A stretch of 64,000 bases of DNA from Flavivirga abyssicola (lineage in GTDB: Bacteria; Bacteroidota; Bacteroidia; Flavobacteriales; Flavobacteriaceae): assembly GCF_030540775.2 (NCBI RefSeq), contig NZ_CP141266.1, positions 647,501 to 711,500 of the forward strand. The letters run 5' to 3'. The position numbers were made by a program, and so were the translations under genes. The notes beneath the pieces were generated by a model. The model had not been told where the DNA came from and did no database searches. It saw only the letters and a program-made list of their open reading frames with translations. This document shows positions 1-64,000 of the stretch, in pieces. Position 1 is the stretch's first letter, and each line of letters begins with the position of its first letter.

Positions 1-620
1 ACTCACTTTGGGCCATTGAAAAGAAAAAAAACATTGAAGCTTATAATCCTAAATCTGCTTTATTCGATTTCAATATAGGATATATAAGTACCATCGTATT
101 GGGTATTGGATTCTTATTATTAGGTGCACTAGTCATGTTTAATAGCCAAGAAACTTTTAGTAATTCAGCTGGAACGTTTGCCAACCAATTAATAAGCATG
201 TACAAAACCAGTCTGGGTAATTGGAGTTGGGCCTATATTATAATTGGCATTGCTGCATTTACAACCATGTTTAGCACCACTTTAACAACTTTAGACGCAT
301 CCCCAAGAGTCATGACTAAAGCAACACAATTGCTTTTTAATAAAACCTCTAAACTAAACTATAAGTTTTGGATATTCTTACTTGCAACAGGCACAATTAT
401 TATCTTTCTATTTTTTGCATCAGAAATGGGCTTCCTTATTAAGGTGGCCACTATTTTATCCTTTATCACAGCTCCTTTTTACGCTATTATCAATTATCGT
501 CTCATTTCCAGCAAGCACACGCCCAAAAATTGGCAACCATCAAAACAACTTCACATTTTAAGCTGGTTGGGAATTGCTTTTTTAATCGGATTTAGTATCT
601 GGTACCTCACAACTTTATAG
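1..620 (+). CDS. Nramp-family divalent metal transporter (C-terminal part)
   Basis: The reading frame is open from the window edge, so only the last ~205 residues are seen. It is a polytopic inner-membrane protein with about five hydrophobic helices. The segment STTLTTLDASPR resembles the conserved 'TTLTxxDxxPR' region of bacterial Nramp/MntH-like proton-coupled Mn/Fe transporters. The start codon and the metal-binding N-terminal helices lie outside the window, so substrate cannot be judged. It ends in a short hydrophilic tail 49 nt before lipA and is read in the same direction, but a promoter motif before lipA suggests separate transcription. Confidence 0.75.
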   Translation, partial: SLWAIEKKKNIEAYNPKSALFDFNIGYISTIVLGIGFLLLGALVMFNSQETFSNSAGTFANQLISMYKTSLGNWSWAYIIIGIAAFTTMFSTTLTTLDASPRVMTKATQLLFNKTSKLNYKFWIFLLATGTIIIFLFFASEMGFLIKVATILSFITAPFYAIINYRLISSKHTPKNWQPSKQLHILSWLGIAFLIGFSIWYLTTL

Positions 621-644
621 AGTACTTTTAAAAGCATTAATTTG

Positions 645-652
645 TATCTTTG
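645..652 (+). promoter_or_regulatory. Flavobacterial -7 box (TATCTTTG) for lipA
   Basis: TATCTTTG matches the Bacteroidota -7 consensus TAnnTTTG exactly and ends 16 nt before the lipA ATG. I see no clear TTG -33 box at the usual distance. The match and position are read from sequence; promoter activity is inferred. Confidence 0.55.
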
Positions 653-668
653 CACTTTATTTTAATGT

Positions 669-1547
669 ATGAATACAGAAACGGCTTCAAATATATTACC
701 AGAACGACAAGCAAAACCAAAATGGCTACGTGTTAAGCTTCCAACGGGTAAAAAATATACTGAACTTAGAGGTTTAGTAGATAAATACAAATTAAATACT
801 ATTTGTACTTCTGGTAGCTGTCCTAATATGGGAGAATGCTGGGGAGAAGGTACTGCAACGTTTATGATATTAGGAAATGTTTGCACACGTTCTTGTGGTT
901 TTTGTGGTGTAAAAACCGGAAGGCCAGAAACTGTAGATTGGGACGAACCTGAAAAAGTAGCTAGATCTATTAAAATCATGAACATAAAACATGCGGTTTT
1001 AACTAGTGTTGATAGGGATGATTTAAAAGATATGGGAAGTATTATGTGGTCTGAAACCGTTAAAGCGGTACGTAGAATGAATACCGAAACAACACTGGAA
1101 ACTTTAATCCCAGATTTTCAAGGTATTGAAAAGCATTTAGACAGGATTATAGATGTCGCACCAGAAGTTGTGTCACATAATATTGAAACCGTTAGACGCT
1201 TAACTCGCGAAGTTCGCATACAAGCTCAATATGACAGAAGTATGGGGGTTTTAAAATATTTAAAACAACAAGGGCAAAGACGCACAAAATCTGGTATTAT
1301 GCTTGGTTTGGGTGAAACCAGAGAAGAAGTTATTGCTACGCTTCATGACCTTAAAGAAAATGATGTTGATGTGGTTACTATCGGACAATACCTGCAACCT
1401 AGTAAAAAACATTTACCAGTAAAACAGTTTATAAATCCTGATCAATTTAAAGAATACGAAGAAATAGGACTTGAATTGGGTTTTCGTCACGTAGAAAGTA
1501 GTGCTTTGGTAAGGTCTTCTTACAGAGCGCAAAAACACATAAACTAA
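669..1547 (+). CDS. lipA: Lipoyl synthase
   Basis: Radical-SAM enzyme that inserts two sulfurs into protein-bound octanoyl groups to make lipoate for 2-oxoacid dehydrogenases and the glycine cleavage system; cytosolic. Both iron-sulfur signatures are visible. The auxiliary cluster has C46, C51 and C57 (CX4CX5C) and the radical-SAM cluster has C72, C76 and C79 (CX3CX2C). The C-terminal RSSY motif that ligates the auxiliary cluster is present (VRSSYRA). 292 residues is normal for the family. It starts 17 nt after a TATCTTTG box and is followed 3 nt later by gap, so the two are probably co-transcribed. Confidence 0.97.
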
Positions 1548-1550
1548 ATT

Positions 1551-2567
1551 ATGATTAGTGTTGCAATCAATGGCTTTGGTAGAATTGGTAGGCGCGTTTT
1601 TAGATTACTTCAAGATTACAAAAACATAAAAGTTGTTGCTATTAATGATTTAGCAGATACTAAAACGTTAAGCCACCTCCTTAAATATGATAGTGTACAT
1701 GGGTTATTTAATGGCACGGTATCTTACGACGATAACGACATCATTATTAATGAAGAAAAAATACCTTTATTAAACAATAATCATCCAAAAACCACAAATT
1801 GGACGCCATATGATGTAGATTTTGTTATTGAAGCTACAGGGAAATTTAAAACCACTTCAGAACTTCAAAACCATATAAATAATGGTGCAAAATGTGTTAT
1901 TTTAAGTGTCCCGCCTACTGAAGACACAATAAAGACAATTGTTCTTGGTGTTAATGATTGTAGTATAGATGGTTCTGAAACCATAATTTCTAATGCGTCG
2001 TGTACTACAAACAATGCGGCACCCATGATTGATATTATAAATAAACTTTGTGGTATTGATCAAGCCTATATAACAACAGTACATTCTTATACAACCGATC
2101 AAAGTTTACATGATCAACCGCATCGCGATTTACGCCGTGCTAGAGCAGCCAGTCAATCCATAGTACCTACTACTACTGGAGCTGCAAAAGCACTAACCAA
2201 AATATTTCCTGATTTATCAGATGTTATAGGAGGTTGTGGCATACGAGTTCCTGTAATAAATGGCTCTTTAACAGATATTACTTTTAATGTAAAGAAAAGT
2301 GTATCAATCAAGGATATAAATAACGCCTTTAAAGAGGCGTCTCAGAAAGAATATAAAGGCATCTTAGAATATACTGAAGATCCAATTGTATCTATAGATA
2401 TTGTCGGAAACACACATTCTTGTATTTTTGATTCAGGTATGACATCCGTAATTGGAAACATGGTAAAAATAATTGGATGGTACGATAATGAAAGTGGCTA
2501 TTCCAAGCGAATAATTGATTTAATATGCAATTTATCGGAAAAAAGATGTATTTTATCGATAAAATAA
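1551..2567 (+). CDS. gap: Type I glyceraldehyde-3-phosphate dehydrogenase
   Basis: Oxidative phosphorylation of glyceraldehyde-3-phosphate with NAD(P)+. The Rossmann motif NGFGRIGR is at the N-terminus, followed by INDLAD with D33, which favours NAD. The catalytic cysteine is C151 in SNASCTTN, the partner histidine is H178 in TTVHSYT, and the C-terminal WYDNESGY is intact. Length 338 is typical. Flavobacteria often carry more than one gap gene, so this copy's preferred direction (glycolysis or gluconeogenesis) is not settled by sequence. The start lies 3 nt after the lipA stop. Confidence 0.95.
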   Translation: MISVAINGFGRIGRRVFRLLQDYKNIKVVAINDLADTKTLSHLLKYDSVHGLFNGTVSYDDNDIIINEEKIPLLNNNHPKTTNWTPYDVDFVIEATGKFKTTSELQNHINNGAKCVILSVPPTEDTIKTIVLGVNDCSIDGSETIISNASCTTNNAAPMIDIINKLCGIDQAYITTVHSYTTDQSLHDQPHRDLRRARAASQSIVPTTTGAAKALTKIFPDLSDVIGGCGIRVPVINGSLTDITFNVKKSVSIKDINNAFKEASQKEYKGILEYTEDPIVSIDIVGNTHSCIFDSGMTSVIGNMVKIIGWYDNESGYSKRIIDLICNLSEKRCILSIK

Positions 2568-2594
2568 TTATATTTGTTAGCAATATTTAATAAA

Positions 2595-4832
2595 ATGTCC
2601 CAAGTTAAAAATTACATATACATTATATTAATGTTATTTAGTTTGAGTGTTTCATCTCAAAAAACAATAGATGAAGATCCTGAAATCCAGCAAAATAACA
2701 TCAACTACCGCATTGAGCAAGCTCAGGTAGAATTGGAGAAATATAACTATTACGATGCCCAAAAACATCTGGATGAAGCTTTAAAATTAGCTGAAAAATC
2801 AGATAATAAAAGAAGCATTGGGATTATTTATGCCATTAAGGGGAAGCTACAACTTATTATCGAGGAAGAAGACAATGCTATAAAATCGCTTAACAAGGCG
2901 ATTGAAATGCAAAGAATTATTAATGATAACAAAAACCTTGGTAAATCTTATAAAATTTTTGGAGATGTTTATTTAACAAAAAAGGACTATTACCAGGCAC
3001 TTGACTCTTACAAAGCAGCAAAATCAAAATTTCAAGAAGAAGGATTAAATGAAGATTTGGCCGAAGTGCTTTTATGTGAAGGTAAAACCTATATGTCTTT
3101 AAAAAATTACGGCAAAGCAAGAGACATTATTGAGCAAGCTTTGGCACAAGCAAGAAAAGGTGATTACAAAAAAACCCAAAGTGATGCCCTGATTAATCAC
3201 GGTACGATTTATAATAAATTAGGTGATTTTGAAAAAGCCTTAACCTTTGCTAATGAAGGTTTAGAAATAGCTAAAGAGAATAATTTCAAAAATATACTCA
3301 GTAAAGGCTTCCTTGTTGTTAGTAATATTTATAAAGCTGTTCAGGATTTTAGACGTTCCAGAGAATATTTATTCAAACATTTAAAGCTTTCTGATTCTAT
3401 AAGAACCTTAACACGAGTAAACTCCTCAAAAGATCAGGAAACACAATACTTGTTAAACGAAGCTAACGAAAAGATTAATGAAGCTCAATTGAATTTGGAA
3501 AAAGCAGAAGATGATAAAAATTTAGGAACTTTAATTTCTATTTTAAGTGTGGCATTAATCACCATTTTGTCTCTATTAACTTTATCACTTTACAAAAACA
3601 ATAACATTAGACTTAAAACCAATAATATGCTTCATAAAAAGAATGGAGAACTTATTATTGCTAAGGAAAAAGCCGAATTAGCATCAAAAACCAAGGCTAA
3701 TTTCTTGTCTACCGTAACGCACGAGTTGCGTACGCCTCTTTATGCTGTTACCGGATTAAGTAACATGCTATTGGACGAAAATCCAAGGCCCGAACAAATT
3801 CAGCATTTAAAGTCGTTAAAATTCTCTGGAGATTATCTTTTAACATTTATTAATGATATCCTTCAAATAAATAAAATTGAAGCAAATAAAGTTGATATAG
3901 AACCCGAATCATTCAACTTAAAAAAGAAAATAAATAACATTGTTTTAGCGCTTAACAACTCTGCTCAAGATAATAATATTAAAATTCATTTTGAGTATGA
4001 CTCTGATTTACCAGAGAATTTTATAGCAGATCAATTAAAAATTTCTCAGATTCTTATTAATTTGATTGGTAACTCTATCAAATTCACTAAAGATGGCGAT
4101 ATATGGATTAGAGTCTATAAAATAGAAGAAAAAAGTAATGTTTATACCCTACGTTTTGAAGTAGAAGATAATGGTATTGGTATTAGTCAGGAAAAACAAG
4201 ACAATATGTTTGAGAGTTTTTCACAAGGCTCTATTCAAATAAACCGTAAATATGGAGGTACAGGTTTAGGTCTTTCTATTGTAAAAGGATTAATAGACAT
4301 CTTAAAAGGAAAAATTTACGTAAGAAGTGAATTAGAAAAAGGGACTACATTTTACTTTGAAATACCTCTTGAGTACACTTCTGTAGAAGAAACCAAAGAA
4401 AATAAATTAGCTTATTTTGATGGCGATGTAAGTGAATTGGATTTGACAAATGTTAAAATTTTAGTTGTTGAAGACAATAAAATCAATCAAATGATTACTA
4501 AAAAGATTCTTACTAAAATGAGTCTTAAATGTGATATCGTTGATAATGGTGAAGAAGCTGTTGAAATGATTAAAGCTAACAAGTACGACATTATCTTAAT
4601 GGATATACATATGCCTGGTATAAGTGGAATGGAAGCAACCAAAAGGGTTCGAGCTTTCGATAAAGAATTAACCATTTTTGCTTTAACAGCTGTTACCATT
4701 GAAGACAAAATGCATGAATTTGATGAAGCTGGATTTACCGATATCATTCCAAAACCATTCAAACAGGAAGAATTCGAGAAAAAGCTTTACAATGCCTTGG
4801 CAACGAATAACGATCAATCTGCTACAGCTTAG
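2595..4832 (+). CDS. TPR-containing hybrid histidine kinase with C-terminal receiver
   Basis: Sensor kinase of 745 residues. Order: signal peptide (MSQVKNYIYIILMLFSLSVS), about 280 residues of TPR helices, a transmembrane segment near residues 310-330, a coiled coil, HisKA with phospho-acceptor H376 in THELRTPLY, HATPase_c with N and G boxes, and a receiver domain with phospho-acceptor D670 in LMDIHMPG. There is no DNA-binding output domain, so the signal must leave by phosphotransfer. ATG 2595 is preferred to a TTG 21 nt upstream because it gives a clean signal peptide. A TATATTTG box at 2569-2576 just precedes it. The 3' end overlaps convergent lpxK by 11 bp. A close architectural paralogue is at 26241-28541. 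Confidence 0.88.
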   Translation: MSQVKNYIYIILMLFSLSVSSQKTIDEDPEIQQNNINYRIEQAQVELEKYNYYDAQKHLDEALKLAEKSDNKRSIGIIYAIKGKLQLIIEEEDNAIKSLNKAIEMQRIINDNKNLGKSYKIFGDVYLTKKDYYQALDSYKAAKSKFQEEGLNEDLAEVLLCEGKTYMSLKNYGKARDIIEQALAQARKGDYKKTQSDALINHGTIYNKLGDFEKALTFANEGLEIAKENNFKNILSKGFLVVSNIYKAVQDFRRSREYLFKHLKLSDSIRTLTRVNSSKDQETQYLLNEANEKINEAQLNLEKAEDDKNLGTLISILSVALITILSLLTLSLYKNNNIRLKTNNMLHKKNGELIIAKEKAELASKTKANFLSTVTHELRTPLYAVTGLSNMLLDENPRPEQIQHLKSLKFSGDYLLTFINDILQINKIEANKVDIEPESFNLKKKINNIVLALNNSAQDNNIKIHFEYDSDLPENFIADQLKISQILINLIGNSIKFTKDGDIWIRVYKIEEKSNVYTLRFEVEDNGIGISQEKQDNMFESFSQGSIQINRKYGGTGLGLSIVKGLIDILKGKIYVRSELEKGTTFYFEIPLEYTSVEETKENKLAYFDGDVSELDLTNVKILVVEDNKINQMITKKILTKMSLKCDIVDNGEEAVEMIKANKYDIILMDIHMPGISGMEATKRVRAFDKELTIFALTAVTIEDKMHEFDEAGFTDIIPKPFKQEEFEKKLYNALATNNDQSATA

Positions 4833-5832
4833 TTTTTAAAAAATCTTTTATCAATTTATTTATTTTCACCTCATCATTAATCACGGTGCTAATTGGTAAA
4901 TAAAACAATTTATCTCTTAAGGATTCGTATTGCTTTAAACGCATAAAATCCTTTTCTGTAGTCACTATTAAATCTCTTTTGTTAAGTTCAAGAATATCTT
5001 GTTCTGAAAATTCATGATGATCTTTAAAATTTAAATGGTCAAACTTTAAACCTTTCTCTTTTAAAAAGCTGACCAAAGGAGACGCATTAGCAATACCAGT
5101 AACCAAAGTAAAATTATTCAAATCATCAATGGGTTTATTTGTGTTACTGGAAATAACACTATTTGAATAGCTAATTGAACTAAAAAACACATGTTGATTA
5201 GTTTCTGGGTTTATTTTTTGTAAAATAATATTCTTTTCAGCATCACTTAAATCTTTAGGGCATTTAGTAACCATTATAATGTTAGCTCGTTTACTACCAT
5301 TCCTAGGTTCTCGTAAATTGCCTGTAGGCAAAACAATGTCCTTAAAATATGGATTGTTATAAGTAGTCAGTAAAATATTAAATCCAGCTTTGACCTTTCT
5401 GTGCTGAAATGCATCATCAAGTAAAATAACCCCTGGCAGATTATCAATTAATTGCAATTGTTTAATCCCATTATTTCTATCGGCATCAACAGCTACAAGA
5501 ATATTTTTTTTAAACTTATTATAAAACTGAAAAGGCTCATCTCCAATCGATTCTGCTGTAGCGTCTTTATTTGCCAATTGAAAACCTTTAGTTTTTCGCT
5601 TATAACCCCGACTTAAAGTAGCCACTAGATAATCATCTTTTAAAAGATGAATTAAATATTCAATCATAGGTGTTTTTCCTGTGCCACCAACACTTAAATT
5701 ACCAACACAAATTACAGGGATTTTATGGGATATAGATTTTTTAACTCCTAAATCATATAACTTATTCCTTAGCCATGTTACTAAATAGTAAATAGGAACT
5801 ATTGGATACAAAATGTAACGTAAAAAAATCAT
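4822..5832 (-). CDS. lpxK: Tetraacyldisaccharide 4'-kinase
   Basis: Inner-membrane kinase that phosphorylates the 4' position of the lipid A precursor. A hydrophobic N-terminus (LRYILYPIVPIYYLV) is followed by the P-loop VGGTGKTP around residues 48-55 and then the LSRGYKR and LDDAFQHR motifs typical of LpxK. With ATG 5832 the protein has 336 residues, the usual length. An in-frame extension to 5958 would add 42 poorly conserved residues that run through an inverted-repeat region, so I reject it. It is monocistronic and convergent with the kinase gene, with an 11-bp overlap of the two 3' ends. Confidence 0.93.
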   Translation of the reverse strand: MIFLRYILYPIVPIYYLVTWLRNKLYDLGVKKSISHKIPVICVGNLSVGGTGKTPMIEYLIHLLKDDYLVATLSRGYKRKTKGFQLANKDATAESIGDEPFQFYNKFKKNILVAVDADRNNGIKQLQLIDNLPGVILLDDAFQHRKVKAGFNILLTTYNNPYFKDIVLPTGNLREPRNGSKRANIIMVTKCPKDLSDAEKNIILQKINPETNQHVFFSSISYSNSVISSNTNKPIDDLNNFTLVTGIANASPLVSFLKEKGLKFDHLNFKDHHEFSEQDILELNKRDLIVTTEKDFMRLKQYESLRDKLFYLPISTVINDEVKINKLIKDFLKTKL

Positions 5833-5963
5833 CACGACGAATGTAATTATTTTATCTTTGAAATAAAAAATTTCTTGAAACCGACTGTCCCTGAGATAAC
5901 CCAAAGTGTATTTCTCTAGTTTCGTTTTGGTCTCTCGAAATTTTGTATTTTGCCTCACCCTGA

Positions 5964-6033
5964 ACTGCTTTTTTTAGCAGTCCTGACCTCTCCAAAAAGA
6001 GAGGTAAATTAGGAAACCCCGACCTAAGATCGG
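5964..6033. repeat. Cluster of three short palindromes
   Basis: Three hairpins lie head to tail in the lpxK/NIF3 intergenic region. They are ACTGCT-T6-AGCAGT at 5964-5981, ACCTCTC-CAAAAA-GAGAGGT at 5986-6005, and the weaker CCGA...TCGG at 6019-6033. None is followed by a T-run on the plus strand as a classic terminator would be. The region looks like REP-type dispersed sequence. Confidence 0.55.
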
Positions 6034-6061
6034 AGAATTTTTAGATTTAAACATAAATACT

Positions 6062-7156
6062 ATGATTGTTCAAGACGTTATTAACCACTTAGAAACATTA
6101 ACACCTCTAGCCTATGCTGAAGGTTTTGACAATGTGGGCCTTTTAGTTGGTAATAAAAATGAAAAAATAACAGGTGTTCTTGTTACATTAGACACACTCG
6201 AAACCGTTGTCGATGAGGCCATAGAAAAAAACTGTAACCTCATAGTTAGTTTTCACCCTATAATCTTTAAAGGCTTAAAAAAGTTAACGGGAAAAAATTA
6301 TGTTGAACGTGTTGTTATAAAAGCTATTAAGCACGACATAGCTATTTACGCCATGCACACAGCCTTAGATAATGCTATCAATGGTGTTAATGATATGATT
6401 TGTAATAAATTGGATTTAACCAACAGACGCATTTTAATTCCGCAATCAGAAACAATAAAAAAATTAACAACCTACGTGCCAAAAAATGAAGCGGAACAAT
6501 TAAGAACTGCTTTATTCAATGCTGGAGCTGGAAGCATTGGTAATTATAATAATTGCAGCTTTAACGTAGAAGGCTATGGTACTTATAATGGCAACGAAAA
6601 CTCCAATCCAACACTAGGAGAAAAAGGAAAAACACATACCGAAGCTGAAACTAAAATTACGGTTACATATTCAAAACATTTAGAATCAAAAATTATCAAA
6701 ACACTTTTTGATTCCCATAGTTATGAAGAAGTTGCTTATGAAATAACGACACTTGAAAACAAAAACCAAAGCATAGGGATGGGGATGATTGGCGAACTAA
6801 AAGAACCTATGAATGAATCTAATTTTTTAAACCATTTAAAAACTAAAATGAACACGGAATGTATCAGGCATTCTTCATTTTTAAATAGACCAATAAAAAA
6901 GGTTGCGGTTTTAGGAGGGTCTGGAAGTTTTGCAATTGGTGCAGCCAAAGCATCTGGTGCTGATGCTTTTATATCTTCAGATTTAAAATATCACGACTTT
7001 TTTACAGCAGAAAACAGTATTCTTTTGGCTGATATTGGGCATTATGAAAGCGAACAGTTCACAAAAAATCTTTTAGTAGCAAATCTTACAAAAAAAATCA
7101 CTAATTTTGCAGTCGTTTTATCAAAGACAAATACCAATCCTGTTAAGTATTTTTAA
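6062..7156 (+). CDS. NIF3/DUF34 family dinuclear-metal protein
   Basis: Long-form NIF3-like protein of 364 residues, sometimes annotated as 'GTP cyclohydrolase 1 type 2 homologue' without good functional proof. The N-terminal half carries metal-site signatures (SFHPIIFKGLK, AMHTALDN), and the C-terminal half carries GSGSFAIGAAKASGADAFISSDLKYHDF and ADIGHYESEQ. Between them is the ~120-residue inserted YqfO-type domain found in the longer members. The downstream coiled-coil gene starts 3 nt after the stop. The NIF3 plus coiled-coil/zinc-ribbon pairing is common in bacteria and implies a shared but unknown role. Confidence 0.9.
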   Translation: MIVQDVINHLETLTPLAYAEGFDNVGLLVGNKNEKITGVLVTLDTLETVVDEAIEKNCNLIVSFHPIIFKGLKKLTGKNYVERVVIKAIKHDIAIYAMHTALDNAINGVNDMICNKLDLTNRRILIPQSETIKKLTTYVPKNEAEQLRTALFNAGAGSIGNYNNCSFNVEGYGTYNGNENSNPTLGEKGKTHTEAETKITVTYSKHLESKIIKTLFDSHSYEEVAYEITTLENKNQSIGMGMIGELKEPMNESNFLNHLKTKMNTECIRHSSFLNRPIKKVAVLGGSGSFAIGAAKASGADAFISSDLKYHDFFTAENSILLADIGHYESEQFTKNLLVANLTKKITNFAVVLSKTNTNPVKYF

Positions 7157-7159
7157 AGT

Positions 7160-7939
7160 ATGGCTAAAAAGAAAGAAGTAACTGTAGAAGAGCGCTTAAG
7201 AGCTTTATACGATTTACAACTAATCGATTCTCGTATAGATGAAATCAGAAATGTTCGCGGAGAACTTCCTTTAGAAGTTCGTGATTTAGAAGATGAAGTT
7301 GCTGGACTAAACATAAGATTAGAAAAACTTGTAGCAAGTTTAGAAGTAATCGATAATGATATTACTTCAAAGAAAAATCTTATTGAAGAGTCTAAAGCTT
7401 TAATAAAGAAGTACAGCGAACAACAAAAAAATGTTAGAAATAACAGAGAATACAATTCTTTAACCAAAGAAGTTGAATTTCAAGAATTAGAAATCCAACT
7501 AGCTGAAAAGCATATTAAAGAATTCAAGACTCAAATTGAGCAGAAAAAAGAAGTTATAACTGAAACAAAAGGTCGTTTAAAAGAACGTGAAACGCATTTA
7601 AAGCATAAAAAAGGTGAGTTAGATGCTATTTTAGCTGAAACTGAAAAAGAAGAACAAGCTTTAATAGAAAAATCTGAAGCTTACAAAACTCAGATAGAAG
7701 AACGTTTAGTAGCTGCTTATAACAGAATTCGTGTAAATGTAAAGAATGGTTTAGCTGTTGTTCCGATTGAAAGAGGTGCTTCAGGAGGGTCTTTCTTTAC
7801 AATACCACCACAAGTACAAGTAGAGATTGCTTCTCGTAAAAAAGTGATTACTGATGAACACAGTGGTAGAATTTTGGTAGATGCCGCTTTAGCAGAAGAA
7901 CAAAAAGCAAAAATGGAAAAAATGTTCTCGAAACTTTAA
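7160..7939 (+). CDS. Coiled-coil protein of the C4 zinc-ribbon family with lost cysteines
   Basis: 259 residues. Residues ~15-190 are almost continuous heptad-rich helix forming the long helical hairpin of the CT398/zf-RING_7-like family. The C-terminal region (GASGGSFFTIPPQVQVEIASRK ... DEHSGRILV, two separate stretches) aligns with the family zinc ribbon. The positions normally held by the two CxxC pairs carry S/S and D/S, so no zinc site can form. It follows the NIF3 gene directly and ends at a strong terminator, so the two form a two-gene operon. The function is unknown; a scaffold role is only a guess. Confidence 0.85.
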   Translation: MAKKKEVTVEERLRALYDLQLIDSRIDEIRNVRGELPLEVRDLEDEVAGLNIRLEKLVASLEVIDNDITSKKNLIEESKALIKKYSEQQKNVRNNREYNSLTKEVEFQELEIQLAEKHIKEFKTQIEQKKEVITETKGRLKERETHLKHKKGELDAILAETEKEEQALIEKSEAYKTQIEERLVAAYNRIRVNVKNGLAVVPIERGASGGSFFTIPPQVQVEIASRKKVITDEHSGRILVDAALAEEQKAKMEKMFSKL

Positions 7940-7961
7940 TCCATTTTTAAAAATATATTTT

Positions 7962-7989
7962 AAAGCCTTCATTTTTATGAAGGCTTTTT
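7962..7989 (+). terminator. Rho-independent terminator after the NIF3 operon
   Basis: A perfect 11-bp stem AAAGCCTTCAT/ATGAAGGCTTT with a TTTT loop is followed by further T residues, 22 nt after the coiled-coil gene stop. Confidence 0.85.
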
Positions 7990-8042
7990 CATTATAAAAA
8001 TATCTGAAAAACTCAATTTTATATCATTACATAGGAGTGTCA

Positions 8043-8062
8043 GTCTGAGCGCAGTCGAAGAC
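8043..8062 (+). repeat. Dispersed palindromic repeat, GCGCAGTCGA family
   Basis: GTCTGAGCGCAGTCGAAGAC. An inverted, slightly longer relative is at 21141-21163, and a degenerate one sits inside the GIY-YIG frame at 20790-20813. The GTCT...AGAC ends are complementary. Confidence 0.6.
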
Positions 8063-8281
8063 AAACGACTACTACAATCTGTTTAATTTTAAGTTCAATT
8101 CAAAAGATTCTCACGTCGCACTTTTGGTGCTCCTCAGAAAGACAAACTAATTTAACTTTTTAGTGGTTTTTATTGCAAAAATTTTTCAACCCATTTTTAA
8201 GGTTTTATGTTTTTATTCGTCTACTATGAAGTAAAAGCTAATAAGATTTCCTTCTTCAAGGAAATAAAAAGTATATTCTCA

Positions 8282-8941
8282 ATGAAAAAGATATTACCAT
8301 TATTCATAATAGCTATTTTATTTAGCTGTCAAAATACGGCACAAGTTAATTCAAAACAACAAGCCGTTATTAATGCAGAACCTATTGAAGTTCCCTTAAA
8401 AGAAGGGAAAGCCCGTGCTTATTTTGCTAGTGGTTGTTTTTGGTGTGTAGAGGCCATTTACGAAAGTGTAAAAGGTGTTGAAGAATCTATTTCTGGATAT
8501 TCTGGCGGACATACTAAAAATCCAACCTACGCAGCAAGTAACACAGGAAAAACAGGACATGCAGAAGCTGTTGAGATTATTTATGATCCTAACGTCGTGA
8601 GTTTCGAAACGTTAGTTGATGTCTATTTTGCGTCACAAAATGTAACACAGGTAAACGGTCAAGGCAATGACAGAGGGTCTCAATATCGCTCCATTATTTT
8701 TTATCAGAATGAAACACAAAAACAAATTATTTTAAAGAAAAAAGAGGCCTTAGCTAAAAAATTAGGTATTAAAATCGCTGCTGAAGTCTACCCATTTCAA
8801 AAATTCTGGGTTGCCGAAGATTATCATCAAAACTACGAAAGACTGCACCCTAATAATAGTTATATAAGAAATGTTTCCATACCAAGACTAAATAGGTTTA
8901 AAAGCAAATTCCCTAAAGAACTATTAAAAGACACACATTAA
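8282..8941 (+). CDS. msrA: Peptide-methionine (S)-S-oxide reductase, lipoprotein form
   Basis: Repairs S-oxidised methionine in proteins. From ATG 8282 the product has 219 residues and begins with a lipoprotein signal ending in the lipobox LFSC (C16), so it should sit in the envelope rather than the cytosol. The catalytic signature GCFWC is at residues 51-55, followed by GYSGGH and the QYRS and AEDYHQNY motifs of MsrA. A start at 8207 would bury the lipoprotein signal inside the protein and is rejected. A second partial msrA 3' end lies at 11408-11477, beyond the GH98 gene. Confidence 0.93.
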   Translation: MKKILPLFIIAILFSCQNTAQVNSKQQAVINAEPIEVPLKEGKARAYFASGCFWCVEAIYESVKGVEESISGYSGGHTKNPTYAASNTGKTGHAEAVEIIYDPNVVSFETLVDVYFASQNVTQVNGQGNDRGSQYRSIIFYQNETQKQIILKKKEALAKKLGIKIAAEVYPFQKFWVAEDYHQNYERLHPNNSYIRNVSIPRLNRFKSKFPKELLKDTH

Positions 8942-8963
8942 ATTTCTCAAAAATAAGAGCACT

Positions 8964-11279
8964 TTATTGTATTAATATTTTTTTAAAATAAACCGTGTTA
9001 TCATCCTTGATTTTAAGGATATGAATTCCTGTTTTAAGATTTAGTCTGTTAATATTTAACGGTTGATGATTTATGTTGTCAATTATTTTAGCCCCAGTTA
9101 AACTATACATTGAAAACACAGCATTTTTTCCAACTCCAAATACTGAAATTTTACCGTTAGCTGTAGAAACAATAGGTTTTACACTAAGTGAACTATCGTC
9201 ACCCAGCAATGTAAAGTTAACAGCCCCTGCTGTTTGATGGTCAACTTCAACAGTAAAAATTTTAGTAGTAGAATTCCAGTTTGAAGTAATCGCACTTATT
9301 TCATCACTTTGAATAACTGGCTTAACATTACATTTAAAATTCATTTTAGTAGGATATGTTGGCAAATTGTATCTACCACCGACTAAATTATCTGGATTCT
9401 TCACATAAGCATTGCATTGAAAAAATAAAGTTTTTTTATCAGGTCTGGTTCGTCCAACTATATAACTCATCAAATCTATATCCCCAGAAAGGGATTCAAT
9501 ACCAGCAAAATTAAGGTCTAAATTATAACTTTGTTTGATATCATGATTCTCTATCGTATTAAAAACAAAAAATGAGTTATCAATTTTTTTAGCATAGGCT
9601 TCGTTAGTAGATTCTGGGTAATAAATATTAAGTTTACTATTTACCTCACTTGGAGTGTTTAAATCTGAAACCTTAACGACTTCTAACGTTTTCCCATTTA
9701 CCAATGGAGCACTAACGGATGGTTTTGGTAAAAATGGAATTCCAGATGGATAACGATCTGTATTGGGTATCATTTCAAGATAAGCCGCTTGAATAATATC
9801 ACCTGCAGTGTTGTTCACCACCTCATTATAACCTGTAATATTAGATATACCATAGGTGTTACGTAAAAAATCACCCCAAATATTCCCCACTCTATACGTT
9901 AAAGGTTCAGTATCATTAAGATTATCAGAAGTATATTCGGTATCTACAATAATATTAAAATTGTCTGTAATGGCCTTTTCCTTAGGAATAATATTTTCCT
10001 CTACAACAGCTTTAATAAATGGTAAAAGATATCTGTAAAAATGGTCGTTAGGCTCACCTGTTTGCCAATGTCCTTGTAGATTAGGTTCTAATCCAAAAAC
10101 AGTAGATCCATAAGTGATCCCATAAATATATTGCTTTATATTTTGAATGTAAGGGAATAGTTTTTGCCCCCCATTTGGATCATGGCTACCAGATAACCAA
10201 TCTTTAAGAGCAAGTGAATTTACTTGTCCGAATTTTTCCCAACACCACATATCACTCCAAATACCAATGTCGTTTGCCATACCCGCTAATTTCATACCCT
10301 GAATAGAACTGACGCATGTGTATGCGCCCCAAGGATCTGTTGTTTTAAAAAGCGGTATAAAATATTCCTTATAATTTTCATTTATAAATAAATCATAAAA
10401 CTGATAATTAAATAATTGCCATTTATTCCATTTCCAGTTCATGTCTGCTAAAAGAAAATGCTTACCATATTTTTTACAGAGTTCCAGCGTTCCATAAATT
10501 AGAGAATTATCTTCCTCAAATCGGTTATAATAATAGTTCATTTCAGTTGTTGATGCACCCACACAATTAGGAAGCTCTCTAAAAATCTTTTCCATTTCGC
10601 CTAGTGATGCAATTCTCCCCAGTCTGGAATTCACACCTGAATCAAAGAAAAATTTATACCCAGCATCGTTAAAAAGTTTGGAGTACTCATATAATGATCT
10701 GTCGTTAGGAAGAAAATCAAAAGAATGTCCTATATCTATAACAATAATATCTTTTAAAGCATCAGGAACAATTTTAGCTAATCTAGCCTCAGGATTTGGA
10801 TAATCAAATGGTCTGCTTCGTAACCTTACATGAAAAAGAGGTTTTTCTGGACTAATTATTCTTTGGGGAAGTTTACTAGTCTTAAGGTTATTAACAGTTA
10901 ATTTTCGGGTTTCGCTAAAAACAGTTCCATTATTAGCAGATATTCTCCAATACCAAACACCAGAATCTAGCACAAATTTCTTTAAAGGATTTAGTTTACC
11001 CTGTAATGTTAAAAAGTACACAATATTTTTATCGTCCTTGGTCTCTCCTTTATTATTTTCGACAGGCACATGAGTCATTACAGTACCTGAAAAATCTATG
11101 TTTCTACTAACATGAAGTACAAAAGGACCATCAACGGTTATTTTAGCTTTAAACGATACAGCGATATCTGTTAACTCTTCATTATCATCAGGAAACAGAA
11201 GTGTTATGTCTTGACTAAATACGATATTACTAAATAAAAGAAGCCCAAAGAAATAAATGATTTTAGACACTGTTTTCAT
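8964..11279 (-). CDS. Secreted GH98 glycoside hydrolase with T9SS sorting domain
   Basis: 771 residues: signal peptide (to about residue 22), a ~110-residue beta domain, a TIM-barrel catalytic domain, a beta-rich region, and a C-terminal T9SS type A sorting domain (~70 residues, ending in HILKIKDDNTVYFKKILIQ). Three acidic residues align with the GH98 catalytic set: E246 (TTEMNYYY), D343 (IWSDMWCWEK) and E398 (GLEPNLQG). The surrounding pattern (YLELCxKYGxHF-like region, WSGxWxWWE-like region) also fits. GH98 enzymes include endo-beta-1,4-galactosidases acting on blood-group-type glycans and endo-xylanases; the substrate here is open. It has no SusC/SusD or sulfatase neighbours and is flanked by an msrA scar, which suggests insertion as a single gene. 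Confidence 0.85.
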   Translation of the reverse strand: MKTVSKIIYFFGLLLFSNIVFSQDITLLFPDDNEELTDIAVSFKAKITVDGPFVLHVSRNIDFSGTVMTHVPVENNKGETKDDKNIVYFLTLQGKLNPLKKFVLDSGVWYWRISANNGTVFSETRKLTVNNLKTSKLPQRIISPEKPLFHVRLRSRPFDYPNPEARLAKIVPDALKDIIVIDIGHSFDFLPNDRSLYEYSKLFNDAGYKFFFDSGVNSRLGRIASLGEMEKIFRELPNCVGASTTEMNYYYNRFEEDNSLIYGTLELCKKYGKHFLLADMNWKWNKWQLFNYQFYDLFINENYKEYFIPLFKTTDPWGAYTCVSSIQGMKLAGMANDIGIWSDMWCWEKFGQVNSLALKDWLSGSHDPNGGQKLFPYIQNIKQYIYGITYGSTVFGLEPNLQGHWQTGEPNDHFYRYLLPFIKAVVEENIIPKEKAITDNFNIIVDTEYTSDNLNDTEPLTYRVGNIWGDFLRNTYGISNITGYNEVVNNTAGDIIQAAYLEMIPNTDRYPSGIPFLPKPSVSAPLVNGKTLEVVKVSDLNTPSEVNSKLNIYYPESTNEAYAKKIDNSFFVFNTIENHDIKQSYNLDLNFAGIESLSGDIDLMSYIVGRTRPDKKTLFFQCNAYVKNPDNLVGGRYNLPTYPTKMNFKCNVKPVIQSDEISAITSNWNSTTKIFTVEVDHQTAGAVNFTLLGDDSSLSVKPIVSTANGKISVFGVGKNAVFSMYSLTGAKIIDNINHQPLNINRLNLKTGIHILKIKDDNTVYFKKILIQ

Positions 11280-11407
11280 ATTAGATTGGGGTTTTTAATC
11301 ATTCACACAAATGATTATATTTAACTAAGCAATGATAAATATTCCTCTTTTAGCCGTAGACAACAAATCACCCAATCTTTTATTCATATGTTTTTTATGA
11401 AGAATTC

Positions 11408-11477
11408 ACCTTGATTAAATAGGTTTAAAGCTAAATTCCCAAAAAGAACTATTAAAAGATGATGATAGTCATTAAAT
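11408..11477 (+). pseudogene. Remnant of a second msrA 3' end
   Basis: About 47 nt from 11413 match the last part of msrA (from 8886) at roughly 85-90 per cent by eye. After correcting one extra A it encodes NRFKAKFPKELLKDDDSH and a stop, against NRFKSKFPKELLKDTH in the intact gene. Nothing upstream resembles the rest of msrA; instead the GH98 gene lies between the intact gene and this scar. This is best read as the displaced original end of msrA, or a relic of a recombination event. Confidence 0.75.
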
Positions 11478-11519
11478 AGTTTTTACTCAAACTTGACTTT
11501 GTAAAATTTTTCAGCTAAC

Positions 11520-11562
11520 TTCGTTTAACAACCGATAAAGTTCATTGAAACGGAACTTTATC
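11520..11562 (+). promoter_or_regulatory. Structured boundary element, copy 1
   Basis: TTCGTTTAAC (11520-11529), 4 nt, GATAAAGTTC (11534-11543), a 9-nt loop ATTGAAACG, then the perfect complement GAACTTTATC (11553-11562). The right arm contributes to a TATCTTTG -7 box. The same layout precedes the DUF1643 gene at 61213-61255 with a different but still paired stem. Confidence 0.65.
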
Positions 11563-11566
11563 TTTG
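11559..11566 (+). promoter_or_regulatory. -7 box (TATCTTTG) for the orphan gene
   Basis: Exact TAnnTTTG match overlapping the right arm of the 10-bp inverted repeat, 39 nt before the ATG. The overlap means that extruding or binding the stem would compete with transcription; that consequence is inferred. Confidence 0.5.
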
Positions 11567-11605
11567 CATTGTAGCTAATTTAAGACAACCCTCGAAATTC
11601 AAAGT

Positions 11606-12118
11606 ATGACCAAATCAGAAATTATAAAAAATGCCGAATTAATTACGGGAGATTATATAAAATACTTGAAATTCAAAAAATACAACTCAACTTTTAAAAC
11701 TAATATTATTTATCAAATAATGTTTGCAAAATATAATGAAGAAGGATATGAATTGACTGAGGAAATTTTTCAATCCTTAAACTTTTTCTTGAATTTTGAC
11801 AGAGAAAAAATCGAATGGATAAAAAAGTTGAGTTTTGAGCATTATGAATCCTGCATAACTCATACTGATTATGGAACTCCTATAGAGTTACTTGAGAAAC
11901 ACAATAATGACTATAAAAACGCAAACAAAGATTTATTTAAAATATACAATCCAGATGAATCATTTGAAAAATCAAATCTTGAATTTGTAGACATTATAGA
12001 ACAAGAAAATGATAATAGAATTGATATTTGTTTAATTTTAAACTTTTCGGTTCCTTGGGAATCTGAACACGGAATGAAAATTGGGTTTAATAATACTGAA
12101 TTTATAGAAGTTGAATAA
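11606..12118 (+). CDS. Hypothetical protein, orphan accessory gene
   Basis: 170 residues, soluble, acidic, with no signal peptide or membrane helix. The C-terminal region (VPWESEHGMKIGF) recalls the 'W..EHG' segment of DUF6985/DUF2262-type proteins, some of which are immunity-like, but the match is weak and I would not assign a function. It is preceded by the structured boundary element and its own promoter. Immediately downstream is an IS1182-type insertion sequence. The module 11520-13964 is closed by an inverted copy of the TTCGTTTAAC motif, so this gene looks like cargo. Confidence 0.7.
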   Translation: MTKSEIIKNAELITGDYIKYLKFKKYNSTFKTNIIYQIMFAKYNEEGYELTEEIFQSLNFFLNFDREKIEWIKKLSFEHYESCITHTDYGTPIELLEKHNNDYKNANKDLFKIYNPDESFEKSNLEFVDIIEQENDNRIDICLILNFSVPWESEHGMKIGFNNTEFIEVE

Positions 12119-12181
12119 AAACTAGCTACAACAATGGTAATCGTTGCACAAGCCAATAAATCACAAAAAACAGACTTTTAT

Positions 12182-12210
12182 AACTGCCTTTTAAGGCAGT
12201 TTCTTTTTTT
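12182..12210 (+). terminator. Inward-facing terminator at the IS left end
   Basis: AACTGCCTT-TT-AAGGCAGTT followed by TTCTTTTTTT on the plus strand. It would stop transcripts entering from the orphan gene antisense to the transposase. The T-run overlaps the 3' end of the transposase gene. Confidence 0.7.
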
Positions 12211-13787
12211 AGATTGCTTTATAATCAGCTATTTTAAGGTTCCTTAAAAACAACTTTTCGAGCTTATACACAGTATTTTTTACTAAAAATAATAAAGCAA
12301 GCATTCCTGCTCCACTTTTCACTCTTTTTTGGGTGAATTTCAGATACTTTTTCAGGTTATAAGCAATGGCTGATAGGTGCATTACTTTGTTTGCCTGTTT
12401 TATTCCCAAGGTATTTATTTTTCGAAGCCCAAGAAACTGGGTAAGCGTTCCAAATACAGGTTCTACCGTACTTTGTCGTTTGCTTTTCATGTAACCTCCC
12501 CTGGCACTGTTTACTCGCACGTTATTACCTTCATACTCTTCACGATAAAAGGTCACCGTAAATTTCTTCTCCTGAGCAGATTTACCTAAACATTGCGATC
12601 GTATTGGACAATCGACACAAACATGTTTCAATGCTCTATATTCCTTCTTCTTGGTATTATTCTTTTTCTCAAAAAACACCTTTTTAAAAGGGATAATTTT
12701 TCCTTGTGAACAGGTATAATGATCCTTCTCTTTATGATACTCGAACCCTTCAGGTCCGCCTTTGTAAGTGCCATGAGGCGCAATATAACTCCGTAACCCC
12801 TTTGTTTCTAAAAAAGCATAGTTCTCACTACTACTATAGCCTGTATCTGCTATACAGTTATGCCATATCAAGCCCTGTTTATGCAAACGTTTTTCTAAAC
12901 GGTTACAGATATCGGGTAAATACTGACTGTCTTTTCCATATGCATGATATGCCTTTATATCTGTAATTACATGGTGAGCAGTGTCTACACTTAATTGACT
13001 CATATAATTAAGCTTTATTGCCTTGTCTGGTTTTACGCTTATTCGTGCATCGGGATCCGTAGGACTATAATGGGTTTTGTTTGATGTATGTTTAGAGCCT
13101 TTATTGCCTGCGCCTGGACGCTGGTCTTGGTCTTTACGCCATTTTTTGTTTCTGCTTTTTATGGCTTGCAACCCACTTTCGCTAGCACTTATTTCTTGTT
13201 GTGATTTAGAAGCTTTATTCAATTTTGATTGTCGTATAGGAACTCTTTCTTTATCCATAGTACTAATATGACGGAGACGATGTAAGTGCTTCTCTAAATC
13301 TTCCTTGGGTACTTTCAGTTCTAAAGTATCCATAGAAGCATTCGCCTTTATGGGGGCGGAATCTATAGCTTGCGCATGACCGCTTACCATTCCTTTATCT
13401 ACACACATAACAAGTACTCTAGTAAAAACGTCTTCAAATACGCGTTCTGGATACAACTGCCGCGTTCCCAATAGTGGAATGCCAGGGCAGCTCCTCGTCT
13501 ATATCATAGCCTAAAATATACAGGATATCCAAGCTCATACTACTATGCTCTATCAATTGTCTATCTCTAATGATGTTTTCCAAATAACCCACCAAACACA
13601 ACTTAAAGAAAACCACGGGATCGATACTCTTTTGTCCGCTTGATCCATAATATGGCTTGGTTATTGGATATAAAAAGTCCAAATCTAGAACTTCTTTTAA
13701 TCTTCTATAAAAGTTGTGATCAGGAACACGCTCGCTCAACTGGAATTGAGAAAATAATTTCTCTTGATAATCTTTCTTCCCTTGCAT
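12209..13787 (-). pseudogene. Frameshifted IS1182-family transposase
   Basis: The N-terminal part (13787 down to about 13460) carries the DUF772-type region ending in LPWHSTI. The C-terminal part (from about 13470 down to 12209) resumes at TRQLYPERVFEDVF and contains the DDE catalytic region and a cysteine cluster (HVCVDCPIRSQCLG). The family reads STIxRTRQLYP continuously. Here the bases between ATT and ACG are 4 rather than 6, so the two halves are in different frames. Members of this family use a single frame, so this is damage rather than programmed shifting. ATG 13787 is preferred because an upstream extension to 13838 runs out through the terminal inverted repeat. Confidence 0.85.
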
Positions 13788-13830
13788 AACTAAAGATAAT
13801 AATTTTATCAATATATTAGTCTTGTGCAAC

Positions 13831-13990
13831 AAGCACAATGGCTATAAATAATTGCTTGGTCAGTTCTTACTCGGAAAATCCTTCGGATTTCCCTCTGGTT
13901 CGAGAATGTTTGCTAAATTAGTGACTTAACCACGCAACTTCCATAGCCGAGACCGTTAAACGAACATCCTTCTTGCAAAATATTTACGAC
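13831..13990. repeat. Right flank of the accessory module
   Basis: Contains a bulged hairpin around GGAAAATCC-TTC-GGATTTCC (about 13873-13892). It also contains an inverted copy of the boundary motif: GTTAAACGAA at 13955-13964, which is TTCGTTTAAC on the minus strand. That is followed on the minus strand by GGTC, a 12-nt stretch and GTTGCGTG (13938 to 13931), matching the GTTGCGTG found after copy 2 of the element. Confidence 0.5.
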
Positions 13991-14791
13991 CTATAATTTA
14001 ACAGCTTTAATAGTAAAAATTAAAGGATACAATTTATCCTTTTTTACATACATTCCCGATTCTGTTTTCTCCAAGTCTGGCAACACATCATAAGGACTTT
14101 CATCATATTCCTTTAAAAACTCAACATGCAAACCTGCTTCCGTTAAAGCAGAAATAACCTCGCCCAAACCATGATTCCATCCATACTCTCTACTCACCAT
14201 CTTTGATGCTTCATCTGCATAAGTCCCTTCATACTCTTCATAAATCACATCTTCTTGCATATAACCGTATTTCATAACTGGAGTATCTCCTAGATAATCG
14301 AACATCCAGACAATGGGGTGAAATTCAGCCATAAAAAATGTACCTCCCTGCTTTAAGCGCTCAGCAATCATTTGCCCCCAAGGTTTTAAATCGGGCAACC
14401 AACCTATTACACCATAGCTAGTAAAAACGATATCAAATGTATCTTTTATAAAATCAGATGTATCTAAAACATTACAACAAACAAATTTCGCATCTAAGTT
14501 TAATTCCGCGTTTAAACGCTGAGCCAACGCCACACCTTCATCGCTTAAATCAACTCCTGTGCATTTAGCTCCTAACCTACTCCAACTTAATGTGTCCTGT
14601 CCAAAATGGCATTGTAAATGCAAAAGAGATTTTCCTTTTACATCTCCTAAAGCTTCTAATTCATAAGACATTAAAGAAGACTTCCCTTTTTTGAAATCCT
14701 CTAAATGATACATCTTACTTTGAGCATGTACTTTCACTTTATCATTCCAAGTCGCTTTATTTATATTAAAATAAATATCGTTAGTTTCCAT
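13991..14791 (-). CDS. Class I SAM-dependent methyltransferase
   Basis: 266 residues. Motif I is LLHLQCHFGQDTLSWSRLGAKCTGVDLS (two overlapping stretches, residues ~56-83), the usual nucleotide-binding GxG loop in the divergent form HFGQD. Motif II has an acidic residue in VDLSDEGV, and a post-I DxVFTSYGVIGWLPDL segment follows. The family is broad and the substrate cannot be predicted. It is the first ordinary gene after the accessory module and is transcribed toward it, so insertion may have replaced its original downstream neighbour. Confidence 0.85.
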   Translation of the reverse strand: METNDIYFNINKATWNDKVKVHAQSKMYHLEDFKKGKSSLMSYELEALGDVKGKSLLHLQCHFGQDTLSWSRLGAKCTGVDLSDEGVALAQRLNAELNLDAKFVCCNVLDTSDFIKDTFDIVFTSYGVIGWLPDLKPWGQMIAERLKQGGTFFMAEFHPIVWMFDYLGDTPVMKYGYMQEDVIYEEYEGTYADEASKMVSREYGWNHGLGEVISALTEAGLHVEFLKEYDESPYDVLPDLEKTESGMYVKKDKLYPLIFTIKAVKL

Positions 14792-14861
14792 TGTAAAAAT
14801 TTAATTCTTCAAGATAAAACATCTTGTTGAATGTTCTATATCTTTACTAAAAATTTCGATT

Positions 14862-15536
14862 ATGAAAAAATTCATCTTTATAGCTCTCATCTTTTCAGTA
14901 AGTCTTTCATGCAAACAAAAACAAGAAAAAGTAGCGGACATTAAACCGCTAACTATTGCCGAAAAAATAGCGAATGCACATGGTTTTGAAAACTGGAAAC
15001 ACGTGACTAGTATTCATTTTACGTTTAATGTAGACAAAGACAGCATTCATTTTGAAAGAACTTGGGCATGGAATACTAAAACGAGTGATGTTTTAGCCAT
15101 AAACAAAAAAGATACGATTAGCTATAACAGGGCTAAAATTGATTCAACATTAACCAAAGTCGATAGCGGCTTTATAAATGACAAATACTGGTTATTAGTG
15201 CCTTTTCAATTAGTTTGGGATACAGGCTTAAACATTTCTGAACCTATAAAAGAAATAGCTCCGATTAGTAAAACAGAAATGAACAAAATCACTTTAACGT
15301 ATTCCGAAAAAGGTGGTTATACTCCTGGCGATGCTTATGATATTTATTATGGAAGTGATTATTTAATTAAAGAATGGATTTTTAGAGAAGGTAATTCTAA
15401 TGAACCATCCATGATTACAACTTTTGAAAACTATAAAGATTTTAACGGTATTAAGATTGCTTTAGATCACAAAAAAGCAGATACAAACTGGAACCTTAAC
15501 TTCACTAATATAAAAATTGAACTTGATCAAGACTAA
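14862..15536 (+). CDS. Hypothetical lipoprotein
   Basis: 224 residues with a lipoprotein signal (MKKFIFIALIFSVSLSC, lipidated C17). The mature part is beta-rich and repeats the pattern of LolA/LppX-like lipid-handling folds found in many Bacteroidota lipoproteins ('AHGFENWKHVTSIHFTFN', 'TTFENYKDFNGIKI'). Function unknown. It is transcribed divergently from the methyltransferase with 70 nt between, and TATCTTTA, one mismatch from the -7 consensus, sits shortly upstream. Confidence 0.75.
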   Translation: MKKFIFIALIFSVSLSCKQKQEKVADIKPLTIAEKIANAHGFENWKHVTSIHFTFNVDKDSIHFERTWAWNTKTSDVLAINKKDTISYNRAKIDSTLTKVDSGFINDKYWLLVPFQLVWDTGLNISEPIKEIAPISKTEMNKITLTYSEKGGYTPGDAYDIYYGSDYLIKEWIFREGNSNEPSMITTFENYKDFNGIKIALDHKKADTNWNLNFTNIKIELDQD

Positions 15537-15697
15537 TTCCTATATCACACCAAGTTTAAAATATTTTTTTTAATTCTTGTGTAATGTAAACATCTAAGAT
15601 GCGACCAAAGACGTATATAAAGTATAAAAAAGAATTTTCCGCATTTGCGCCTATATATATTAAAGCGTTTCAATCACTGGTTGAAGCGCTTTTTCTT

Positions 15698-16117
15698 TTA
15701 GCCCTTAAATTCATTAGTCACATGAGCGCCATCACAAAAAGGTTTATTTGCTGATGCTCCACACCTACAAAACGCTGTGGTTTTATTTTTTGTTTCTTGA
15801 GTACCATCCTTATGAGTCACCTTTAATGTACCGTAAACCAACAATGGACCATTCTCTAAAACCTCTACTTTTGTTTCTAATGTTTCTGTCGTTTTATCTT
15901 CTTCAGCATTCATATAATATCGCAATGCACCTGAAGGACATTGTTTTACTTGATCTATAATGGCATTGGTAGTGGCTGCATTTATTTTAACCCATGGACG
16001 TTCTCTTGGCTGAAAAACGTCTGGTAAGCCTTTAGCACAAATCGCTGAGTGTATACATTTTTCAGCTTCCCAAACCACTGTAGTCTCCCCGTTTGAATAT
16101 TCTTTTATTTTTCCCAT
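15698..16117 (-). CDS. YjdI-like ferredoxin domain fused to a CDGSH iron-sulfur domain
   Basis: 139 residues in two parts. Residues 1-70 are a Fer4_19/YjdI-type mono-cluster domain with C21, C27 and C60 (CIHSAICAKG, QCPSGALRY). Residues ~85-139 are a CDGSH domain with the 3Cys-1His set C117, C119, C128 and H132 in CRCGASANKPFCDGAH. CDGSH domains bind a labile [2Fe-2S] cluster. The protein is cytosolic and its partner is unknown. TAAAGATA upstream is a near -7 box on the minus strand. It lies next to the IclR gene but is not clearly part of the kynurenine cluster. Confidence 0.9.
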   Translation of the reverse strand: MGKIKEYSNGETTVVWEAEKCIHSAICAKGLPDVFQPRERPWVKINAATTNAIIDQVKQCPSGALRYYMNAEEDKTTETLETKVEVLENGPLLVYGTLKVTHKDGTQETKNKTTAFCRCGASANKPFCDGAHVTNEFKG

Positions 16118-16183
16118 AATTCATATTTTTACTAAAGATACAAAAAACAGACATGACAAATAGTTGTGATTTCTTATTGGAAT

Positions 16184-16954
16184 TTAGCTATAATCACGTA
16201 TGTGAGCCTCAATGTCTAAAGCCCCTTTCTTTATTATAGACAAATAAGACACTATATTTTCAGACTTAAATCTACTTGATGGCCCTGAAACACTAACCCC
16301 AGCAACGACTTCTTTATTTTTATTAAACACTGGTATAGCGATACAAATAAGCCCTAATTCAAGCTCTTCCATATCTAATGCATAGCCTTTTGTTTTTATC
16401 TGTTCAAGCTCGGTCAATAAATCTTTTGAAGTAATTAACGTATTCGAAGTAAACGCTTTTAAGTTTACATTTTTCAAATAATCTGATATCATATTTGCAG
16501 ACGAAAAAGCCAACAACACTTTCCCTAAAGCTGTACAATAGGCTTGTTGATATGATCCTATTTGTGTACTCACTTTTAACCCTAGTTCACTTTCTGCTTT
16601 ATTTAAATACAATACCTGGTTATTTTTCAATACTCCAAAATGTACTGTCTCTTTAATGTCTTTAGCAATGTTCTCTAAAGGAATTCTAGAAAAAGTACGT
16701 AATGATTTATATACTGACACTAAATTTCCTAATTCGAATAATTTAAGCCCTAAAATATATTTATCATCATCATTCTTTTGTACAATATCCAAAGACTCTA
16801 AAGTACTTAATAAGCGATAGGTCGTTGTTTTATTATAACCTGTTTTTTTTGCTAATTCTCGCACACCCCATGCCTCTTTACCATTTAAATATACTTCTAA
16901 AAGCTTAAATGCTTTTATAACAGATAAATTCAATTCTTTGTTAACCTTTTCCAT
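16184..16954 (-). CDS. IclR-family transcriptional regulator
   Basis: 256 residues. The N-terminal winged HTH is at residues ~10-60 (AWGVRELAKKTGYNKTTTYRLL) and the C-terminal effector-binding domain carries the family motifs YCTALGKVLLA and GLICIAIPVF. It is divergent from the kynureninase cluster, with 149 nt between the starts. That interval holds GAAAC/GTTTC palindromes of the type bound by this family (KdgR-like). It most likely controls kynurenine catabolism, probably as a repressor relieved by kynurenine or a later intermediate; the ligand is an inference from position. Confidence 0.9.
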   Translation of the reverse strand: MEKVNKELNLSVIKAFKLLEVYLNGKEAWGVRELAKKTGYNKTTTYRLLSTLESLDIVQKNDDDKYILGLKLFELGNLVSVYKSLRTFSRIPLENIAKDIKETVHFGVLKNNQVLYLNKAESELGLKVSTQIGSYQQAYCTALGKVLLAFSSANMISDYLKNVNLKAFTSNTLITSKDLLTELEQIKTKGYALDMEELELGLICIAIPVFNKNKEVVAGVSVSGPSSRFKSENIVSYLSIIKKGALDIEAHIRDYS

Positions 16955-17001
16955 ATAAGCCCATTAATTAAAATTTCTTTTGTTAAGGGAGACAAAATAA
17001 T

Positions 17002-17031
17002 TTTGTTATTCAAAAATAAGTATTAATTTTG
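17002..17031 (+). promoter_or_regulatory. Promoter of the kynurenine cluster
   Basis: TTTG at 17002-17005, an 18-nt spacer and TAATTTTG at 17024-17031 fit the flavobacterial TTG-N17-23-TAnnTTTG consensus. The box ends inside the first bases of the palindrome at 17031-17043. Confidence 0.65.
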
Positions 17032-17064
17032 AAACAGTGTTTCGTATTATGAAACATTTTTCAT
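17031..17064. promoter_or_regulatory. Candidate IclR operators
   Basis: GAAACA-G-TGTTTC (17031-17043) is a perfect 6-1-6 palindrome matching the KdgR-type IclR consensus. ATGAAA-CATT-TTTCAT (17049-17064) is a second palindrome, centred about 19-20 bp away, two helical turns. Both lie at or just downstream of the predicted start, where a bound repressor would block initiation. Confidence 0.65.
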
Positions 17065-17103
17065 TGGCATAGTCATAATCAACATTAAACTATAGGTTTT
17101 TAA

Positions 17104-18378
17104 ATGCATAAAGCAACTTTAGATTACGCAAAGCAACAAGATGAGTTTGATGAACTTTCTATTTACCGCCATCAATTTCATATCCCAACAGATAAACATG
17201 GGAATGAACTGATTTATATGACCGGGAACTCACTTGGGCTTCAACCTAAACACACTAAAGCATATATAAATCAAGAACTGGAAGATTGGGCTAATTTAGG
17301 TGTAGAAGGTCACACCGAGGCTAAAAACCCTTGGCTACCATATCATGAGTTTTTAACTGAAAGCATGGCAAACGTAGTCGGTGCAAAACCTATTGAAGTT
17401 GTTACTATGAATACGTTAACTGCTAACCTTCATTTTATGATGGTATCTTTCTATAAACCAACAAAAACACGTTATAAAATAATTATTGAAAGTGATGCTT
17501 TTCCATCAGACAAATATGCCGTAGAGTCACAATTACGACATCATGGTTTCGATGACAAAGCTGATTTAATTCTATGGAAACCAAGAAAAAATGAAGACCT
17601 GTTACATTATGAAGATTTAGAAGCTATTCTGGAAAAGCATGGCAGTGAGGTAGCTCTAGTAATGATTGGTGGTGTCAATTATTATACAGGTCAGTATTTT
17701 AATTTAAAGCGCATCACAGAACTTGGCCACAAACATGGCGCTATGGTTGGATTTGATTGTGCTCATGGTGCTGGAAATGTAGAGCTTAATCTACATGATT
17801 CCGGAGCAGATTTTGCTGTTTGGTGCACTTATAAATATCTAAATTCTGGCCCAGGAAGTTTAGCTGGTTGTTTTGTGCATGAAAGGCATGCATACAACAA
17901 AGACTTAAATCGTTTTACAGGTTGGTGGAGCCATAATAAACAAACTCGTTTTAACATGCGGCATGAATTTGATGTACTACCGGGAGCCGAAGGGTGGCAA
18001 CTTAGCAATCCCCCTATATTATCAATGGCAGCTATAAAGGCTTCTTTAGACATTTTTAATAAAATTGGTATCAAGAAATTAACAGAGAAATCTAAAAAAC
18101 TAACGGGTTATTTTGAGTTTTTACTAAAACAATTAGGAGAAGATACTATTAAGATAATAACGCCTGAGAATCCAGAAGAACGTGGTTGCCAATTATCTAT
18201 ACAAGTTTTAAATGCCAACAAAGCATTACATCATAAATTAACAGCAGCAGGTGTAATAAGTGATTGGAGAGAACCCGATGTAATTCGTTGCGCACCTACG
18301 CCTCTTTATAATTCATTTCAGGATGTTTACTATATGGTTGATAAATTGAAAGACATGTTAAAAAGTGAAATTGAGTAA
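17104..18378 (+). CDS. kynU: Kynureninase
   Basis: PLP-dependent hydrolase that cleaves kynurenine or 3-hydroxykynurenine to (3-hydroxy)anthranilate plus alanine. 424 residues. The PLP lysine is K244 in WCTYKYLNSGPGS, and the family motifs MTGNSLGLQPK, GFDCAHGAGN and GWWSHN are present. It is the first gene of the cluster, directly behind the promoter and operators. The next intact gene is kmo, 540 nt downstream; the gap is filled by a disrupted small gene and a palindromic element. Confidence 0.96.
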   Translation: MHKATLDYAKQQDEFDELSIYRHQFHIPTDKHGNELIYMTGNSLGLQPKHTKAYINQELEDWANLGVEGHTEAKNPWLPYHEFLTESMANVVGAKPIEVVTMNTLTANLHFMMVSFYKPTKTRYKIIIESDAFPSDKYAVESQLRHHGFDDKADLILWKPRKNEDLLHYEDLEAILEKHGSEVALVMIGGVNYYTGQYFNLKRITELGHKHGAMVGFDCAHGAGNVELNLHDSGADFAVWCTYKYLNSGPGSLAGCFVHERHAYNKDLNRFTGWWSHNKQTRFNMRHEFDVLPGAEGWQLSNPPILSMAAIKASLDIFNKIGIKKLTEKSKKLTGYFEFLLKQLGEDTIKIITPENPEERGCQLSIQVLNANKALHHKLTAAGVISDWREPDVIRCAPTPLYNSFQDVYYMVDKLKDMLKSEIE

Positions 18379-18405
18379 ACCTTGTCTAAAAAGCAAAAAA
18401 TATTA

Positions 18406-18884
18406 ATGATAAAAAAAGTGTCCGAATATAATTTTTCAGAGCCGTTATTATCGTCAGACACATCATTTTTAGGCATTCTATTTTTTTTGAAACGTAAAAA
18501 ATTTAATTATTTAATAATTACAAAAGCGAGAATATTATACATTGAACTCCTTTAGACTTTTTGGATTTAAGCGAAAATTAGAAGTTTTTGCCTCTGTTGA
18601 AGACTTTTTTGAGTTGCATAGCAGAGCTACGGAAGGAAAAAAAGACAAAAACAGAGCTGAAAACAGCAATTTTTTAGCTAATTGAAAAAAGTCTAAATGA
18701 GTTCATTATTAGAAATAAGGTTATAAAGAGTACATCTTATCATTATGACTTTAAAATTAGTTTTAATTCTAAGAAAAACAGGATTGAATTTTATAATAAT
18801 AAACAAAAAAAAGAATATATTGACTTACATGATTTCAAGATTACCCTTAACGAAATTCAACAAATAAAAAGTGTATTAAACTAA
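18406..18884 (+). pseudogene. Small gene split by a MITE-like element
   Basis: From ATG 18406, 46 codons run to 18543 and then enter the palindromic element, where the frame stops at TAG 18553-18555. After the element, an open frame resumes at 18708 and continues for 58 codons to TAA 18882-18884. Removing exactly the element plus one ATT repeat (18544-18707, 164 bp, not a multiple of three) joins the two into an uninterrupted 104-codon frame. The product would start MIKKVSEYNFSEPLL and end NEIQQIKSVLN, with a hydrophobic stretch near residues 21-46. No family is recognised; it is loosely reminiscent of small PH-like membrane proteins. Confidence 0.8.
18544..18704. mobile_element. MITE-like palindromic element, copy 1
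   Basis: 161 bp. Terminal inverted repeats are GAACTCCTTTAGACTTTTT at the left and, on the minus strand of the right end, GAACTCATTTAGACTTTTT (18 of 19 identical). The interior is also imperfectly palindromic about a centre near GCATAGCAGAGCTACGG, so the whole unit can fold into one long hairpin. It is flanked by ATT on both sides (18541-18543 and 18705-18707). There is no coding capacity for a transposase, so it would need one supplied in trans. Confidence 0.85.
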
Positions 18885-18918
18885 TCTAATGTAGTGCCCA
18901 AAAGGTGGGAATGAAAAT

Positions 18919-20334
18919 ATGAAAAAACAACAGAATATACTCATTATAGGTGCTGGATTATGTGGTTCTCTTTTAGCTTTGCGTTTAGGCCAGAGAGGCT
19001 ACAATGTATCGGTGTACGAAATGCGTCCAGACTTACGTAAGGTAGATATTAGTGCTGGTCGATCTATAAATTTGGCATTTTCAAATCGTGGTAATAAAGC
19101 CATGAGACTGGTTGGTATAGAAGATAAAGTAAAAACACTTTGCATTCCTATGAATGGACGTATGATTCATGATAAGGAAGGTAACACGTTTTTATCAAAT
19201 TATAGCGGTCGTGACCATGAATACATAAACTCCATTTCTCGTGGCGGACTCAACGCATTGCTTTTAGACGAAGCTGAAAAGCACGAAAATGTTTCCATTT
19301 ATTTCAATAAAAAATGTAAATCGGTTGATTTTAAAAAAACAACCGCATTATTTAAAGATTACGAAACAAAATCAGAGTTCATAGAAGATGCCGATGCTAT
19401 CATCGCAACAGATGGCGCAGGTTCTGCAATGCGTAAAAGTTACTATTTAGCCAAAAAATTCCTATTTAGTTTTTCTCAAGATTACTTAACACACGGTTAC
19501 AAAGAATTAAGCATACTACCAACTCAAACTGGTGATTATAAAACTTATAAAAATGCATTGCACATATGGCCTCGTGGTTCTTTTATGCTTATTGCGTTAC
19601 CAAATTTGGATGGTAGTTTTACAGTCACTTTATTTTTAAGTTATGGTGACGGCACATACAATTTCAATAATTTAACAACTCCTGAAATCGTTTCGGAGTT
19701 CTTTCAAAAAGAATTTCCCGATGCTTTAGAACTCATGCCTAATCTTGTTGAAGATTTCTTTAATAACCCAACGGCACCGTTAGGCACAGTAAAATGTTCG
19801 CCTTGGCATTATAAGGGGAATACCTTATTAATGGGAGACTCAGCACATGCTATTGTACCATTTTACGGTCAAGGCATGAATGCGTCTTTTGAAGATGTTG
19901 TTGAATTTGATGCTGTATTAGATCAGAATTTAGAAAACTGGGAAGCTGTATTCAAGGCTTATGAATCTACCCGTAAAAAAGACACCGATGCTATTGCAGA
20001 TTTGGCAATAGATAACTTTCATGAAATGAAAGATCATGTAGCCAATCCTATATTTCAGGAAAAGCGTAAATTAGAAATGGCTTTAGAGCAAAACTTTCCA
20101 GATGAGTATTCATCAAAGTATTCTTTGGTTACCTTTAATGAAAGGATTGGTTACCATGAAGCCATGACAAGAGGTCGCGCACAAGACAAGGCCATTTTAA
20201 ACATGATAGCAAATAAGGACATCTCGGCTGTACTCAATATGACAAAAAATGAATTAAAGCAGGCCTTAAAAAAAGTTCAACAAGAAACCAATGATATTCT
20301 TGAAGATGATAGAATTGCTGGATTAAAACAATAA
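18919..20334 (+). CDS. kmo: Kynurenine 3-monooxygenase
   Basis: FAD-dependent hydroxylase converting kynurenine to 3-hydroxykynurenine. 471 residues. The Rossmann motif GAGLCG is at residues 11-16 and the second FAD motif is LMGDSAHAIVPFYGQGMNA. The substrate-region motifs (SAGRSINLAFSNRG) and the C-terminal hydrophobic region are those of bacterial KMO. The start at 18919 is chosen over an out-of-frame ATG at 18911. With KynU it yields 3-hydroxyanthranilate, the substrate of the dioxygenase further down the cluster. Confidence 0.96.
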   Translation: MKKQQNILIIGAGLCGSLLALRLGQRGYNVSVYEMRPDLRKVDISAGRSINLAFSNRGNKAMRLVGIEDKVKTLCIPMNGRMIHDKEGNTFLSNYSGRDHEYINSISRGGLNALLLDEAEKHENVSIYFNKKCKSVDFKKTTALFKDYETKSEFIEDADAIIATDGAGSAMRKSYYLAKKFLFSFSQDYLTHGYKELSILPTQTGDYKTYKNALHIWPRGSFMLIALPNLDGSFTVTLFLSYGDGTYNFNNLTTPEIVSEFFQKEFPDALELMPNLVEDFFNNPTAPLGTVKCSPWHYKGNTLLMGDSAHAIVPFYGQGMNASFEDVVEFDAVLDQNLENWEAVFKAYESTRKKDTDAIADLAIDNFHEMKDHVANPIFQEKRKLEMALEQNFPDEYSSKYSLVTFNERIGYHEAMTRGRAQDKAILNMIANKDISAVLNMTKNELKQALKKVQQETNDILEDDRIAGLKQ

Positions 20335-20341
20335 TTATGAG

Positions 20342-20361
20342 ATTCCTGCCTACGCAGGAAT
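20342..20361. repeat. Dispersed hairpin repeat, ATTCCTGC family
   Basis: ATTCCTGC-CTAC-GCAGGAAT, an 8-bp stem with a 4-nt loop, between kmo and the RidA gene. The same hairpin with loop CTTC is at 61942-61961, and an expanded one is at 61051-61093. Confidence 0.7.
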
Positions 20362-20369
20362 AAAAAAAT

Positions 20370-20783
20370 ATGGAAGAAACAAACAACGTAACGCCAAGAG
20401 GTGCTTACCCACACACTAAACGTGTGGGCGACTTTATATTTGTATCTGGAACAAGCTCACGTAGACCTGATAATACTATTGCTGGAGTAGATATTATCGA
20501 CGACATGGGAACAAAACGTTTAAACATCGAAGTACAGACTCGTGAGGTTTTACAAAATATAGAAAAAAATTTAGCTAAAGAAGGAGCTTCTTTAAAGGAT
20601 ATTGTTGATGTCACATCATTTTTAGTAAACATGAATGATTTTGCTGGTTACAATAAAGCTTATGCTGAATTCTTTGACACAGAAACCGGACCAACACGAA
20701 CTACTGTTGCCGTGCACCAATTACCACATCCTGATTTGGTTGTGGAGATTAAAGTTGTGGCTTATAAAAAGCTGGAGAATTAG
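20370..20783 (+). CDS. RidA-family protein, probable 2-aminomuconate deaminase
   Basis: 137 residues of the YjgF/YER057c/UK114 fold ([48 protein letters not shown]). General RidA proteins hydrolyse enamines and imines, but bacterial 2-aminomuconate deaminases belong to the same superfamily. The gene lies next to 2-aminomuconate-semialdehyde dehydrogenase in a kynurenine cluster. The specific assignment therefore rests on context: 2-aminomuconate plus water gives 4-oxalocrotonate and ammonia. Confidence 0.8.
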
Positions 20784-20787
20784 TTAA

Positions 20788-21139
20788 ATGTCTCCTCAAG
20801 CGCAGAGAGAGGTTTATAATGAAAACTATTATGTTTATATATTAAAATGCAGCGATGGTCTAACTTATACGGGAGTTACAAATAATTTATCAAGACGTTT
20901 TGAAGAACATCAAGAAGGAAAAAATAAAAATTGTTTCACATTTAAAAGAAGACCATTATCTCTAATTTTTCATCAAGAATTTAATGATATAAACCAAGCT
21001 ATCTATTTTGAAAAAAAAAATTAAAAATTGGAGTGCAAAGAAAAAATTAGCTTTAGCTGACGAAAATTTTGATATGTTACAAATTTTAGCTGAATGTAGA
21101 AATGCAACACATTCAAAGTATAATCCAGAAGAAAATTAA
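20788..21139 (+). pseudogene. GIY-YIG nuclease-domain protein with poly-A frameshift
   Basis: The first frame (20788-21024) encodes a GIY-YIG domain start (YYVYILKCSDGLTYTGVTNN, RRFEEHQEG) and stops just after IYFEKK. The shifted frame continues as IKNWSAKKKLALADENF to a stop at 21137-21139, which is the normal family ending. The shift falls in a run of ten A (21011-21020); nine would restore one ~116-residue frame. It could be a true pseudogene, transcriptional slippage on the A-run, or a sequencing error. The first codons overlap a degenerate GCGCAG repeat and another copy lies right after the stop, so the gene is bracketed by repeats. Confidence 0.8.
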
Positions 21140-21140
21140 G

Positions 21141-21163
21141 GTCTCGACTGCGCTCGATCAGAC
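21141..21163 (-). repeat. Dispersed palindromic repeat, GCGCAGTCGA family (inverted)
   Basis: On the minus strand it reads GTCTGATCGAGCGCAGTCG followed by AGAC, closely matching the copy at 8043-8062 with a small insertion. It sits between the GIY-YIG frame and the aldehyde dehydrogenase start. Confidence 0.65.
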
Positions 21164-21168
21164 ACAAA

Positions 21169-22611
21169 ATGAACGAAATAAAAAACTACATAAACGGACA
21201 ATTCCTCAATCCTTCATCAAACGATTGGATAGATAATTATTGCCCTGCAGATGGTAAAGTTTATGGACAAATACCAAACTCATCAAAAGCCGATGTAGAA
21301 AACGCATATATCGCTGCAAAAGCTGCATTTCCAAGCTGGTCACAAACCACGCTAGAAGAACGAAGTAAAATTTTAATTAAGATTTCAGAATTACTAGAAA
21401 CTAATTTATTGCGCTTCGCAAAAGCTGAAAGCAAAGATAATGGCAAACCTATTAGCTTAGCAAAAGCTGTAGACATTCCAAGGGCTGCAAGTAACTTTCG
21501 TTTTTTTGGGAATGCCATTACACAATTTGCCAGCGAAAGCCACGAAAGTGTTGGTCATGATGCTATAAATTATACATTACGGCAATCTATTGGTGTAGTA
21601 GGGTGTATTTCACCTTGGAACCTCCCACTCTACCTCTTTACCTGGAAAATCGCTCCAGCTATTGCAGCAGGAAACTGCGTAGTTGCCAAACCAAGTGAAG
21701 TAACCCCAATGACGGCTTATTTATTAGGTGAAATATGTTCTGAAGCAGGCTTACCAAATGGTGTTTTAAACATTGTTCATGGTTTAGGCTCCACAACTGG
21801 GCAAGCTATTATAGAACATCCAGATATTAAGGCTATTTCGTTTACCGGAGGCACAGCAACTGGTGCTCATATTGCTAAAGTAGCTGTCCCCATGTTTAAA
21901 AAACTATCACTGGAACTTGGTGGCAAAAATCCGAATATCATTTTTGCAGATTGCGATTATAGCGATATGCTAGAAACTACAGTACGCTCATCTTTTGCCA
22001 ATCAAGGTCAGATTTGTTTATGCGGAAGTCGTATTTTTGTAGAAGCCACTATTTACGAAAAATTTAAAACCGATTTTGTCGATAAAGTCAAACAGCTTAG
22101 AGTTGGACATCCTTCAAAAGAAGACACTAATATCGGTGCCCTAGTTTCTAAACCTCATTTAGAAAAAGTCCTGAAATATATTGATCTTGGTAAAGATGAA
22201 GGAGGAACCGTTCTTTTTGGTGGCAATAAAGTTACTGTTGCAGGTTACGAAGATGGTTATTACATAGAACCTACCATTATTGAAGTAACAACAGACGCAT
22301 GCAGAGTTAATCAGGAAGAAATTTTTGGACCTGTTGTAACCATCATGCCTTTTAATACAGAAGATGACGTTTTACAGATGGCCAACAAAGTTAAATATGG
22401 CCTATCCGCAACCTTGTGGACAAATAACTTAAAACGCACCATGAGAATGAGCAATCAACTACAAGTTGGGATTATATGGGTAAACACGTGGATGCTGCGC
22501 GATTTACGAACACCCTTCGGAGGCGTTAAGGCATCAGGAATTGGTAGAGAAGGCGGTTTTGAAGCCTTGCGTTTTTTCACTGAAGCTAAAAATGTATGTA
22601 TAAAATATTAA
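21169..22611 (+). CDS. 2-aminomuconic 6-semialdehyde dehydrogenase
   Basis: NAD-dependent aldehyde dehydrogenase, 480 residues. The motifs WNLPL, FTGGTATG, LELGGKNPNI (general base Glu) and FANQGQICLCGSR (catalytic Cys) are all present, with the C-terminal PFGGVKASGIGREGG. It resembles the ALDH8/AmnC/hydroxymuconic-semialdehyde group. Next to ACMS decarboxylase and the deaminase, the natural substrate is 2-aminomuconate-6-semialdehyde, giving 2-aminomuconate. Confidence 0.88.
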   Translation: MNEIKNYINGQFLNPSSNDWIDNYCPADGKVYGQIPNSSKADVENAYIAAKAAFPSWSQTTLEERSKILIKISELLETNLLRFAKAESKDNGKPISLAKAVDIPRAASNFRFFGNAITQFASESHESVGHDAINYTLRQSIGVVGCISPWNLPLYLFTWKIAPAIAAGNCVVAKPSEVTPMTAYLLGEICSEAGLPNGVLNIVHGLGSTTGQAIIEHPDIKAISFTGGTATGAHIAKVAVPMFKKLSLELGGKNPNIIFADCDYSDMLETTVRSSFANQGQICLCGSRIFVEATIYEKFKTDFVDKVKQLRVGHPSKEDTNIGALVSKPHLEKVLKYIDLGKDEGGTVLFGGNKVTVAGYEDGYYIEPTIIEVTTDACRVNQEEIFGPVVTIMPFNTEDDVLQMANKVKYGLSATLWTNNLKRTMRMSNQLQVGIIWVNTWMLRDLRTPFGGVKASGIGREGGFEALRFFTEAKNVCIKY

Positions 22612-22615
22612 CACT

Positions 22616-23056
22616 ATGATGGCTTTAGAAAACGATATTTATTTTTCGTCTGAAACCAATGATATGGATTTAGACCTCATCTATACGTTCATTAAAAATT
22701 CTTATTGGGGGGAATCAAGAACCATAGAAGAGCAGAAAAAGGCTATAGAAAACACAATCAGTTTTGGCTTATTTCATAATGGAAATCAAATCGCTTATGC
22801 CAGAGTTATGACCGATAAAGTATTTTTCGCTTACTTACTGGATGTTTTTGTTATAGAGACCTACCAAGGGAAAGGGTATTCAAAGTTATTAATGAATAAA
22901 ATCTTAAACTTCCCTGAATTAAAAGACGTTGACAAATGGATGCTTGCAACAAAAGATGCTCATGAGCTTTATGAGAAATTTGGATTTAATACCGTGAAAA
23001 GTCCTGAAAAACTAATGGAAAAATTAAGCCAACGCGCTAAAATAATATACGAATAA
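22616..23056 (+). CDS. GNAT-family N-acetyltransferase
   Basis: 146 residues. The acetyl-CoA binding motif A is LDVFVIETYQGKGYSKLLMN (Q/R-x-x-G-x-G/A form QGKGYS), and a C-terminal YEKFGF segment follows. It sits 4 nt after the dehydrogenase and 1 nt before the SDR, so it is clearly inside the operon. The substrate is unknown; such genes are frequent passengers in flavobacterial amino acid catabolic clusters. Confidence 0.85.
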   Translation: MMALENDIYFSSETNDMDLDLIYTFIKNSYWGESRTIEEQKKAIENTISFGLFHNGNQIAYARVMTDKVFFAYLLDVFVIETYQGKGYSKLLMNKILNFPELKDVDKWMLATKDAHELYEKFGFNTVKSPEKLMEKLSQRAKIIYE

Positions 23057-23057
23057 T

Positions 23058-23840
23058 ATGAATTTAAATTTGAACAATAAAAATGCTTTGGTTTGTGGAA
23101 GCACACAAGGTATTGGTAAAGCAACAGCCATAGCATTAGCTCAAGAAGGTGTTAATGTAACTCTAGTAGCCAGAAACAGAGACAAACTCAAAGACGTATT
23201 AAATGAATTACCAAAACCCGGAAATCACAACTTTATAGTAGCCGATTTTTCAGACCCTAGAGATTTACAGGAAAAAGTAATCAATTTTATAGATAAAGAC
23301 CATGGATTTCATATTCTTATTAATAACACTGGCGGCCCTAAAAGTGGTAATATTTTAACGGCTAGTTTAGAAGAATTTGAAAATGCTTTTATACAACATC
23401 TTAAATGCAATCATGTATTAGCTCAAGCTACTATCCCATTTATGAAAGAAGAAGGTTTTGGAAGGATTATAAATATTATTTCTACTTCGGTGAAAGAACC
23501 TATTCCTGGCCTTGGTGTTAGCAACACTACCAGAGGAGCAGTTGGTAATTGGAGTAAAACCTTATCTAATGAAGTCGCTGCATTCGGCATTACCGTGAAT
23601 AATGTATTGCCGGGCTTTACAGAAACTGAACGTTTAACAGAGATCATTGAAATTAAAGCAAAAAACACGGATATTACGGTTGAAGAAATGACTGAAATCA
23701 TGAAAAGTCACACCCCTGCTAAACGTTTTGCTAAACCAGAAGAAACTGCAAATGTCGTTACCTTTTTAGCAAGCGAAGCTGCCAGTTATATTAACGGAAT
23801 TAATATCCCTGTTGATGGTGGTCGAACAAAAAGTTTGTAA
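23058..23840 (+). CDS. SDR-family oxidoreductase with atypical catalytic residues
   Basis: 260 residues. The cofactor motif is CGSTQGIGKA (GxxxGxG), and NNTGGP replaces the usual NNAG. The strand after it carries INIISTSVKEP with the catalytic serine. The next motif reads SNTTRGAVGNW, so the usual YxxxK catalytic pair is replaced by S and R. A subgroup of BKR-like SDRs has this form. The C-terminal YINGINIPVDGGR is normal. Its role in the kynurenine cluster is not known. Confidence 0.85.
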   Translation: MNLNLNNKNALVCGSTQGIGKATAIALAQEGVNVTLVARNRDKLKDVLNELPKPGNHNFIVADFSDPRDLQEKVINFIDKDHGFHILINNTGGPKSGNILTASLEEFENAFIQHLKCNHVLAQATIPFMKEEGFGRIINIISTSVKEPIPGLGVSNTTRGAVGNWSKTLSNEVAAFGITVNNVLPGFTETERLTEIIEIKAKNTDITVEEMTEIMKSHTPAKRFAKPEETANVVTFLASEAASYINGINIPVDGGRTKSL

Positions 23841-23954
23841 CTTTATAAAGTAAGCAGTATGTGTATTAGAAATTCGGGAGTTTTCGAAATATTTATAATA
23901 CAAATTATACTTATAAGTAAGTACAACAAATAAAAAAACAATAAATATAAACAG

Positions 23955-24479
23955 ATGAGTAAATTAGTTTCTCCTTTAAATTTTAAAGCTTGGATTGAAG
24001 AAAACAGGCATCTTTTAAAACCGCCTGTTGGAAATAAATGTGTTTGGAAGGATGGTGATTTTATCGTGATGGTTGTTGGCGGTCCCAACAACAGAAAAGA
24101 TTATCATTATAACGAGACTCCTGAGTTTTTCTATCAGGTTGAAGGTGATATGGTTTTAAAAATCATAGATGGCGATACTCCAAAAGATGTCCATATTAAG
24201 GAAGGTGATATTTATTTACTCCCTCCAAAAGTACCGCATTCACCTCAGCGTTTAGCAAATACTGTAGGTTTGGTTATTGAGTATCCGCGGTCCAAAAAAA
24301 TGAAAGACGCCTTAGAATGGTACTGTGAAAATTGTAATAGTCTATTGTATAGAAAGAAATTTAAGCTTGATAATATAGAAACTGATATGCCAAAGATTTT
24401 TGATAAATATTACTCAAGCGAGAAAAAATGCACTTGTAAAAAGTGTGGTACAAAAATGGAAGCTCCCCAAAAAGTTTAA
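23955..24479 (+). CDS. 3-hydroxyanthranilate 3,4-dioxygenase
   Basis: Non-haem Fe(II) cupin dioxygenase that opens 3-hydroxyanthranilate to 2-amino-3-carboxymuconate semialdehyde (ACMS). 174 residues. The iron ligands H51, E57 and H95 are at the same positions as in the characterised bacterial enzyme. The C-terminal rubredoxin-like site is intact with C124, C127, C161 and C164. It lies 114 nt after the SDR and 9 nt before the ACMS decarboxylase. The gene is called nbaC or haaO in other bacteria. Confidence 0.95.
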   Translation: MSKLVSPLNFKAWIEENRHLLKPPVGNKCVWKDGDFIVMVVGGPNNRKDYHYNETPEFFYQVEGDMVLKIIDGDTPKDVHIKEGDIYLLPPKVPHSPQRLANTVGLVIEYPRSKKMKDALEWYCENCNSLLYRKKFKLDNIETDMPKIFDKYYSSEKKCTCKKCGTKMEAPQKV

Positions 24480-24488
24480 ATAAAAAAT

Positions 24489-25574
24489 ATGGCACGCAAA
24501 CTCCGCATCAATGGGCATTCTCATTTACTTCCTTATCCTGAGGAGATTCCCCAATTCATGAAAGAAAAAGAAATTTTCTGGGTAGATGATGAACGTAAAT
24601 ACATGCTTCAAAAGGGCTGGAGAAGACCTGTAACAGATTCTAGTTTCTTCTTACATGAAAAATTAGAATGGATGGAACGTAATAAACTAGACCATGCTGT
24701 TGTTTTAAACTTATCTCAACTTTATGGTAACGGATTACGCTTGGAAGAAATGAAAAAAGCACTCCGTTTTCAAAACGACTTTAATGCTAAAGTACAGCAT
24801 GACCATCCTGAAAAATTTACATGCGGTTTTGTAGTTCATCCAGGATTTATTCACGGGGCTTTATATGAAGTTGAACGCTGTGTTGAACAATTAGATATGA
24901 AAGTACTGTGTTTACCAACGCATTTTATGGATTCGATTGGACAATGGCGTTCAGTTTTTGACAAAGAAAATGATGCCATATTTGAATTGGCCGATAAGTA
25001 TAAATTAGCTATTGAAATACATCCTTATGACGGAGATAAAATGATAAATCTAGAAAATTCATCATGGCGGTTTCATCTAATATGGATGCTAGCGCAATGT
25101 GGGGATGCTTATCATTTTTACACATTAAATGGGATGCAAGAACGTTTTCCTAATATAAGAACTTGCTTTGCTCATGGTGGTCAACTGGCACAAATGAATT
25201 TAGGAAGACGTATTCAGGGGTTTGATGGCAGACCAGATTTATTTAAAGGAAAACACCACCCTAGAAAAGCTGTTGGTCATCCTAATATTTATTTTGATAC
25301 TTTGGTACATGATACCGATTCGTTAAAACTCATGATAGACCGTCAAGGTAGTAATCAAGTTATCATGGGCTTAGATGATCCCTACCCTTTGGGAGAAATG
25401 GAAAGTGATGCTCAATCTTCTTATCCTGGAAAATTATTAGATTTAGCTATTGAGAAACAGATCATTAACAAAAAACAATACGAAGATATCTGGGAAGATA
25501 ATGTATTACGATGGTTATTTGGTGATGACGATATTGCGAAACAAAAATTGGTAAATAGAATTCTAGAAAATTAA
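24489..25574 (+). CDS. 2-amino-3-carboxymuconate-6-semialdehyde decarboxylase (ACMSD)
   Basis: Amidohydrolase-superfamily zinc decarboxylase, 361 residues. It has the N-terminal HxH (H10, H12 in INGHSH), a mid-protein AIEIHPYDG histidine, CFAHGGQLAQM and the C-terminal MGLDDPYPLGE aspartate. Removing CO2 from ACMS directs flux away from spontaneous quinolinate formation and toward catabolism. Together with the upstream dioxygenase and dehydrogenase it defines the cluster as degradative rather than NAD-biosynthetic. Confidence 0.94.
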   Translation: MARKLRINGHSHLLPYPEEIPQFMKEKEIFWVDDERKYMLQKGWRRPVTDSSFFLHEKLEWMERNKLDHAVVLNLSQLYGNGLRLEEMKKALRFQNDFNAKVQHDHPEKFTCGFVVHPGFIHGALYEVERCVEQLDMKVLCLPTHFMDSIGQWRSVFDKENDAIFELADKYKLAIEIHPYDGDKMINLENSSWRFHLIWMLAQCGDAYHFYTLNGMQERFPNIRTCFAHGGQLAQMNLGRRIQGFDGRPDLFKGKHHPRKAVGHPNIYFDTLVHDTDSLKLMIDRQGSNQVIMGLDDPYPLGEMESDAQSSYPGKLLDLAIEKQIINKKQYEDIWEDNVLRWLFGDDDIAKQKLVNRILEN

Positions 25575-25582
25575 AATTATTC

Positions 25583-26227
25583 ATGCATTTTATACCTGAA
25601 GAATTAGACGATTATGTTGTTAAGCATTCTGAAAATGAACCGGAATTATTGCAACAACTAGGTAGAGAAACCTATCAAAAAATACTGCAACCGCGCATGC
25701 TTAGTGGACACTATCAAGGACGTGTATTAAGCATGATTTCTAAATTAGTGAACCCAAAAAACATTTTAGAAATAGGCACTTATACGGGTTATTCTGCATT
25801 ATGTCTGGCTGAAGGTATGCAAGCTTCTGGAGCATTACACACTATAGATATCAATGAAGAATTAGCCGATTTTCAACGAAAGTATTTTGATAAATCAAAT
25901 TATGGTCATCAAATTTTTCAACATATAGGAAATGCTTTAGAAATTATACCAACTCTGGATACAACTTTTGATTTGGTTTTTATCGATGCTGATAAAGAAA
26001 ATTACCCCAATTACTTTAATATTGTCATTGACAAACTAAATTCTGGGGGTATTATTTTATCAGATAATGTACTTTGGAGTGGTAAAATACTTGAAGACTT
26101 AAAACCTGATGACTCCTCTACAAAAGCATTATTAGAATATAATGTACTTTTAAAAAACGATAATAGGGTTGAAACTGTTGTTTTGCCTATTAGAGATGGA
26201 TTGACGATTAGTAGAAAGGTTTGCTAA
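25583..26227 (+). CDS. Class I O-methyltransferase (methyltransf_3 type)
   Basis: 214 residues. The motif ILEIGTYTGYSALCLAEG binds SAM, and DLVFIDADKENYPNYF and LSDNVLWSG carry the metal-binding acidic residues typical of cation-dependent catechol/caffeoyl-CoA O-methyltransferases. It is last in the cluster, 8 nt after ACMSD. Such genes often accompany flavobacterial kynurenine genes, but no pathway step requires it; methylation of a catechol-like intermediate is possible but unproven. Confidence 0.87.
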   Translation: MHFIPEELDDYVVKHSENEPELLQQLGRETYQKILQPRMLSGHYQGRVLSMISKLVNPKNILEIGTYTGYSALCLAEGMQASGALHTIDINEELADFQRKYFDKSNYGHQIFQHIGNALEIIPTLDTTFDLVFIDADKENYPNYFNIVIDKLNSGGIILSDNVLWSGKILEDLKPDDSSTKALLEYNVLLKNDNRVETVVLPIRDGLTISRKVC

Positions 26228-26240
26228 ATAACTTATCTGA

Positions 26241-28541
26241 TTATACAGCTAATAAAGACTTTAGCTGACCATCATTATCAGGTAATTTGCATGTTTTGCT
26301 AAGTTGAATGTTTGTTTCAATGATTTGGTAAAACTCATACGTATCAAACGGTTTATAAATAATATCGTTAAAACTAATACCATCATCATCACAATCCTTT
26401 TTTATACTATCAACATCAGATGCCGTTAGCGCTATAATAGGGATTTGAGTATCAAATTCCCTGATGTAACGAGTGGCTTCTTTACCGTTCATTATAGGCA
26501 TATTAATATCCATTAAAATAAGATCAAACTTATTGGCCTTAACGATGTTTAAAGCCTCTAAACCATTATTAACAATAACAGATTCGTAATTAGCCTTTTT
26601 CAATAAGTTTTGTGTAACTACTTGATTGATCTTATTATCTTCTACTATTAAAATCTTATACGTTTTATTTAAGGATTTTAATTCTAATTCATTTTTAGAT
26701 TTTAGTTTACTTTTTTCTACTTCGGCTTCGTCTATATTAAAAGTTATATTAAAACTAAACACGCTACCAACTCCTACTTCACTTTCTAGTTCAATTTTAC
26801 TATCAAACAACTCAACTAGTTTTTTGGTAATGGAAAGCCCTAAACCTGTTCCTTGATAGTTAATATTATTATTTTCATCCAATTGAGAGAAATTATCAAA
26901 AACAGTATCAAATTTATGCTTCGGAATACCACAACCATCATCCTCTATTTCAAAACGAATATTAACTTCATTAGTATTTACACTTATCATTTTCACCCTT
27001 AAATCAATACGTCCGTTCTCGGTAAATTTTATGCTGTTTCCAATTAAATTAATTAAAATTTGAGATAATCTTACATTATCACATTTTATGTACTCTGGTA
27101 GCCGTTGATCTATTAAAAAATTAATTTTATTATTTGTTTCTCTTAATCTGAAATCAAAAGAATCAACAATATTCTTTATTAATTTTTTTAAATTAACTGA
27201 AGTATTTTTTAATTCTATTTTTTGTGATTCAATTTTACTTACTTGTAAAATATCATTTATAAGATTTAACAGATAGTCTCCTGAGTATTTTAGTGAATTT
27301 ATAAGTTTGGCATCACTTTCTCTTAAATCGTTGTTTTCAAGAAGTAATGACGTTATACCAACAACACCATAAAGAGGTGTTCTTAGCTCATGTGTTACAT
27401 TTGATATAAATTTAGATTTTAACTCTGATGTTTTTACAGCTTCGTTTCTGGCAATTTCCAATTCCTCATTCCGGTCTTTTAATATATTAGTCAACTTTCT
27501 TTTAGAAACGTAACTTTTATAAACCGCAATTAACGATACGATAAATAGGAATAAGGCTATTGAAATAATAATATTTAAGTTTTTGACCTTATTAGTAATT
27601 TCAACTTGTTGTATTCGTTCTGTATTTGCTATTTGTGCATCCTTTTTATAATCTTCAATAAGTAATTTTGATTTTACAATTGACTTTCGTTCAGACATCA
27701 CCTTATCTGTATGAACATACACATAATCATTATACTTCTGAAGTGCTATATAAGCTTGTTCATCTAAATCTTGTTTATTTAAAGACAGGGCTATTTTTTC
27801 ATAAACATCAAGTAAAAGCGAATTATAATATTCTCTATTTTCTTTATCGCTTACTTCTAAAAATGTTAATGCTTCATTAAATTTTTTATTTGCACTGTTA
27901 AACAATTCTTTGGAAATAAAATACAATCCTTGAGTATACCTTAAATACGCATAATCATTAGCATCTGCACTATAATTATATATATTACCTTCCGCTCTTA
28001 AAAGATATATTAATGCTTTTTCAGTTAAGTCATTTTCTAAGCATATTTGACTTAAATTAATTTGAATATCAAATAAAACGTTCTGTTGCTTATCAAGATT
28101 GTTATGGTCCTTAACGTTACCCAATGAAGCATATCGTAAAGCATTCTGAAAATAAGAATTTACCTCGTAAAATGATTTTTTTCGTCTATATAATTTGCCT
28201 AAGTTTAAATATGACTTTGCTATTAAATAATTATCATCAATTTCTAATGAAGAATTAAGTGAATTAATAAATCTACTCTCAGCTGCGTCATATTCCTCTA
28301 TAGAGCTATAAATTTGCCCTTGAATAAAATTAGCTAATGCATTACCATAAATATCATTAATTAACGATGACAGTCTTTTAGATTCATTGATTGAAGATAA
28401 AGCAGGTATAATCTTATTATTATCGTAGAAACTTAAAGCATCAGAGTTTAAACTATCAATATAGAAAATCATGTGTTTATCGTCTTGAGAGAAAGACAGA
28501 TTGATAGCACAAAGAAAACATACAAGTAGGCTTGTTTTCAT
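26241..28541 (-). CDS. TPR-containing hybrid histidine kinase with C-terminal receiver
   Basis: 766 residues. Order: signal peptide (to about residue 18), TPR region, transmembrane helix near residues 325-345, HisKA with H384 in THELRTPLYGV, HATPase_c (INLIGNSIKFTENG, DDGCGIP, GTGLGLSI) and a receiver domain with D678 in LMDINMPIM. There is no output domain. The architecture and kinase motifs match the protein at 2595-4832, so the two are paralogues. It is convergent with the kynurenine cluster with only 13 nt between the stops. The signal sensed is unknown. Confidence 0.9.
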   Translation of the reverse strand: MKTSLLVCFLCAINLSFSQDDKHMIFYIDSLNSDALSFYDNNKIIPALSSINESKRLSSLINDIYGNALANFIQGQIYSSIEEYDAAESRFINSLNSSLEIDDNYLIAKSYLNLGKLYRRKKSFYEVNSYFQNALRYASLGNVKDHNNLDKQQNVLFDIQINLSQICLENDLTEKALIYLLRAEGNIYNYSADANDYAYLRYTQGLYFISKELFNSANKKFNEALTFLEVSDKENREYYNSLLLDVYEKIALSLNKQDLDEQAYIALQKYNDYVYVHTDKVMSERKSIVKSKLLIEDYKKDAQIANTERIQQVEITNKVKNLNIIISIALFLFIVSLIAVYKSYVSKRKLTNILKDRNEELEIARNEAVKTSELKSKFISNVTHELRTPLYGVVGITSLLLENNDLRESDAKLINSLKYSGDYLLNLINDILQVSKIESQKIELKNTSVNLKKLIKNIVDSFDFRLRETNNKINFLIDQRLPEYIKCDNVRLSQILINLIGNSIKFTENGRIDLRVKMISVNTNEVNIRFEIEDDGCGIPKHKFDTVFDNFSQLDENNNINYQGTGLGLSITKKLVELFDSKIELESEVGVGSVFSFNITFNIDEAEVEKSKLKSKNELELKSLNKTYKILIVEDNKINQVVTQNLLKKANYESVIVNNGLEALNIVKANKFDLILMDINMPIMNGKEATRYIREFDTQIPIIALTASDVDSIKKDCDDDGISFNDIIYKPFDTYEFYQIIETNIQLSKTCKLPDNDGQLKSLLAV

Positions 28542-28672
28542 TTTGGTTAGTATTTAAGGTTAGATTTGGATTTGCAATATATTTTTATCTTTAATAGAAA
28601 ATAAAAATACTCGTTGAAAACATTATTAAAACGTTAACGGTAAAATAGTCGACATAAAAACCTACAAAAATA

Positions 28673-28960
28673 TTAAAATTTACGTTTTACTGAGCCTGTA
28701 AAATCATCTAAATCATCTTTAACTTTGTTAAGTTCTTTCTTAACATCGTCTGTAATACTTGTGTCAAGACCATTCTTTTCCGCAGTTTTAGTAATCTCAT
28801 GCTTAATATCATTAGTAGCATCTTTGAGAGTACGCATTCCTTTTCCTAATCCACGGGCAATTTCCGGTAATTTATCTGCACCAAAGACCATGATAACAAT
28901 AAATAGGATAAATGCTATTTCTGCACCACTGATAAATAAAAATGTAGCTTGTTGTATCAC
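28673..28960 (-). CDS. tatA: Twin-arginine translocase TatA/E-type subunit
   Basis: 95 residues. A single N-terminal transmembrane helix (ISGAEIAFILFIVIMVFGADK) is followed by the amphipathic helix LPEIARGLGKGMRTLKDA and a charged tail. The FG hinge and the absence of the TatB proline pattern favour TatA/E. The start codon is GTG at 28960, because an in-frame TAG lies upstream and no other start is available. A TATATTTG box ends only 4 nt before the GTG, so the transcript may be nearly leaderless. Confidence 0.88.
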   Translation of the reverse strand: MIQQATFLFISGAEIAFILFIVIMVFGADKLPEIARGLGKGMRTLKDATNDIKHEITKTAEKNGLDTSITDDVKKELNKVKDDLDDFTGSVKRKF

Positions 28961-28964
28961 AACG

Positions 28965-28972
28965 CAAATATA
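28965..28972 (-). promoter_or_regulatory. -7 box abutting the tatA start
   Basis: On the minus strand TATATTTG is followed by CGTT and then the GTG start. A start site at the usual distance would coincide with the initiation codon. Confidence 0.45.
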
Positions 28973-28995
28973 CTAAGTTGTTTTGTTAGAATAAA

Positions 28996-29022
28996 AAAAA
29001 GCCGATTGTAAAAATCGGCTTT
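28996..29022 (-). terminator. Terminator after the M1 peptidase gene
   Basis: On the minus strand, GCCGATT and AATCGGC pair around a 5-nt loop and a long T-run follows, 18 nt after the peptidase stop. It insulates tatA from the upstream operon. Confidence 0.85.
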
Positions 29023-29039
29023 TAACTTAAATATTTTTT

Positions 29040-31313
29040 TTATCCTTTAACCTTGTCTTTAAATTGGTCAAAATCACTTTGTTCTACTTTTTTAGGCCAT
29101 GAATTATTTGAAAGATCTACATCGGCAGTTTCTAAATCGGGATCTACCACTATATTCGTTATAGCCTTTTGAGTTCTAAGAACCTTCTTTACTTCATGTT
29201 CATTATACCTCCATATCTGCGCTGGATATGTTTTTCTCTCTTTAGTACCGTCGGCATAGGTTAATTCTAAAATTATTGGCATTACCAATCCTCCAGGTTT
29301 TTCAAAAGTAACTTCGTAAAAATATTTTGGAGCTTCTGCATCAGTCATCTGTGCTTTCTTTTCTTCATCACTTAAACTATTCAAATAATCATTTATAGCA
29401 GTAAAATCTGAAACATTCTTAGCATTTTCGGGAACCTTTCCTTCTTCCGCTTCTGCATAATAAACTAACTTACCTTTATAATCATCAAGATTTAAATTAT
29501 TCAGTTTGGCGGCTTCTTTGGCTTTATCAGTTGGCTTATCTGTTAAATAATAACTCTTAACTTGCTTAACACCTATGTCTGTATAATCTGTAGTATAGAA
29601 CCATCCTCTCCAAAACCAATCTAAATCCATTGCAGATGCGTCTTCCATGGTTCTAAAGAAATCTGCAGGCGTTGGGTGTTTAAACATCCATCTTTTAGAA
29701 TAGGTTCTAAAAGCATAATCAAATAGCTCTGGCCCCATAATGGTATGTCTTAGCATATATAACCCAGCTGCAGGTTTAGCATAAGCATTAGGCCCAAATT
29801 GATGCACATAATCTCCTTGAGACATAATAGGGGAAATATAACTTTGATCTCCTCCCATATACGTCACCATATCCTTAGGTAGGTTGCCTGTAAAAAAGTT
29901 AGGATCATAATCTAATTCTGCTAATGTTTCTACAAACGAGTTTAAACCTTCATCCATCCATGTCCATTGTCGCTCATCACTATTCACGATCATTGGAAAA
30001 AAATTATGACCAACTTCATGAGTAATTACACCTATCATACCTCTTTTAAGTCTTTCTGAATAAGTTCCATCAGGGTTTGGTCTCCCATAGTTAAAACAAA
30101 TCATGGGGTACTCCATTCCCATTTGTGCATGTACAGAAACGGCTTTATTATATGGGTAATCAAAAGTTAGCTTAGAATATTCTTCTAATGTGTTGGCAAC
30201 AACTCTTGTTGAGTGTTCTTCCCAAAGTGGGTTTCCTTCTTTAGAATATAATGAAATGGCCATTACAGATCTTCCATTTATATCTACAGCCATAGCATCC
30301 CATAAAAACTTTCTCGACGTTGCAAAAGCAAAATCTCTTACGTTCTTTGCTCTAAAGTGCCATGTCTTAGTTTTTGTACTTCTTACTTTTTCAGCCTTTT
30401 CGGCCTCTTCTTGCGTAACAATAAAAACAGGATCTTTAAATGATTTTTTAGCCTGTTCAAAACGCTTTAGCTGCTGTTTTGTCAAAACATCCTTTTCATT
30501 CTGCAATACTCCTGTCGCCTCTAATTTATGATCAGCTGGAACTGTTAATTTAACATCGAAATCTCCAAACTCTAAAGCAAACTCACTGCGTCCCCAGAAC
30601 TGCATATTTTGCCAACCTTCAACATTATCATAAACGCAAAGTCTTGGATAGAATTGAGCAATTACATAGGTATTATTTCCATCAGGGAATGCTTCATATC
30701 CAGATCGTCCACCTTCTATAATGTGGTTATTTACATTATACCACCATTTTATTTGAAACTTAAATGTATCTCCAGGCGCTAATGCTTTTGGTAAATTAAT
30801 TCGCATCATTGTTCGGTTTATCATAAAAGATAAATCTGAACCATCTGAGTTTTTTACTTCCTCAATATTAAAACCTCCATCAAAACGTTTTTTTAAATTT
30901 GCTTTAGCAAAACTAACAGGCCCATTAAAAGCACCATTAAAGTTATCTGATTTTACATCTGGAGTTTTGGAATCTTTAGCTCTCATATTTTGGTCAAGCT
31001 GTATCCATAAATACTCTAAATAGTCTTTGGAATTGTTATGATAGGTTATTTTTTCGTTCCCAAAAATCTGATTTTTAGATTCATCTAAACGAATATCCAT
31101 TATATAATCTACTTTCTGTTGTGTATATTCGTGACCAGGTGCACCAGAAGCTGTTCTAGTATTACTTGGTGTAGGCAACACATCTTTCATTTGCCTAAAT
31201 TTATTCTGATCTGTATGACCTTGAGGTTTTACTTTTTCTTGATTTTGTGCAAAAATGCTAGTAGAAATAAAAACCACTGAAAGGAAATAATACTTAAGTT
31301 TTTTCATTATCAA
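29040..31313 (-). CDS. M1-family zinc metallopeptidase, exported
   Basis: 757 residues with an N-terminal signal peptide. The gluzincin signature is H432-EVG-H436 in ITHEVGHNFFP, with the third zinc ligand E455 in MDEGLNSF exactly 19 residues on. The upstream exopeptidase region is MGMEYPMICF rather than a strict GAMEN, which is common in the Bacteroidota branch. It is probably a periplasmic or surface aminopeptidase. It is the last gene of a leftward run that includes DUF6702 and three carboxypeptidase-regulatory-like paralogues. The methionine two codons into the frame (MKKLKYYFLS) may be the real start. Confidence 0.92.
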   Translation of the reverse strand: MIMKKLKYYFLSVVFISTSIFAQNQEKVKPQGHTDQNKFRQMKDVLPTPSNTRTASGAPGHEYTQQKVDYIMDIRLDESKNQIFGNEKITYHNNSKDYLEYLWIQLDQNMRAKDSKTPDVKSDNFNGAFNGPVSFAKANLKKRFDGGFNIEEVKNSDGSDLSFMINRTMMRINLPKALAPGDTFKFQIKWWYNVNNHIIEGGRSGYEAFPDGNNTYVIAQFYPRLCVYDNVEGWQNMQFWGRSEFALEFGDFDVKLTVPADHKLEATGVLQNEKDVLTKQQLKRFEQAKKSFKDPVFIVTQEEAEKAEKVRSTKTKTWHFRAKNVRDFAFATSRKFLWDAMAVDINGRSVMAISLYSKEGNPLWEEHSTRVVANTLEEYSKLTFDYPYNKAVSVHAQMGMEYPMICFNYGRPNPDGTYSERLKRGMIGVITHEVGHNFFPMIVNSDERQWTWMDEGLNSFVETLAELDYDPNFFTGNLPKDMVTYMGGDQSYISPIMSQGDYVHQFGPNAYAKPAAGLYMLRHTIMGPELFDYAFRTYSKRWMFKHPTPADFFRTMEDASAMDLDWFWRGWFYTTDYTDIGVKQVKSYYLTDKPTDKAKEAAKLNNLNLDDYKGKLVYYAEAEEGKVPENAKNVSDFTAINDYLNSLSDEEKKAQMTDAEAPKYFYEVTFEKPGGLVMPIILELTYADGTKERKTYPAQIWRYNEHEVKKVLRTQKAITNIVVDPDLETADVDLSNNSWPKKVEQSDFDQFKDKVKG

Positions 31314-31418
31314 TTTTTATATTTTTTTTAAAAAATCGTGCGTTTAGGCGATAATAATTCGTTTATTATTACAAAAAACGTTCGAAAATAATTAATTCGG
31401 AAAGGTTTTAACTTATTT

Positions 31419-31922
31419 TTAATTAAACTTTAACAGTGCATTATCCTTTTTAGGAGTAAGTATAAAACTTTTTTGTTTGGAGTTTATTTTTGTTTTTATA
31501 ATGTTCTGCTGATCTTCAAATAAATCGAATAATGTTTTGTTACTAATTTCAAAAGACTCAATATGTGTAACACCTTCTATTTCTAAATAGCAACGTATAA
31601 TATCCTGGTCGTATTCTTTACCTATAAAAATAAGATTGGCTTCTTTATTATTAATCTTAATTTTTATGCTTTCATTTAGGTATTTTTCTATATAAATATC
31701 GATAGTTTTTGGTTCGTCCTTAATTGCTAAAGTAATAGACTTGTCATAACGATTACGTAACAGGCTTTCATAATCGTCAATAAAAACCCTGGTAATTATT
31801 TGTACAGATTGTTTCTCTTTAATGAAATCAATTTGAGTCACACTTACATAATATTTGTGTAAGCTAGCAAATGCAAATAGCGGTATGATTAAAAAAAACA
31901 AGAAAGGCTTAATAAACTTCAT
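31419..31922 (-). CDS. DUF6702 family protein
   Basis: 167 residues with a signal peptide (FLFFLIIPLFAFAS). The mature start HKYYVSVTQIDFIKEKQSVQIITRVFIDDYE is the conserved core of this Bacteroidota family (given here as recognised, in overlapping pieces: HKYYVSVTQID, QSVQIITRVFIDD). It is a predicted periplasmic beta-rich protein. Members usually lie directly upstream of an M1 peptidase, as here. Function unknown. Confidence 0.8.
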   Translation of the reverse strand: MKFIKPFLFFLIIPLFAFASLHKYYVSVTQIDFIKEKQSVQIITRVFIDDYESLLRNRYDKSITLAIKDEPKTIDIYIEKYLNESIKIKINNKEANLIFIGKEYDQDIIRCYLEIEGVTHIESFEISNKTLFDLFEDQQNIIKTKINSKQKSFILTPKKDNALLKFN

Positions 31923-31988
31923 CTATATATTTTTTGCTAAAGTAATTATTTTGATGTTTCATTAGCTTACGCATGTTATTTTTTCAAT

Positions 31989-32011
31989 GAACTCATCTTG
32001 ACTTTTTCTAT
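31989..32011 (+). repeat. Solo end of the MITE-like element
   Basis: GAACTCATCTTGACTTTTT followed by CTAT is nearly identical to the right-end sequence of copy 2. No partner arm lies within 200 bp on either side, so this is a truncated remnant in the DUF6702 upstream region. Confidence 0.6.
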
Positions 32012-32063
32012 AACCGTGAGTATAATTTTATAATACATGTTTCAAAAAGCATTCCAAAAAGGC

Positions 32064-32861
32064 TTAGTCCTTATTTATCTCTAAATTTTTCAGATACTGT
32101 TTATACTTATGCCTTAAAAAGATTAATATCTCAAAATCGGTTTTCTTTTTACAGTTTTTAACAAAATTTTCATCGTCTGCACAGAAATAGAAAAAGTCTC
32201 TTCTTAAATCTTCATCTAACGGATTGGAAGCGAAAAAATCCTTGGACAACCTTACTTTTACAGTATTCATTAGTGCTTCTTTTGTTTCAATATTCACGCG
32301 TTTTTTCAGCATTTTAGTTCTTCCTGAAATACCGTTTAATATGGGGTTTAAAGGCACACCTCCTCCTAATAGCCCTAGTAACATTTCTGGTTTAAATTCA
32401 CCGGCTTCACTTAAACGGCGTTCACTTTGCGTGGCTATTCTCCCTGTGTAACCCGGTATTCCTACATCAAAAAAATTTATAGGCGGGTCTCCTTCTACAT
32501 TAGCTATATCTTTAAGCAAATTTCCTGTTAAAACCTTACCTACTATAACCTCATCAAGTTCATTAATATGCTCATCTAATGTCACCAGAATTGTTTTATC
32601 AGAAATATGATCTTTAGATATAACTATTTCTTTTAATTTATGTTGAATTGATGAAAACACCAACGAATCATTCAAAGCAACATTAATTACAAACTCACCT
32701 TTTTTATTCGTTATGGTGAAAACTTGAGATGTTTTATTAATTACATGAATATTCTCAATTCCAGATTTGCTTTTAATTTTTCCTAATATTTTAATTGATT
32801 GCGAGGACATTGTTTGAAAAGAAAACAAAATAAAGCCCATTACAAAACTAGTTTTTAACAT
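32064..32861 (-). CDS. Carboxypeptidase-regulatory-like domain protein, paralogue 1
   Basis: 265 residues. A signal peptide is followed by a ~75-residue beta-sandwich (KILGKIKSKSGIENIHVINKT and TITNKKGEFVINV, in overlapping pieces) and then a conserved VIVGKVLTGNLLKDI hinge and a helical C-terminus. It differs from its two neighbours by a glycine/proline-rich central region (LLGLLGGGVPLNPILNG). It starts 1 nt after the stop of paralogue 2. The family is common in flavobacterial envelopes without an assigned function. Confidence 0.8.
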   Translation of the reverse strand: MLKTSFVMGFILFSFQTMSSQSIKILGKIKSKSGIENIHVINKTSQVFTITNKKGEFVINVALNDSLVFSSIQHKLKEIVISKDHISDKTILVTLDEHINELDEVIVGKVLTGNLLKDIANVEGDPPINFFDVGIPGYTGRIATQSERRLSEAGEFKPEMLLGLLGGGVPLNPILNGISGRTKMLKKRVNIETKEALMNTVKVRLSKDFFASNPLDEDLRRDFFYFCADDENFVKNCKKKTDFEILIFLRHKYKQYLKNLEINKD

Positions 32862-32862
32862 C

Positions 32863-33666
32863 TTAGCGCTTTAAAAACAATTTACTTTGCTTTACTAAAA
32901 ACTCAATAAGATGTATTTCATTTTCACTCTTAAAGAGTTTTGGTTCTATGCCTTTCTCATTTACAAAGGCAACGAAAGCTGCTATATCTTCCACTGGTAT
33001 ACTTAAGGTTTCGCTTAAATATTTATGATTGTAAACCTCCAATAAATCTTTAGGTTCTGGTTCTGGTTTTTCTTCTTCTTTTCCTTTAAATAAGTTTTGT
33101 GTGAGAGGTAATTTTTTTTTAAACAATAATTTAAAAATTTTCCCGACATCAGGAAGATAATCGCGCGCTTCTGGATTGATTACAGACTTTAAATGATTCC
33201 CAACAACCGCATTATCAAATGCCTTAACATCATTATATTCAAAAGCACCGTTCATATTCCCCATATTAATACGTATGGGGTCAACAGTCTTAACATGACT
33301 CACATCTGCCAATATATTTCCTGTAAGACCTGACGAAAGTACAACAGCATCTAATTGGTTAACTTGCTCAACCAATTGTATTTTTAACTGTTTTGCTTTA
33401 ACAACATCAGCATCTACTGTAATAGAAACCGTTTGAAATTGCAATGCTGAAATTTCAATAACATCTTGTAATGCCACTTCAATAACAAATTCTCCCTTCT
33501 CATTAGTAATAGTGCCTTTACTTGATGATGTGTTGAAGATGGTAACTGCTTCTAAATCATTAGTAGCAGAAAGCAGTACGCCTTTTATTTTTGTTCTGTT
33601 AATGGATTGACCGCTTAGGTTAAGTGATAAAAAAATAAATACAGATGATGTTAATGCTCGCTTCAA
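32863..33666 (-). CDS. Carboxypeptidase-regulatory-like domain protein, paralogue 2
   Basis: 267 residues with a signal peptide (to about residue 19). The domain reads KGVLLSATNDLEAVTIFNTSS and GTITNEKGEFVIEVAL, followed by VVLSSGLTGNILADV. The C-terminus is charged and helical. Its first 120 residues are clearly homologous to both neighbours, so the three arose by tandem duplication. Confidence 0.82.
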   Translation of the reverse strand: MKRALTSSVFIFLSLNLSGQSINRTKIKGVLLSATNDLEAVTIFNTSSSKGTITNEKGEFVIEVALQDVIEISALQFQTVSITVDADVVKAKQLKIQLVEQVNQLDAVVLSSGLTGNILADVSHVKTVDPIRINMGNMNGAFEYNDVKAFDNAVVGNHLKSVINPEARDYLPDVGKIFKLLFKKKLPLTQNLFKGKEEEKPEPEPKDLLEVYNHKYLSETLSIPVEDIAAFVAFVNEKGIEPKLFKSENEIHLIEFLVKQSKLFLKR

Positions 33667-33766
33667 GATGATGAAATTAAAGTATAAAGAACGCCTTTCA
33701 ATTCTTAAATAAATTTAAAAACCGTTCTAAACTTTTGTTAAAACACAACTTAAAACTTGAAGAGGT

Positions 33767-34573
33767 TTATGGTGTTTTCTTATTCAAACCTAAAAACTCA
33801 ATACTTTTTTGGTTCAACAATTCAAGAAATTCCATTTCTTTTCCATAATTAAGCAAGGAAAAATCAAAACCCTTACGTTCAACAAACCTTATAAACTCTT
33901 CTACTCGATGGTTTGGAATATTAAAATTATCGACTAAAAATTCAGATCCAAAATAGTACTTTATTGATTCCACAGGAACATCGGGAATACCAGATTCTTT
34001 TTTATCAGGAACCTCAGATCTAAATAAAGGCAATAATAATTGATCAACCACATTTACTATATTAAGTCCGTTAACCATGGCTAAGTGTTCTGTATTTGCA
34101 ATGTTTTTAGTTTTGGACTTGTAATCATCCCTAAAATCAAAATCCTCTTTATGTTTAATTCCAAAATATAAAGCATCTAACTTGGGCTGAAAAAAATTGG
34201 TATTCTGTATATCTGTATTTATATTTCCTGATAGTGTGTTTGATGGGACTACAATCTCCTCTAGTTCATAAATTTCTTCAATTAAAAAAAGCTTCATTCT
34301 TTTAGACTTAATAATCGCTTCATTAACTTTAAAACTAAGATTTTGGTATTGTAATGCACTTACCTCAATTAAATCGTCTAACGCTACACGTAAATTAAAT
34401 TCGCCATTCTCATCAGTAATGACACCTTTATTTGATGATACATTATAAATGGTAATACCAGAAATATCATTGCTTTCAACAATTATCTTTCCGCTAACCT
34501 TAACACGCTTAGCATTTTGAGATGTCATATGCATTGTAGACAATAATGCAAAAAGGAAAATGGCTTTTTTCAT
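33767..34573 (-). CDS. Carboxypeptidase-regulatory-like domain protein, paralogue 3
   Basis: 268 residues from ATG 34573, which gives a clean signal peptide MKKAIFLFALLSTMHMTSQ. The frame can be extended to 34648, but this would place 25 hydrophilic residues before the signal. The core is VKVSGKIIVESNDISGITIYN, GVITDENGEFNLRVAL and IVVPSNTLSGNINTDI. It is the first gene of the leftward run to the M1 peptidase and is divergent from pepE. Confidence 0.8.
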   Translation of the reverse strand: MKKAIFLFALLSTMHMTSQNAKRVKVSGKIIVESNDISGITIYNVSSNKGVITDENGEFNLRVALDDLIEVSALQYQNLSFKVNEAIIKSKRMKLFLIEEIYELEEIVVPSNTLSGNINTDIQNTNFFQPKLDALYFGIKHKEDFDFRDDYKSKTKNIANTEHLAMVNGLNIVNVVDQLLLPLFRSEVPDKKESGIPDVPVESIKYYFGSEFLVDNFNIPNHRVEEFIRFVERKGFDFSLLNYGKEMEFLELLNQKSIEFLGLNKKTP

Positions 34574-34696
34574 ATTATTTTTTATTGAAATTAATACTTT
34601 TATTAGACTTTTCAATACTTGAACCCATAAAAATTTCTTATACATCATATTAATTTTCGTTTTATAATATTAGTTTTACCATGAAAAATATTTATT

Positions 34697-35404
34697 ATGA
34701 AAAACATAATTATTGCGAGTACCTCAACAATTCATGGAAGCGGTTATCTAGACTATATTTTAGATGATTTGACTATTTTCTTTACAGGAATTAAAGATAT
34801 TTTATTTATTCCTTACGCTAGACCAAGTGGTATATCTCATAATGAATATACTAAAATTGTTAATACTGCTTTTTCTAAAATCGATAAAACTGCAACAGGT
34901 ATTCATACTTATGAAAACCCTATTGAAGCTATAAAAAAAGCCAAAGCTATTTTTATTGGTGGTGGTAATACGTTTGTTTTAACTAACCAACTTTATAAAA
35001 ATGATTTAATAAGCACTTTACAGACCGTTGTAAAAAACGGAACGCCTTACTTAGGGACAAGTGCTGGTAGTAATATTTGTGGTTTAACTATCAATACAAC
35101 TAACGATATGCCTATAGTGTACCCGCCCAGTTTTAAAGCTTTAGGGTTTGTTCCTTTTAATATAAACCCTCATTATTTGGATCCCGATAAAAGCAGCAAG
35201 CATATGGGAGAAACTAGAGAAACCAGAATAAAAGAGTTTCATAATTTTAATACCCAACCTGTTATCGGTATACGGGAAGGTAGCTGGTTGCATGTAAAAG
35301 ACGATTCTATTATTTTGAAAGGAGATTTAACTGCACGTGTTTTTGAATATGACAAGGTGCCATATGAGGTAGAATCTGGAACAGAATTAAACCAATTAAA
35401 ATAA
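34697..35404 (+). CDS. pepE: Dipeptidase E (peptidase S51)
   Basis: Cytosolic aspartyl dipeptidase that hydrolyses Asp-X dipeptides. 235 residues. The nucleophile is S122 in YLGTSAGSN, with FIGGGNTF before it and the INPHYLDPD histidine after it, matching the Ser-His catalytic set of PepE. The start at 34697 is chosen over an out-of-frame ATG 17 nt upstream. It is followed by a bidirectional terminator shared with the tRNA gene. Confidence 0.93.
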   Translation: MKNIIIASTSTIHGSGYLDYILDDLTIFFTGIKDILFIPYARPSGISHNEYTKIVNTAFSKIDKTATGIHTYENPIEAIKKAKAIFIGGGNTFVLTNQLYKNDLISTLQTVVKNGTPYLGTSAGSNICGLTINTTNDMPIVYPPSFKALGFVPFNINPHYLDPDKSSKHMGETRETRIKEFHNFNTQPVIGIREGSWLHVKDDSIILKGDLTARVFEYDKVPYEVESGTELNQLK

Positions 35405-35405
35405 A

Positions 35406-35433
35406 AAAAGCTCCATAGAAATATGAAGCTTTT
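35406..35433. terminator. Bidirectional terminator between pepE and tRNA-Gly
   Basis: AAAAGCTCCATA-GAAA-TATGAAGCTTTT, a 12-bp stem with one mismatch and runs of A and T on both sides. It would serve pepE on the plus strand and tRNA-Gly on the minus strand. Confidence 0.75.
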
Positions 35434-35435
35434 AG

Positions 35436-35508
35436 AGCGGGAGACCAGGTTCGAACTGGCGACATTCAGCTTGGAAGGCTGACGCTCTACCAACTGAGCT
35501 ACTCCCGC
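35436..35508 (-). tRNA. tRNA-Gly (anticodon TCC)
   Basis: The 73-nt cloverleaf is complete. Acceptor GCGGGAG/CTCCCGC, D arm with AGCTCAGTTGGTAGAGC, anticodon stem TCAGC/GCTGA around the loop CTTCCAA (anticodon TCC), and T arm CCAGTTCGAACCTGG. The CCA end is not encoded. Confidence 0.97.
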
Positions 35509-35559
35509 GTTATTGAGCTGCAAATATATGTAAACTCATAAGTCTTATGCAAGAAAAAA

Positions 35560-35985
35560 TTATAACTTTTTTAAAAAATGATATCCCAAAATGCTAAAGC
35601 CCTCATTATAATAAAACTTATGAGAAGCATAATTGCTTACATACGTGTTTAATTCTACAGATTCATAACCTTTTTCTAAAACATAATTATATATCCATTG
35701 AAAAAACTGCTTACCTATACCTTGTCCCCTATAAGCATCATCTATATAAACATGATCAGGTTCTACACTCTTTCCGGAATAATGTCGCGTGCAAAACCAC
35801 AAACCTGTAACCCCTATTAATTTATCATCATCATATATTACTGCACATTCATAATTTTGAGTAATCATCTCAGAAAAACGCTGTTCTAAAATGGCATAAG
35901 GAATTTTATCTTCATTTAATTTTTGTACTAAAGGAATAACATCATTTATCCTTTCTTTTTCTATAATTTTAAACGTATAGGACAT
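35560..35985 (-). CDS. GNAT-family N-acetyltransferase
   Basis: 141 residues. Motif A is HVYIDDAYRGQGIGKQFFQW (RGQGIG), with an N-terminal LVQKLNEDKIP region and a C-terminal ASHKFYYNEGFSILGYHFLK typical of the fold. Substrate unknown. It is the gene upstream of tRNA-Gly on the same strand, with 51 nt between. Confidence 0.88.
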   Translation of the reverse strand: MSYTFKIIEKERINDVIPLVQKLNEDKIPYAILEQRFSEMITQNYECAVIYDDDKLIGVTGLWFCTRHYSGKSVEPDHVYIDDAYRGQGIGKQFFQWIYNYVLEKGYESVELNTYVSNYASHKFYYNEGFSILGYHFLKKL

Positions 35986-36041
35986 GGAACTTCTTTATAA
36001 ATATATGCTCAAAATTAGTTTTATTTTACCAAATTATTATA

Positions 36042-36201
36042 GAACTCCTCTTGGCTTTTTCTATTTCCTAAAAAATGGCTAAAATTCGCTCATATTTTGT
36101 TACTTTTATTATGCTTAGCACTGCTATGCCTTGCAAAAAAAGCCTCATCTGAACAAATGTTATCTCATTTTCGGTTAAATACAAAAAGTCAAGATGAGTT
36201 C
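36042..36201. mobile_element. MITE-like palindromic element, copy 2
   Basis: 160 bp between the GNAT and M48 genes. Left end GAACTCCTCTTGGCTTTTT; right end on the minus strand GAACTCATCTTGACTTTTT. The centre holds TTAGCACTGCTATGCCTTGC, the counterpart of the copy-1 centre on the opposite strand. It is flanked by ATA on both sides (36039-36041 and 36202-36204). The rest of this 344-nt gap (35986-36329) is AT-rich with no gene. Confidence 0.85.
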
Positions 36202-36329
36202 ATAGTGACTTTTAATAAAAATATAGTGTCTTATAAATAACAGGTTTTTATTCAGGCTTATATTTATTTCAATTAGACTAGCTTAATGTATAAAATTTCA
36301 TATTTTTAGTTGCATTAAATTTCAAAAAG

Positions 36330-37097
36330 ATGAGAGGAAAAAATCTTAAATTCCGTTTATTAATAGGTGCCGCCATTGCATTATTCTTTGTTTTTAAAAG
36401 ATGTAGTCAGCAAGAAGTGAATCCGTACACAGGAAGAACACAAACCATATCTATGACCCCAGATAAAGAAATTGCTATTGGGCTACAAAGTGCTCCTCAA
36501 ATGGCACAACAACACGGTGGTTTACATTCAAATAATCAATATCAAGCTTTAGTAGATAATGTTGGAAATAAATTAGTCAACAATAGTATCGCTAAAGACA
36601 CACCATACCAATACGAATTTCATTTACTGGCAGACCCTAACACAATTAATGCCTTTGCACTACCTGGTGGCCAAATATTTATAACGTATGCACTGTTTTC
36701 AAAATTAGAGAATGAAGATCAACTAGCAGGGGTTTTAGGTCACGAAATCGGACATGTTTTAGGTCGTCATAGTGCAGAAAGAATTGCTGAAAGCGAATAC
36801 TGGCAAGGCTTAACAACAGCTGGTTCTGTTGGTGCGGACATGGGTGGACTTATAAGCGGCATTGGTCAAAACACATTACTTACTAATGGTAGAGATGATG
36901 AATTAGAAAGCGATGACCTTGGAGTGCTTTTTATGCTTAAAGCGGGTTATAACCCAGAAGAAATGATTGGTGTTATGGAAATTTTAAAAGCTGCTGCTGG
37001 TCCTAATCGAGTACCTGAATTTCAAAGTACACATCCGGACCCAGATAACAGAATTGAAAAAATTCAAGACGCTATAGAAAAATACAAAAATCAATAA
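36330..37097 (+). CDS. M48-family metallopeptidase
   Basis: 255 residues with an N-terminal membrane anchor (LLIGAAIALFFVF). The zinc motif is H138-EIG-H142 in LGHEIGHVLGRHSAER, the third ligand lies in ELESDDLGV, and the C-terminal STHPDPDNRIEKI is the usual M48C signature. It resembles BepA/LoiP-type periplasmic proteases involved in outer-membrane quality control; the exact role is inferred. Confidence 0.92.
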   Translation: MRGKNLKFRLLIGAAIALFFVFKRCSQQEVNPYTGRTQTISMTPDKEIAIGLQSAPQMAQQHGGLHSNNQYQALVDNVGNKLVNNSIAKDTPYQYEFHLLADPNTINAFALPGGQIFITYALFSKLENEDQLAGVLGHEIGHVLGRHSAERIAESEYWQGLTTAGSVGADMGGLISGIGQNTLLTNGRDDELESDDLGVLFMLKAGYNPEEMIGVMEILKAAAGPNRVPEFQSTHPDPDNRIEKIQDAIEKYKNQ

Positions 37098-37112
37098 ATG
37101 TAAGTTCAATAA

Positions 37113-37139
37113 AAAAAGCCTTGAAAATCAAGGCTTTTT
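37113..37139 (+). terminator. Terminator after the M48 peptidase gene
   Basis: AAAAAGCCTTGA-AAA-TCAAGGCTTTTT, a 12-bp perfect stem 15 nt after the stop. It is symmetrical enough to act on the convergent ankyrin gene as well. Confidence 0.85.
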
Positions 37140-37178
37140 AAGAGAGTGACTAACTCAAAATAATTATTAATTTTATAA

Positions 37179-37586
37179 TTATTTTTTCCTTTTAGATTTT
37201 GATTTTGCTATTGCCTCTTTTATAATGGCAGCTGCATCGTTTGCTCCATGCAATTGAGCATATTTTAATGCTGTCATTTTTTTAGCAGATTTTGCCTTTA
37301 AATTAGCTCCTTTAGCAATTAAAAGTTTTAAAATATCAGTTCGGTTAAATTTTGCAGCATACATAACTGGGGTCATTCCATTAGACATTTCATTTACATC
37401 TGCTCCTCTTTCAATAAGTTTTTGTACTGTTTCTAAATCTCCTTTAGCGATTGAAACACAAAATGAGTTCACTTTAAACACAAATTCTACATTTGTAGTG
37501 TTAGTGTTTTCTGTAATAGTTTTAGCATTAACAGTTACAATAGAGAAACATAATGCAATGGCGGTGATAATGACTGATTTTTTCAT
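37179..37586 (-). CDS. Small exported ankyrin-repeat protein
   Basis: 135 residues. A signal peptide (MKKSVIITAIALCFSIVTVNA) is followed by about two and a half ankyrin repeats (LIERGADVNEMSNGMTPVMYAA, shortened here to its core GADVNEMSNGMTPVMYAAK; LLIAKGANLKAKSAKKMTAL). A lysine-rich tail ends the protein. It is a probable periplasmic protein-binding domain; partner unknown. Confidence 0.82.
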   Translation of the reverse strand: MKKSVIITAIALCFSIVTVNAKTITENTNTTNVEFVFKVNSFCVSIAKGDLETVQKLIERGADVNEMSNGMTPVMYAAKFNRTDILKLLIAKGANLKAKSAKKMTALKYAQLHGANDAAAIIKEAIAKSKSKRKK

Positions 37587-37773
37587 GATGAATGATTTAA
37601 TTTTGATTAATGATTGTTTTTGATATACTAAAGAGACGATATTAAATTCAAACTGTTACATAAAAAATAATAAATAACACATTTTTAACTTTTTTTTCAC
37701 AAATAATTAACTGAACGATTCTTTTTTTAAAAACCCCAAAAAAGCCTTAAAAAATCTAGTATTTAAAAGGCTA

Positions 37774-37809
37774 TTTGCACGTTCTTTATATTTAACTTCT
37801 TTATCTTTG
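37774..37809 (+). promoter_or_regulatory. Promoter of gpmI
   Basis: TTTG at 37774-37777, 24 nt, then TATCTTTG at 37802-37809; the ATG follows 23 nt later. The -7 box is an exact match, and the spacing is slightly longer than the usual 17-23. Confidence 0.6.
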
Positions 37810-37832
37810 TTTCATATTAAATTTTAAGAAAA

Positions 37833-39350
37833 ATGAACAAAAAAGTTATCTTAATGATACTTGATGGTTGGGGTAATTCTCCAGACCCTAAAGTTTCTGC
37901 TATCGATCATGCAAACACCCCTTTTATAGATTCTCTTTATAAAAAATATCCTTTTGCTACATTAAGGACTGATGGGTTACATGTTGGTTTACCAGAGGGT
38001 CAAATGGGAAATAGTGAAGTTGGACATATGAACCTTGGAGCTGGTCGCATTGTTTACCAAGACTTAGTAAAAGTCAATTTAGCTGTAAAGAACAAAACAT
38101 TAAATAACGAAAAAGTATTGGTAGATGCGTTTAACTATGCAAAAACCAATAATAAAGATGTCCATTTTTTAGGATTATTAAGTGATGGTGGTGTGCATTC
38201 CCATATCAACCATTTATTCGGCCTGTTGGATGCTGCTAATGACTTTGGTTTAACTAAAACCTTTGTACACGCCTTTACAGACGGACGTGATGTAGACCCA
38301 AAATCGGGGTATGGCTTTCTTACAGAATTGGAAAGTCATTTAGAAAAAACGAATGGCAAATTAGCCTCTGTTACTGGTCGTTATTATGCCATGGATAGAG
38401 ATAAACGCTGGGAACGTGTAAAATTAGCTTATGATGCATTAGTTCATAGTGTTGGTGAAAAATCTACCAACGTAACCGAGACTATTCAAAAAAGCTATAA
38501 AAATGATATTACCGATGAATTTATTAAGCCTATTATTATGGTTGATGAATCTGGTAATCCTCAGGCTAGTATAAAAGAAGGTGATGTTGTTATCTTCTTT
38601 AACTTTAGAACAGATCGTGGTAGAGAATTAACCGAAGCTTTATCTCAAACAGATTTCCACGAGCAAAATATGCACAAATTGGATTTGCATTATGTAACAC
38701 TTACAAATTATGATGAAACTTACAAAAATGTAAATGTTATATTCAATAAAGACAATTTATCTGAAACTCTAGGTGAGGTTTTAGAAAAACATAATAAAAA
38801 GCAAATTCGTATTGCTGAAACGGAGAAATATCCACACGTTACTTTCTTTTTCTCGGGCGGACGTGAAGAACCTTTTAATGGTGAAACACGTATTTTAAGA
38901 AACTCCCCAAAAGTAGCCACATACGATTTAAAACCAGAAATGAGTGCTTACGAATTACGTGATGCATTAATTCCAGAGCTTCAAAAAGGAGATGTAGATT
39001 TTGTTTGTTTAAATTTTGCAAACGGTGATATGGTAGGCCATACAGGAGTTATGGAAGCTGCCATAAAGGCGTGTGAAGCGGTAGACACATGTGTTGAAGA
39101 TGTTATTACAACAGCTTTAGAGAATGGCTATTCTACATTACTTATAGCCGATCATGGAAATTGTGAAACTATGATAAATCCTGATGGTTCACCTAATACA
39201 GCACACACAACAAATCCTGTTCCTGTTATTTTAATTGATAATGAATTAAAAACGATCAAAGATGGTATTTTAGGAGACATGGCACCTACTATTTTAAAAC
39301 TCATAGGTGTTGAGCAACCGGAATCTATGACCCAGCATGCCTTGGTTTAA
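37833..39350 (+). CDS. gpmI: 2,3-bisphosphoglycerate-independent phosphoglycerate mutase
   Basis: Interconverts 3- and 2-phosphoglycerate using two Mn2+ ions and a phosphoserine. 505 residues. The start MILDGWG carries the first metal aspartate, the nucleophile is S61 in GQMGNSEVGHMNLGAGR, and the metal motifs HAFTDGRD, NFANGDMVGHTG and IADHGNCE are all intact. Monocistronic, or co-transcribed with the small HAD gene, which has its own -7 box. Confidence 0.97.
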   Translation: MNKKVILMILDGWGNSPDPKVSAIDHANTPFIDSLYKKYPFATLRTDGLHVGLPEGQMGNSEVGHMNLGAGRIVYQDLVKVNLAVKNKTLNNEKVLVDAFNYAKTNNKDVHFLGLLSDGGVHSHINHLFGLLDAANDFGLTKTFVHAFTDGRDVDPKSGYGFLTELESHLEKTNGKLASVTGRYYAMDRDKRWERVKLAYDALVHSVGEKSTNVTETIQKSYKNDITDEFIKPIIMVDESGNPQASIKEGDVVIFFNFRTDRGRELTEALSQTDFHEQNMHKLDLHYVTLTNYDETYKNVNVIFNKDNLSETLGEVLEKHNKKQIRIAETEKYPHVTFFFSGGREEPFNGETRILRNSPKVATYDLKPEMSAYELRDALIPELQKGDVDFVCLNFANGDMVGHTGVMEAAIKACEAVDTCVEDVITTALENGYSTLLIADHGNCETMINPDGSPNTAHTTNPVPVILIDNELKTIKDGILGDMAPTILKLIGVEQPESMTQHALV

Positions 39351-39372
39351 ATAAGTAAAAAATAAATTGTTG

Positions 39373-39380
39373 TACTTTTG
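39373..39380 (+). promoter_or_regulatory. -7 box (TACTTTTG) for the HAD gene
   Basis: Exact TAnnTTTG match ending 26 nt before the ATG. A TTGG lies 27 nt upstream, a little far for the -33 box. Confidence 0.45.
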
Positions 39381-39406
39381 TTATAAACCCGAGTTTATAA
39401 CTTATA

Positions 39407-39811
39407 ATGAATTTTAATAACCAACTTATTATTGCAATCGATTTTGATGGAACTATTGTTGAGGACGCATATCCTAAAATAGGAAAACCCATATTGTTTG
39501 CTTTTGAAACTTTAAAACAGTTACAAGATGACGGACATCGCCTTATTTTATGGACTTACAGATCTGGTGAAAGATTAAAAGAAGCCGTCAAGTTTTGTGA
39601 GGATAATGGGATTGTTTTTTATGCTGTAAATAATAGCTTTCCTGAAGAGAAATACACTGACGACGTTAGCAGAAAAATTAATGCTGACTTATTTATTGAT
39701 GATAGAAATATAGGAGGTTTCTTAGGTTGGGGAGAAATATATCAACTACTCACAAATACCAAACCTCCTGAAATAGAAAAAAAGAAAGGTTTTTTCGGCT
39801 TTCTAAAATAG
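39407..39811 (+). CDS. Small HAD-superfamily hydrolase
   Basis: 134 residues. HAD motif I is IAIDFDGTIVED, motif II is LWTYRSG, and motif IV is FIDDRNIGG. There is no cap domain, as in the BT0820-like group of small Bacteroidota phosphatases. Substrate unknown. It ends 6 nt before the convergent CoA-transferase gene. Confidence 0.85.
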   Translation: MNFNNQLIIAIDFDGTIVEDAYPKIGKPILFAFETLKQLQDDGHRLILWTYRSGERLKEAVKFCEDNGIVFYAVNNSFPEEKYTDDVSRKINADLFIDDRNIGGFLGWGEIYQLLTNTKPPEIEKKKGFFGFLK

Positions 39812-39817
39812 CGCTTT

Positions 39818-41083
39818 TTAAATGAGTTCATAATACGTCTTATTAATATATTCTCTATGATCTGGATGTGCTATGTCTACCAAAGCTTTCACTCTTTCCT
39901 GAATCGTTTTTCCATATAAATTAGCTATTCCATATTCTGTAACAACATGGTGCACATGTGCTCTGGTAGTAACAACACCAGCGCCTGGTTTTAAAGACGG
40001 AACGATTCTACTAACACCCTTTTTTGTAATTGAAGGCAATGCTATAATAGCTTTCCCTCCGTGGCTTAAAGATGCGCCTCTAATGTAATCCATTTGTCCT
40101 CCTACTCCCGAATACATTTTAGCTCCAATAGAATCCGCGCAAACTTGTCCTGTTAAATCTATCTCAATAGCAGAGTTAATGGCAACCATCCTAGGGTTTT
40201 GTTTAATAACAGACACGTCATTCACATAATCTGAAGCACGCATTTCAACAAAAGGGTTGTCATCTACATAATCATACAACCTTTTAGAACCAATTAAAAA
40301 TGTTGCCAATGCACGTCCGGGGTTAACACCTTTAAAGTTTCCATTAATTACATCTTTTAAAATTAAATCAATGACCCCATCAGAAAACATTTCTGTATGC
40401 AACCCTAAATCTTTATGATTTGTCAAGCGCGATAATACAGCATTAGGAATTGTTCCTATTCCCATTTGCAGTGTGCTTTTATCTTCAATTAAACTAGCTA
40501 CATAGTCGCCTATTTTATTTTCAATAGCCGATGGATTTCCATACGCATGGGCAGGTATAGGTTCGTTACATTCAACAAATAAATCTATCTCAGTAATATG
40601 AATAATACCATCTCCATGGGTTCTTGGCATTTGTTCATTTACTTGAGCAATGACAATTTTTGCATTATCTATAGCAGCCAAACTAGCTTCAACCGAAACA
40701 CCCAACGAACAATACCCATGTTTATCTGGAACAGATACATGAATTAACGCGACATCCAACGGTAAGATATTTCTCTTAAACAATAATGGTAATTCACTTA
40801 AAAAAACAGGAGTATAAGATCCGTTACCGGCAGTTAATGTATGCCGCACATTATTTCCAATAAAAAACGAATTCACATGAAAACTATCACTAAGTTTCGG
40901 GTTAGCATAACCTGTCTCGCCTTCTACATGTAGATGACAAACCTCAACATTTCTTAATTCCTCATGGCGTTCCGTCATGGCATTCATTAACAATTGTGGA
41001 GCTGCAGCTGCTGCTTGTACATAAACCCTATTGTTACTGTTAATTACTTTTACGGCATCTTCAGCACTAACAATCTTATACAT
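39818..41083 (-). CDS. Acetyl-CoA hydrolase/transferase family protein
   Basis: 421 residues, class I CoA-transferase of the 4-hydroxybutyrate/acetate:CoA-transferase type. Recognisable segments are LHVEGETGYANP, MGIGTIPNAVLSRL, LHTEMFSDGVIDL, the glycine-rich SGVGGQMDYIRGA, and VVTEYGIANLYGKT near the C-terminus. It probably moves CoA between acetate and short acyl-CoAs; the second substrate cannot be fixed from sequence. Confidence 0.9.
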   Translation of the reverse strand: MYKIVSAEDAVKVINSNNRVYVQAAAAAPQLLMNAMTERHEELRNVEVCHLHVEGETGYANPKLSDSFHVNSFFIGNNVRHTLTAGNGSYTPVFLSELPLLFKRNILPLDVALIHVSVPDKHGYCSLGVSVEASLAAIDNAKIVIAQVNEQMPRTHGDGIIHITEIDLFVECNEPIPAHAYGNPSAIENKIGDYVASLIEDKSTLQMGIGTIPNAVLSRLTNHKDLGLHTEMFSDGVIDLILKDVINGNFKGVNPGRALATFLIGSKRLYDYVDDNPFVEMRASDYVNDVSVIKQNPRMVAINSAIEIDLTGQVCADSIGAKMYSGVGGQMDYIRGASLSHGGKAIIALPSITKKGVSRIVPSLKPGAGVVTTRAHVHHVVTEYGIANLYGKTIQERVKALVDIAHPDHREYINKTYYELI

Positions 41084-41180
41084 CTCAATTTAATTTAGTA
41101 CATAAATTTATTCATTTCTACCCTTTTAAAAAATGTCAAAAGTCATGTTATCATTAAAAATATTAATACTTAATTTTAAG

Positions 41181-41188
41181 TATCTTTG
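41181..41188 (+). promoter_or_regulatory. -7 box (TATCTTTG) for map
   Basis: Exact consensus match ending 17 nt before the map ATG. No obvious -33 TTG. Confidence 0.5.
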
Positions 41189-41205
41189 CCATTATTTTTT
41201 TAGAC

Positions 41206-42024
41206 ATGATTGTAGTAAAAACAAAAGAAGAAATAGAGTTAATGCGTCAAAGTGCATTAATAGTTTCAAAAACGCTTGGCATGCTTGCCAAAGAAGTTAA
41301 GGAAGGGGTTTCCACCATGCAACTAGATAAGCTTGCTGAAGAATTTATAAGAGATCAAGGGGCTTTACCAGGGTTTTTAGGGTTGTACGACTGTCCTTCA
41401 ACCTTACTTTGTAGCGTAAACGAGGCTGTAGTACATGGTTTACCAACAAACACCCCTTTAAAAGATGGCGACATTGTTTCTATTGACTGTGGTGCATTAA
41501 TGAACGAGTTTTACGGAGATCATGCATATACTTTTGAAATTGGTGATGTAGACCCTGAAACAAAAAAGCTTATACAAATAACTAAAGAATCTCTTTATGT
41601 TGGTATTAGAGAGTTTAAAGCAAATAATCGTGTTGGTGATGTTGGCTATGCTATACAAAAATATTGTGAAGATCATGGTTATGGCGTTGTTCGCGAATTA
41701 GTTGGGCATGGACTAGGTAAAAAGATGCATGAAGATCCAGAAATGCCAAATTACGGTAAACGTGGTCGTGGTAAGAAATTCATTGAAGGTATGGTCGTTG
41801 CCATAGAACCTATGATAAATGGAGGTACTCATAAAGTAAGACAATTAAAAGACGGTTGGACTATTGTTACTCAAGATGGTAAGCCTAGTGTTCATTTTGA
41901 GCATGATGTGGCACTTGTAAATGGGAAACCCGAAATACTATCAACGTTTGCTTATGTACATGAAGCTTTAGGAATTGTGAGCACTGAAGAAGACGAGTTT
42001 AGACAAAAGGCTTTAGTCTTATAA
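41206..42024 (+). CDS. map: Type I methionine aminopeptidase
   Basis: Removes N-terminal methionine from nascent proteins. 272 residues. The metal ligands are in SIDCGALMNEFYGDHAYTFE (two Asp; core DCGALMNEFYGDHAYT), VGHGLGKKMHEDPEMPNYG (His), VAIEPMIN (Glu) and FEHDVAL (Glu). H in VVHGLPT is the substrate-contacting histidine. It has its own promoter. A GxxExxY cassette follows, probably inserted between map and a methyltransferase that was once next to it. Confidence 0.96.
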   Translation: MIVVKTKEEIELMRQSALIVSKTLGMLAKEVKEGVSTMQLDKLAEEFIRDQGALPGFLGLYDCPSTLLCSVNEAVVHGLPTNTPLKDGDIVSIDCGALMNEFYGDHAYTFEIGDVDPETKKLIQITKESLYVGIREFKANNRVGDVGYAIQKYCEDHGYGVVRELVGHGLGKKMHEDPEMPNYGKRGRGKKFIEGMVVAIEPMINGGTHKVRQLKDGWTIVTQDGKPSVHFEHDVALVNGKPEILSTFAYVHEALGIVSTEEDEFRQKALVL

Positions 42025-42027
42025 GTT

Positions 42028-42067
42028 ATACGCAGAGATACGCGGAGGCTCACTGAGATACACAGAG
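42028..42067 (+). repeat. Four 10-bp tandem units left of the GxxExxY gene
   Basis: ATACGCAGAG, ATACGCGGAG, GCTCACTGAG and ATACACAGAG occur without gaps and share the pattern NNNCRCNGAG or close to it. An inverted array of the same units lies on the other side of the gene. Confidence 0.85.
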
Positions 42068-42074
42068 AAAATTA

Positions 42075-42452
42075 ATGAAAAATAATCTTACTGAAAAAAT
42101 TATAGGGGCTGCTATTGAAGTGCATCGAGCCTTGGGTCCTGGATTATTAGAATCTGCATATCAGGAATGTTTACTTTTTGAGTTAAAACGTTTAGGCTTA
42201 AGTACCTCTAAAGAAATTGCACTTCCTATAATATATAAGGATATAAAATTAGATCATGGCTATAGAATCGACTTGTTAGTCGAGAACAAAATTGTGGTAG
42301 AGCTTAAAACTGTTGAAACTTTTAGTGATGTCCATTTTGCACAAATATTGACTTATATGAAATTAGGGAATTATCCATTAGGATTATTAATAAACTTCCA
42401 TACCAAACTTTTAAAAAACGGAATTAAACGATTTATAAACACACCTCAGTGA
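42075..42452 (+). CDS. GxxExxY protein
   Basis: 125 residues. The name motif is GLLESAY in ALGPGLLESAYQECL. A PD-(D/E)xK-like core (RIDLLVENKIVVELKTVE) has Asp and Glu-x-Lys in nuclease-like spacing. Members occur in many Bacteroidota and are very often embedded in short tandem repeats, as here. Function is unproven; a nuclease role in the mobility of the flanking repeats is a reasonable guess. The frame runs into the first bases of the right repeat array. Confidence 0.88.
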   Translation: MKNNLTEKIIGAAIEVHRALGPGLLESAYQECLLFELKRLGLSTSKEIALPIIYKDIKLDHGYRIDLLVENKIVVELKTVETFSDVHFAQILTYMKLGNYPLGLLINFHTKLLKNGIKRFINTPQ

Positions 42453-42485
42453 ATCTCTGTGAATTCTCTGTGTAACTCAGCGATA
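42445..42485 (-). repeat. Four 10-11-bp inverted units right of the GxxExxY gene
   Basis: On the plus strand: CTCAGTGAAT, CTCTGTGAATT, CTCTGTGTAA and CTCAGCGATA. Their complements (ATTCACTGAG, AATTCACAGAG, TTACACAGAG, TATCGCTGAG) match the left array. The array ends 4 nt before the TTG start of the next gene. Confidence 0.85.
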
Positions 42486-42489
42486 CAAC

Positions 42490-43323
42490 TTGAAAAAAGT
42501 CTTCAAACTTATACTTAACACAATACCAAGACCTTTACTCATAAGGTTAAGTTACATCGTTCGTCCTGTTTTAGCCTTCATCTTAAAAGGCAACACATAT
42601 ACCGACCCTATAGATAATAAGAGCTTTAAAACTTTCTTACCTTATGGTTATGGAAATCAAAGAAACAATGTGCTCTCCCCTTCTACCCTTTCTTTAGAGC
42701 GTCATAGATTGCTATGGTTATACTTAAAAAACGAAACTGATTTCTTTCAGCCTGAACCTGTTTCAGGTTCTTCGACAAAAGAATCGAAAAGAATTATTTT
42801 AAGAGCTACCGAAACAAGTTCGGCATTAAAGGTATTGCATTTTGCTCCAGAACAAGCATTTTACAAACGTTTTAGAAAGATGAAAAACCTTGATTATGTG
42901 ACAACCGATTTGAATTCCCCTTTAGCTGACGTAAAAGCCGATATTTGTAACCTGCCGTTTGAAGATGATGCGTTCGACATTATTTTTTGCAATCACGTTT
43001 TAGAACATATTCCAGACGATACCAAAGCCATGCAAGAACTGTATCGGGTTTTAAAAGTTGGGGGCATGGGTATTTTTCAAATTCCACAAGACTTAGCAAG
43101 AGAACAAACTTTTGAAGATAATACTATAACGGATAAGAAAGAGCGTGCCAAAATATTTGGACAATATGACCATGTACGCGTGTATGGCCGTGATTATTTT
43201 GATAAACTCCGTAGCATTGGTTTTAAAGTCGATGAAGTGGATTACACTGCTAACCTTTCAAAAGGAGCTATTGAGAAGTACTGCTTAGCAAAAGGTGAAA
43301 TTATTCCCGTAGTTTATAAATAA
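42490..43323 (+). CDS. Class I SAM-dependent methyltransferase with in-frame repeat
   Basis: 277 residues. A Methyltransf_11 core (FEDDAFDIIFCNHVLEHIPD, ELYRVLKVGGMGIFQIP) follows an N-terminal LNTIPRPLLIRLSYIVRPVLAF region conserved in flavobacterial relatives. The start is TTG 42490, since no ATG lies nearby and MKK-like residues follow at once. It lies directly against the GxxExxY repeat array. Residues ~88-112 (QPEPVSGSSTKESKRI and following) are encoded by a 75-bp palindromic repeat and interrupt an otherwise continuous NETDFF...LKVLHFAPEQAF segment. Substrate unknown. Confidence 0.87.
   Translation: MKKVFKLILNTIPRPLLIRLSYIVRPVLAFILKGNTYTDPIDNKSFKTFLPYGYGNQRNNVLSPSTLSLERHRLLWLYLKNETDFFQPEPVSGSSTKESKRIILRATETSSALKVLHFAPEQAFYKRFRKMKNLDYVTTDLNSPLADVKADICNLPFEDDAFDIIFCNHVLEHIPDDTKAMQELYRVLKVGGMGIFQIPQDLAREQTFEDNTITDKKERAKIFGQYDHVRVYGRDYFDKLRSIGFKVDEVDYTANLSKGAIEKYCLAKGEIIPVVYK
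42750..42824. repeat. Palindromic repeat inserted in frame in a methyltransferase gene
   Basis: 75 bp, 25 codons. The left end GCCTGAACCTGTTTCAGG and the right end CCGAAACAAGTTCGGC are inverted relatives of each other. The core GAACYTGTTTC resembles the GGACTTGTTTCAG within the repeat at 61051-61093. Confidence 0.7.
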
Positions 43324-43348
43324 AAATGATTTATTAAACCCATTCTTT

Positions 43349-43717
43349 ATGACACAACAAATTATAATTGCTACAGGAGCTTTATTTGGTATGCTATCTG
43401 TAATTTTTGGAGCTTTTGGAGCTCATGCATTAAAGAAAATTTTATCTACCGAACAGTTACATAGTTTTGAAGTTGGTGTTAAATACCAAATGTATCATGC
43501 TATTGTATTATTAACTATAGGTCTAAATTCTAATAATATAGCCTCTACAACATATTGGTGCTTTACCTTAGGAGTTATATTATTCTCTTTTAGTATTTAT
43601 GGGTTAATATTATCAGATGCTAAAGGGAAAAAGTTTCGATTTTTAGGTCCTATTACTCCAATAGGAGGTTTACTTTTAGTTATTGGCTGGTTACTTTTAC
43701 TCATTAACGTATTATAA
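43349..43717 (+). CDS. DUF423 family membrane protein
   Basis: 122 residues with four predicted membrane helices. The first contains GALFGMLSVIFGAFGAHALKK, trimmed here to its hallmark FGAFGAHALK, which defines the YgdD/YwdK family. Function unknown. It is convergent with apbE with 19 nt between the stops. Confidence 0.92.
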   Translation: MTQQIIIATGALFGMLSVIFGAFGAHALKKILSTEQLHSFEVGVKYQMYHAIVLLTIGLNSNNIASTTYWCFTLGVILFSFSIYGLILSDAKGKKFRFLGPITPIGGLLLVIGWLLLLINVL

Positions 43718-43736
43718 AACACACTTACTTTATAAG

Positions 43737-44711
43737 TTACCGTTCAGTAAACCCATTCAAAGACAAAGTTTGCAGTTCTTTTTTATCATTTTCAAAAATC
43801 AAAAAAACCTTAAGTTCGGGGTGTGATTTTAAAAAAACTTTCACTTTTTCAATCCCCATGGTTTTAAACGCCGTTGCGTAGGCATCAGCAATCATACAAT
43901 CCTTAGCAATTACAGAAATGCTTAGCAAATTTGTTTTACTTGGGTACCCTGTCTTTGTATCGATAATATGGGCATACCGATTGCCATCTTTATCTATTTT
44001 AAACTTTCTGTAGGTTCCCGAAGTTGCCATCGCTTCATTAGTCAAAATAAGTGTTCTGGAAAGCGATTGAGTACCATCAAAATTAGGATTCTCTACACCA
44101 ACCGTCCATCCATTGTTTTTTTCAATATTAATGCCTTTGGCATGAAGCTCTCCTCCTATATTAACGATATAATTCTGAGCGCCTTTCTTATCCAAGAATT
44201 CCGCAATAATGTCCACTGCATATCCTTTTGCTATGGCATTAAAATCTAAAAAGGTTCCTTTTGGTTTTGTAATAGTATGATCCGTTCTGAGAACCTTATT
44301 GAAACCAACAGTTAACATCAAACTATCAATTTTTAAACTATCTAAGTTCACTATTTTACCCTCAGATCCAAAATCCCAGGCATTTACAATGGCACCAATG
44401 GTAGGATCGAAAGCCCCTTCTGTTTCCTTATAAATTGTTTTTGAAACTTCATATACCTTTCTAAAATGTGTGTCAATTTCAACTGTTTCGTTTCTATTCA
44501 ACTTAGAAATATCTGAGTTAGTCTGATACGTAGACATAGACTTATTAATCACATAAAATAAACTATCAATTTGTTTTTCATAATTTACTTCTGAGCTATA
44601 TGTTACTTCATAAAATGTTCCAAAAACGGTTCCGGAAAGCTTCGTGTTTTTTAGTTCTTTTTCACAAGAAATCGATAATAAAAAGACCAATAGTAATGTA
44701 ATCTGCTTCAT
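43737..44711 (-). CDS. apbE: FAD:protein FMN transferase, lipoprotein
   Basis: Attaches FMN to threonines of exported or membrane flavoproteins. 324 residues. A lipoprotein signal ends at C16 (LLSISC). Family segments are TYQTNSDISKLN, FDPTIGAIVNAWDFG, DFNAIAKGYAVD, YIVNIGGELHAKG and ATSGTYRKF, plus HIIDTKTGYP with metal-binding residues. The likely targets are NqrB and NqrC, whose genes are about 8 kb away. The start directly abuts the stop of the small gene upstream. Confidence 0.95.
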   Translation of the reverse strand: MKQITLLLVFLLSISCEKELKNTKLSGTVFGTFYEVTYSSEVNYEKQIDSLFYVINKSMSTYQTNSDISKLNRNETVEIDTHFRKVYEVSKTIYKETEGAFDPTIGAIVNAWDFGSEGKIVNLDSLKIDSLMLTVGFNKVLRTDHTITKPKGTFLDFNAIAKGYAVDIIAEFLDKKGAQNYIVNIGGELHAKGINIEKNNGWTVGVENPNFDGTQSLSRTLILTNEAMATSGTYRKFKIDKDGNRYAHIIDTKTGYPSKTNLLSISVIAKDCMIADAYATAFKTMGIEKVKVFLKSHPELKVFLIFENDKKELQTLSLNGFTER

Positions 44712-45089
44712 TTAATTAAAATTCGTTTCTAAAACCTGTATCCCGTTATATTCTAAAAGGTATTCCTCATTTAAATAAATAGGTCCTTTTTTTTCATCCA
44801 GATTACCCAACCCAACACCAGCATATAGAACCTTTGCATCCTTTTCCCTAGCATGTTTTTTAAATGATTCCATCCAAACCACATCATAATTATTAGGGTT
44901 GTCTGGTAATATTACTGCTCTTACAATTACAAAATAATACTGCTTATTCTTATCGATACAAACAAACTGCGGGTGCTTTTTAAGTTTACTATTTACAGCT
45001 ATAAATTCAAAACCGCGTTCTTCTAAATCTTTCCCAACATAATTCATAGCTAAATTATGTAGCTCTTGTTCTGTAAGTGGTTTACTCAT
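44712..45089 (-). CDS. Conserved hypothetical protein upstream of apbE
   Basis: 125 residues, soluble, no signal peptide. Conserved-looking segments are LNEEYLLEYNGIQVLE and AVNSKLKKHPQFVCIDKNKQYYF (core HPQFVCIDKNKQYYF). Homologues are sometimes labelled 'NQR subunit F', but there is no ferredoxin, FAD or NADH motif, so I do not adopt that name. Its stop is adjacent to the apbE start, so they are co-transcribed. A TAATTTTG box ends 4 nt before its ATG. Confidence 0.8.
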   Translation of the reverse strand: MSKPLTEQELHNLAMNYVGKDLEERGFEFIAVNSKLKKHPQFVCIDKNKQYYFVIVRAVILPDNPNNYDVVWMESFKKHAREKDAKVLYAGVGLGNLDEKKGPIYLNEEYLLEYNGIQVLETNFN

Positions 45090-45093
45090 AAGA

Positions 45094-45101
45094 CAAAATT
45101 A
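45094..45101 (-). promoter_or_regulatory. -7 box abutting the start of the apbE operon
   Basis: On the minus strand TAATTTTG is followed by TCTT and then ATG, the same 4-nt spacing as at tatA. Confidence 0.45.
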
Positions 45102-45181
45102 ATATTAATATTCAACTAACACCAGATTTAAAAAATGTTTAAATTTAAAAATTATAAATTAGTTTTTACATAATATTCTAG

Positions 45182-46621
45182 ATGAGTAAACACCCTGTTT
45201 CTAAAAAAATCGGATTAATATTAGGCCCTGTCTTTTTCATTATTTTGCAAGTTTTACCTTTTGAGATCGTTTCTGAAAAGGCAGATACTGTAATTGCCAC
45301 TGCTTTGTGGATGGTATGTTGGTGGATAACCGAAGCTGTTTCTATTTCCGTGACTTCGCTTCTACCCTTATTATTATTCCCTTTGTTTAAAGTAATGCCT
45401 ATGGGAGAGGTTGGCTCTAATTACGGAAGCCCCATAGTCTTTTTGTTTTTTGGCGGTTTTGTGTTGGCATTAGCGTTAGAGAAAGTAAATCTACATAAAA
45501 GAATAGCTTTAAGTATTATAAAAAAAACAGGAACAACACCTAACAAAGTTATTCTTGGTTTTATGATTGCCACTGCTTTTATGAGTATGTGGATAAGTAA
45601 TACAGCCAGTACTGTAGTCATGTTACCAATTGCTATATCTGTTATAAAACTATTAATTGATGATACTGATGGTTTCACCAAAAAAGATCAGAATTTTGCT
45701 CTTAGTATTATGCTGGGGATTGCTTTTTCGGCAAACGCTGGGGGTATCGCAACAATCATTGGTACGCCTCCTAATTCAGTTTTAATAGGTTTATTGGAAA
45801 ATGAATATAACATCGAAATTTCCTTTTTCAAATGGATGCTTGTTGGTTTACCTTTTTCAATTATCTTAATTACCATTATCTACTTTATACTTGTAAAATG
45901 GATGTTTCCAAATACAGGACTTGTATTCAATGCTTCAAAAGAAGTTATAAATACAGAGCTTCAAAAACTAGGTAAAACATCATCTAAAGAAAAACATGTA
46001 CTTATTATTTTTGCAATCGTTGTTTTTCTTTGGATATTCAGGAGCCTTATCAATTCATTAATTCCTGGATTGGCCTTATCAGATACTATAATTAGTGTCT
46101 TTGGAGCCGTAGCTCTTTTTGCTATTCCCTTTAATTTAAGGGCTGGTGATTTTATTTTAGTTTGGAATGATACTCAAAAACTAGCGTGGGGTATTCTAGT
46201 TTTATTCGGTGGTGGTTTGGCTTTGGCTAAAGGCATGTCTTCTAGCGGTATAGTCAATATAGTTGCTACAGCTATTTCAAGTAGTAATATTAGTATTCTA
46301 CTCATGACTTCATTATTAATTATATTGATGCTTTTTATGACAGAACTAATGAGTAATGTAGCTCTTGTAGCGGTTTTAGCTCCTGTTGTAGCTGGTATAG
46401 CTATTGGTTTAGAAATTCCTTTACTATACTTACTAATTCCGGTAACCATAGCTAGTAGCTGTGCTTTTATGCTTCCTATGGCAACACCTCCCAATGCTAT
46501 AGTTTTTGCTAGCGGTTTTATAAAAGTTAATCAAATGGCTCGTGTGGGTATAGTAATTAACATCATTGCTGTAATATTACTTATTCTATTATTCAAGTTT
46601 CTTTTACCTTTAGTATTTTAA
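45182..46621 (+). CDS. DASS/SLC13-family sodium:anion symporter
   Basis: 479 residues with 11 or more membrane helices. The two SNT-type sodium/substrate loops are visible: MWISNTASTVVMLPIA in the first half and TELMSNVALVAVLAPV in the second, and GIATIIGTPPNSV and MATPPNAIVFASG complete the inverted-repeat signature. The substrate is probably a dicarboxylate or another small anion; sulfate cannot be excluded. Confidence 0.92.
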   Translation: MSKHPVSKKIGLILGPVFFIILQVLPFEIVSEKADTVIATALWMVCWWITEAVSISVTSLLPLLLFPLFKVMPMGEVGSNYGSPIVFLFFGGFVLALALEKVNLHKRIALSIIKKTGTTPNKVILGFMIATAFMSMWISNTASTVVMLPIAISVIKLLIDDTDGFTKKDQNFALSIMLGIAFSANAGGIATIIGTPPNSVLIGLLENEYNIEISFFKWMLVGLPFSIILITIIYFILVKWMFPNTGLVFNASKEVINTELQKLGKTSSKEKHVLIIFAIVVFLWIFRSLINSLIPGLALSDTIISVFGAVALFAIPFNLRAGDFILVWNDTQKLAWGILVLFGGGLALAKGMSSSGIVNIVATAISSSNISILLMTSLLIILMLFMTELMSNVALVAVLAPVVAGIAIGLEIPLLYLLIPVTIASSCAFMLPMATPPNAIVFASGFIKVNQMARVGIVINIIAVILLILLFKFLLPLVF

Positions 46622-47017
46622 TAAAAAACACCCATACCAAATTAAATTTTTTTATAAAGCATATTTCAATTAATCTTAACCTAAACTACTAATAAATCAT
46701 AATTTCCTTTCAAAAAAACAAAAAAATAAGTAATATTAAACATACAAATAAAAATAAATTTAAGATTTTTCAACAAAAAATATGCGTTTTATCGATTATT
46801 TATGCTTTTTATCTACATTATTCAAAAATAAATTTATATTTACCCCGTTATTGAAAAAAATGAATTAGGGGACAGTTAAATCGACTTTAATTTATCAACT
46901 TTAATAACATACTAACGAACCCAAATATAGAATAAATGTTGAGTTTATTCTTTTAATGAATTTAACCATGTAAAACCTAAAATCACCAATTTTAGTTTTA
47001 CAACAATACTTTTAATT
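46622..47017. other. AT-rich non-coding gap
   Basis: 396 nt of very AT-rich sequence. The only motif-like features are TATATTTA near 46836-46843 and TACTTTTA close to the downstream ATG, each one mismatch from the -7 consensus. I see no gene, RNA or clear hairpin. Confidence 0.45.
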
Positions 47018-47764
47018 ATGAATAAAACAATATTAAAAACCCTAATGCTTTTTTGTTTTATTGTTTCTTGTAAAACAAGTGTAAAAGAAAATGCCAATAG
47101 TGATGGCTGTGAATTGTTTAAAATTGGAAATTATAAATTTTATAATCCAAGAGTTTATGAACGTCCAGTAATCTTTAAAAAAGGAAGCCATGAGTTATTA
47201 CATACTGAATACACTCCAAAATGGTATCCTGGCTACTGTGCCGAAAATTTACCTTCTTACTTTAAAACAAAAGAAGAATTTTTAAAGCATGTACATTCTA
47301 GTAAATTAAAGCGTCTTAGTACTCCTTATTTTGAAAAAGTGTATAATGGAAACAAAGACAATTTAAAAGGAAAACCAGGCTTATACAACGATGATTACCA
47401 TCTATTATTTAGAGGTACAGTTGCTGTAAAAAATTCTAAATCTGGAAACGAATATCTTTTAGTAGCTGGAAAAAGTTATATTGATAACGAGTCTGACTAC
47501 GATAAAAACACTGATTTTTATGAAAGCGATGTAAAAACTATGTTTGCTTTTATTCTTGAAGACGGTGCATATAAATTTGTTGATCCTAATCTTGTATTTG
47601 GAACTTTCACAAAAGAACAGCATGATAAAGTGTATGATATCTTAAGTGTTAAGTCATTAGTTTATGCTTCTTGTTTTGAAAATGTAAACACTACAAGAAA
47701 ACCTAACTTTGATAGTTCTGCGTTACCTGGTTGGGTTTATAACAAATCTGATTTAGACGATTAA
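47018..47764 (+). CDS. Hypothetical lipoprotein
   Basis: 248 residues with a lipoprotein signal (LMLFCFIVSC, lipidated C18). The mature protein has no recognised domain; it is rich in tyrosine and lysine, and its aromatic segments (TPKWYPGYCAENLPSYF) and acidic C-terminus (KSDLDD) stand out. It has a long AT-rich leader and its own terminator. Function unknown. Confidence 0.72.
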   Translation: MNKTILKTLMLFCFIVSCKTSVKENANSDGCELFKIGNYKFYNPRVYERPVIFKKGSHELLHTEYTPKWYPGYCAENLPSYFKTKEEFLKHVHSSKLKRLSTPYFEKVYNGNKDNLKGKPGLYNDDYHLLFRGTVAVKNSKSGNEYLLVAGKSYIDNESDYDKNTDFYESDVKTMFAFILEDGAYKFVDPNLVFGTFTKEQHDKVYDILSVKSLVYASCFENVNTTRKPNFDSSALPGWVYNKSDLDD

Positions 47765-47812
47765 ATATATTATACTAAATAAGCCCCGTTGTTATCGGGC
47801 AAAATAAATATA

Positions 47813-47850
47813 AAAAAAGCTTTACTCTTTCTCTCAAGTAAAGCTTTTTT
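47813..47850. terminator. Bidirectional terminator
   Basis: AAAAAAGCTTTACT and AGTAAAGCTTTTTT form a 14-bp stem around a 10-nt loop, between two convergent genes. A smaller GC hairpin (GCCCCG...CGGGC, 47783-47800) precedes it. Confidence 0.85.
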
Positions 47851-47884
47851 ATGTCTTAAACTTTCTTATTTCTTGTATATATCA

Positions 47885-48760
47885 TTATTTAAACCGAACA
47901 AATTTAGAACTCATAAACGTATAATTTGAAACAGGAATGACTGCATCTTTTTTAAGTTGATACCAGGGTGATATGTCTGAATCTTCTAAATTCTTAACTA
48001 AATGAACACTTTGCGCCGGGGTATTTCCTTGAAATAATAAATACAATTTCTCTCCTTTATTGTTTATAACTTCATCACATATCATAACAATATGTCCGGG
48101 TGACCCGCCTTTAATAAGCATATCGCCTATTTTAAGGTTTTTTGCGTCTTCAATTTTTGGCAATTCGTTATACAATGAAAGTGTACCGGAATACATATAA
48201 ATTAAATTTAAATACTTATAAAAATTCTCTTTAGAATGGTTTTTTGAAGCCGATTTATGAAATGTTACTCGGTTACCATGAATTTTCTGTCTGTAGCCCT
48301 CTGCATATTTTAACCAAGAACAGTAATGACCACTCGTAAAATTAAACCCAATGTCCTTTTTTCTATTATTATCCCACAGAAACTCACTTCTTACTCTAAT
48401 TAAAGCATCAGCACATTGTTGTAATCCGTTTTTAGGCACTGGAATATTTAATATGCCAATATGACCATCTTGCCAATAATATTCAGAGCCATTATAATTA
48501 ATAACCTTAGCTCCAAACGTTTTTAATTTATAGTTACGTAAATAGTCTTGAAAAGAACCTTTAGGATATTGTACGCGTTTATAACCATCGGGAGCATTAA
48601 CTCTCGATTTTATTGTGAGGCTATCTTTATTTAACAAACTAAAACCAGGTGTCTCTAATGTAGTCACAAAACTCTTAGCTGCACTCTTAACTCGTCTTAG
48701 CTGGAGAATGACAATGCCTACTACAGCTAGAGTCAAAATAGAAATTAAAAGTCTTTTCAT
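47885..48760 (-). CDS. DUF4846 domain protein
   Basis: 291 residues with an N-terminal membrane segment (LLISILTLAVVGIVIL). The DUF4846 core is recognisable from SFQDYLRNYKLK, CADALIRVRSEFLW, FNFTSGHYCSWLKYAEGYR, IGDMLIKGGSPGHIVMICD and LLFQGNTPAQSVHL. The conserved SPGH and the preceding cysteine/histidine recall a papain-like (NlpC/CHAP-type) layout, but catalysis has not been shown to my knowledge. Probably periplasmic. Confidence 0.85.
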   Translation of the reverse strand: MKRLLISILTLAVVGIVILQLRRVKSAAKSFVTTLETPGFSLLNKDSLTIKSRVNAPDGYKRVQYPKGSFQDYLRNYKLKTFGAKVINYNGSEYYWQDGHIGILNIPVPKNGLQQCADALIRVRSEFLWDNNRKKDIGFNFTSGHYCSWLKYAEGYRQKIHGNRVTFHKSASKNHSKENFYKYLNLIYMYSGTLSLYNELPKIEDAKNLKIGDMLIKGGSPGHIVMICDEVINNKGEKLYLLFQGNTPAQSVHLVKNLEDSDISPWYQLKKDAVIPVSNYTFMSSKFVRFK

Positions 48761-48867
48761 ACTCCAATTAAACGTTAATGATTAAGGCTTGGTATCTTAT
48801 TAATAAAAGTTTAAGACTAATTTTAACAGTTTAAAGTTATATTTTTTAGTAATTTAATCTAAAAATT

Positions 48868-49332
48868 ATGCTTATGAAGACTTCAGAACGTTTGGAACAG
48901 GCTTTAAAAAAGTTATATACTGCATTTCATAATAATGAATTAAACCCGGAATGCTGTAAGCAGTGTGCCGTTGGCAATATTTTAGACAACACTGATAGTT
49001 GGAAATACCTTTCTGATGTACATGGGTCATTAAAACTGAATTATATCGGCAAAGTGCATGAAACACTTGGAAGACGATTTAATGGTTATACACCTTTAGA
49101 ATTATTAAAAATTGAAAATATATTTTTGAAAGCCTGTGGTTATATCTTACCGCTGCATTATAAAAATGAGAAGCCTAAAAACCCTACAGATAAAGATATT
49201 TTATTTAATGGTTTAAGTGAAGTCGTGAGATATTTATGCTATTTAGACGGTATTTCTAATGTCATGGATTATACAAAATTGTTTGAGTTTGAAAATGAAA
49301 AACCGAAATATGACTTAGATGTTTTCAATTAA
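48868..49332 (+). CDS. Conserved hypothetical protein with CCxxC motif
   Basis: 154 residues, soluble. The cysteine cluster CCKQCAVGNILDN near residue 29 and LDGISNVMDYTKLFEFE near the C-terminus are the clearest features. It is found next to the nqr operon, convergent with nqrF. The cysteines could bind a metal or cluster. Function unknown, and the link to NQR is positional only. Confidence 0.75.
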   Translation: MLMKTSERLEQALKKLYTAFHNNELNPECCKQCAVGNILDNTDSWKYLSDVHGSLKLNYIGKVHETLGRRFNGYTPLELLKIENIFLKACGYILPLHYKNEKPKNPTDKDILFNGLSEVVRYLCYLDGISNVMDYTKLFEFENEKPKYDLDVFN

Positions 49333-49361
49333 AGCATCCTACATTCATATTTTTAAATAAA

Positions 49362-49387
49362 AAAACCCAACATTGCTGTTGGGTTTT
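49362..49387. terminator. Bidirectional terminator at the end of the nqr operon
   Basis: AAAACCCAACA-TTGC-TGTTGGGTTTT, a perfect 11-bp stem with a tetraloop between the convergent CCxxC gene and nqrF. Confidence 0.9.
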
Positions 49388-49414
49388 ATTTTATATTTAA
49401 ATGGTAACTATGTT

Positions 49415-50722
49415 CTAGCCTCCAAAGTCATCAAATCTGATATGTTCATCTGGGATACCAAAATCTTCTCCCATTTTTTGAACTGCCTTATTCATTAATG
49501 GTGGTCCACAAAAATAAAGTTCTATATCTTCTGGCGATTCATGTAAATTTAAATAGTTATCTATTACACAGTTGTGAATAAACCCAACAAAACCATCACC
49601 TGGTGCATCTATATTTTCTTTTACTTTCCAGTTATCTTCTGGTAAAGGTTCAGATAATGCTAAGAAAAATTTAAAGTTAGGGAACTCTTTTTCTAACTCA
49701 TAGAAATGCTCTAAATAGAATAATTCACGTTTAGATCGTCCACCATACCAATACGTTACTTTTCTTCCAGTCCTTAATGTTTTGAATAAGTGATATAAAT
49801 GCGAACGCATTGGTGCCATACCAGCACCCCCACCTACGTAAAGCATTTCACTTTCAGATTCATTAATAAAGAATTCACCGTAAGGTCCTGAAATGGTTAC
49901 TTTATCACCTGGTTTTTGAGCGAATATATAAGAAGAAGCTACTCCTGGATTAACATCCATCCATCCATTTTTAGCACGATCCCATGGTGGTGTAGCAATA
50001 CGTACATTCAACATAATCTCACGTCCTTCAGCAGGGAAAGAGGCCATAGAATAAGCTCTTTCTACTGTTTCAGTATTCTTCATTACTAAAGGCCAAAGAC
50101 CAAATTTATCCCACTCGGCTTGAAACTTATCTGGCGTTTCATGCTCCTCAGGGTGTGCAGTAATATCTATATCTGAATATTTAATTTCGCATTCGGGAAT
50201 TTCAATTTGAATGTATCCACCTGCTTTATATCCCATATCTTCGGGAATTTCAACAACAAACTCTTTAATAAAAGATGCTACGTTATAGTTACGTACAACT
50301 GTTGCTTCCCATTTTTTAATACCAAACACCTCTTCTGGAATGGTAATATTCATATCTTGCTTTACTTTAACCTGACACGCTAAACGTGCACCATGTTGTA
50401 ATTCTTTACGTGTAAAGTGTGGTGTTTCTGTTGGTAAAGCTTCTCCTCCACCTTCTAATACGTGACACTCACATTGAATACATGTTCCACCACCACCACA
50501 TGCAGATGGTAAAAATATTTTTTGAGCGCCTAATGTTGTTAATAAACTATCTCCAGAAGCGACTTCAACTTCACGTTCACCATTAATGGTTATTTTTACT
50601 GGCCCTGATGGCGATAATTTTTGTTTTACAAATAGTAGTAAAGCGACTAACAACAACGTAATGATTAAAAATGCTGTTACTGTTGCTACTATGGTTCCTA
50701 ATGTACCTGCTGCTAATATCAT
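49415..50722 (-). CDS. nqrF: Na+-translocating NADH:quinone reductase subunit F
   Basis: NADH-oxidising entry subunit of the Na+ pump. 435 residues. An N-terminal membrane helix (residues ~8-32) is followed by a 2Fe-2S ferredoxin domain with C75, C81, C84 and C116. The FAD-binding RAYSMAS motif and the NADH-binding VGGGAGMAPMRSHLYHLF and YFCGPPLMN regions follow. Electrons pass from NADH through FAD and 2Fe-2S into the membrane subunits. It is the last gene of the operon, 5 nt after nqrE. Confidence 0.97.
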   Translation of the reverse strand: MILAAGTLGTIVATVTAFLIITLLLVALLLFVKQKLSPSGPVKITINGEREVEVASGDSLLTTLGAQKIFLPSACGGGGTCIQCECHVLEGGGEALPTETPHFTRKELQHGARLACQVKVKQDMNITIPEEVFGIKKWEATVVRNYNVASFIKEFVVEIPEDMGYKAGGYIQIEIPECEIKYSDIDITAHPEEHETPDKFQAEWDKFGLWPLVMKNTETVERAYSMASFPAEGREIMLNVRIATPPWDRAKNGWMDVNPGVASSYIFAQKPGDKVTISGPYGEFFINESESEMLYVGGGAGMAPMRSHLYHLFKTLRTGRKVTYWYGGRSKRELFYLEHFYELEKEFPNFKFFLALSEPLPEDNWKVKENIDAPGDGFVGFIHNCVIDNYLNLHESPEDIELYFCGPPLMNKAVQKMGEDFGIPDEHIRFDDFGG

Positions 50723-50727
50723 ATTAC

Positions 50728-51480
50728 TTATTTACTTTTTATGTTGTTAGCTATCACTTTATCTTCAGATGTTTCAACTGCACTCAATGTGATATTTTCA
50801 TTTTCTTTTGAACCTTCATGCTTCTCTACTGCAACTGTTTTTTCTTCTTTAGAAGCTTCATCTCCTCCAGTTAACATACCTCCAAAACTCATAAAACCAA
50901 TCGCCATTAAACCTGTTATAATAAATGTGATTCCTAAGCCTCTTAATGCTGGTGGTACATTTGAATATCTAATTTTTTCACGAATAGCTGCAATTGCTAA
51001 AATCGCTAAAAACCATCCAATTCCAGAACCAATACCATAAGTTGTTGCTAATCCTAATGTTGGAATTTCACGAGATTGCATAAATAAAGAGCCTCCTAAA
51101 ATGGCACAGTTCACTGCTATTAGCGGTAAAAAGATTCCTAATGAGTTATATAATGACGGTGAAAACTTTTCTACAACAATTTCTACTAATTGTACCATGG
51201 TCGCAATAGTTGCAATAAACATGATAAATGATAAGAAACTTAAATCGTAAGATGCATACTCTTCTCCTAACCAAGATAAAGCGCCTTCTTGTAGAATATA
51301 CTGATCTAATAACCAGTTTAATGGTACTGTAATAGCTAATACAAATATTACTGCGGCACCAAGACCAACAGCTGTACTTACTTTTTTAGATACAGCTAGG
51401 TAAGAACACATTCCTAAGAATGTGGCAAATACCATGTTATCTATAAATATTGATTTGAAAAATAATTCTATATGTTCCAT
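50728..51480 (-). CDS. nqrE: Na+-translocating NADH:quinone reductase subunit E, extended
   Basis: Membrane subunit with six helices. Core motifs are [19 protein letters not shown] and [12 protein letters not shown]. At 250 residues it is about 50 longer than the usual ~200. The extra part is a charged C-terminal tail ([19 protein letters not shown] and on to NNIKSK) after the last helix. The tail's role is unknown. It is separated from nqrD by 74 nt that hold a tandem heptamer array, the only sizeable gap in the operon. Confidence 0.95.
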
Positions 51481-51491
51481 TTTTTTCTAGT

Positions 51492-51550
51492 ATTCAGTAT
51501 TCAGTGTTCAGTGTTCAGTAACTGCTTACTGGAACTGCCAGCTGCTTACT
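51492..51550. repeat. Tandem heptamers between nqrE and nqrD
   Basis: Four direct 7-bp units RTTCAGT (ATTCAGT twice, GTTCAGT twice) occupy 51492-51519. They are followed by two copies of CTGCTTACT (51522-51530, 51542-51550) that surround AACTGCCAG. The block lies inside the nqr transcript. Confidence 0.85.
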
Positions 51551-51554
51551 AATT

Positions 51555-52199
51555 TTAATCTTCTATTAATGCTTTGTTTCTAGTTCTTTGTACCCAAATA
51601 ATAACGCCTACAACTATTAAAGCCATTGGTGCTAATAACATAAAACCGTTATTCTCATAACCAATACTATACAATCCTGTTTTTGCAATAGGATCTCCTA
51701 GTACTTTAAAACCTAATAAGGTTCCAGAGCCTAACAATTCTCTAAAGAAACCAACTATTATTAGAATAACACCGTAACCAAGTGCATTACCAATTCCATC
51801 AAGGAATGAACGCCATGGGCCATTTCCTAAAGCAAAAGCTTCAAAACGTCCCATAATAATACAGTTCGTAATTATAAGTCCAATAAAAGCACCTAGTTCC
51901 TTACTTAATTGATAAGAGAATGCTTTTAATACTTGATCTACAATAATAACCAAAGCAGCTACAACGGTAAGCTGTACTATAATTCTAATTTTAGACGGAA
52001 TAATATTTCTAATTAATGAGATAACGACGTTACCTGCACCTAAAACAAACAACACCGAAACGGCCATAACTATGGATGCCTTCAATTGAGCAGTAATCGC
52101 TAAAGCTGAACAAATTCCAAGAACTTGAATTGTAATCGGATTATCATCTGCTAAAGGGTCTAATATTAGTTTACTATCTTTTCTTGATAAAAGTCCCAT
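51555..52199 (-). CDS. nqrD: Na+-translocating NADH:quinone reductase subunit D
   Basis: 214 residues with six membrane helices. It has the conserved LGICSALAITAQLKASIVM start and the TNCIIMGRFEAFAL motif carrying the intramembrane iron-ligating cysteine shared with NqrE. Homologous to NqrE. 5 nt after nqrC. Confidence 0.96.
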   Translation of the reverse strand: MGLLSRKDSKLILDPLADDNPITIQVLGICSALAITAQLKASIVMAVSVLFVLGAGNVVISLIRNIIPSKIRIIVQLTVVAALVIIVDQVLKAFSYQLSKELGAFIGLIITNCIIMGRFEAFALGNGPWRSFLDGIGNALGYGVILIIVGFFRELLGSGTLLGFKVLGDPIAKTGLYSIGYENNGFMLLAPMALIVVGVIIWVQRTRNKALIED

Positions 52200-52204
52200 A
52201 AATA

Positions 52205-52954
52205 CTAGTTTTTTAAAGTTTTAAAATAAGGTACATACAACTTCAAGTCGCTTCTCAACATTGCTGATACACCATCTCCTGTAATAGTAGCTCCTGCAAT
52301 AGCATCAACCTCATTATCAGTTTTATCTTTATTTAAAGGATCTGCATTACTTTTTGAAATGTTAATCCCAACAAAATTTCCTGAAGCGTCTAATAAATGT
52401 TCTCCTATGAAATCGTCCATAAAAAAACGTTCTTTAATATTTGCTCCAAGACCGGCTGTCTCTCCTTGATGATCAAAATACGCGCCTTGTACAACCATAT
52501 TTTTATCCATAGCAACATAAGCCCAAACGGCATCCCAAAGTCCTTTTCCTCTAATAGGTGCTATATAATAGGTTTTGCCTTCTTTTTCTCCAATAAACAA
52601 TGGTAAACGTCTTTCTCCTCCACTTTTAGCTTTAGATTGCTCTTTTTTAACATCGATTAAATAAGCTTCACTATTTTCTTCAGATTGAGTTCCGTTAGTA
52701 ATTACGACCTGCTTAGTGATATATTTTGTAAACTCATCAGCAACTTTATCTGTAGAAATAAAATTAGCGCTTCCTTCTTCATTTTCATTTACGCCCATAG
52801 CATACAAAATATTTTGTTGCTTTTCAATACGCTTGTTCTCTGCAATATTTGGTTTTAATGATGAAGCAACAAAGGCTAATAATGCTCCAACAATCAATAC
52901 CATTCCTATGGCGAATAGGATAGTATATGAATTTTTATCTGTTCTATTTTCCAT
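52205..52954 (-). CDS. nqrC: Na+-translocating NADH:quinone reductase subunit C
   Basis: 249 residues: one N-terminal membrane helix and a periplasmic FMN domain. The flavinylation motif is DAIAGATIT, with covalent FMN expected on T223 by analogy with the Dgx(t/s)gAT consensus; it would be modified by ApbE. GLWDAVWAYVAMD and GETAGLGANI are further NqrC hallmarks. 2 nt after nqrB. Confidence 0.96.
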   Translation of the reverse strand: MENRTDKNSYTILFAIGMVLIVGALLAFVASSLKPNIAENKRIEKQQNILYAMGVNENEEGSANFISTDKVADEFTKYITKQVVITNGTQSEENSEAYLIDVKKEQSKAKSGGERRLPLFIGEKEGKTYYIAPIRGKGLWDAVWAYVAMDKNMVVQGAYFDHQGETAGLGANIKERFFMDDFIGEHLLDASGNFVGINISKSNADPLNKDKTDNEVDAIAGATITGDGVSAMLRSDLKLYVPYFKTLKN

Positions 52955-52956
52955 CG

Positions 52957-54183
52957 TTATGCAACTTTAGCTTTTAAACGTTTCTTTCTTTTCTTAACAT
53001 TACCTTGAACAACATAATGATCGATAGTTGGTGCAAACACATTCATTAATAGAATAGCTAACATAACACCTTCCGGATAGGCAGGGTTAAATACACGAAT
53101 CATGATAGAAATAAACCCTACAAAGAAACCATAAATCCATTTCCCTTTATTGGTTTGTGAAGCTGTTACAGGGTCTGTAGCCATAAATACAGTACCAAAA
53201 GCAAAACCACCTATAAGTAAGTGGTGCCACCAAACTGTACTCATTAATCCGTAAAATTTACTGCTTTCTGTTATCCATCCAGAATCAACTACTTGATTAA
53301 AAATTAATCCCATGACTAAAGCTCCAATAACTGAAGATAACATGATTCTCCAACTCCCTATTTTTGCGAAGATTAAAAATAAACCTCCCAATAATATTAA
53401 TAGTGCAGATGTTTCACCGACCGAACCAGGAATAAATCCTAAGAACATATCCATCACTTCATACCCTGCTTCTTTTCCTTGTGCCAAACTTCCTAGTATT
53501 GTTTCACCAGAAATAGCATCTAGATTTGCTCCTGCGGCAATCTCTTTAGTTCTTTCAACAGCACCTTCAACCCAAACCTTATCTCCAGACATCCATGTAG
53601 GATATGCGAAGAATAGGAATGCACGAATAGTTAATGCAGGGTTAAGAATATTCATTCCCGTACCTCCAAAAACTTCTTTACCTATAACAACACCAAACAC
53701 AACGGCAACAGCCAGCATCCAAAGTGGAATATCAACCGGTACAATTAACGGTACTAACATTCCTGTTACTAAGTATCCTTCTTCAACTTCGTGTCCTTTA
53801 ATAATGGCAAATATGAATTCAATTCCTAAACCAACACCATACGATACAATTACTAATGGTAATATTTTCCAAAAACCAATCATGAAGTTAGCCATAGTCC
53901 AAAATTCTGAACTAAAGAAACTTCCTGCTGCGGCTTGCACCTCACCAACCTGTAAATTATGTTGGTAACCGGCATTAAACATTCCGAAAATTAAACACGG
54001 TACCATGGCCATAATAACAGTATTCATGGTACGTTTTAAATCGTCGGCAACTTTTATGTGAGTCCCATTATGTGTGGTCTCGTTTGGTAAGTATAAAAAC
54101 GTATGGATTGCAGAAAATGCAGGTAGCCACTTCTTGTCTTTGTTCTTTTCCTTAAAATTATGTAAACTTTCTTTTAAACCCAT
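52957..54183 (-). CDS. nqrB: Na+-translocating NADH:quinone reductase subunit B
   Basis: 408 residues with ten membrane helices; the main Na+/quinone subunit. Motifs include GGTGMNILNPALTIRAFLFFAYP (core FGGTGMNILNPAL) and FMATDPVTASQTNKGKWIYG. The expected FMN-threonine site reads DAISGETIL with T228, so the alanine before the threonine of the usual SGAT is glutamate. The start overlaps the nqrA stop by 1 nt (TAATG type), indicating translational coupling. Confidence 0.96.
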   Translation of the reverse strand: MGLKESLHNFKEKNKDKKWLPAFSAIHTFLYLPNETTHNGTHIKVADDLKRTMNTVIMAMVPCLIFGMFNAGYQHNLQVGEVQAAAGSFFSSEFWTMANFMIGFWKILPLVIVSYGVGLGIEFIFAIIKGHEVEEGYLVTGMLVPLIVPVDIPLWMLAVAVVFGVVIGKEVFGGTGMNILNPALTIRAFLFFAYPTWMSGDKVWVEGAVERTKEIAAGANLDAISGETILGSLAQGKEAGYEVMDMFLGFIPGSVGETSALLILLGGLFLIFAKIGSWRIMLSSVIGALVMGLIFNQVVDSGWITESSKFYGLMSTVWWHHLLIGGFAFGTVFMATDPVTASQTNKGKWIYGFFVGFISIMIRVFNPAYPEGVMLAILLMNVFAPTIDHYVVQGNVKKRKKRLKAKVA

Positions 54184-55538
54184 TATCCTATTTCTTTAAG
54201 CATTAAGTCTAAACCTTCTCTTATAATTTTTTGATGTGGTTGTTTAGACACACAAACAAATTCTGTTAATGCAAAATCTTCAGGAGCTACTTCATACATT
54301 CCTAAAGCTTCCATTTCATCTAAATCCTTATACATACACGCCTTTAATATTTGCATTGGATATATATCTAAAGGAAATACTTCTTCGTAAGTTCCAGTAG
54401 TTACAAAAGCACGATGTTCACCATTTGTGTTTGTATTTAAATCGTATGATTTCTTAGGGTTTAACCATGAAAAAGTAAATGCTCTGGATGTTGATATTTT
54501 ATTGAAAATAGGTTTATTCCATCCAAAAAACTCGTAATCATCGCCTTCAGGAATTATAGAAATCACATTACTGTAATAATCTAAAACCCCGTCTGGTTTT
54601 ACTTGTTTCCCACTTAAAACATTCCCCGAAATAATACGATCATGAGAATCTTTAGTAATGCCTTTATCATAAACCATAGTCGCTATTTCGCTTCCTATCT
54701 TAGTAACAAAGTATCTTGGTTTCTCAACAGAAGAACCAACTAAAGCTACAATACGCTCAGCATTAAACTTTCCTGTTAATAATAACTCGCCTATAATAAC
54801 CAAGTCTTGAGCATTAACAGTCCAAACAACTTCTCCTTTATTTATTGGATCTATTTTATTTATTTGTGTTCCTACATTTCCCGATGGATGTGGTCCAGAA
54901 ACATGGTGCAATGTAATACCCGCTAGTCCAGCTAATGGGGAGTTTCCATTTTTACCTACAGAAACATGTACTTTGCCTTCGGTAAGTTTTCCTAAAGCTG
55001 TAACAGCTGCTTGTAATTCGGCCTCTTTTCCTTGTAGTGTAAAATCCAAATCTGCTGCTAATGGTGCACTCGCATACCCAGATATAAAGATCGCTTTTGG
55101 CGCTTTATCTGGATTTGCAATAACATCATATGGGCGTTGTTTTACAAACGGCCAACAACCAGATGCTAGTAAATGCGATTTGATAGCTTCAGAATCGGCA
55201 GCATCTACATCAAACTTACCTTGATCTTGGTACGTTTGCTCTTTATCTGCTTGGATTTTAATGGCTAATATTTTACGTTTTTCACCACGGGAAATTTCTA
55301 AAACTTCACCAGAAACTGGAGAAGCAAATTTGATAGCTTCGTTAGATTTATCGAAAAAAACAGTTTCACCTGCTTTTACTTTAGTTCCAACTTTAGAAAT
55401 TAATTTAGGTATAACGCCGTGGAAGTCCTCAGGTCTTAAAGTATAAAAGTTGCTTACTATGGCCTTTTCAGAGGTTTTTTCAGCTTCACCCTTAAGTTTA
55501 ATGTCTAGACCTTTTTTAATGCGAATGTCGTTTGACAT
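54183..55538 (-). CDS. nqrA: Na+-translocating NADH:quinone reductase subunit A
   Basis: 451 residues, peripheral cytoplasmic subunit. Characteristic segments are IKKGLDIKLKGEA, HGVIPKLISKVGTKVKAG, GCWPFVKQRPYD and SVGKNGNSPLAGLAG, with a TGTYEEVFPLDIYPMQIL region near the C-terminus. First gene of the operon, directly behind two overlapping -7 boxes. Confidence 0.97.
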   Translation of the reverse strand: MSNDIRIKKGLDIKLKGEAEKTSEKAIVSNFYTLRPEDFHGVIPKLISKVGTKVKAGETVFFDKSNEAIKFASPVSGEVLEISRGEKRKILAIKIQADKEQTYQDQGKFDVDAADSEAIKSHLLASGCWPFVKQRPYDVIANPDKAPKAIFISGYASAPLAADLDFTLQGKEAELQAAVTALGKLTEGKVHVSVGKNGNSPLAGLAGITLHHVSGPHPSGNVGTQINKIDPINKGEVVWTVNAQDLVIIGELLLTGKFNAERIVALVGSSVEKPRYFVTKIGSEIATMVYDKGITKDSHDRIISGNVLSGKQVKPDGVLDYYSNVISIIPEGDDYEFFGWNKPIFNKISTSRAFTFSWLNPKKSYDLNTNTNGEHRAFVTTGTYEEVFPLDIYPMQILKACMYKDLDEMEALGMYEVAPEDFALTEFVCVSKQPHQKIIREGLDLMLKEIG

Positions 55539-55575
55539 ATTTTTTTTATTGTAATTAGTTGTCTAAAAATCGGTG

Positions 55576-55591
55576 CAAAAATACAAATTTA
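55576..55591 (-). promoter_or_regulatory. Tandem -7 boxes of the nqr operon
   Basis: On the minus strand TAAATTTG (55591-55584) is followed immediately by TATTTTTG (55583-55576); both fit TAnnTTTG. The nqrA ATG follows 37 nt later. Confidence 0.6.
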
Positions 55592-55692
55592 AAATACAGT
55601 TTTCATAATAAATTGAATAGAATTTTAACCCATTTGGAATAAGTTTTATTTTCGGCATTAAAATTGTTTATATTTACAGAAATTGTCCTACA

Positions 55693-56943
55693 ATGCTGTT
55701 AAAACTCACCTCTTTATTATCTATTCTTCTAGTATCTAATATTGCTTTTAGTCAAGTTGAAGAAGTTGCACCTCCAGATTACATTAAAACAATCAATTTT
55801 AAAGGCAATACACCTGAAACACAATTACCAATTTTAAGACTTGGTGAGTATGTCGTTTTAGAATTTGATGTTTTAAACGGTGAGGAAGATGATTACTATT
55901 ATAAAGTTGAACATTTTAATTTTGATTGGACACCATCTGTTTTGGTGAAATCGGAATACATGGAGGGTTTTGACAACCAACGTATTAGAAACTACGAAAA
56001 TTCATTTAACTCTTATCAAATTTATTCACATTACACCCTTACTATTCCTAACGCACAAACCAGAGGCTTAAGAGTTTCTGGTAATTACATGCTTTCCGTT
56101 TTTAATGATGATGACGAGCTTGTTTTTTCAAGGAAATTCATGATTTATGAAAACACCGCTAACGTTGGTGTTAACATTAAACGCTCTCGTGATGTACAGT
56201 TTATTGAAGAGAAACAACGCATAGAAATCATAATTGATTCCAACACCATGCCATTTAATAATCCTACTCAAAACGTAAAAGCTGTTATTGTTCAGAATAA
56301 TAATCTGAATACTGCTATTTCGAATATAAAACCGCAATACACCGTTGGTAATCAGTTAATTTACAAATATGACACAGAAACCAGTTTTTGGGGTGGTAAC
56401 GAGTATTTATTTTTTGAAAACAAAGATGTTAGAGCGGCAAATACAGGTATACAAAGTATCGATTTAAAAGATTTGTATCACAATTATTTATTTGCAAACT
56501 TTGAGAGAGCTACCAGACCATATACCTACAATCCAGATATTAATGGTAATTATGTGATTCTAAATATTGATGCAGAAAACCCCAGTATTGAGGCAGATTA
56601 TGTGTGGATGCATTTTTCATTACTTCCTGTTGAGTCCTTAAAAAACAAAGACATTCATGTTTATGGTAATTTTAATAATTATGTTGTAGATGAAAGCACT
56701 AAAATGGTTTTTGATGAATCTCGCAACGTTTATACAAATGCCTTACTTCTAAAACAAGGCTTTTACAACTACAAATATATTGTTGCAAATAGCGACAAAA
56801 GTATTGATGAAGGCGCTATTAGCGGGAACTTTTATCAAACAGAAAACAATTATAAAGTCATTGTATATTATAGAGATTTAGGAGGGCGATACGATAAAAT
56901 TATTGGACTTGGGGAAGGAAGCTCAGTTAACATTTCAAACTAA
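55693..56943 (+). CDS. DUF5103 / type IX secretion system plug-type protein
   Basis: 416 residues. A signal peptide (LLSILLVSNIAFS) is followed by two beta-rich domains. Recognised segments are DYIKTINFKGNTPETQLPIL, YYYKVEHFNFDWTPS, SVFNDDDELVFSRKFMIYEN and HVYGNFNNYVVDES. This family is annotated as the T9SS plug that closes the SprA outer-membrane channel when no substrate is present. Its presence fits the two T9SS cargo proteins in the window. Confidence 0.85.
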   Translation: MLLKLTSLLSILLVSNIAFSQVEEVAPPDYIKTINFKGNTPETQLPILRLGEYVVLEFDVLNGEEDDYYYKVEHFNFDWTPSVLVKSEYMEGFDNQRIRNYENSFNSYQIYSHYTLTIPNAQTRGLRVSGNYMLSVFNDDDELVFSRKFMIYENTANVGVNIKRSRDVQFIEEKQRIEIIIDSNTMPFNNPTQNVKAVIVQNNNLNTAISNIKPQYTVGNQLIYKYDTETSFWGGNEYLFFENKDVRAANTGIQSIDLKDLYHNYLFANFERATRPYTYNPDINGNYVILNIDAENPSIEADYVWMHFSLLPVESLKNKDIHVYGNFNNYVVDESTKMVFDESRNVYTNALLLKQGFYNYKYIVANSDKSIDEGAISGNFYQTENNYKVIVYYRDLGGRYDKIIGLGEGSSVNISN

Positions 56944-57054
56944 TAATCGTGCTTTTTAACTAGTTTTTTAACCAAAGGCATTAAAAATTACCACTAACCA
57001 CTTAATATTTACTATTTTAGCGCCCATTAAACACTTTGTATACTAATAGTTAAC

Positions 57055-57441
57055 ATGGTTCAACAAATAACAAGAGGCATAAAAATATCGGTGGTCACCA
57101 CTTTTGAAGGCTCATTTTATAAAAATTATAAAATGCAGTATGCTTTTGGATACACCGTAACTATTGAAAACCAAAGTAAAGATTCCGTACAGCTTAACGC
57201 TCGCCATTGGGAAATTTTAGATGCTTTAAATAATATAGAAATAGTTTCTGGTGAAGGTGTTATTGGAAAAAAGCCAGTACTGAAACCAGGCGAGTCTCAT
57301 ACTTATACTTCTGGATGTTTGCTAACCTCTCCTTTTGGTGCCATGCAAGGGCATTATAATATGGTAAACTTTACAACTACAAAAAAGTTTCAGGTAACCA
57401 TCCCTACTTTTAAGCTAAGTGCGCCTTTTGCAATAAACTAG
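57055..57441 (+). CDS. apaG: ApaG protein
   Basis: 128 residues, a fibronectin-III-like fold. The family signature (YTVTIENQSKDSVQLNARHW and GEGVIGKKPVLKPGESHTYTSG, in overlapping pieces; then SPFGAMQGHYNM) is intact. ApaG has been linked to Co2+/Mg2+ efflux and pyrophosphate binding, but the mechanism is unsettled. Monocistronic. Confidence 0.93.
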   Translation: MVQQITRGIKISVVTTFEGSFYKNYKMQYAFGYTVTIENQSKDSVQLNARHWEILDALNNIEIVSGEGVIGKKPVLKPGESHTYTSGCLLTSPFGAMQGHYNMVNFTTTKKFQVTIPTFKLSAPFAIN

Positions 57442-57480
57442 ATAATTTGATTTCTTTTTACCTAAGAACATTGTACAGTC

Positions 57481-57511
57481 CTGTCATTTCATAGTGAGAG
57501 AGGAACGACAG
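57481..57511. repeat. Palindromic dispersed repeat
   Basis: CTGTCATTTC ... GAACGACAG, with complementary 5-bp ends (CTGTC/GACAG), in the 126-nt gap between apaG and the convergent DUF6695 gene. It resembles the short repeats scattered through flavobacterial intergenic DNA. Confidence 0.4.
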
Positions 57512-57567
57512 TATTAATCAATAACTCATAACTTAAATCGAGGGAAGACGGAACAGATTAAACGCCC

Positions 57568-58551
57568 CTAAGAAAACCTAAAAATCTTTTCTCCTTGCTT
57601 CACATGAAAGAATTGACAATTAGAGTAATGCACAAATTCAAACCCTAAATCATAATCAAATGAATCATCTTCAACAGCAAAAACAGCATCGACGTCTACA
57701 TTGCCATAAGGAGAAATACGCCTAAACCGATATTCAAAATTATTATCGGTTTGATGTAATTCAAACCAGGCTCCAGCAGCAATGCCAGAGAGCCATTGCG
57801 CTTTTTCATGCACCCCTTCAACAAGCCTAGGCTCTAAAGTCCCAATAAAAGACGGTTTATGATCTTTTAATTTATCTAAAAAACAACGAATATTTTCACT
57901 CTTTTGAGAGCCTTTAAACTCTGAAATATGGCCTGTTTCTGAAACTTCAAAAGCATGGTTTTCCGTATTTGCCAAAAGGACGTTACCAACAGTACTAGGC
58001 GTAAACCATTTAGAGTTCTTTAACTTCTTTTTAATATCCAAATCGGTAACTGAAGCTATTAAACTATCTGTCACAAAACGTGCGCAATTGCATGCCCGCT
58101 TCTTAAAAGCTGCATAATAGATAAACCCACGCTTTTGCATTTTAGTAATATGCGTTCGTGCTTTTTTATAATCAACGGTATTACAAACTGATGCTACCAG
58201 CTTACCGTCTCCGTGGGTTAATTTAGGATGGGTTCCTAAAAACTCTAAAATATCGTTTAAGTTTTTAATGGTATCATTTTCAATCTCCGCCTTAATTGGA
58301 AAATCCAATTCATTATCCGTATCTCTTCCTCGGACTCGTCCGTTGGGCTCTGATGTGATGTAACGTCCAAAATCATGATATTCTAAAACACCTGTTTTTT
58401 TATCAATCAATACTAAAGCAGCATGACCTGCCCTCAAATAATTCTTTTTACCTACACCTAGAAATCTTAAATAAGGCGAGAACCATTCCTCAGAAACCAT
58501 AACAATAGTATCTGGATACGCTAACGTTAAAATAATACCTGTGTTATCCAT
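57568..58551 (-). CDS. DUF6695 family protein
   Basis: 327 residues, soluble. The N-terminus GIILTLAYPDTIVMVSEEWF and the LRAGHAALVLIDKKTG and CNCARFVTDSLIAS segments are typical. The histidine in GHAALVLI and the cysteine in CNCARF have the spacing of a papain-like fold, which could mean peptidase or transferase activity; this is inference. It overlaps the NRDE gene by 8 bp and is translated after it. Confidence 0.8.
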   Translation of the reverse strand: MDNTGIILTLAYPDTIVMVSEEWFSPYLRFLGVGKKNYLRAGHAALVLIDKKTGVLEYHDFGRYITSEPNGRVRGRDTDNELDFPIKAEIENDTIKNLNDILEFLGTHPKLTHGDGKLVASVCNTVDYKKARTHITKMQKRGFIYYAAFKKRACNCARFVTDSLIASVTDLDIKKKLKNSKWFTPSTVGNVLLANTENHAFEVSETGHISEFKGSQKSENIRCFLDKLKDHKPSFIGTLEPRLVEGVHEKAQWLSGIAAGAWFELHQTDNNFEYRFRRISPYGNVDVDAVFAVEDDSFDYDLGFEFVHYSNCQFFHVKQGEKIFRFS

Positions 58552-59269
58552 TTACAACTTCTGGAAGATTCAATGTTTTAGTTGTAATTGTTTTATTATG
58601 GAGACTCTCATATCGCATCGTTACGGAATCGGTTTCTTTTACTACCTGTGTAACACTAGTTGTCTTAACAAACCCACGATTCATTATAACTCCAAAATCG
58701 TCATTATCCCCTCCTGCTGTTTTATGAAATTTCAATAAAGAAACAGCATCTAATTCATTATCATTTATAAATGACTCAAACCAGCTTAACCTTTCTCTCT
58801 TCATCTCATCCGTATACAATGTGGAAGACGACCAAATTTTTGGCTCGTTTGGTAATTTCTTAAAATACTTATTCTCTCCATCCCAAACTAATTCATAAAA
58901 TTTCAAAGTAGTACTCCAATCTGCAATAATTATAGTGAATGGTTCTATATCTCTAAGGTCATAAGTTTCAATTGTAGCTTCTATGTCATCAGAGATCATA
59001 AAGTCTTTTGCAACCACACCTCTACTCTTTCTATAACTCGATTTACGTTCGTGTAATTTAAACCCGCCGTTCAATACACAAACTACTCTGTTTTTTTCGC
59101 TCAAACCAATCCATGTACCTCCAGCCACTTTATCTTTAGGAAATAATGTTTTAACACCATGAGTCATATAAAAATCTGGCTCGATAGATATTCTATCTGG
59201 TGCTTCATCTCTATTGGAAGTTAAAACAAATCCATTACCAGCCTTCGGAATAATTGTTACTGTACACAT
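58544..59269 (-). CDS. NRDE (TANGO2-like) family protein
   Basis: 241 residues. It starts MCTVTII with the conserved cysteine at position 2 and carries the SNRDE motif at residues 18-22, followed by GGTWIGLSEKNRVVCVLNGG. This is an Ntn-hydrolase-like fold; eukaryotic homologues (TANGO2) are tied to lipid or haem handling. It is the first gene of a two-gene operon with DUF6695. Confidence 0.9.
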   Translation of the reverse strand: MCTVTIIPKAGNGFVLTSNRDEAPDRISIEPDFYMTHGVKTLFPKDKVAGGTWIGLSEKNRVVCVLNGGFKLHERKSSYRKSRGVVAKDFMISDDIEATIETYDLRDIEPFTIIIADWSTTLKFYELVWDGENKYFKKLPNEPKIWSSSTLYTDEMKRERLSWFESFINDNELDAVSLLKFHKTAGGDNDDFGVIMNRGFVKTTSVTQVVKETDSVTMRYESLHNKTITTKTLNLPEVVNG

Positions 59270-59348
59270 AAAATCTGTAGTCTAAATACGGTTAGGCAAC
59301 TTACAAAAAATAAACAAATTTTAACTCCTTTTTAAACATTGTTAGTCA

Positions 59349-59377
59349 TTGAAGTCATTAAATTATTCGTAAATTTG
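59349..59377 (+). promoter_or_regulatory. Promoter of pruA
   Basis: TTG at 59349-59351, 18 nt, TAAATTTG at 59370-59377; the ATG follows 43 nt later. Both boxes and the spacing fit the flavobacterial consensus. Confidence 0.65.
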
Positions 59378-59420
59378 CACCTCATTTAATGAAAATTCAA
59401 TAACAAAAAATACAAAAACC

Positions 59421-61049
59421 ATGGGAAAAGGCTTTTTCAACGTACCTGTAGCCATTAACGAACCTGTAAAAAGTTACGCTCCTGGATCTCCAGAACGGGA
59501 AGCGGTACTAAAAGCATATAAAGAAATGTTTAATAGTCAAATTGACGTTCCATTATATATAAACGGAAAAGACATAGAAACTGGTAATACCAGAACCATG
59601 TCACCTCCACATGACCATAAACACGTTGTTGGGACGTATCATCTAGCTGAAAAATCACATATTGATGCCGCTATTTCTACAGCCTTAGAAGCAAGAAAGA
59701 ACTGGTCTCAAATGCCATGGGAACAACGTGCCGGGATTTTCTTAAAAGCAGCCGAATTAATTGCTGGTCCTTACAGAGCAAAGATTAATGCTGCAACCAT
59801 GATTGCACAATCTAAAACAATTCATCAGGCAGAAATTGACGCTGCATGTGAGTTTATCGATTTCTTACGTTTTAATGTACAGTTTATGACTGACATTTAC
59901 ATGGAGCAACCAGAAAGTACAAGTGACGCTTGGAATCGAATTGAGTACAGACCTCTTGAAGGATTTACTTATGCTGTAACACCTTTTAACTTTACTGCTA
60001 TTGCTGGAAATTTACCTGCATGTATGGCATTGATGGGTAACGTTGTTGTTTGGAAACCTAGTGATAGCCAAGTATATTCTGCTAAAGTGATTATGGATGT
60101 TTTTGAAGAAGCTGGTGTTCCTCCTGGTGTTATCAATGTTGTTTTTGGTGATCCTGTAATGATAACGAATACCGTTATGGCTAGTCCGGACTTTTCTGGC
60201 CTACACTTTACGGGTTCTACCTTTATTTTTAAAGAACTTTGGAAACAAATAGGGAATAACATCCACAACTATAAAACATACCCTAGAATTGTTGGAGAAA
60301 CTGGTGGTAAAGATTTTATCGTTGCTCATAAATCTGCTAAAGCAAAACAAGTAGCTACTGCGATAGTGCGTGGTGCTTTTGAATTCCAAGGACAAAAATG
60401 TAGCGCTGCTTCAAGAGCCTATATTCCACAAAGCTTATGGGGTGATGTAAAAAACATGGTTATAGAAGATGTAAAGTCTTTTAAAATGGGATCTCCAGAA
60501 GACATGAGTAACTTTATTACTGCTGTGATACATGAAGGTTCTTTTGATAAATTAGCAAAATATATTGATCAGGCGAAAGCTGATAGCGATGCCGAAATTA
60601 TTGTTGGAGGGCATTACGATAAAAGCAAAGGATATTTTATAGAACCTACCGTTATTGTAACTACAAATCCTAAATATACCACCATGTGTACTGAGCTATT
60701 TGGTCCTGTAATTACTATTTATGTATACGAAGATGACGCTTACGCGGAAACTTTAAAATTAGTAGATGAAACCAGTGAATATGCTTTAACTGGTGCTATA
60801 TTATCTACTGATAGATATGCAGTAACACAAGCAACTGAAGCCTTACAAAACGCTGCTGGAAACTTCTATATTAATGACAAACCAACGGGTGCTGTTGTTG
60901 GACAACAACCTTTTGGTGGTGCCAGAGCTTCTGGAACTAACGATAAAGCAGGTAGTGCGCAAAACTTATTACGTTGGGTATCTCCTAGAATGATAAAAGA
61001 AACGTTTGTAACCCCTACGGATTATCGTTATCCGTTTTTGGGTGAGTAA
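59421..61049 (+). CDS. pruA: L-glutamate gamma-semialdehyde dehydrogenase
   Basis: Second step of proline breakdown: P5C/glutamate semialdehyde to glutamate with NAD+. 542 residues, the length of the stand-alone P5CDH type. Motifs are VTPFNFTAIAGNLP, GLHFTGSTFIFKEL, IVGETGGKDFIVAH (general base Glu) and FQGQKCSAASRAYIP (catalytic Cys), with GQQPFGGARASGTNDKAG at the C-terminus. No proline dehydrogenase gene is in the window. Own promoter and terminator. Confidence 0.97.
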   Translation: MGKGFFNVPVAINEPVKSYAPGSPEREAVLKAYKEMFNSQIDVPLYINGKDIETGNTRTMSPPHDHKHVVGTYHLAEKSHIDAAISTALEARKNWSQMPWEQRAGIFLKAAELIAGPYRAKINAATMIAQSKTIHQAEIDAACEFIDFLRFNVQFMTDIYMEQPESTSDAWNRIEYRPLEGFTYAVTPFNFTAIAGNLPACMALMGNVVVWKPSDSQVYSAKVIMDVFEEAGVPPGVINVVFGDPVMITNTVMASPDFSGLHFTGSTFIFKELWKQIGNNIHNYKTYPRIVGETGGKDFIVAHKSAKAKQVATAIVRGAFEFQGQKCSAASRAYIPQSLWGDVKNMVIEDVKSFKMGSPEDMSNFITAVIHEGSFDKLAKYIDQAKADSDAEIIVGGHYDKSKGYFIEPTVIVTTNPKYTTMCTELFGPVITIYVYEDDAYAETLKLVDETSEYALTGAILSTDRYAVTQATEALQNAAGNFYINDKPTGAVVGQQPFGGARASGTNDKAGSAQNLLRWVSPRMIKETFVTPTDYRYPFLGE

Positions 61050-61050
61050 A

Positions 61051-61093
61051 ATTCCTGCGACTTGCGCTGGACTTGTTTCAGTAAGACAGGAAT
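61051..61093. repeat. Expanded ATTCCTG-family repeat
   Basis: ATTCCTG at 61051-61057 and CAGGAAT at 61087-61093 enclose a stretch that contains GGACTTGTTTCAG, the core of the repeat found inside the methyltransferase at 42750-42824. One repeat family may have inserted in another. Confidence 0.55.
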
Positions 61094-61119
61094 CTCATAA
61101 TCGAGAAACTTATATTTAC

Positions 61120-61157
61120 AAAAGAGGCTGTCTAGAAGCTAAGATAGCCTCTTTTTT
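61120..61157 (+). terminator. Terminator of pruA
   Basis: AAAAGAGGCTGTCT and AGATAGCCTCTTTT form a 14-bp stem with one G-T pair and an 8-nt loop, followed by TT. Confidence 0.85.
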
Positions 61158-61212
61158 GTTTTATGACCTTTTATAATAGAGATTGTTACATTTGTAAGAA
61201 AAATTATCTAAA

Positions 61213-61255
61213 TTCGTTTAACGTCTGATATAAAATATTAAAACGATTTTATATC
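61213..61255 (+). promoter_or_regulatory. Structured boundary element, copy 2
   Basis: TTCGTTTAAC (61213-61222), GTCT, GATATAAAAT (61227-61236), a 9-nt loop ATTAAAACG, and the perfect complement ATTTTATATC (61246-61255). GTTGCGTG follows at 61261-61268. The order and every spacing equal copy 1 at 11520-11562, while the stem sequence differs and stays paired. Confidence 0.65.
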
Positions 61256-61292
61256 ATGTCGTTGCGTGTAATTCCCAAAAATTAGTGCTGAA

Positions 61293-61853
61293 ATGAAAAA
61301 ACCGACATATAAATATCCCGATTTTGTAACAAAAGTGGAATTAAAAAGCGAAAACGGAAAGCGATATTGGTTGAATTTGGTAATTGACAAAAACAAGTCA
61401 GGAGGAATTACTATCATACTCAAAAACCCGAGTCGAGCGGACAAACTGATTTCGGACAAAACGGTTTTTAACGTCTCTAATTATATTTATAGAAACCGAG
61501 AAAAATACTCGGAATTGGAAAATGTGGGGCAAATTACAATCCTAAACCTAATACCAAATTATTTGACCGACTCGAACGGGCTCAAAGAATTTAAAGAAAC
61601 GATAGTTAACCAAGAAAACATTTGGGCTTTAAACAAGTTTTGCCAAAAGAATAAAAACGTAATCATTGCGTGGGGAAATCACCCAATCGGACTTTATCAT
61701 GAATACGAACAATTAAAAACGGAAGTGAAAAAAATATTAACAGGAAATAAAAATCAAGTTTTTTATGTGGATAGACTGACTAACGCTGGAAATCCAAAAC
61801 ACGGACAAGTTTGGGGGTATGAAAATAAATTAAAAAAACTAACTGAATTTTAA
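61293..61853 (+). CDS. DUF1643 domain protein
   Basis: 186 residues, soluble. The DUF1643 features are LKNPSRADKLISDKTVFNVSNYI (core NPSRAD and DKTV), GQITILNLIPNYLTDSNGL and NVIIAWGNHPIG, ending with LTNAGNPKHGQVWGY. The family is common in phage and accessory regions, and its biochemical role is not established. It is preceded by the structured boundary element and lies between pruA and the YCII/sigma pair, consistent with cargo status. Confidence 0.87.
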   Translation: MKKPTYKYPDFVTKVELKSENGKRYWLNLVIDKNKSGGITIILKNPSRADKLISDKTVFNVSNYIYRNREKYSELENVGQITILNLIPNYLTDSNGLKEFKETIVNQENIWALNKFCQKNKNVIIAWGNHPIGLYHEYEQLKTEVKKILTGNKNQVFYVDRLTNAGNPKHGQVWGYENKLKKLTEF

Positions 61854-61941
61854 GTCGATTAATGAAAAAGCAATTATTTTATTCTCAACACTTTTAAGGA
61901 TTGAATCAACTTACATTAGTTACGTTAAGCTTAAACAGGAG

Positions 61942-61961
61942 ATTCCTGCCTTCGCAGGAAT
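61942..61961. repeat. Dispersed hairpin repeat, ATTCCTGC family
   Basis: ATTCCTGC-CTTC-GCAGGAAT followed by TTTTG. It is identical in its stem to the copy at 20342-20361 and, with the short T-run, could also act as a weak terminator. Confidence 0.7.
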
Positions 61962-61981
61962 TTTGTTAAATTTGAAAATAA

Positions 61982-62009
61982 TGTCCCCTTTTCTAATTTA
62001 GCAAACGTC
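61982..62009 (+). promoter_or_regulatory. Possible ECF-type promoter upstream of the YCII/sigma pair
   Basis: TGTCCC at 61982-61987 and CGTC at 62006-62009, 18 nt apart, resemble the TGTC...CGTC pattern reported for ECF42-group sigma factors. One degenerate match without a comparison set is weak evidence. Confidence 0.3.
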
Positions 62010-62041
62010 TTAAGTATATAAATATTAAAAATATTATAATT

Positions 62042-62389
62042 ATGAAAGAATTTATGATGATTTTCATTGGTGCAGATTACACCGATCTTGGTTTATCTCC
62101 AGAAGAACTTCAAAACAGAATGGGCAAATGGTTTTCATGGAATGACAAAATGGAAAAAGCGGGTATTCTTCGAGGCGGGAATGCTTTAACTCCAGCGATC
62201 CGCCGTGTTGTTGGAGCAAACAGAACGGTAACTGATCTTACTTCGGCAGAAGTTAAAGAAATTGTTGGGGGCTATTATATCGTTGAAACTACCGATTTTG
62301 ATGCCGTTCAAAAAATCGCTGAAGATTATCCTGATTATGATCTTGGAGGTACTGTTGAAATTCGTGAAATCATGGTATTTGATCGCTAA
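62042..62389 (+). CDS. YCII/DGPF-domain protein
   Basis: 115 residues, a ferredoxin-like alpha-beta fold of the YciI-related family (MKEFMMIFIGADYTDLGLSPEE, given in part; IVGGYYIVETTDFDAVQKIA). Proteins of this type are the standard neighbours of ECF42 sigma factors, often called DGPF proteins. Here the DGPF segment itself has diverged (AVGANRTVTDLT region). The stop overlaps the start of the sigma factor by 1 nt, so the two are translationally coupled. Confidence 0.87.
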   Translation: MKEFMMIFIGADYTDLGLSPEELQNRMGKWFSWNDKMEKAGILRGGNALTPAIRRVVGANRTVTDLTSAEVKEIVGGYYIVETTDFDAVQKIAEDYPDYDLGGTVEIREIMVFDR

Positions 62390-63636
62390 TGGAAAAAAAA
62401 CTTATAGACCATTTATTCCGCTACCATAGCGGGAAAATGGTCTCTGTTTTAACTCGGATTTTTGGACTTTCAAATCTTGAAATCATTGAAGATGCGGTTC
62501 AGGACACGTTTATTAAAGCAAGTATATCTTGGCGTACAAAACAACCTGACAACCCCGAAGCATGGCTAACCCAAGCCGCTAAAAATAGAATTTTAGATAT
62601 TTTCAGAAAATTAAATACTGAAAAAAAACACCTTCCAAACATTATTCATGGCACCAATGCCATAGCTATAAACGAGCTTTTCTTAGACACTGAAATTGAA
62701 GACTCACAGCTTCGTATGATTTTTACGGCTTGTCATCCCAAATTAGACCCCAGAGACCGTATTTCTTTTGCTTTAAAAACGGTTTCCGGATTCAGTATTA
62801 AAGAAATAGCTTCTGCTTTACTAACTAAAGAAGATAGTATAAAAAAAAGGCTTACTCGTGCTCGTAAATCTATACAACAATCCCAATTAAAATTCCAAAT
62901 CCCACAAGGCCCCTCATTACCTCAACGATTGGAAAGTGTTATGGAAGTGTTATACCTTATTTTTAATGAGGGATTTCATTCTAATAGAAAAGATACACTT
63001 ATTAGAAAAGAATTGTGCGGAGAAGCCATGCGCTTGTGTAAAATGCTTCTTAAAAATAAACACACACGCACTCCTGAGGTTTATGCCTTGTTTGCTTTAA
63101 TGTGTTTTCATTCGGCTCGTATTGAAACCAAAACCAATGCTGATGATGAACTTCTAGATTTAAAAACCCAAGATAGAAGTCAGTGGCATTTTCCTTTAAT
63201 AAACTTAGGTAATAAAATGATGAATAAAGCTGTTGACACATCAACATTCTCTTGTTATCACTACGAAGCTGCTATTGCTGTCGAACATTTACGTGCACGC
63301 CGTTTTGAAGATACTAATTGGGGCAAAATACTTCATTGGTACGAATGTCTTCATGCTATTCAACCCATGCCTATTCATCTGCTAACAATGGCTGTTGTTT
63401 GCCTACAAAATAAAGACTACGAAACTTCTAAAAAATATCTTGATCAAATTAAACCTGAAGATTTTGTTCAAAGGGCTTACTTATATCATGGTACTTTATC
63501 GGATTACTATTATGCCACAAATAATCTCGAAAAAGCCATTAAACATATTGATTATGCTATAAATATGGTCACTAATAAATTTGAAAAAAGTTATTTACAG
63601 AAAAAGAAATCGGATTTATTATTTTCTAAAAACTAA
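62389..63636 (+). CDS. ECF42-type RNA polymerase sigma factor
   Basis: 415 residues. Sigma region 2 is IIEDAVQDTFIKASISWRTK with PDNPEAWLTQAAKNRILDIFR, and region 4 is FALKTVSGFSIKEIASALL with KRLTRARKSI. A ~220-residue C-terminal extension (DUF6596/TPR-like; YLIFNEGFHSNRKD, LNNKDYETSKKYL-like repeats) replaces an anti-sigma factor as the regulatory part, as in the ECF42 group. The paired DGPF-type gene precedes it. Targets beyond its own operon are unknown. Confidence 0.9.
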   Translation: MEKKLIDHLFRYHSGKMVSVLTRIFGLSNLEIIEDAVQDTFIKASISWRTKQPDNPEAWLTQAAKNRILDIFRKLNTEKKHLPNIIHGTNAIAINELFLDTEIEDSQLRMIFTACHPKLDPRDRISFALKTVSGFSIKEIASALLTKEDSIKKRLTRARKSIQQSQLKFQIPQGPSLPQRLESVMEVLYLIFNEGFHSNRKDTLIRKELCGEAMRLCKMLLKNKHTRTPEVYALFALMCFHSARIETKTNADDELLDLKTQDRSQWHFPLINLGNKMMNKAVDTSTFSCYHYEAAIAVEHLRARRFEDTNWGKILHWYECLHAIQPMPIHLLTMAVVCLQNKDYETSKKYLDQIKPEDFVQRAYLYHGTLSDYYYATNNLEKAIKHIDYAINMVTNKFEKSYLQKKKSDLLFSKN

Positions 63637-63665
63637 CCCATTATACTTGATAAATTAACGCATTA

Positions 63666-64000
63666 CTATTCCAGCACAACCTTTTTGTTGGTAGTACCTT
63701 TTTCCGTATGCAACCTAATAATATATGTTCCGTGATTTCCAATCACTGGCATGGATAGGTATTCTTTATTTGTTTTCAGGTTTAAAGTTTTTATGTTCTG
63801 ACCAAGCATATTATATAATGATATACTTGAGACATATACGTTATCTTTATTAACTATTTTTATTTCAGAAGTTTTCGAATCATGGTAAACAATCAGTCCA
63901 TAAGCATTCTCTTGAATATCATCTGTAGATAATAACTGATTTGAATCGTTTTCTTGAAAAACCAATTGGAACCTATCTTTATACTCACCAGCATCTAAAT
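63666..64000 (-). CDS. C-terminal end of a T9SS-secreted protein (partial)
   Basis: The frame is open to the window edge, so only the last ~110 residues are seen. They begin with LDAGEYKDRFQLVFQEND and end in a type A T9SS sorting domain: SISLYNMLGQNIKTLNLKTN, NHGTYIIRLHTEKGTTNKKVVLE (in part). The GxY(x)DRFxLVFQ segment before the sorting domain is typical of large flavobacterial surface proteins. The catalytic or binding part lies outside the window. Confidence 0.85.
   Translation of the reverse strand, partial: LDAGEYKDRFQLVFQENDSNQLLSTDDIQENAYGLIVYHDSKTSEIKIVNKDNVYVSSISLYNMLGQNIKTLNLKTNKEYLSMPVIGNHGTYIIRLHTEKGTTNKKVVLE

Follow-up and report, generated by a model that had tools for sequence, protein, structure and literature searches.

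The window analysed here is a 64,000-nucleotide stretch of the Flavivirga abyssicola genome (contig NZ_CP141266.1, positions 647,501 to 711,500 of the forward strand). In its kynurenine operon, between kynU and kmo, a small gene is interrupted by a 161-bp palindromic mobile element. The features assigned to this locus are as follows, with the basis of each assignment in brackets.

17104-18378, + strand: kynU, kynureninase (Pfam KYNU_C and Aminotran_5)
18406-18543, + strand: 5' fragment of the interrupted small gene, 46 codons (aligns with the intact gene of congener G006)
18541-18543, no strand: left target-site copy, ATT (sequence, empty-site comparison, duplication count)
18544-18704, + strand: 161-bp palindromic mobile element (folds better on the + strand)
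18544-18562, + strand: left terminal inverted repeat (end pattern)
18616-18632, + strand: hairpin apex GCATAGCAGAGCTACGG (GCATAGCAnnGCTA in most of 42 aligned elements)
18686-18704, - strand: right terminal inverted repeat (end pattern)
18705-18707, no strand: right target-site copy, ATT (sequence, empty-site comparison, duplication count)
18705-18884, + strand: 3' fragment of the interrupted small gene, through its stop (frame, alignment with G006)
18919-20334, + strand: kmo, kynurenine 3-monooxygenase-like FAD protein (Pfam FAD_binding_3; the name kmo is taken from the neighbourhood)

An earlier sequence-only reading had claimed a palindromic insertion of 161 bp at this place, and the insertion was confirmed at 18544-18704 with ATT on both flanks. 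The inverted ends that it described are present, with GAACTCCTTTAGACTTTTT running from 18544 and the reverse complement of GAACTCATTTAGACTTTTT extending up to 18704. Its claim that the frame is restored by removing 164 bp (the element plus one ATT) was reproduced by scripted joining, which gave a single open reading frame with its ATG at 18406 and its stop at 18884. It had proposed to look in relatives for an uninterrupted 104-codon gene, and when the joined protein was searched in 60 of them, the intact gene was indeed found beside kmo in 6 of the 11 congeners (G002, G003, G004, G006, G008 and G011). In G006, apparently Flavivirga rizhaonensis, its protein is 98% identical to the joined frame and the empty site is exact (...ATACATT/ATTAG..., the slash marking the junction), while only the two fragments were recovered from the own genome. 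This empty site and the 3-bp repeats at other copies bear out the proposal of a recent transposition with a 3-bp target duplication; neither of the outcomes named beforehand as speaking against it, relatives with the element at this place and no intact homologue anywhere, or other copies without 3-bp repeats, was obtained. The insertion and the gene split in the Flavivirga window are established; for this conserved, unnamed operon gene the element supplies a clean natural knock-out.

The small gene is missing from four congeners (G001, G007, G009 and G010), in which kynU and kmo lie close together. Upstream of kmo in G005 (locus L120) it has apparently decayed independently, with the element absent. 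Considering its absence from four congeners and its decay in a fifth, the gene is therefore dispensable. Matches to it in two other genera were weak and contained stop codons, and no Pfam or NCBIfam model reached its cut-off on the small gene.

A dispersed family of short elements

The window element is an imperfect inverted repeat with arms of 80 nt each, 70% complementary and separated by 3 nt, and its inverted ends extend over 19 bp with one mismatch. It carries no transposase gene, the longest open reading frame almost wholly inside the 161 bp having 47 codons. Folding of the operon-sense strand gave -51.7 kcal/mol against a mean of -31.0 for shuffled sequences (z -5.9), and none of the 200 shuffles was as good.

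BLAST searches of the own genome with the window element and the element at 36042-36201 as queries recovered two related subfamilies. A 19-base end pattern that spans both of them, with one mismatch tolerated, has 81 matches in the 4.68-Mb genome (41 forward and 40 reverse), against none for the reversed control. As the earlier reading had expected of other copies, an exact 3-bp duplication flanks 32 of the 38 two-ended copies; a 4-bp duplication was seen at none of the 38, and mispaired flanks agreed at 3 bp in 8.7% of cases. The triplets that are duplicated differ between copies and are rich in AT (ATA 6, ATT 5, ACT 5, AAT 4, and others). Two further features of the superfamily lie in the window.

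31989-32007, + strand: solitary second-subfamily end, for which no partner was found (end pattern)
36042-36201, - strand: second superfamily element with ends GAACTCMTCTTGRC, flanked by ATA on both sides

The element at 36042-36201 also occurs in G006, and the aligned place is empty in G001, G002, G009, G010 and G011; in G007 the flanks stand 14 bp apart at a junction that is only partly aligned, and G003, G004, G005 and G008 were left out of this site comparison. Shorter forms of 47-113 bp carry a target duplication in 10 of 18 cases, so that the interior is perhaps unneeded for movement. Derivatives of 113 bp were noted at three loci (L025, L172 and L178), each with its own 3-bp duplication and all three duplications different. 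They fit a deletion between AGACTTTTT direct repeats and may have arisen in place. Of the features by which MITEs are recognised, terminal inverted repeats, a fixed-length duplication, short size without a transposase gene, dispersed copies and empty sites were found.

Within the genus, 10 of the 12 genomes (own included) match the window element at an E-value of 0.001. The ends vary across subfamilies, opening with GAACTC, GAAGTG, GAATTG or GAACTG, among others, ahead of a TTTAAACTTTTT-like stretch, yet left and right ends still match each other. A covariance model built from 42 representatives, applied with an E-value cut-off of 1e-5 to 14 candidates per genome, detected the superfamily in at least 32 of 199 Flavobacteriaceae genomes and at least 31 of 198 genera, nearly all matches listed being 158-162 bp long. 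Altogether at least 117 stretches were found by a pattern scan of the named genomes, and the genera among the matches listed include Maribacter, Flavobacterium, Aquimarina, Snuella, Croceivirga, Galbibacter, Lutibacter, Gelidibacter, Arenibacter and Aequorivita. In these 117 loci a right end lies no more than 300 bp away for 101 of the 120 left ends; 69 of the 101 paired-end elements have a 3-bp duplication, and 75 of the 101 are 160 or 161 bp long. One uncultured Flavobacteriaceae genome (L329) has two elements about 0.75 kb apart, flanking a single open reading frame that is presumably regulator-like.

Plasmid and phage collections gave no match to the element, and in Rfam only a tRNA in the window exceeded its threshold, with four sub-threshold matches near the element. 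No description of the element family was found in the open-access literature, a result that does not show the family to be unpublished; in PMC2267715, terms for flavobacteria or Bacteroidetes are absent.

The search for a parent transposase covered several sets of loci. Ends with an unusual next base enclosed no transposase between matching ends, and about 3 kb inward from each of 20 ends without an exact partner (among the matches listed) there was no transposase with element ends. Element-type ends were likewise not found around a transposase at the 80 named scan loci, nor around the transposase at DDE_Tnp_1 (PF01609) loci for 30 of the 40 matches. The transposase domain of ISAzo13, a family with GA ends, was detected in none of the 12 genus genomes (own included), a search in which the controls were equally silent. 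Two apparent long end pairs, of 1075 and 1217 bp, were rejected, as they looked like a neighbouring second element and a chance match. The window has a 420-codon open reading frame at 12209-13471 on the - strand that matches DDE_Tnp_1 with an E-value of 1e-9 and has no element-like inverted ends around it.

Hairpin covariation, strand and gene context

Analysis of 42 sequences with RNAalifold gave a consensus structure of 45 pairs, 23 of which show double changes that keep the pair. In this alignment 95.4% of the cells are paired, compared with 44-57% in controls with the partner slid 1 to 3 columns along, and double-change cells number 216 against a shuffle mean of 67; in the apical helix, 96.2% of cells are paired. 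Placing the changes on a tree gave 34 double pair-keeping events for the 28 pairs of the inner stem, 17 of them on internal branches, where slid versions gave 0 to 4 events in total. Of 53 pair-breaking events, 41 fall at the tips. These numbers are approximate, the tree and the event counts coming from the same data. Among 38 non-Flavivirga elements that lay outside the structure derivation, the inner stem is 93.3% paired versus 46-57% in slid controls, in a set chosen by the left-end pattern that favours conserved left ends. The 23 subfamily-2 copies of the own genome show 78 differences from their consensus; the interior has no double change and the outer stem a single one, and single interior changes break pairs in 25 cases and keep them in 18. 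Recent copies thus decay almost freely, while the differences between subfamilies preserve the fold. These alignments give good support to a hairpin that is conserved through covariation, and the matched mutations across the family suggest that the fold itself matters.

Consensus folding favours the sense strand, with -27.5 kcal/mol compared to -17.9 for the opposite strand. Pairs predicted on the sense strand only contain 125 G-U versus 16 A-C cells, and the 19 pairs that both strands predict contain 19 versus 11. For the 38 other elements, G-U and A-C cells number 114 versus 8 in the inner stem and 22 versus 3 in the outer stem; after removal of the pairs that are usually G-U, the inner counts become 37 versus 8, or 10 versus 3 by pair (p 0.09). 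When single sequences were oriented by homology, the sense strand folded better in 60 of 60, by 11.8 kcal/mol on average, and in 84 of 85 in the scan loci; with DNA parameters it was favoured in 58 of 60. A sense-strand advantage of 7.0 kcal/mol persists, however, in dinucleotide shuffles of the same 60 sequences, with 60 of 60 shuffle means on that side; in 49 of 60 the real difference is larger than that of its shuffles. Over half of the strand difference (-7.0 of -11.8 kcal/mol) is therefore composition. In slid controls, too, G-U outnumbers A-C at most positions, by about 2 to 1 overall. We accordingly rejected as too strong a strand preference drawn from the 60 of 60 folding result and the G-U and A-C cells, since the shuffles and slid controls explain much of it.

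A replacement test, in which changes of Watson-Crick pairs were counted on the tree, is independent of composition if mutation is strand-symmetric. For the inner stem of 80 sequences it gave 55 changes to G-U versus 25 to A-C (p 0.001), divided into 20 versus 1 on internal branches and 35 versus 24 at the tips. The 42 sequences alone gave 31 versus 16 (internal branches 10 versus 2), and the 38 alone 19 versus 9 (p 0.09; internal branches 8 versus 0, tips 11 versus 9). In the outer stem the corresponding numbers are 26 and 12 for the 80 sequences, 15 and 8 for the 42, and 14 and 3 for the 38, all of these counts being inferred tree events in overlapping sets. Recent changes are nearly even and become one-sided where lineages kept multiplying, which is the expectation for selection on a one-strand fold; a preference for one strand is supported, less strongly than the covariation.

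With respect to neighbouring genes, the 78 Flavivirga elements comprise 45 in tandem sense, 11 in tandem antisense, 18 divergent and 4 convergent placements, according to simple open reading frame calls of at least 90 codons, a crude measure for which other limits give 44 to 12 and 43 to 11. Sense exceeds antisense both in the own genome (22 versus 3) and in the other Flavivirga (23 versus 8); the sense bias therefore repeats. It is weak at the named non-Flavivirga loci (21 versus 13, p 0.23), amounts to 29 versus 17 (p 0.10) at all 80 named loci, and to 16 versus 5 at the other 37 scan loci. Background intergenic regions of at least 30 bp comprise 223 tandem, 78 divergent and 52 convergent cases. 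A flavobacterial promoter consensus motif occurs in none of 60 elements; a sigma-70-like scan found 2 matches versus 3.8 expected from shuffles, and a terminator was not found.

Interpretation and comparison with known repeats

Bacterial MITE-like palindromes are usually read as remnants of insertion sequences, with the hairpin a consequence of the inverted ends. We consider it probable that the present element is a non-autonomous MITE-like transposon carrying a selected full-length hairpin, the term MITE being descriptive and denoting a candidate class. It is called MITE-like because of the exact 3-bp duplications, the matched subfamily-specific ends, the dispersed copies and the precise empty sites. 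A DDE-type transposase acting in trans would recognise the ends, and insertion would proceed through a 3-bp staggered cut. In the window, the element would have inserted into the 104-codon kynurenine operon gene, which is dispensable, once this lineage had separated from its nearest sampled relative. Besides its ends, the element carries a full-length hairpin that compensatory changes keep intact, with persisting lineages tolerating G-U and avoiding A-C on one strand. Transcribed from a neighbouring promoter, the sense strand may act as RNA, and its simplest role in that form would be a double-stranded processing or protecting structure that allows low-cost residence in operons. More tentatively, the element could be a mobile structured-RNA cassette, a family-wide transposon of near-fixed length in which the sense hairpin is the selected product, either because RNA processing lets operons tolerate insertions or because the folded strand has a role in transposition. 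The interior of the element evolves like a structured RNA in at least 31 of 198 sampled genera, with its length held near 160 bp, and this makes it testable whether the fold of such elements serves the element, the host or nothing.

The main rival explanation, which we regard as rather unlikely, is an ordinary MITE whose hairpin is a by-product of its palindromic origin, with template switching copying one arm onto the other and so generating compensatory changes without selection. This process has been proposed as both creator and maintainer of hairpins (PMC8794818), an inverted repeat over the full length offers it a natural substrate, and most of the stability difference between strands is compositional. 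However, template switching converts G-U to Watson-Crick pairs and gives no reason for 20 G-U versus 1 A-C on internal branches, and copying of arms is hard to reconcile with the recent subfamily-2 copies, whose only double change lies in the outer stem. Another possibility, and an improbable one, is that mobility depends on the folded sense strand, as a single-stranded DNA or RNA intermediate that is inserted with a 3-bp stagger. The one-strand bias on internal branches, a length near 160 bp across genera, the preference of DNA parameters for the sense strand in 58 of 60 (subject to the same composition caveat) and the failure to find a DNA parent in the loci examined would all agree with such an intermediate, but exact 3-bp duplications together with matched terminal repeats are the usual marks of double-stranded DDE transposition. 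Also at odds with it are the 113-bp forms, which lack much of one arm and have three duplications at three sites, with deletion in place as a possible explanation. Finally, we consider a domesticated regulatory RNA device, kept in operons by host selection, highly improbable: the excess of sense over antisense tandem pairs in Flavivirga (45 versus 11) points in that direction, but species differ in the copies they carry, several copies have decayed or been deleted, and one disrupts a gene.

The preferred reading, a MITE-like transposon with a selected hairpin, can be set beside several described systems. Prokaryotic MITEs are likewise short, lack a transposase gene and have terminal inverted repeats, direct repeats and stable stem-loop transcripts (PMC10969869); unlike them, the present family has no parental insertion sequence that we could find in the loci examined, keeps to about 160 bp across genera and has a hairpin conserved by covariation. 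The RUP, BOX and SPRITE elements of pneumococcus are also small hairpin repeats at dispersed sites, for which mobilisation in trans has been proposed, and are over-represented between convergent genes (PMC3049150), whereas convergent placement accounts for only 4 of 78 Flavivirga copies and 8 of 66 in the named scan loci, with a background of 52 of 353. In addition, RUP inserts at TA-containing sites (PMC2229807), and the element described here duplicates 3 bp. The YPAL/RU-2 repeat of Yersinia, about 168 bp long and palindromic, resembles it in having empty and filled sites between species and target duplications, but these duplications range from 3 to 26 bp and the inverted repeats are internal (PMC2229807), in contrast to 3 bp and terminal repeats here. 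ERIC and Correia/NEMIS are mobile palindromes whose RNA can alter transcript stability, in an orientation-dependent manner for ERIC, and are set apart by their description, which gives TA-type termini and other hosts (PMC2229807, PMC3049150). Neither the TA termini nor the TA target of the RUP, ERIC and Correia type was seen in our elements, which have GAA..TTC termini and varied triplets. The ISAzo13 family shares the 3-bp target duplications (PMC10045372). A MITE is also present in Cardinium, a Bacteroidota endosymbiont, where it derives from an identified IS982 parent (PMC9769881); no parent was found for the element here in the loci examined.

Three other sequences in the window were noted downstream of kmo. 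At 20788-21139, between RidA-like and aldehyde dehydrogenase genes, a small open reading frame, which we take to be GIY-YIG-like by its motif, is apparently split at an A-run, giving two overlapping frames. A short palindrome, ATTCCTGCCTACGCAGGAAT, occurs at 20342-20361 and 61942-61961 with no more than 3 mismatches, against 0 expected by shuffles, and looks like a separate short REP-type repeat. The palindrome CTCGACTGCGCTCGA at 21143-21157, present in one copy with 0 expected, resembles another type of short extragenic palindrome.
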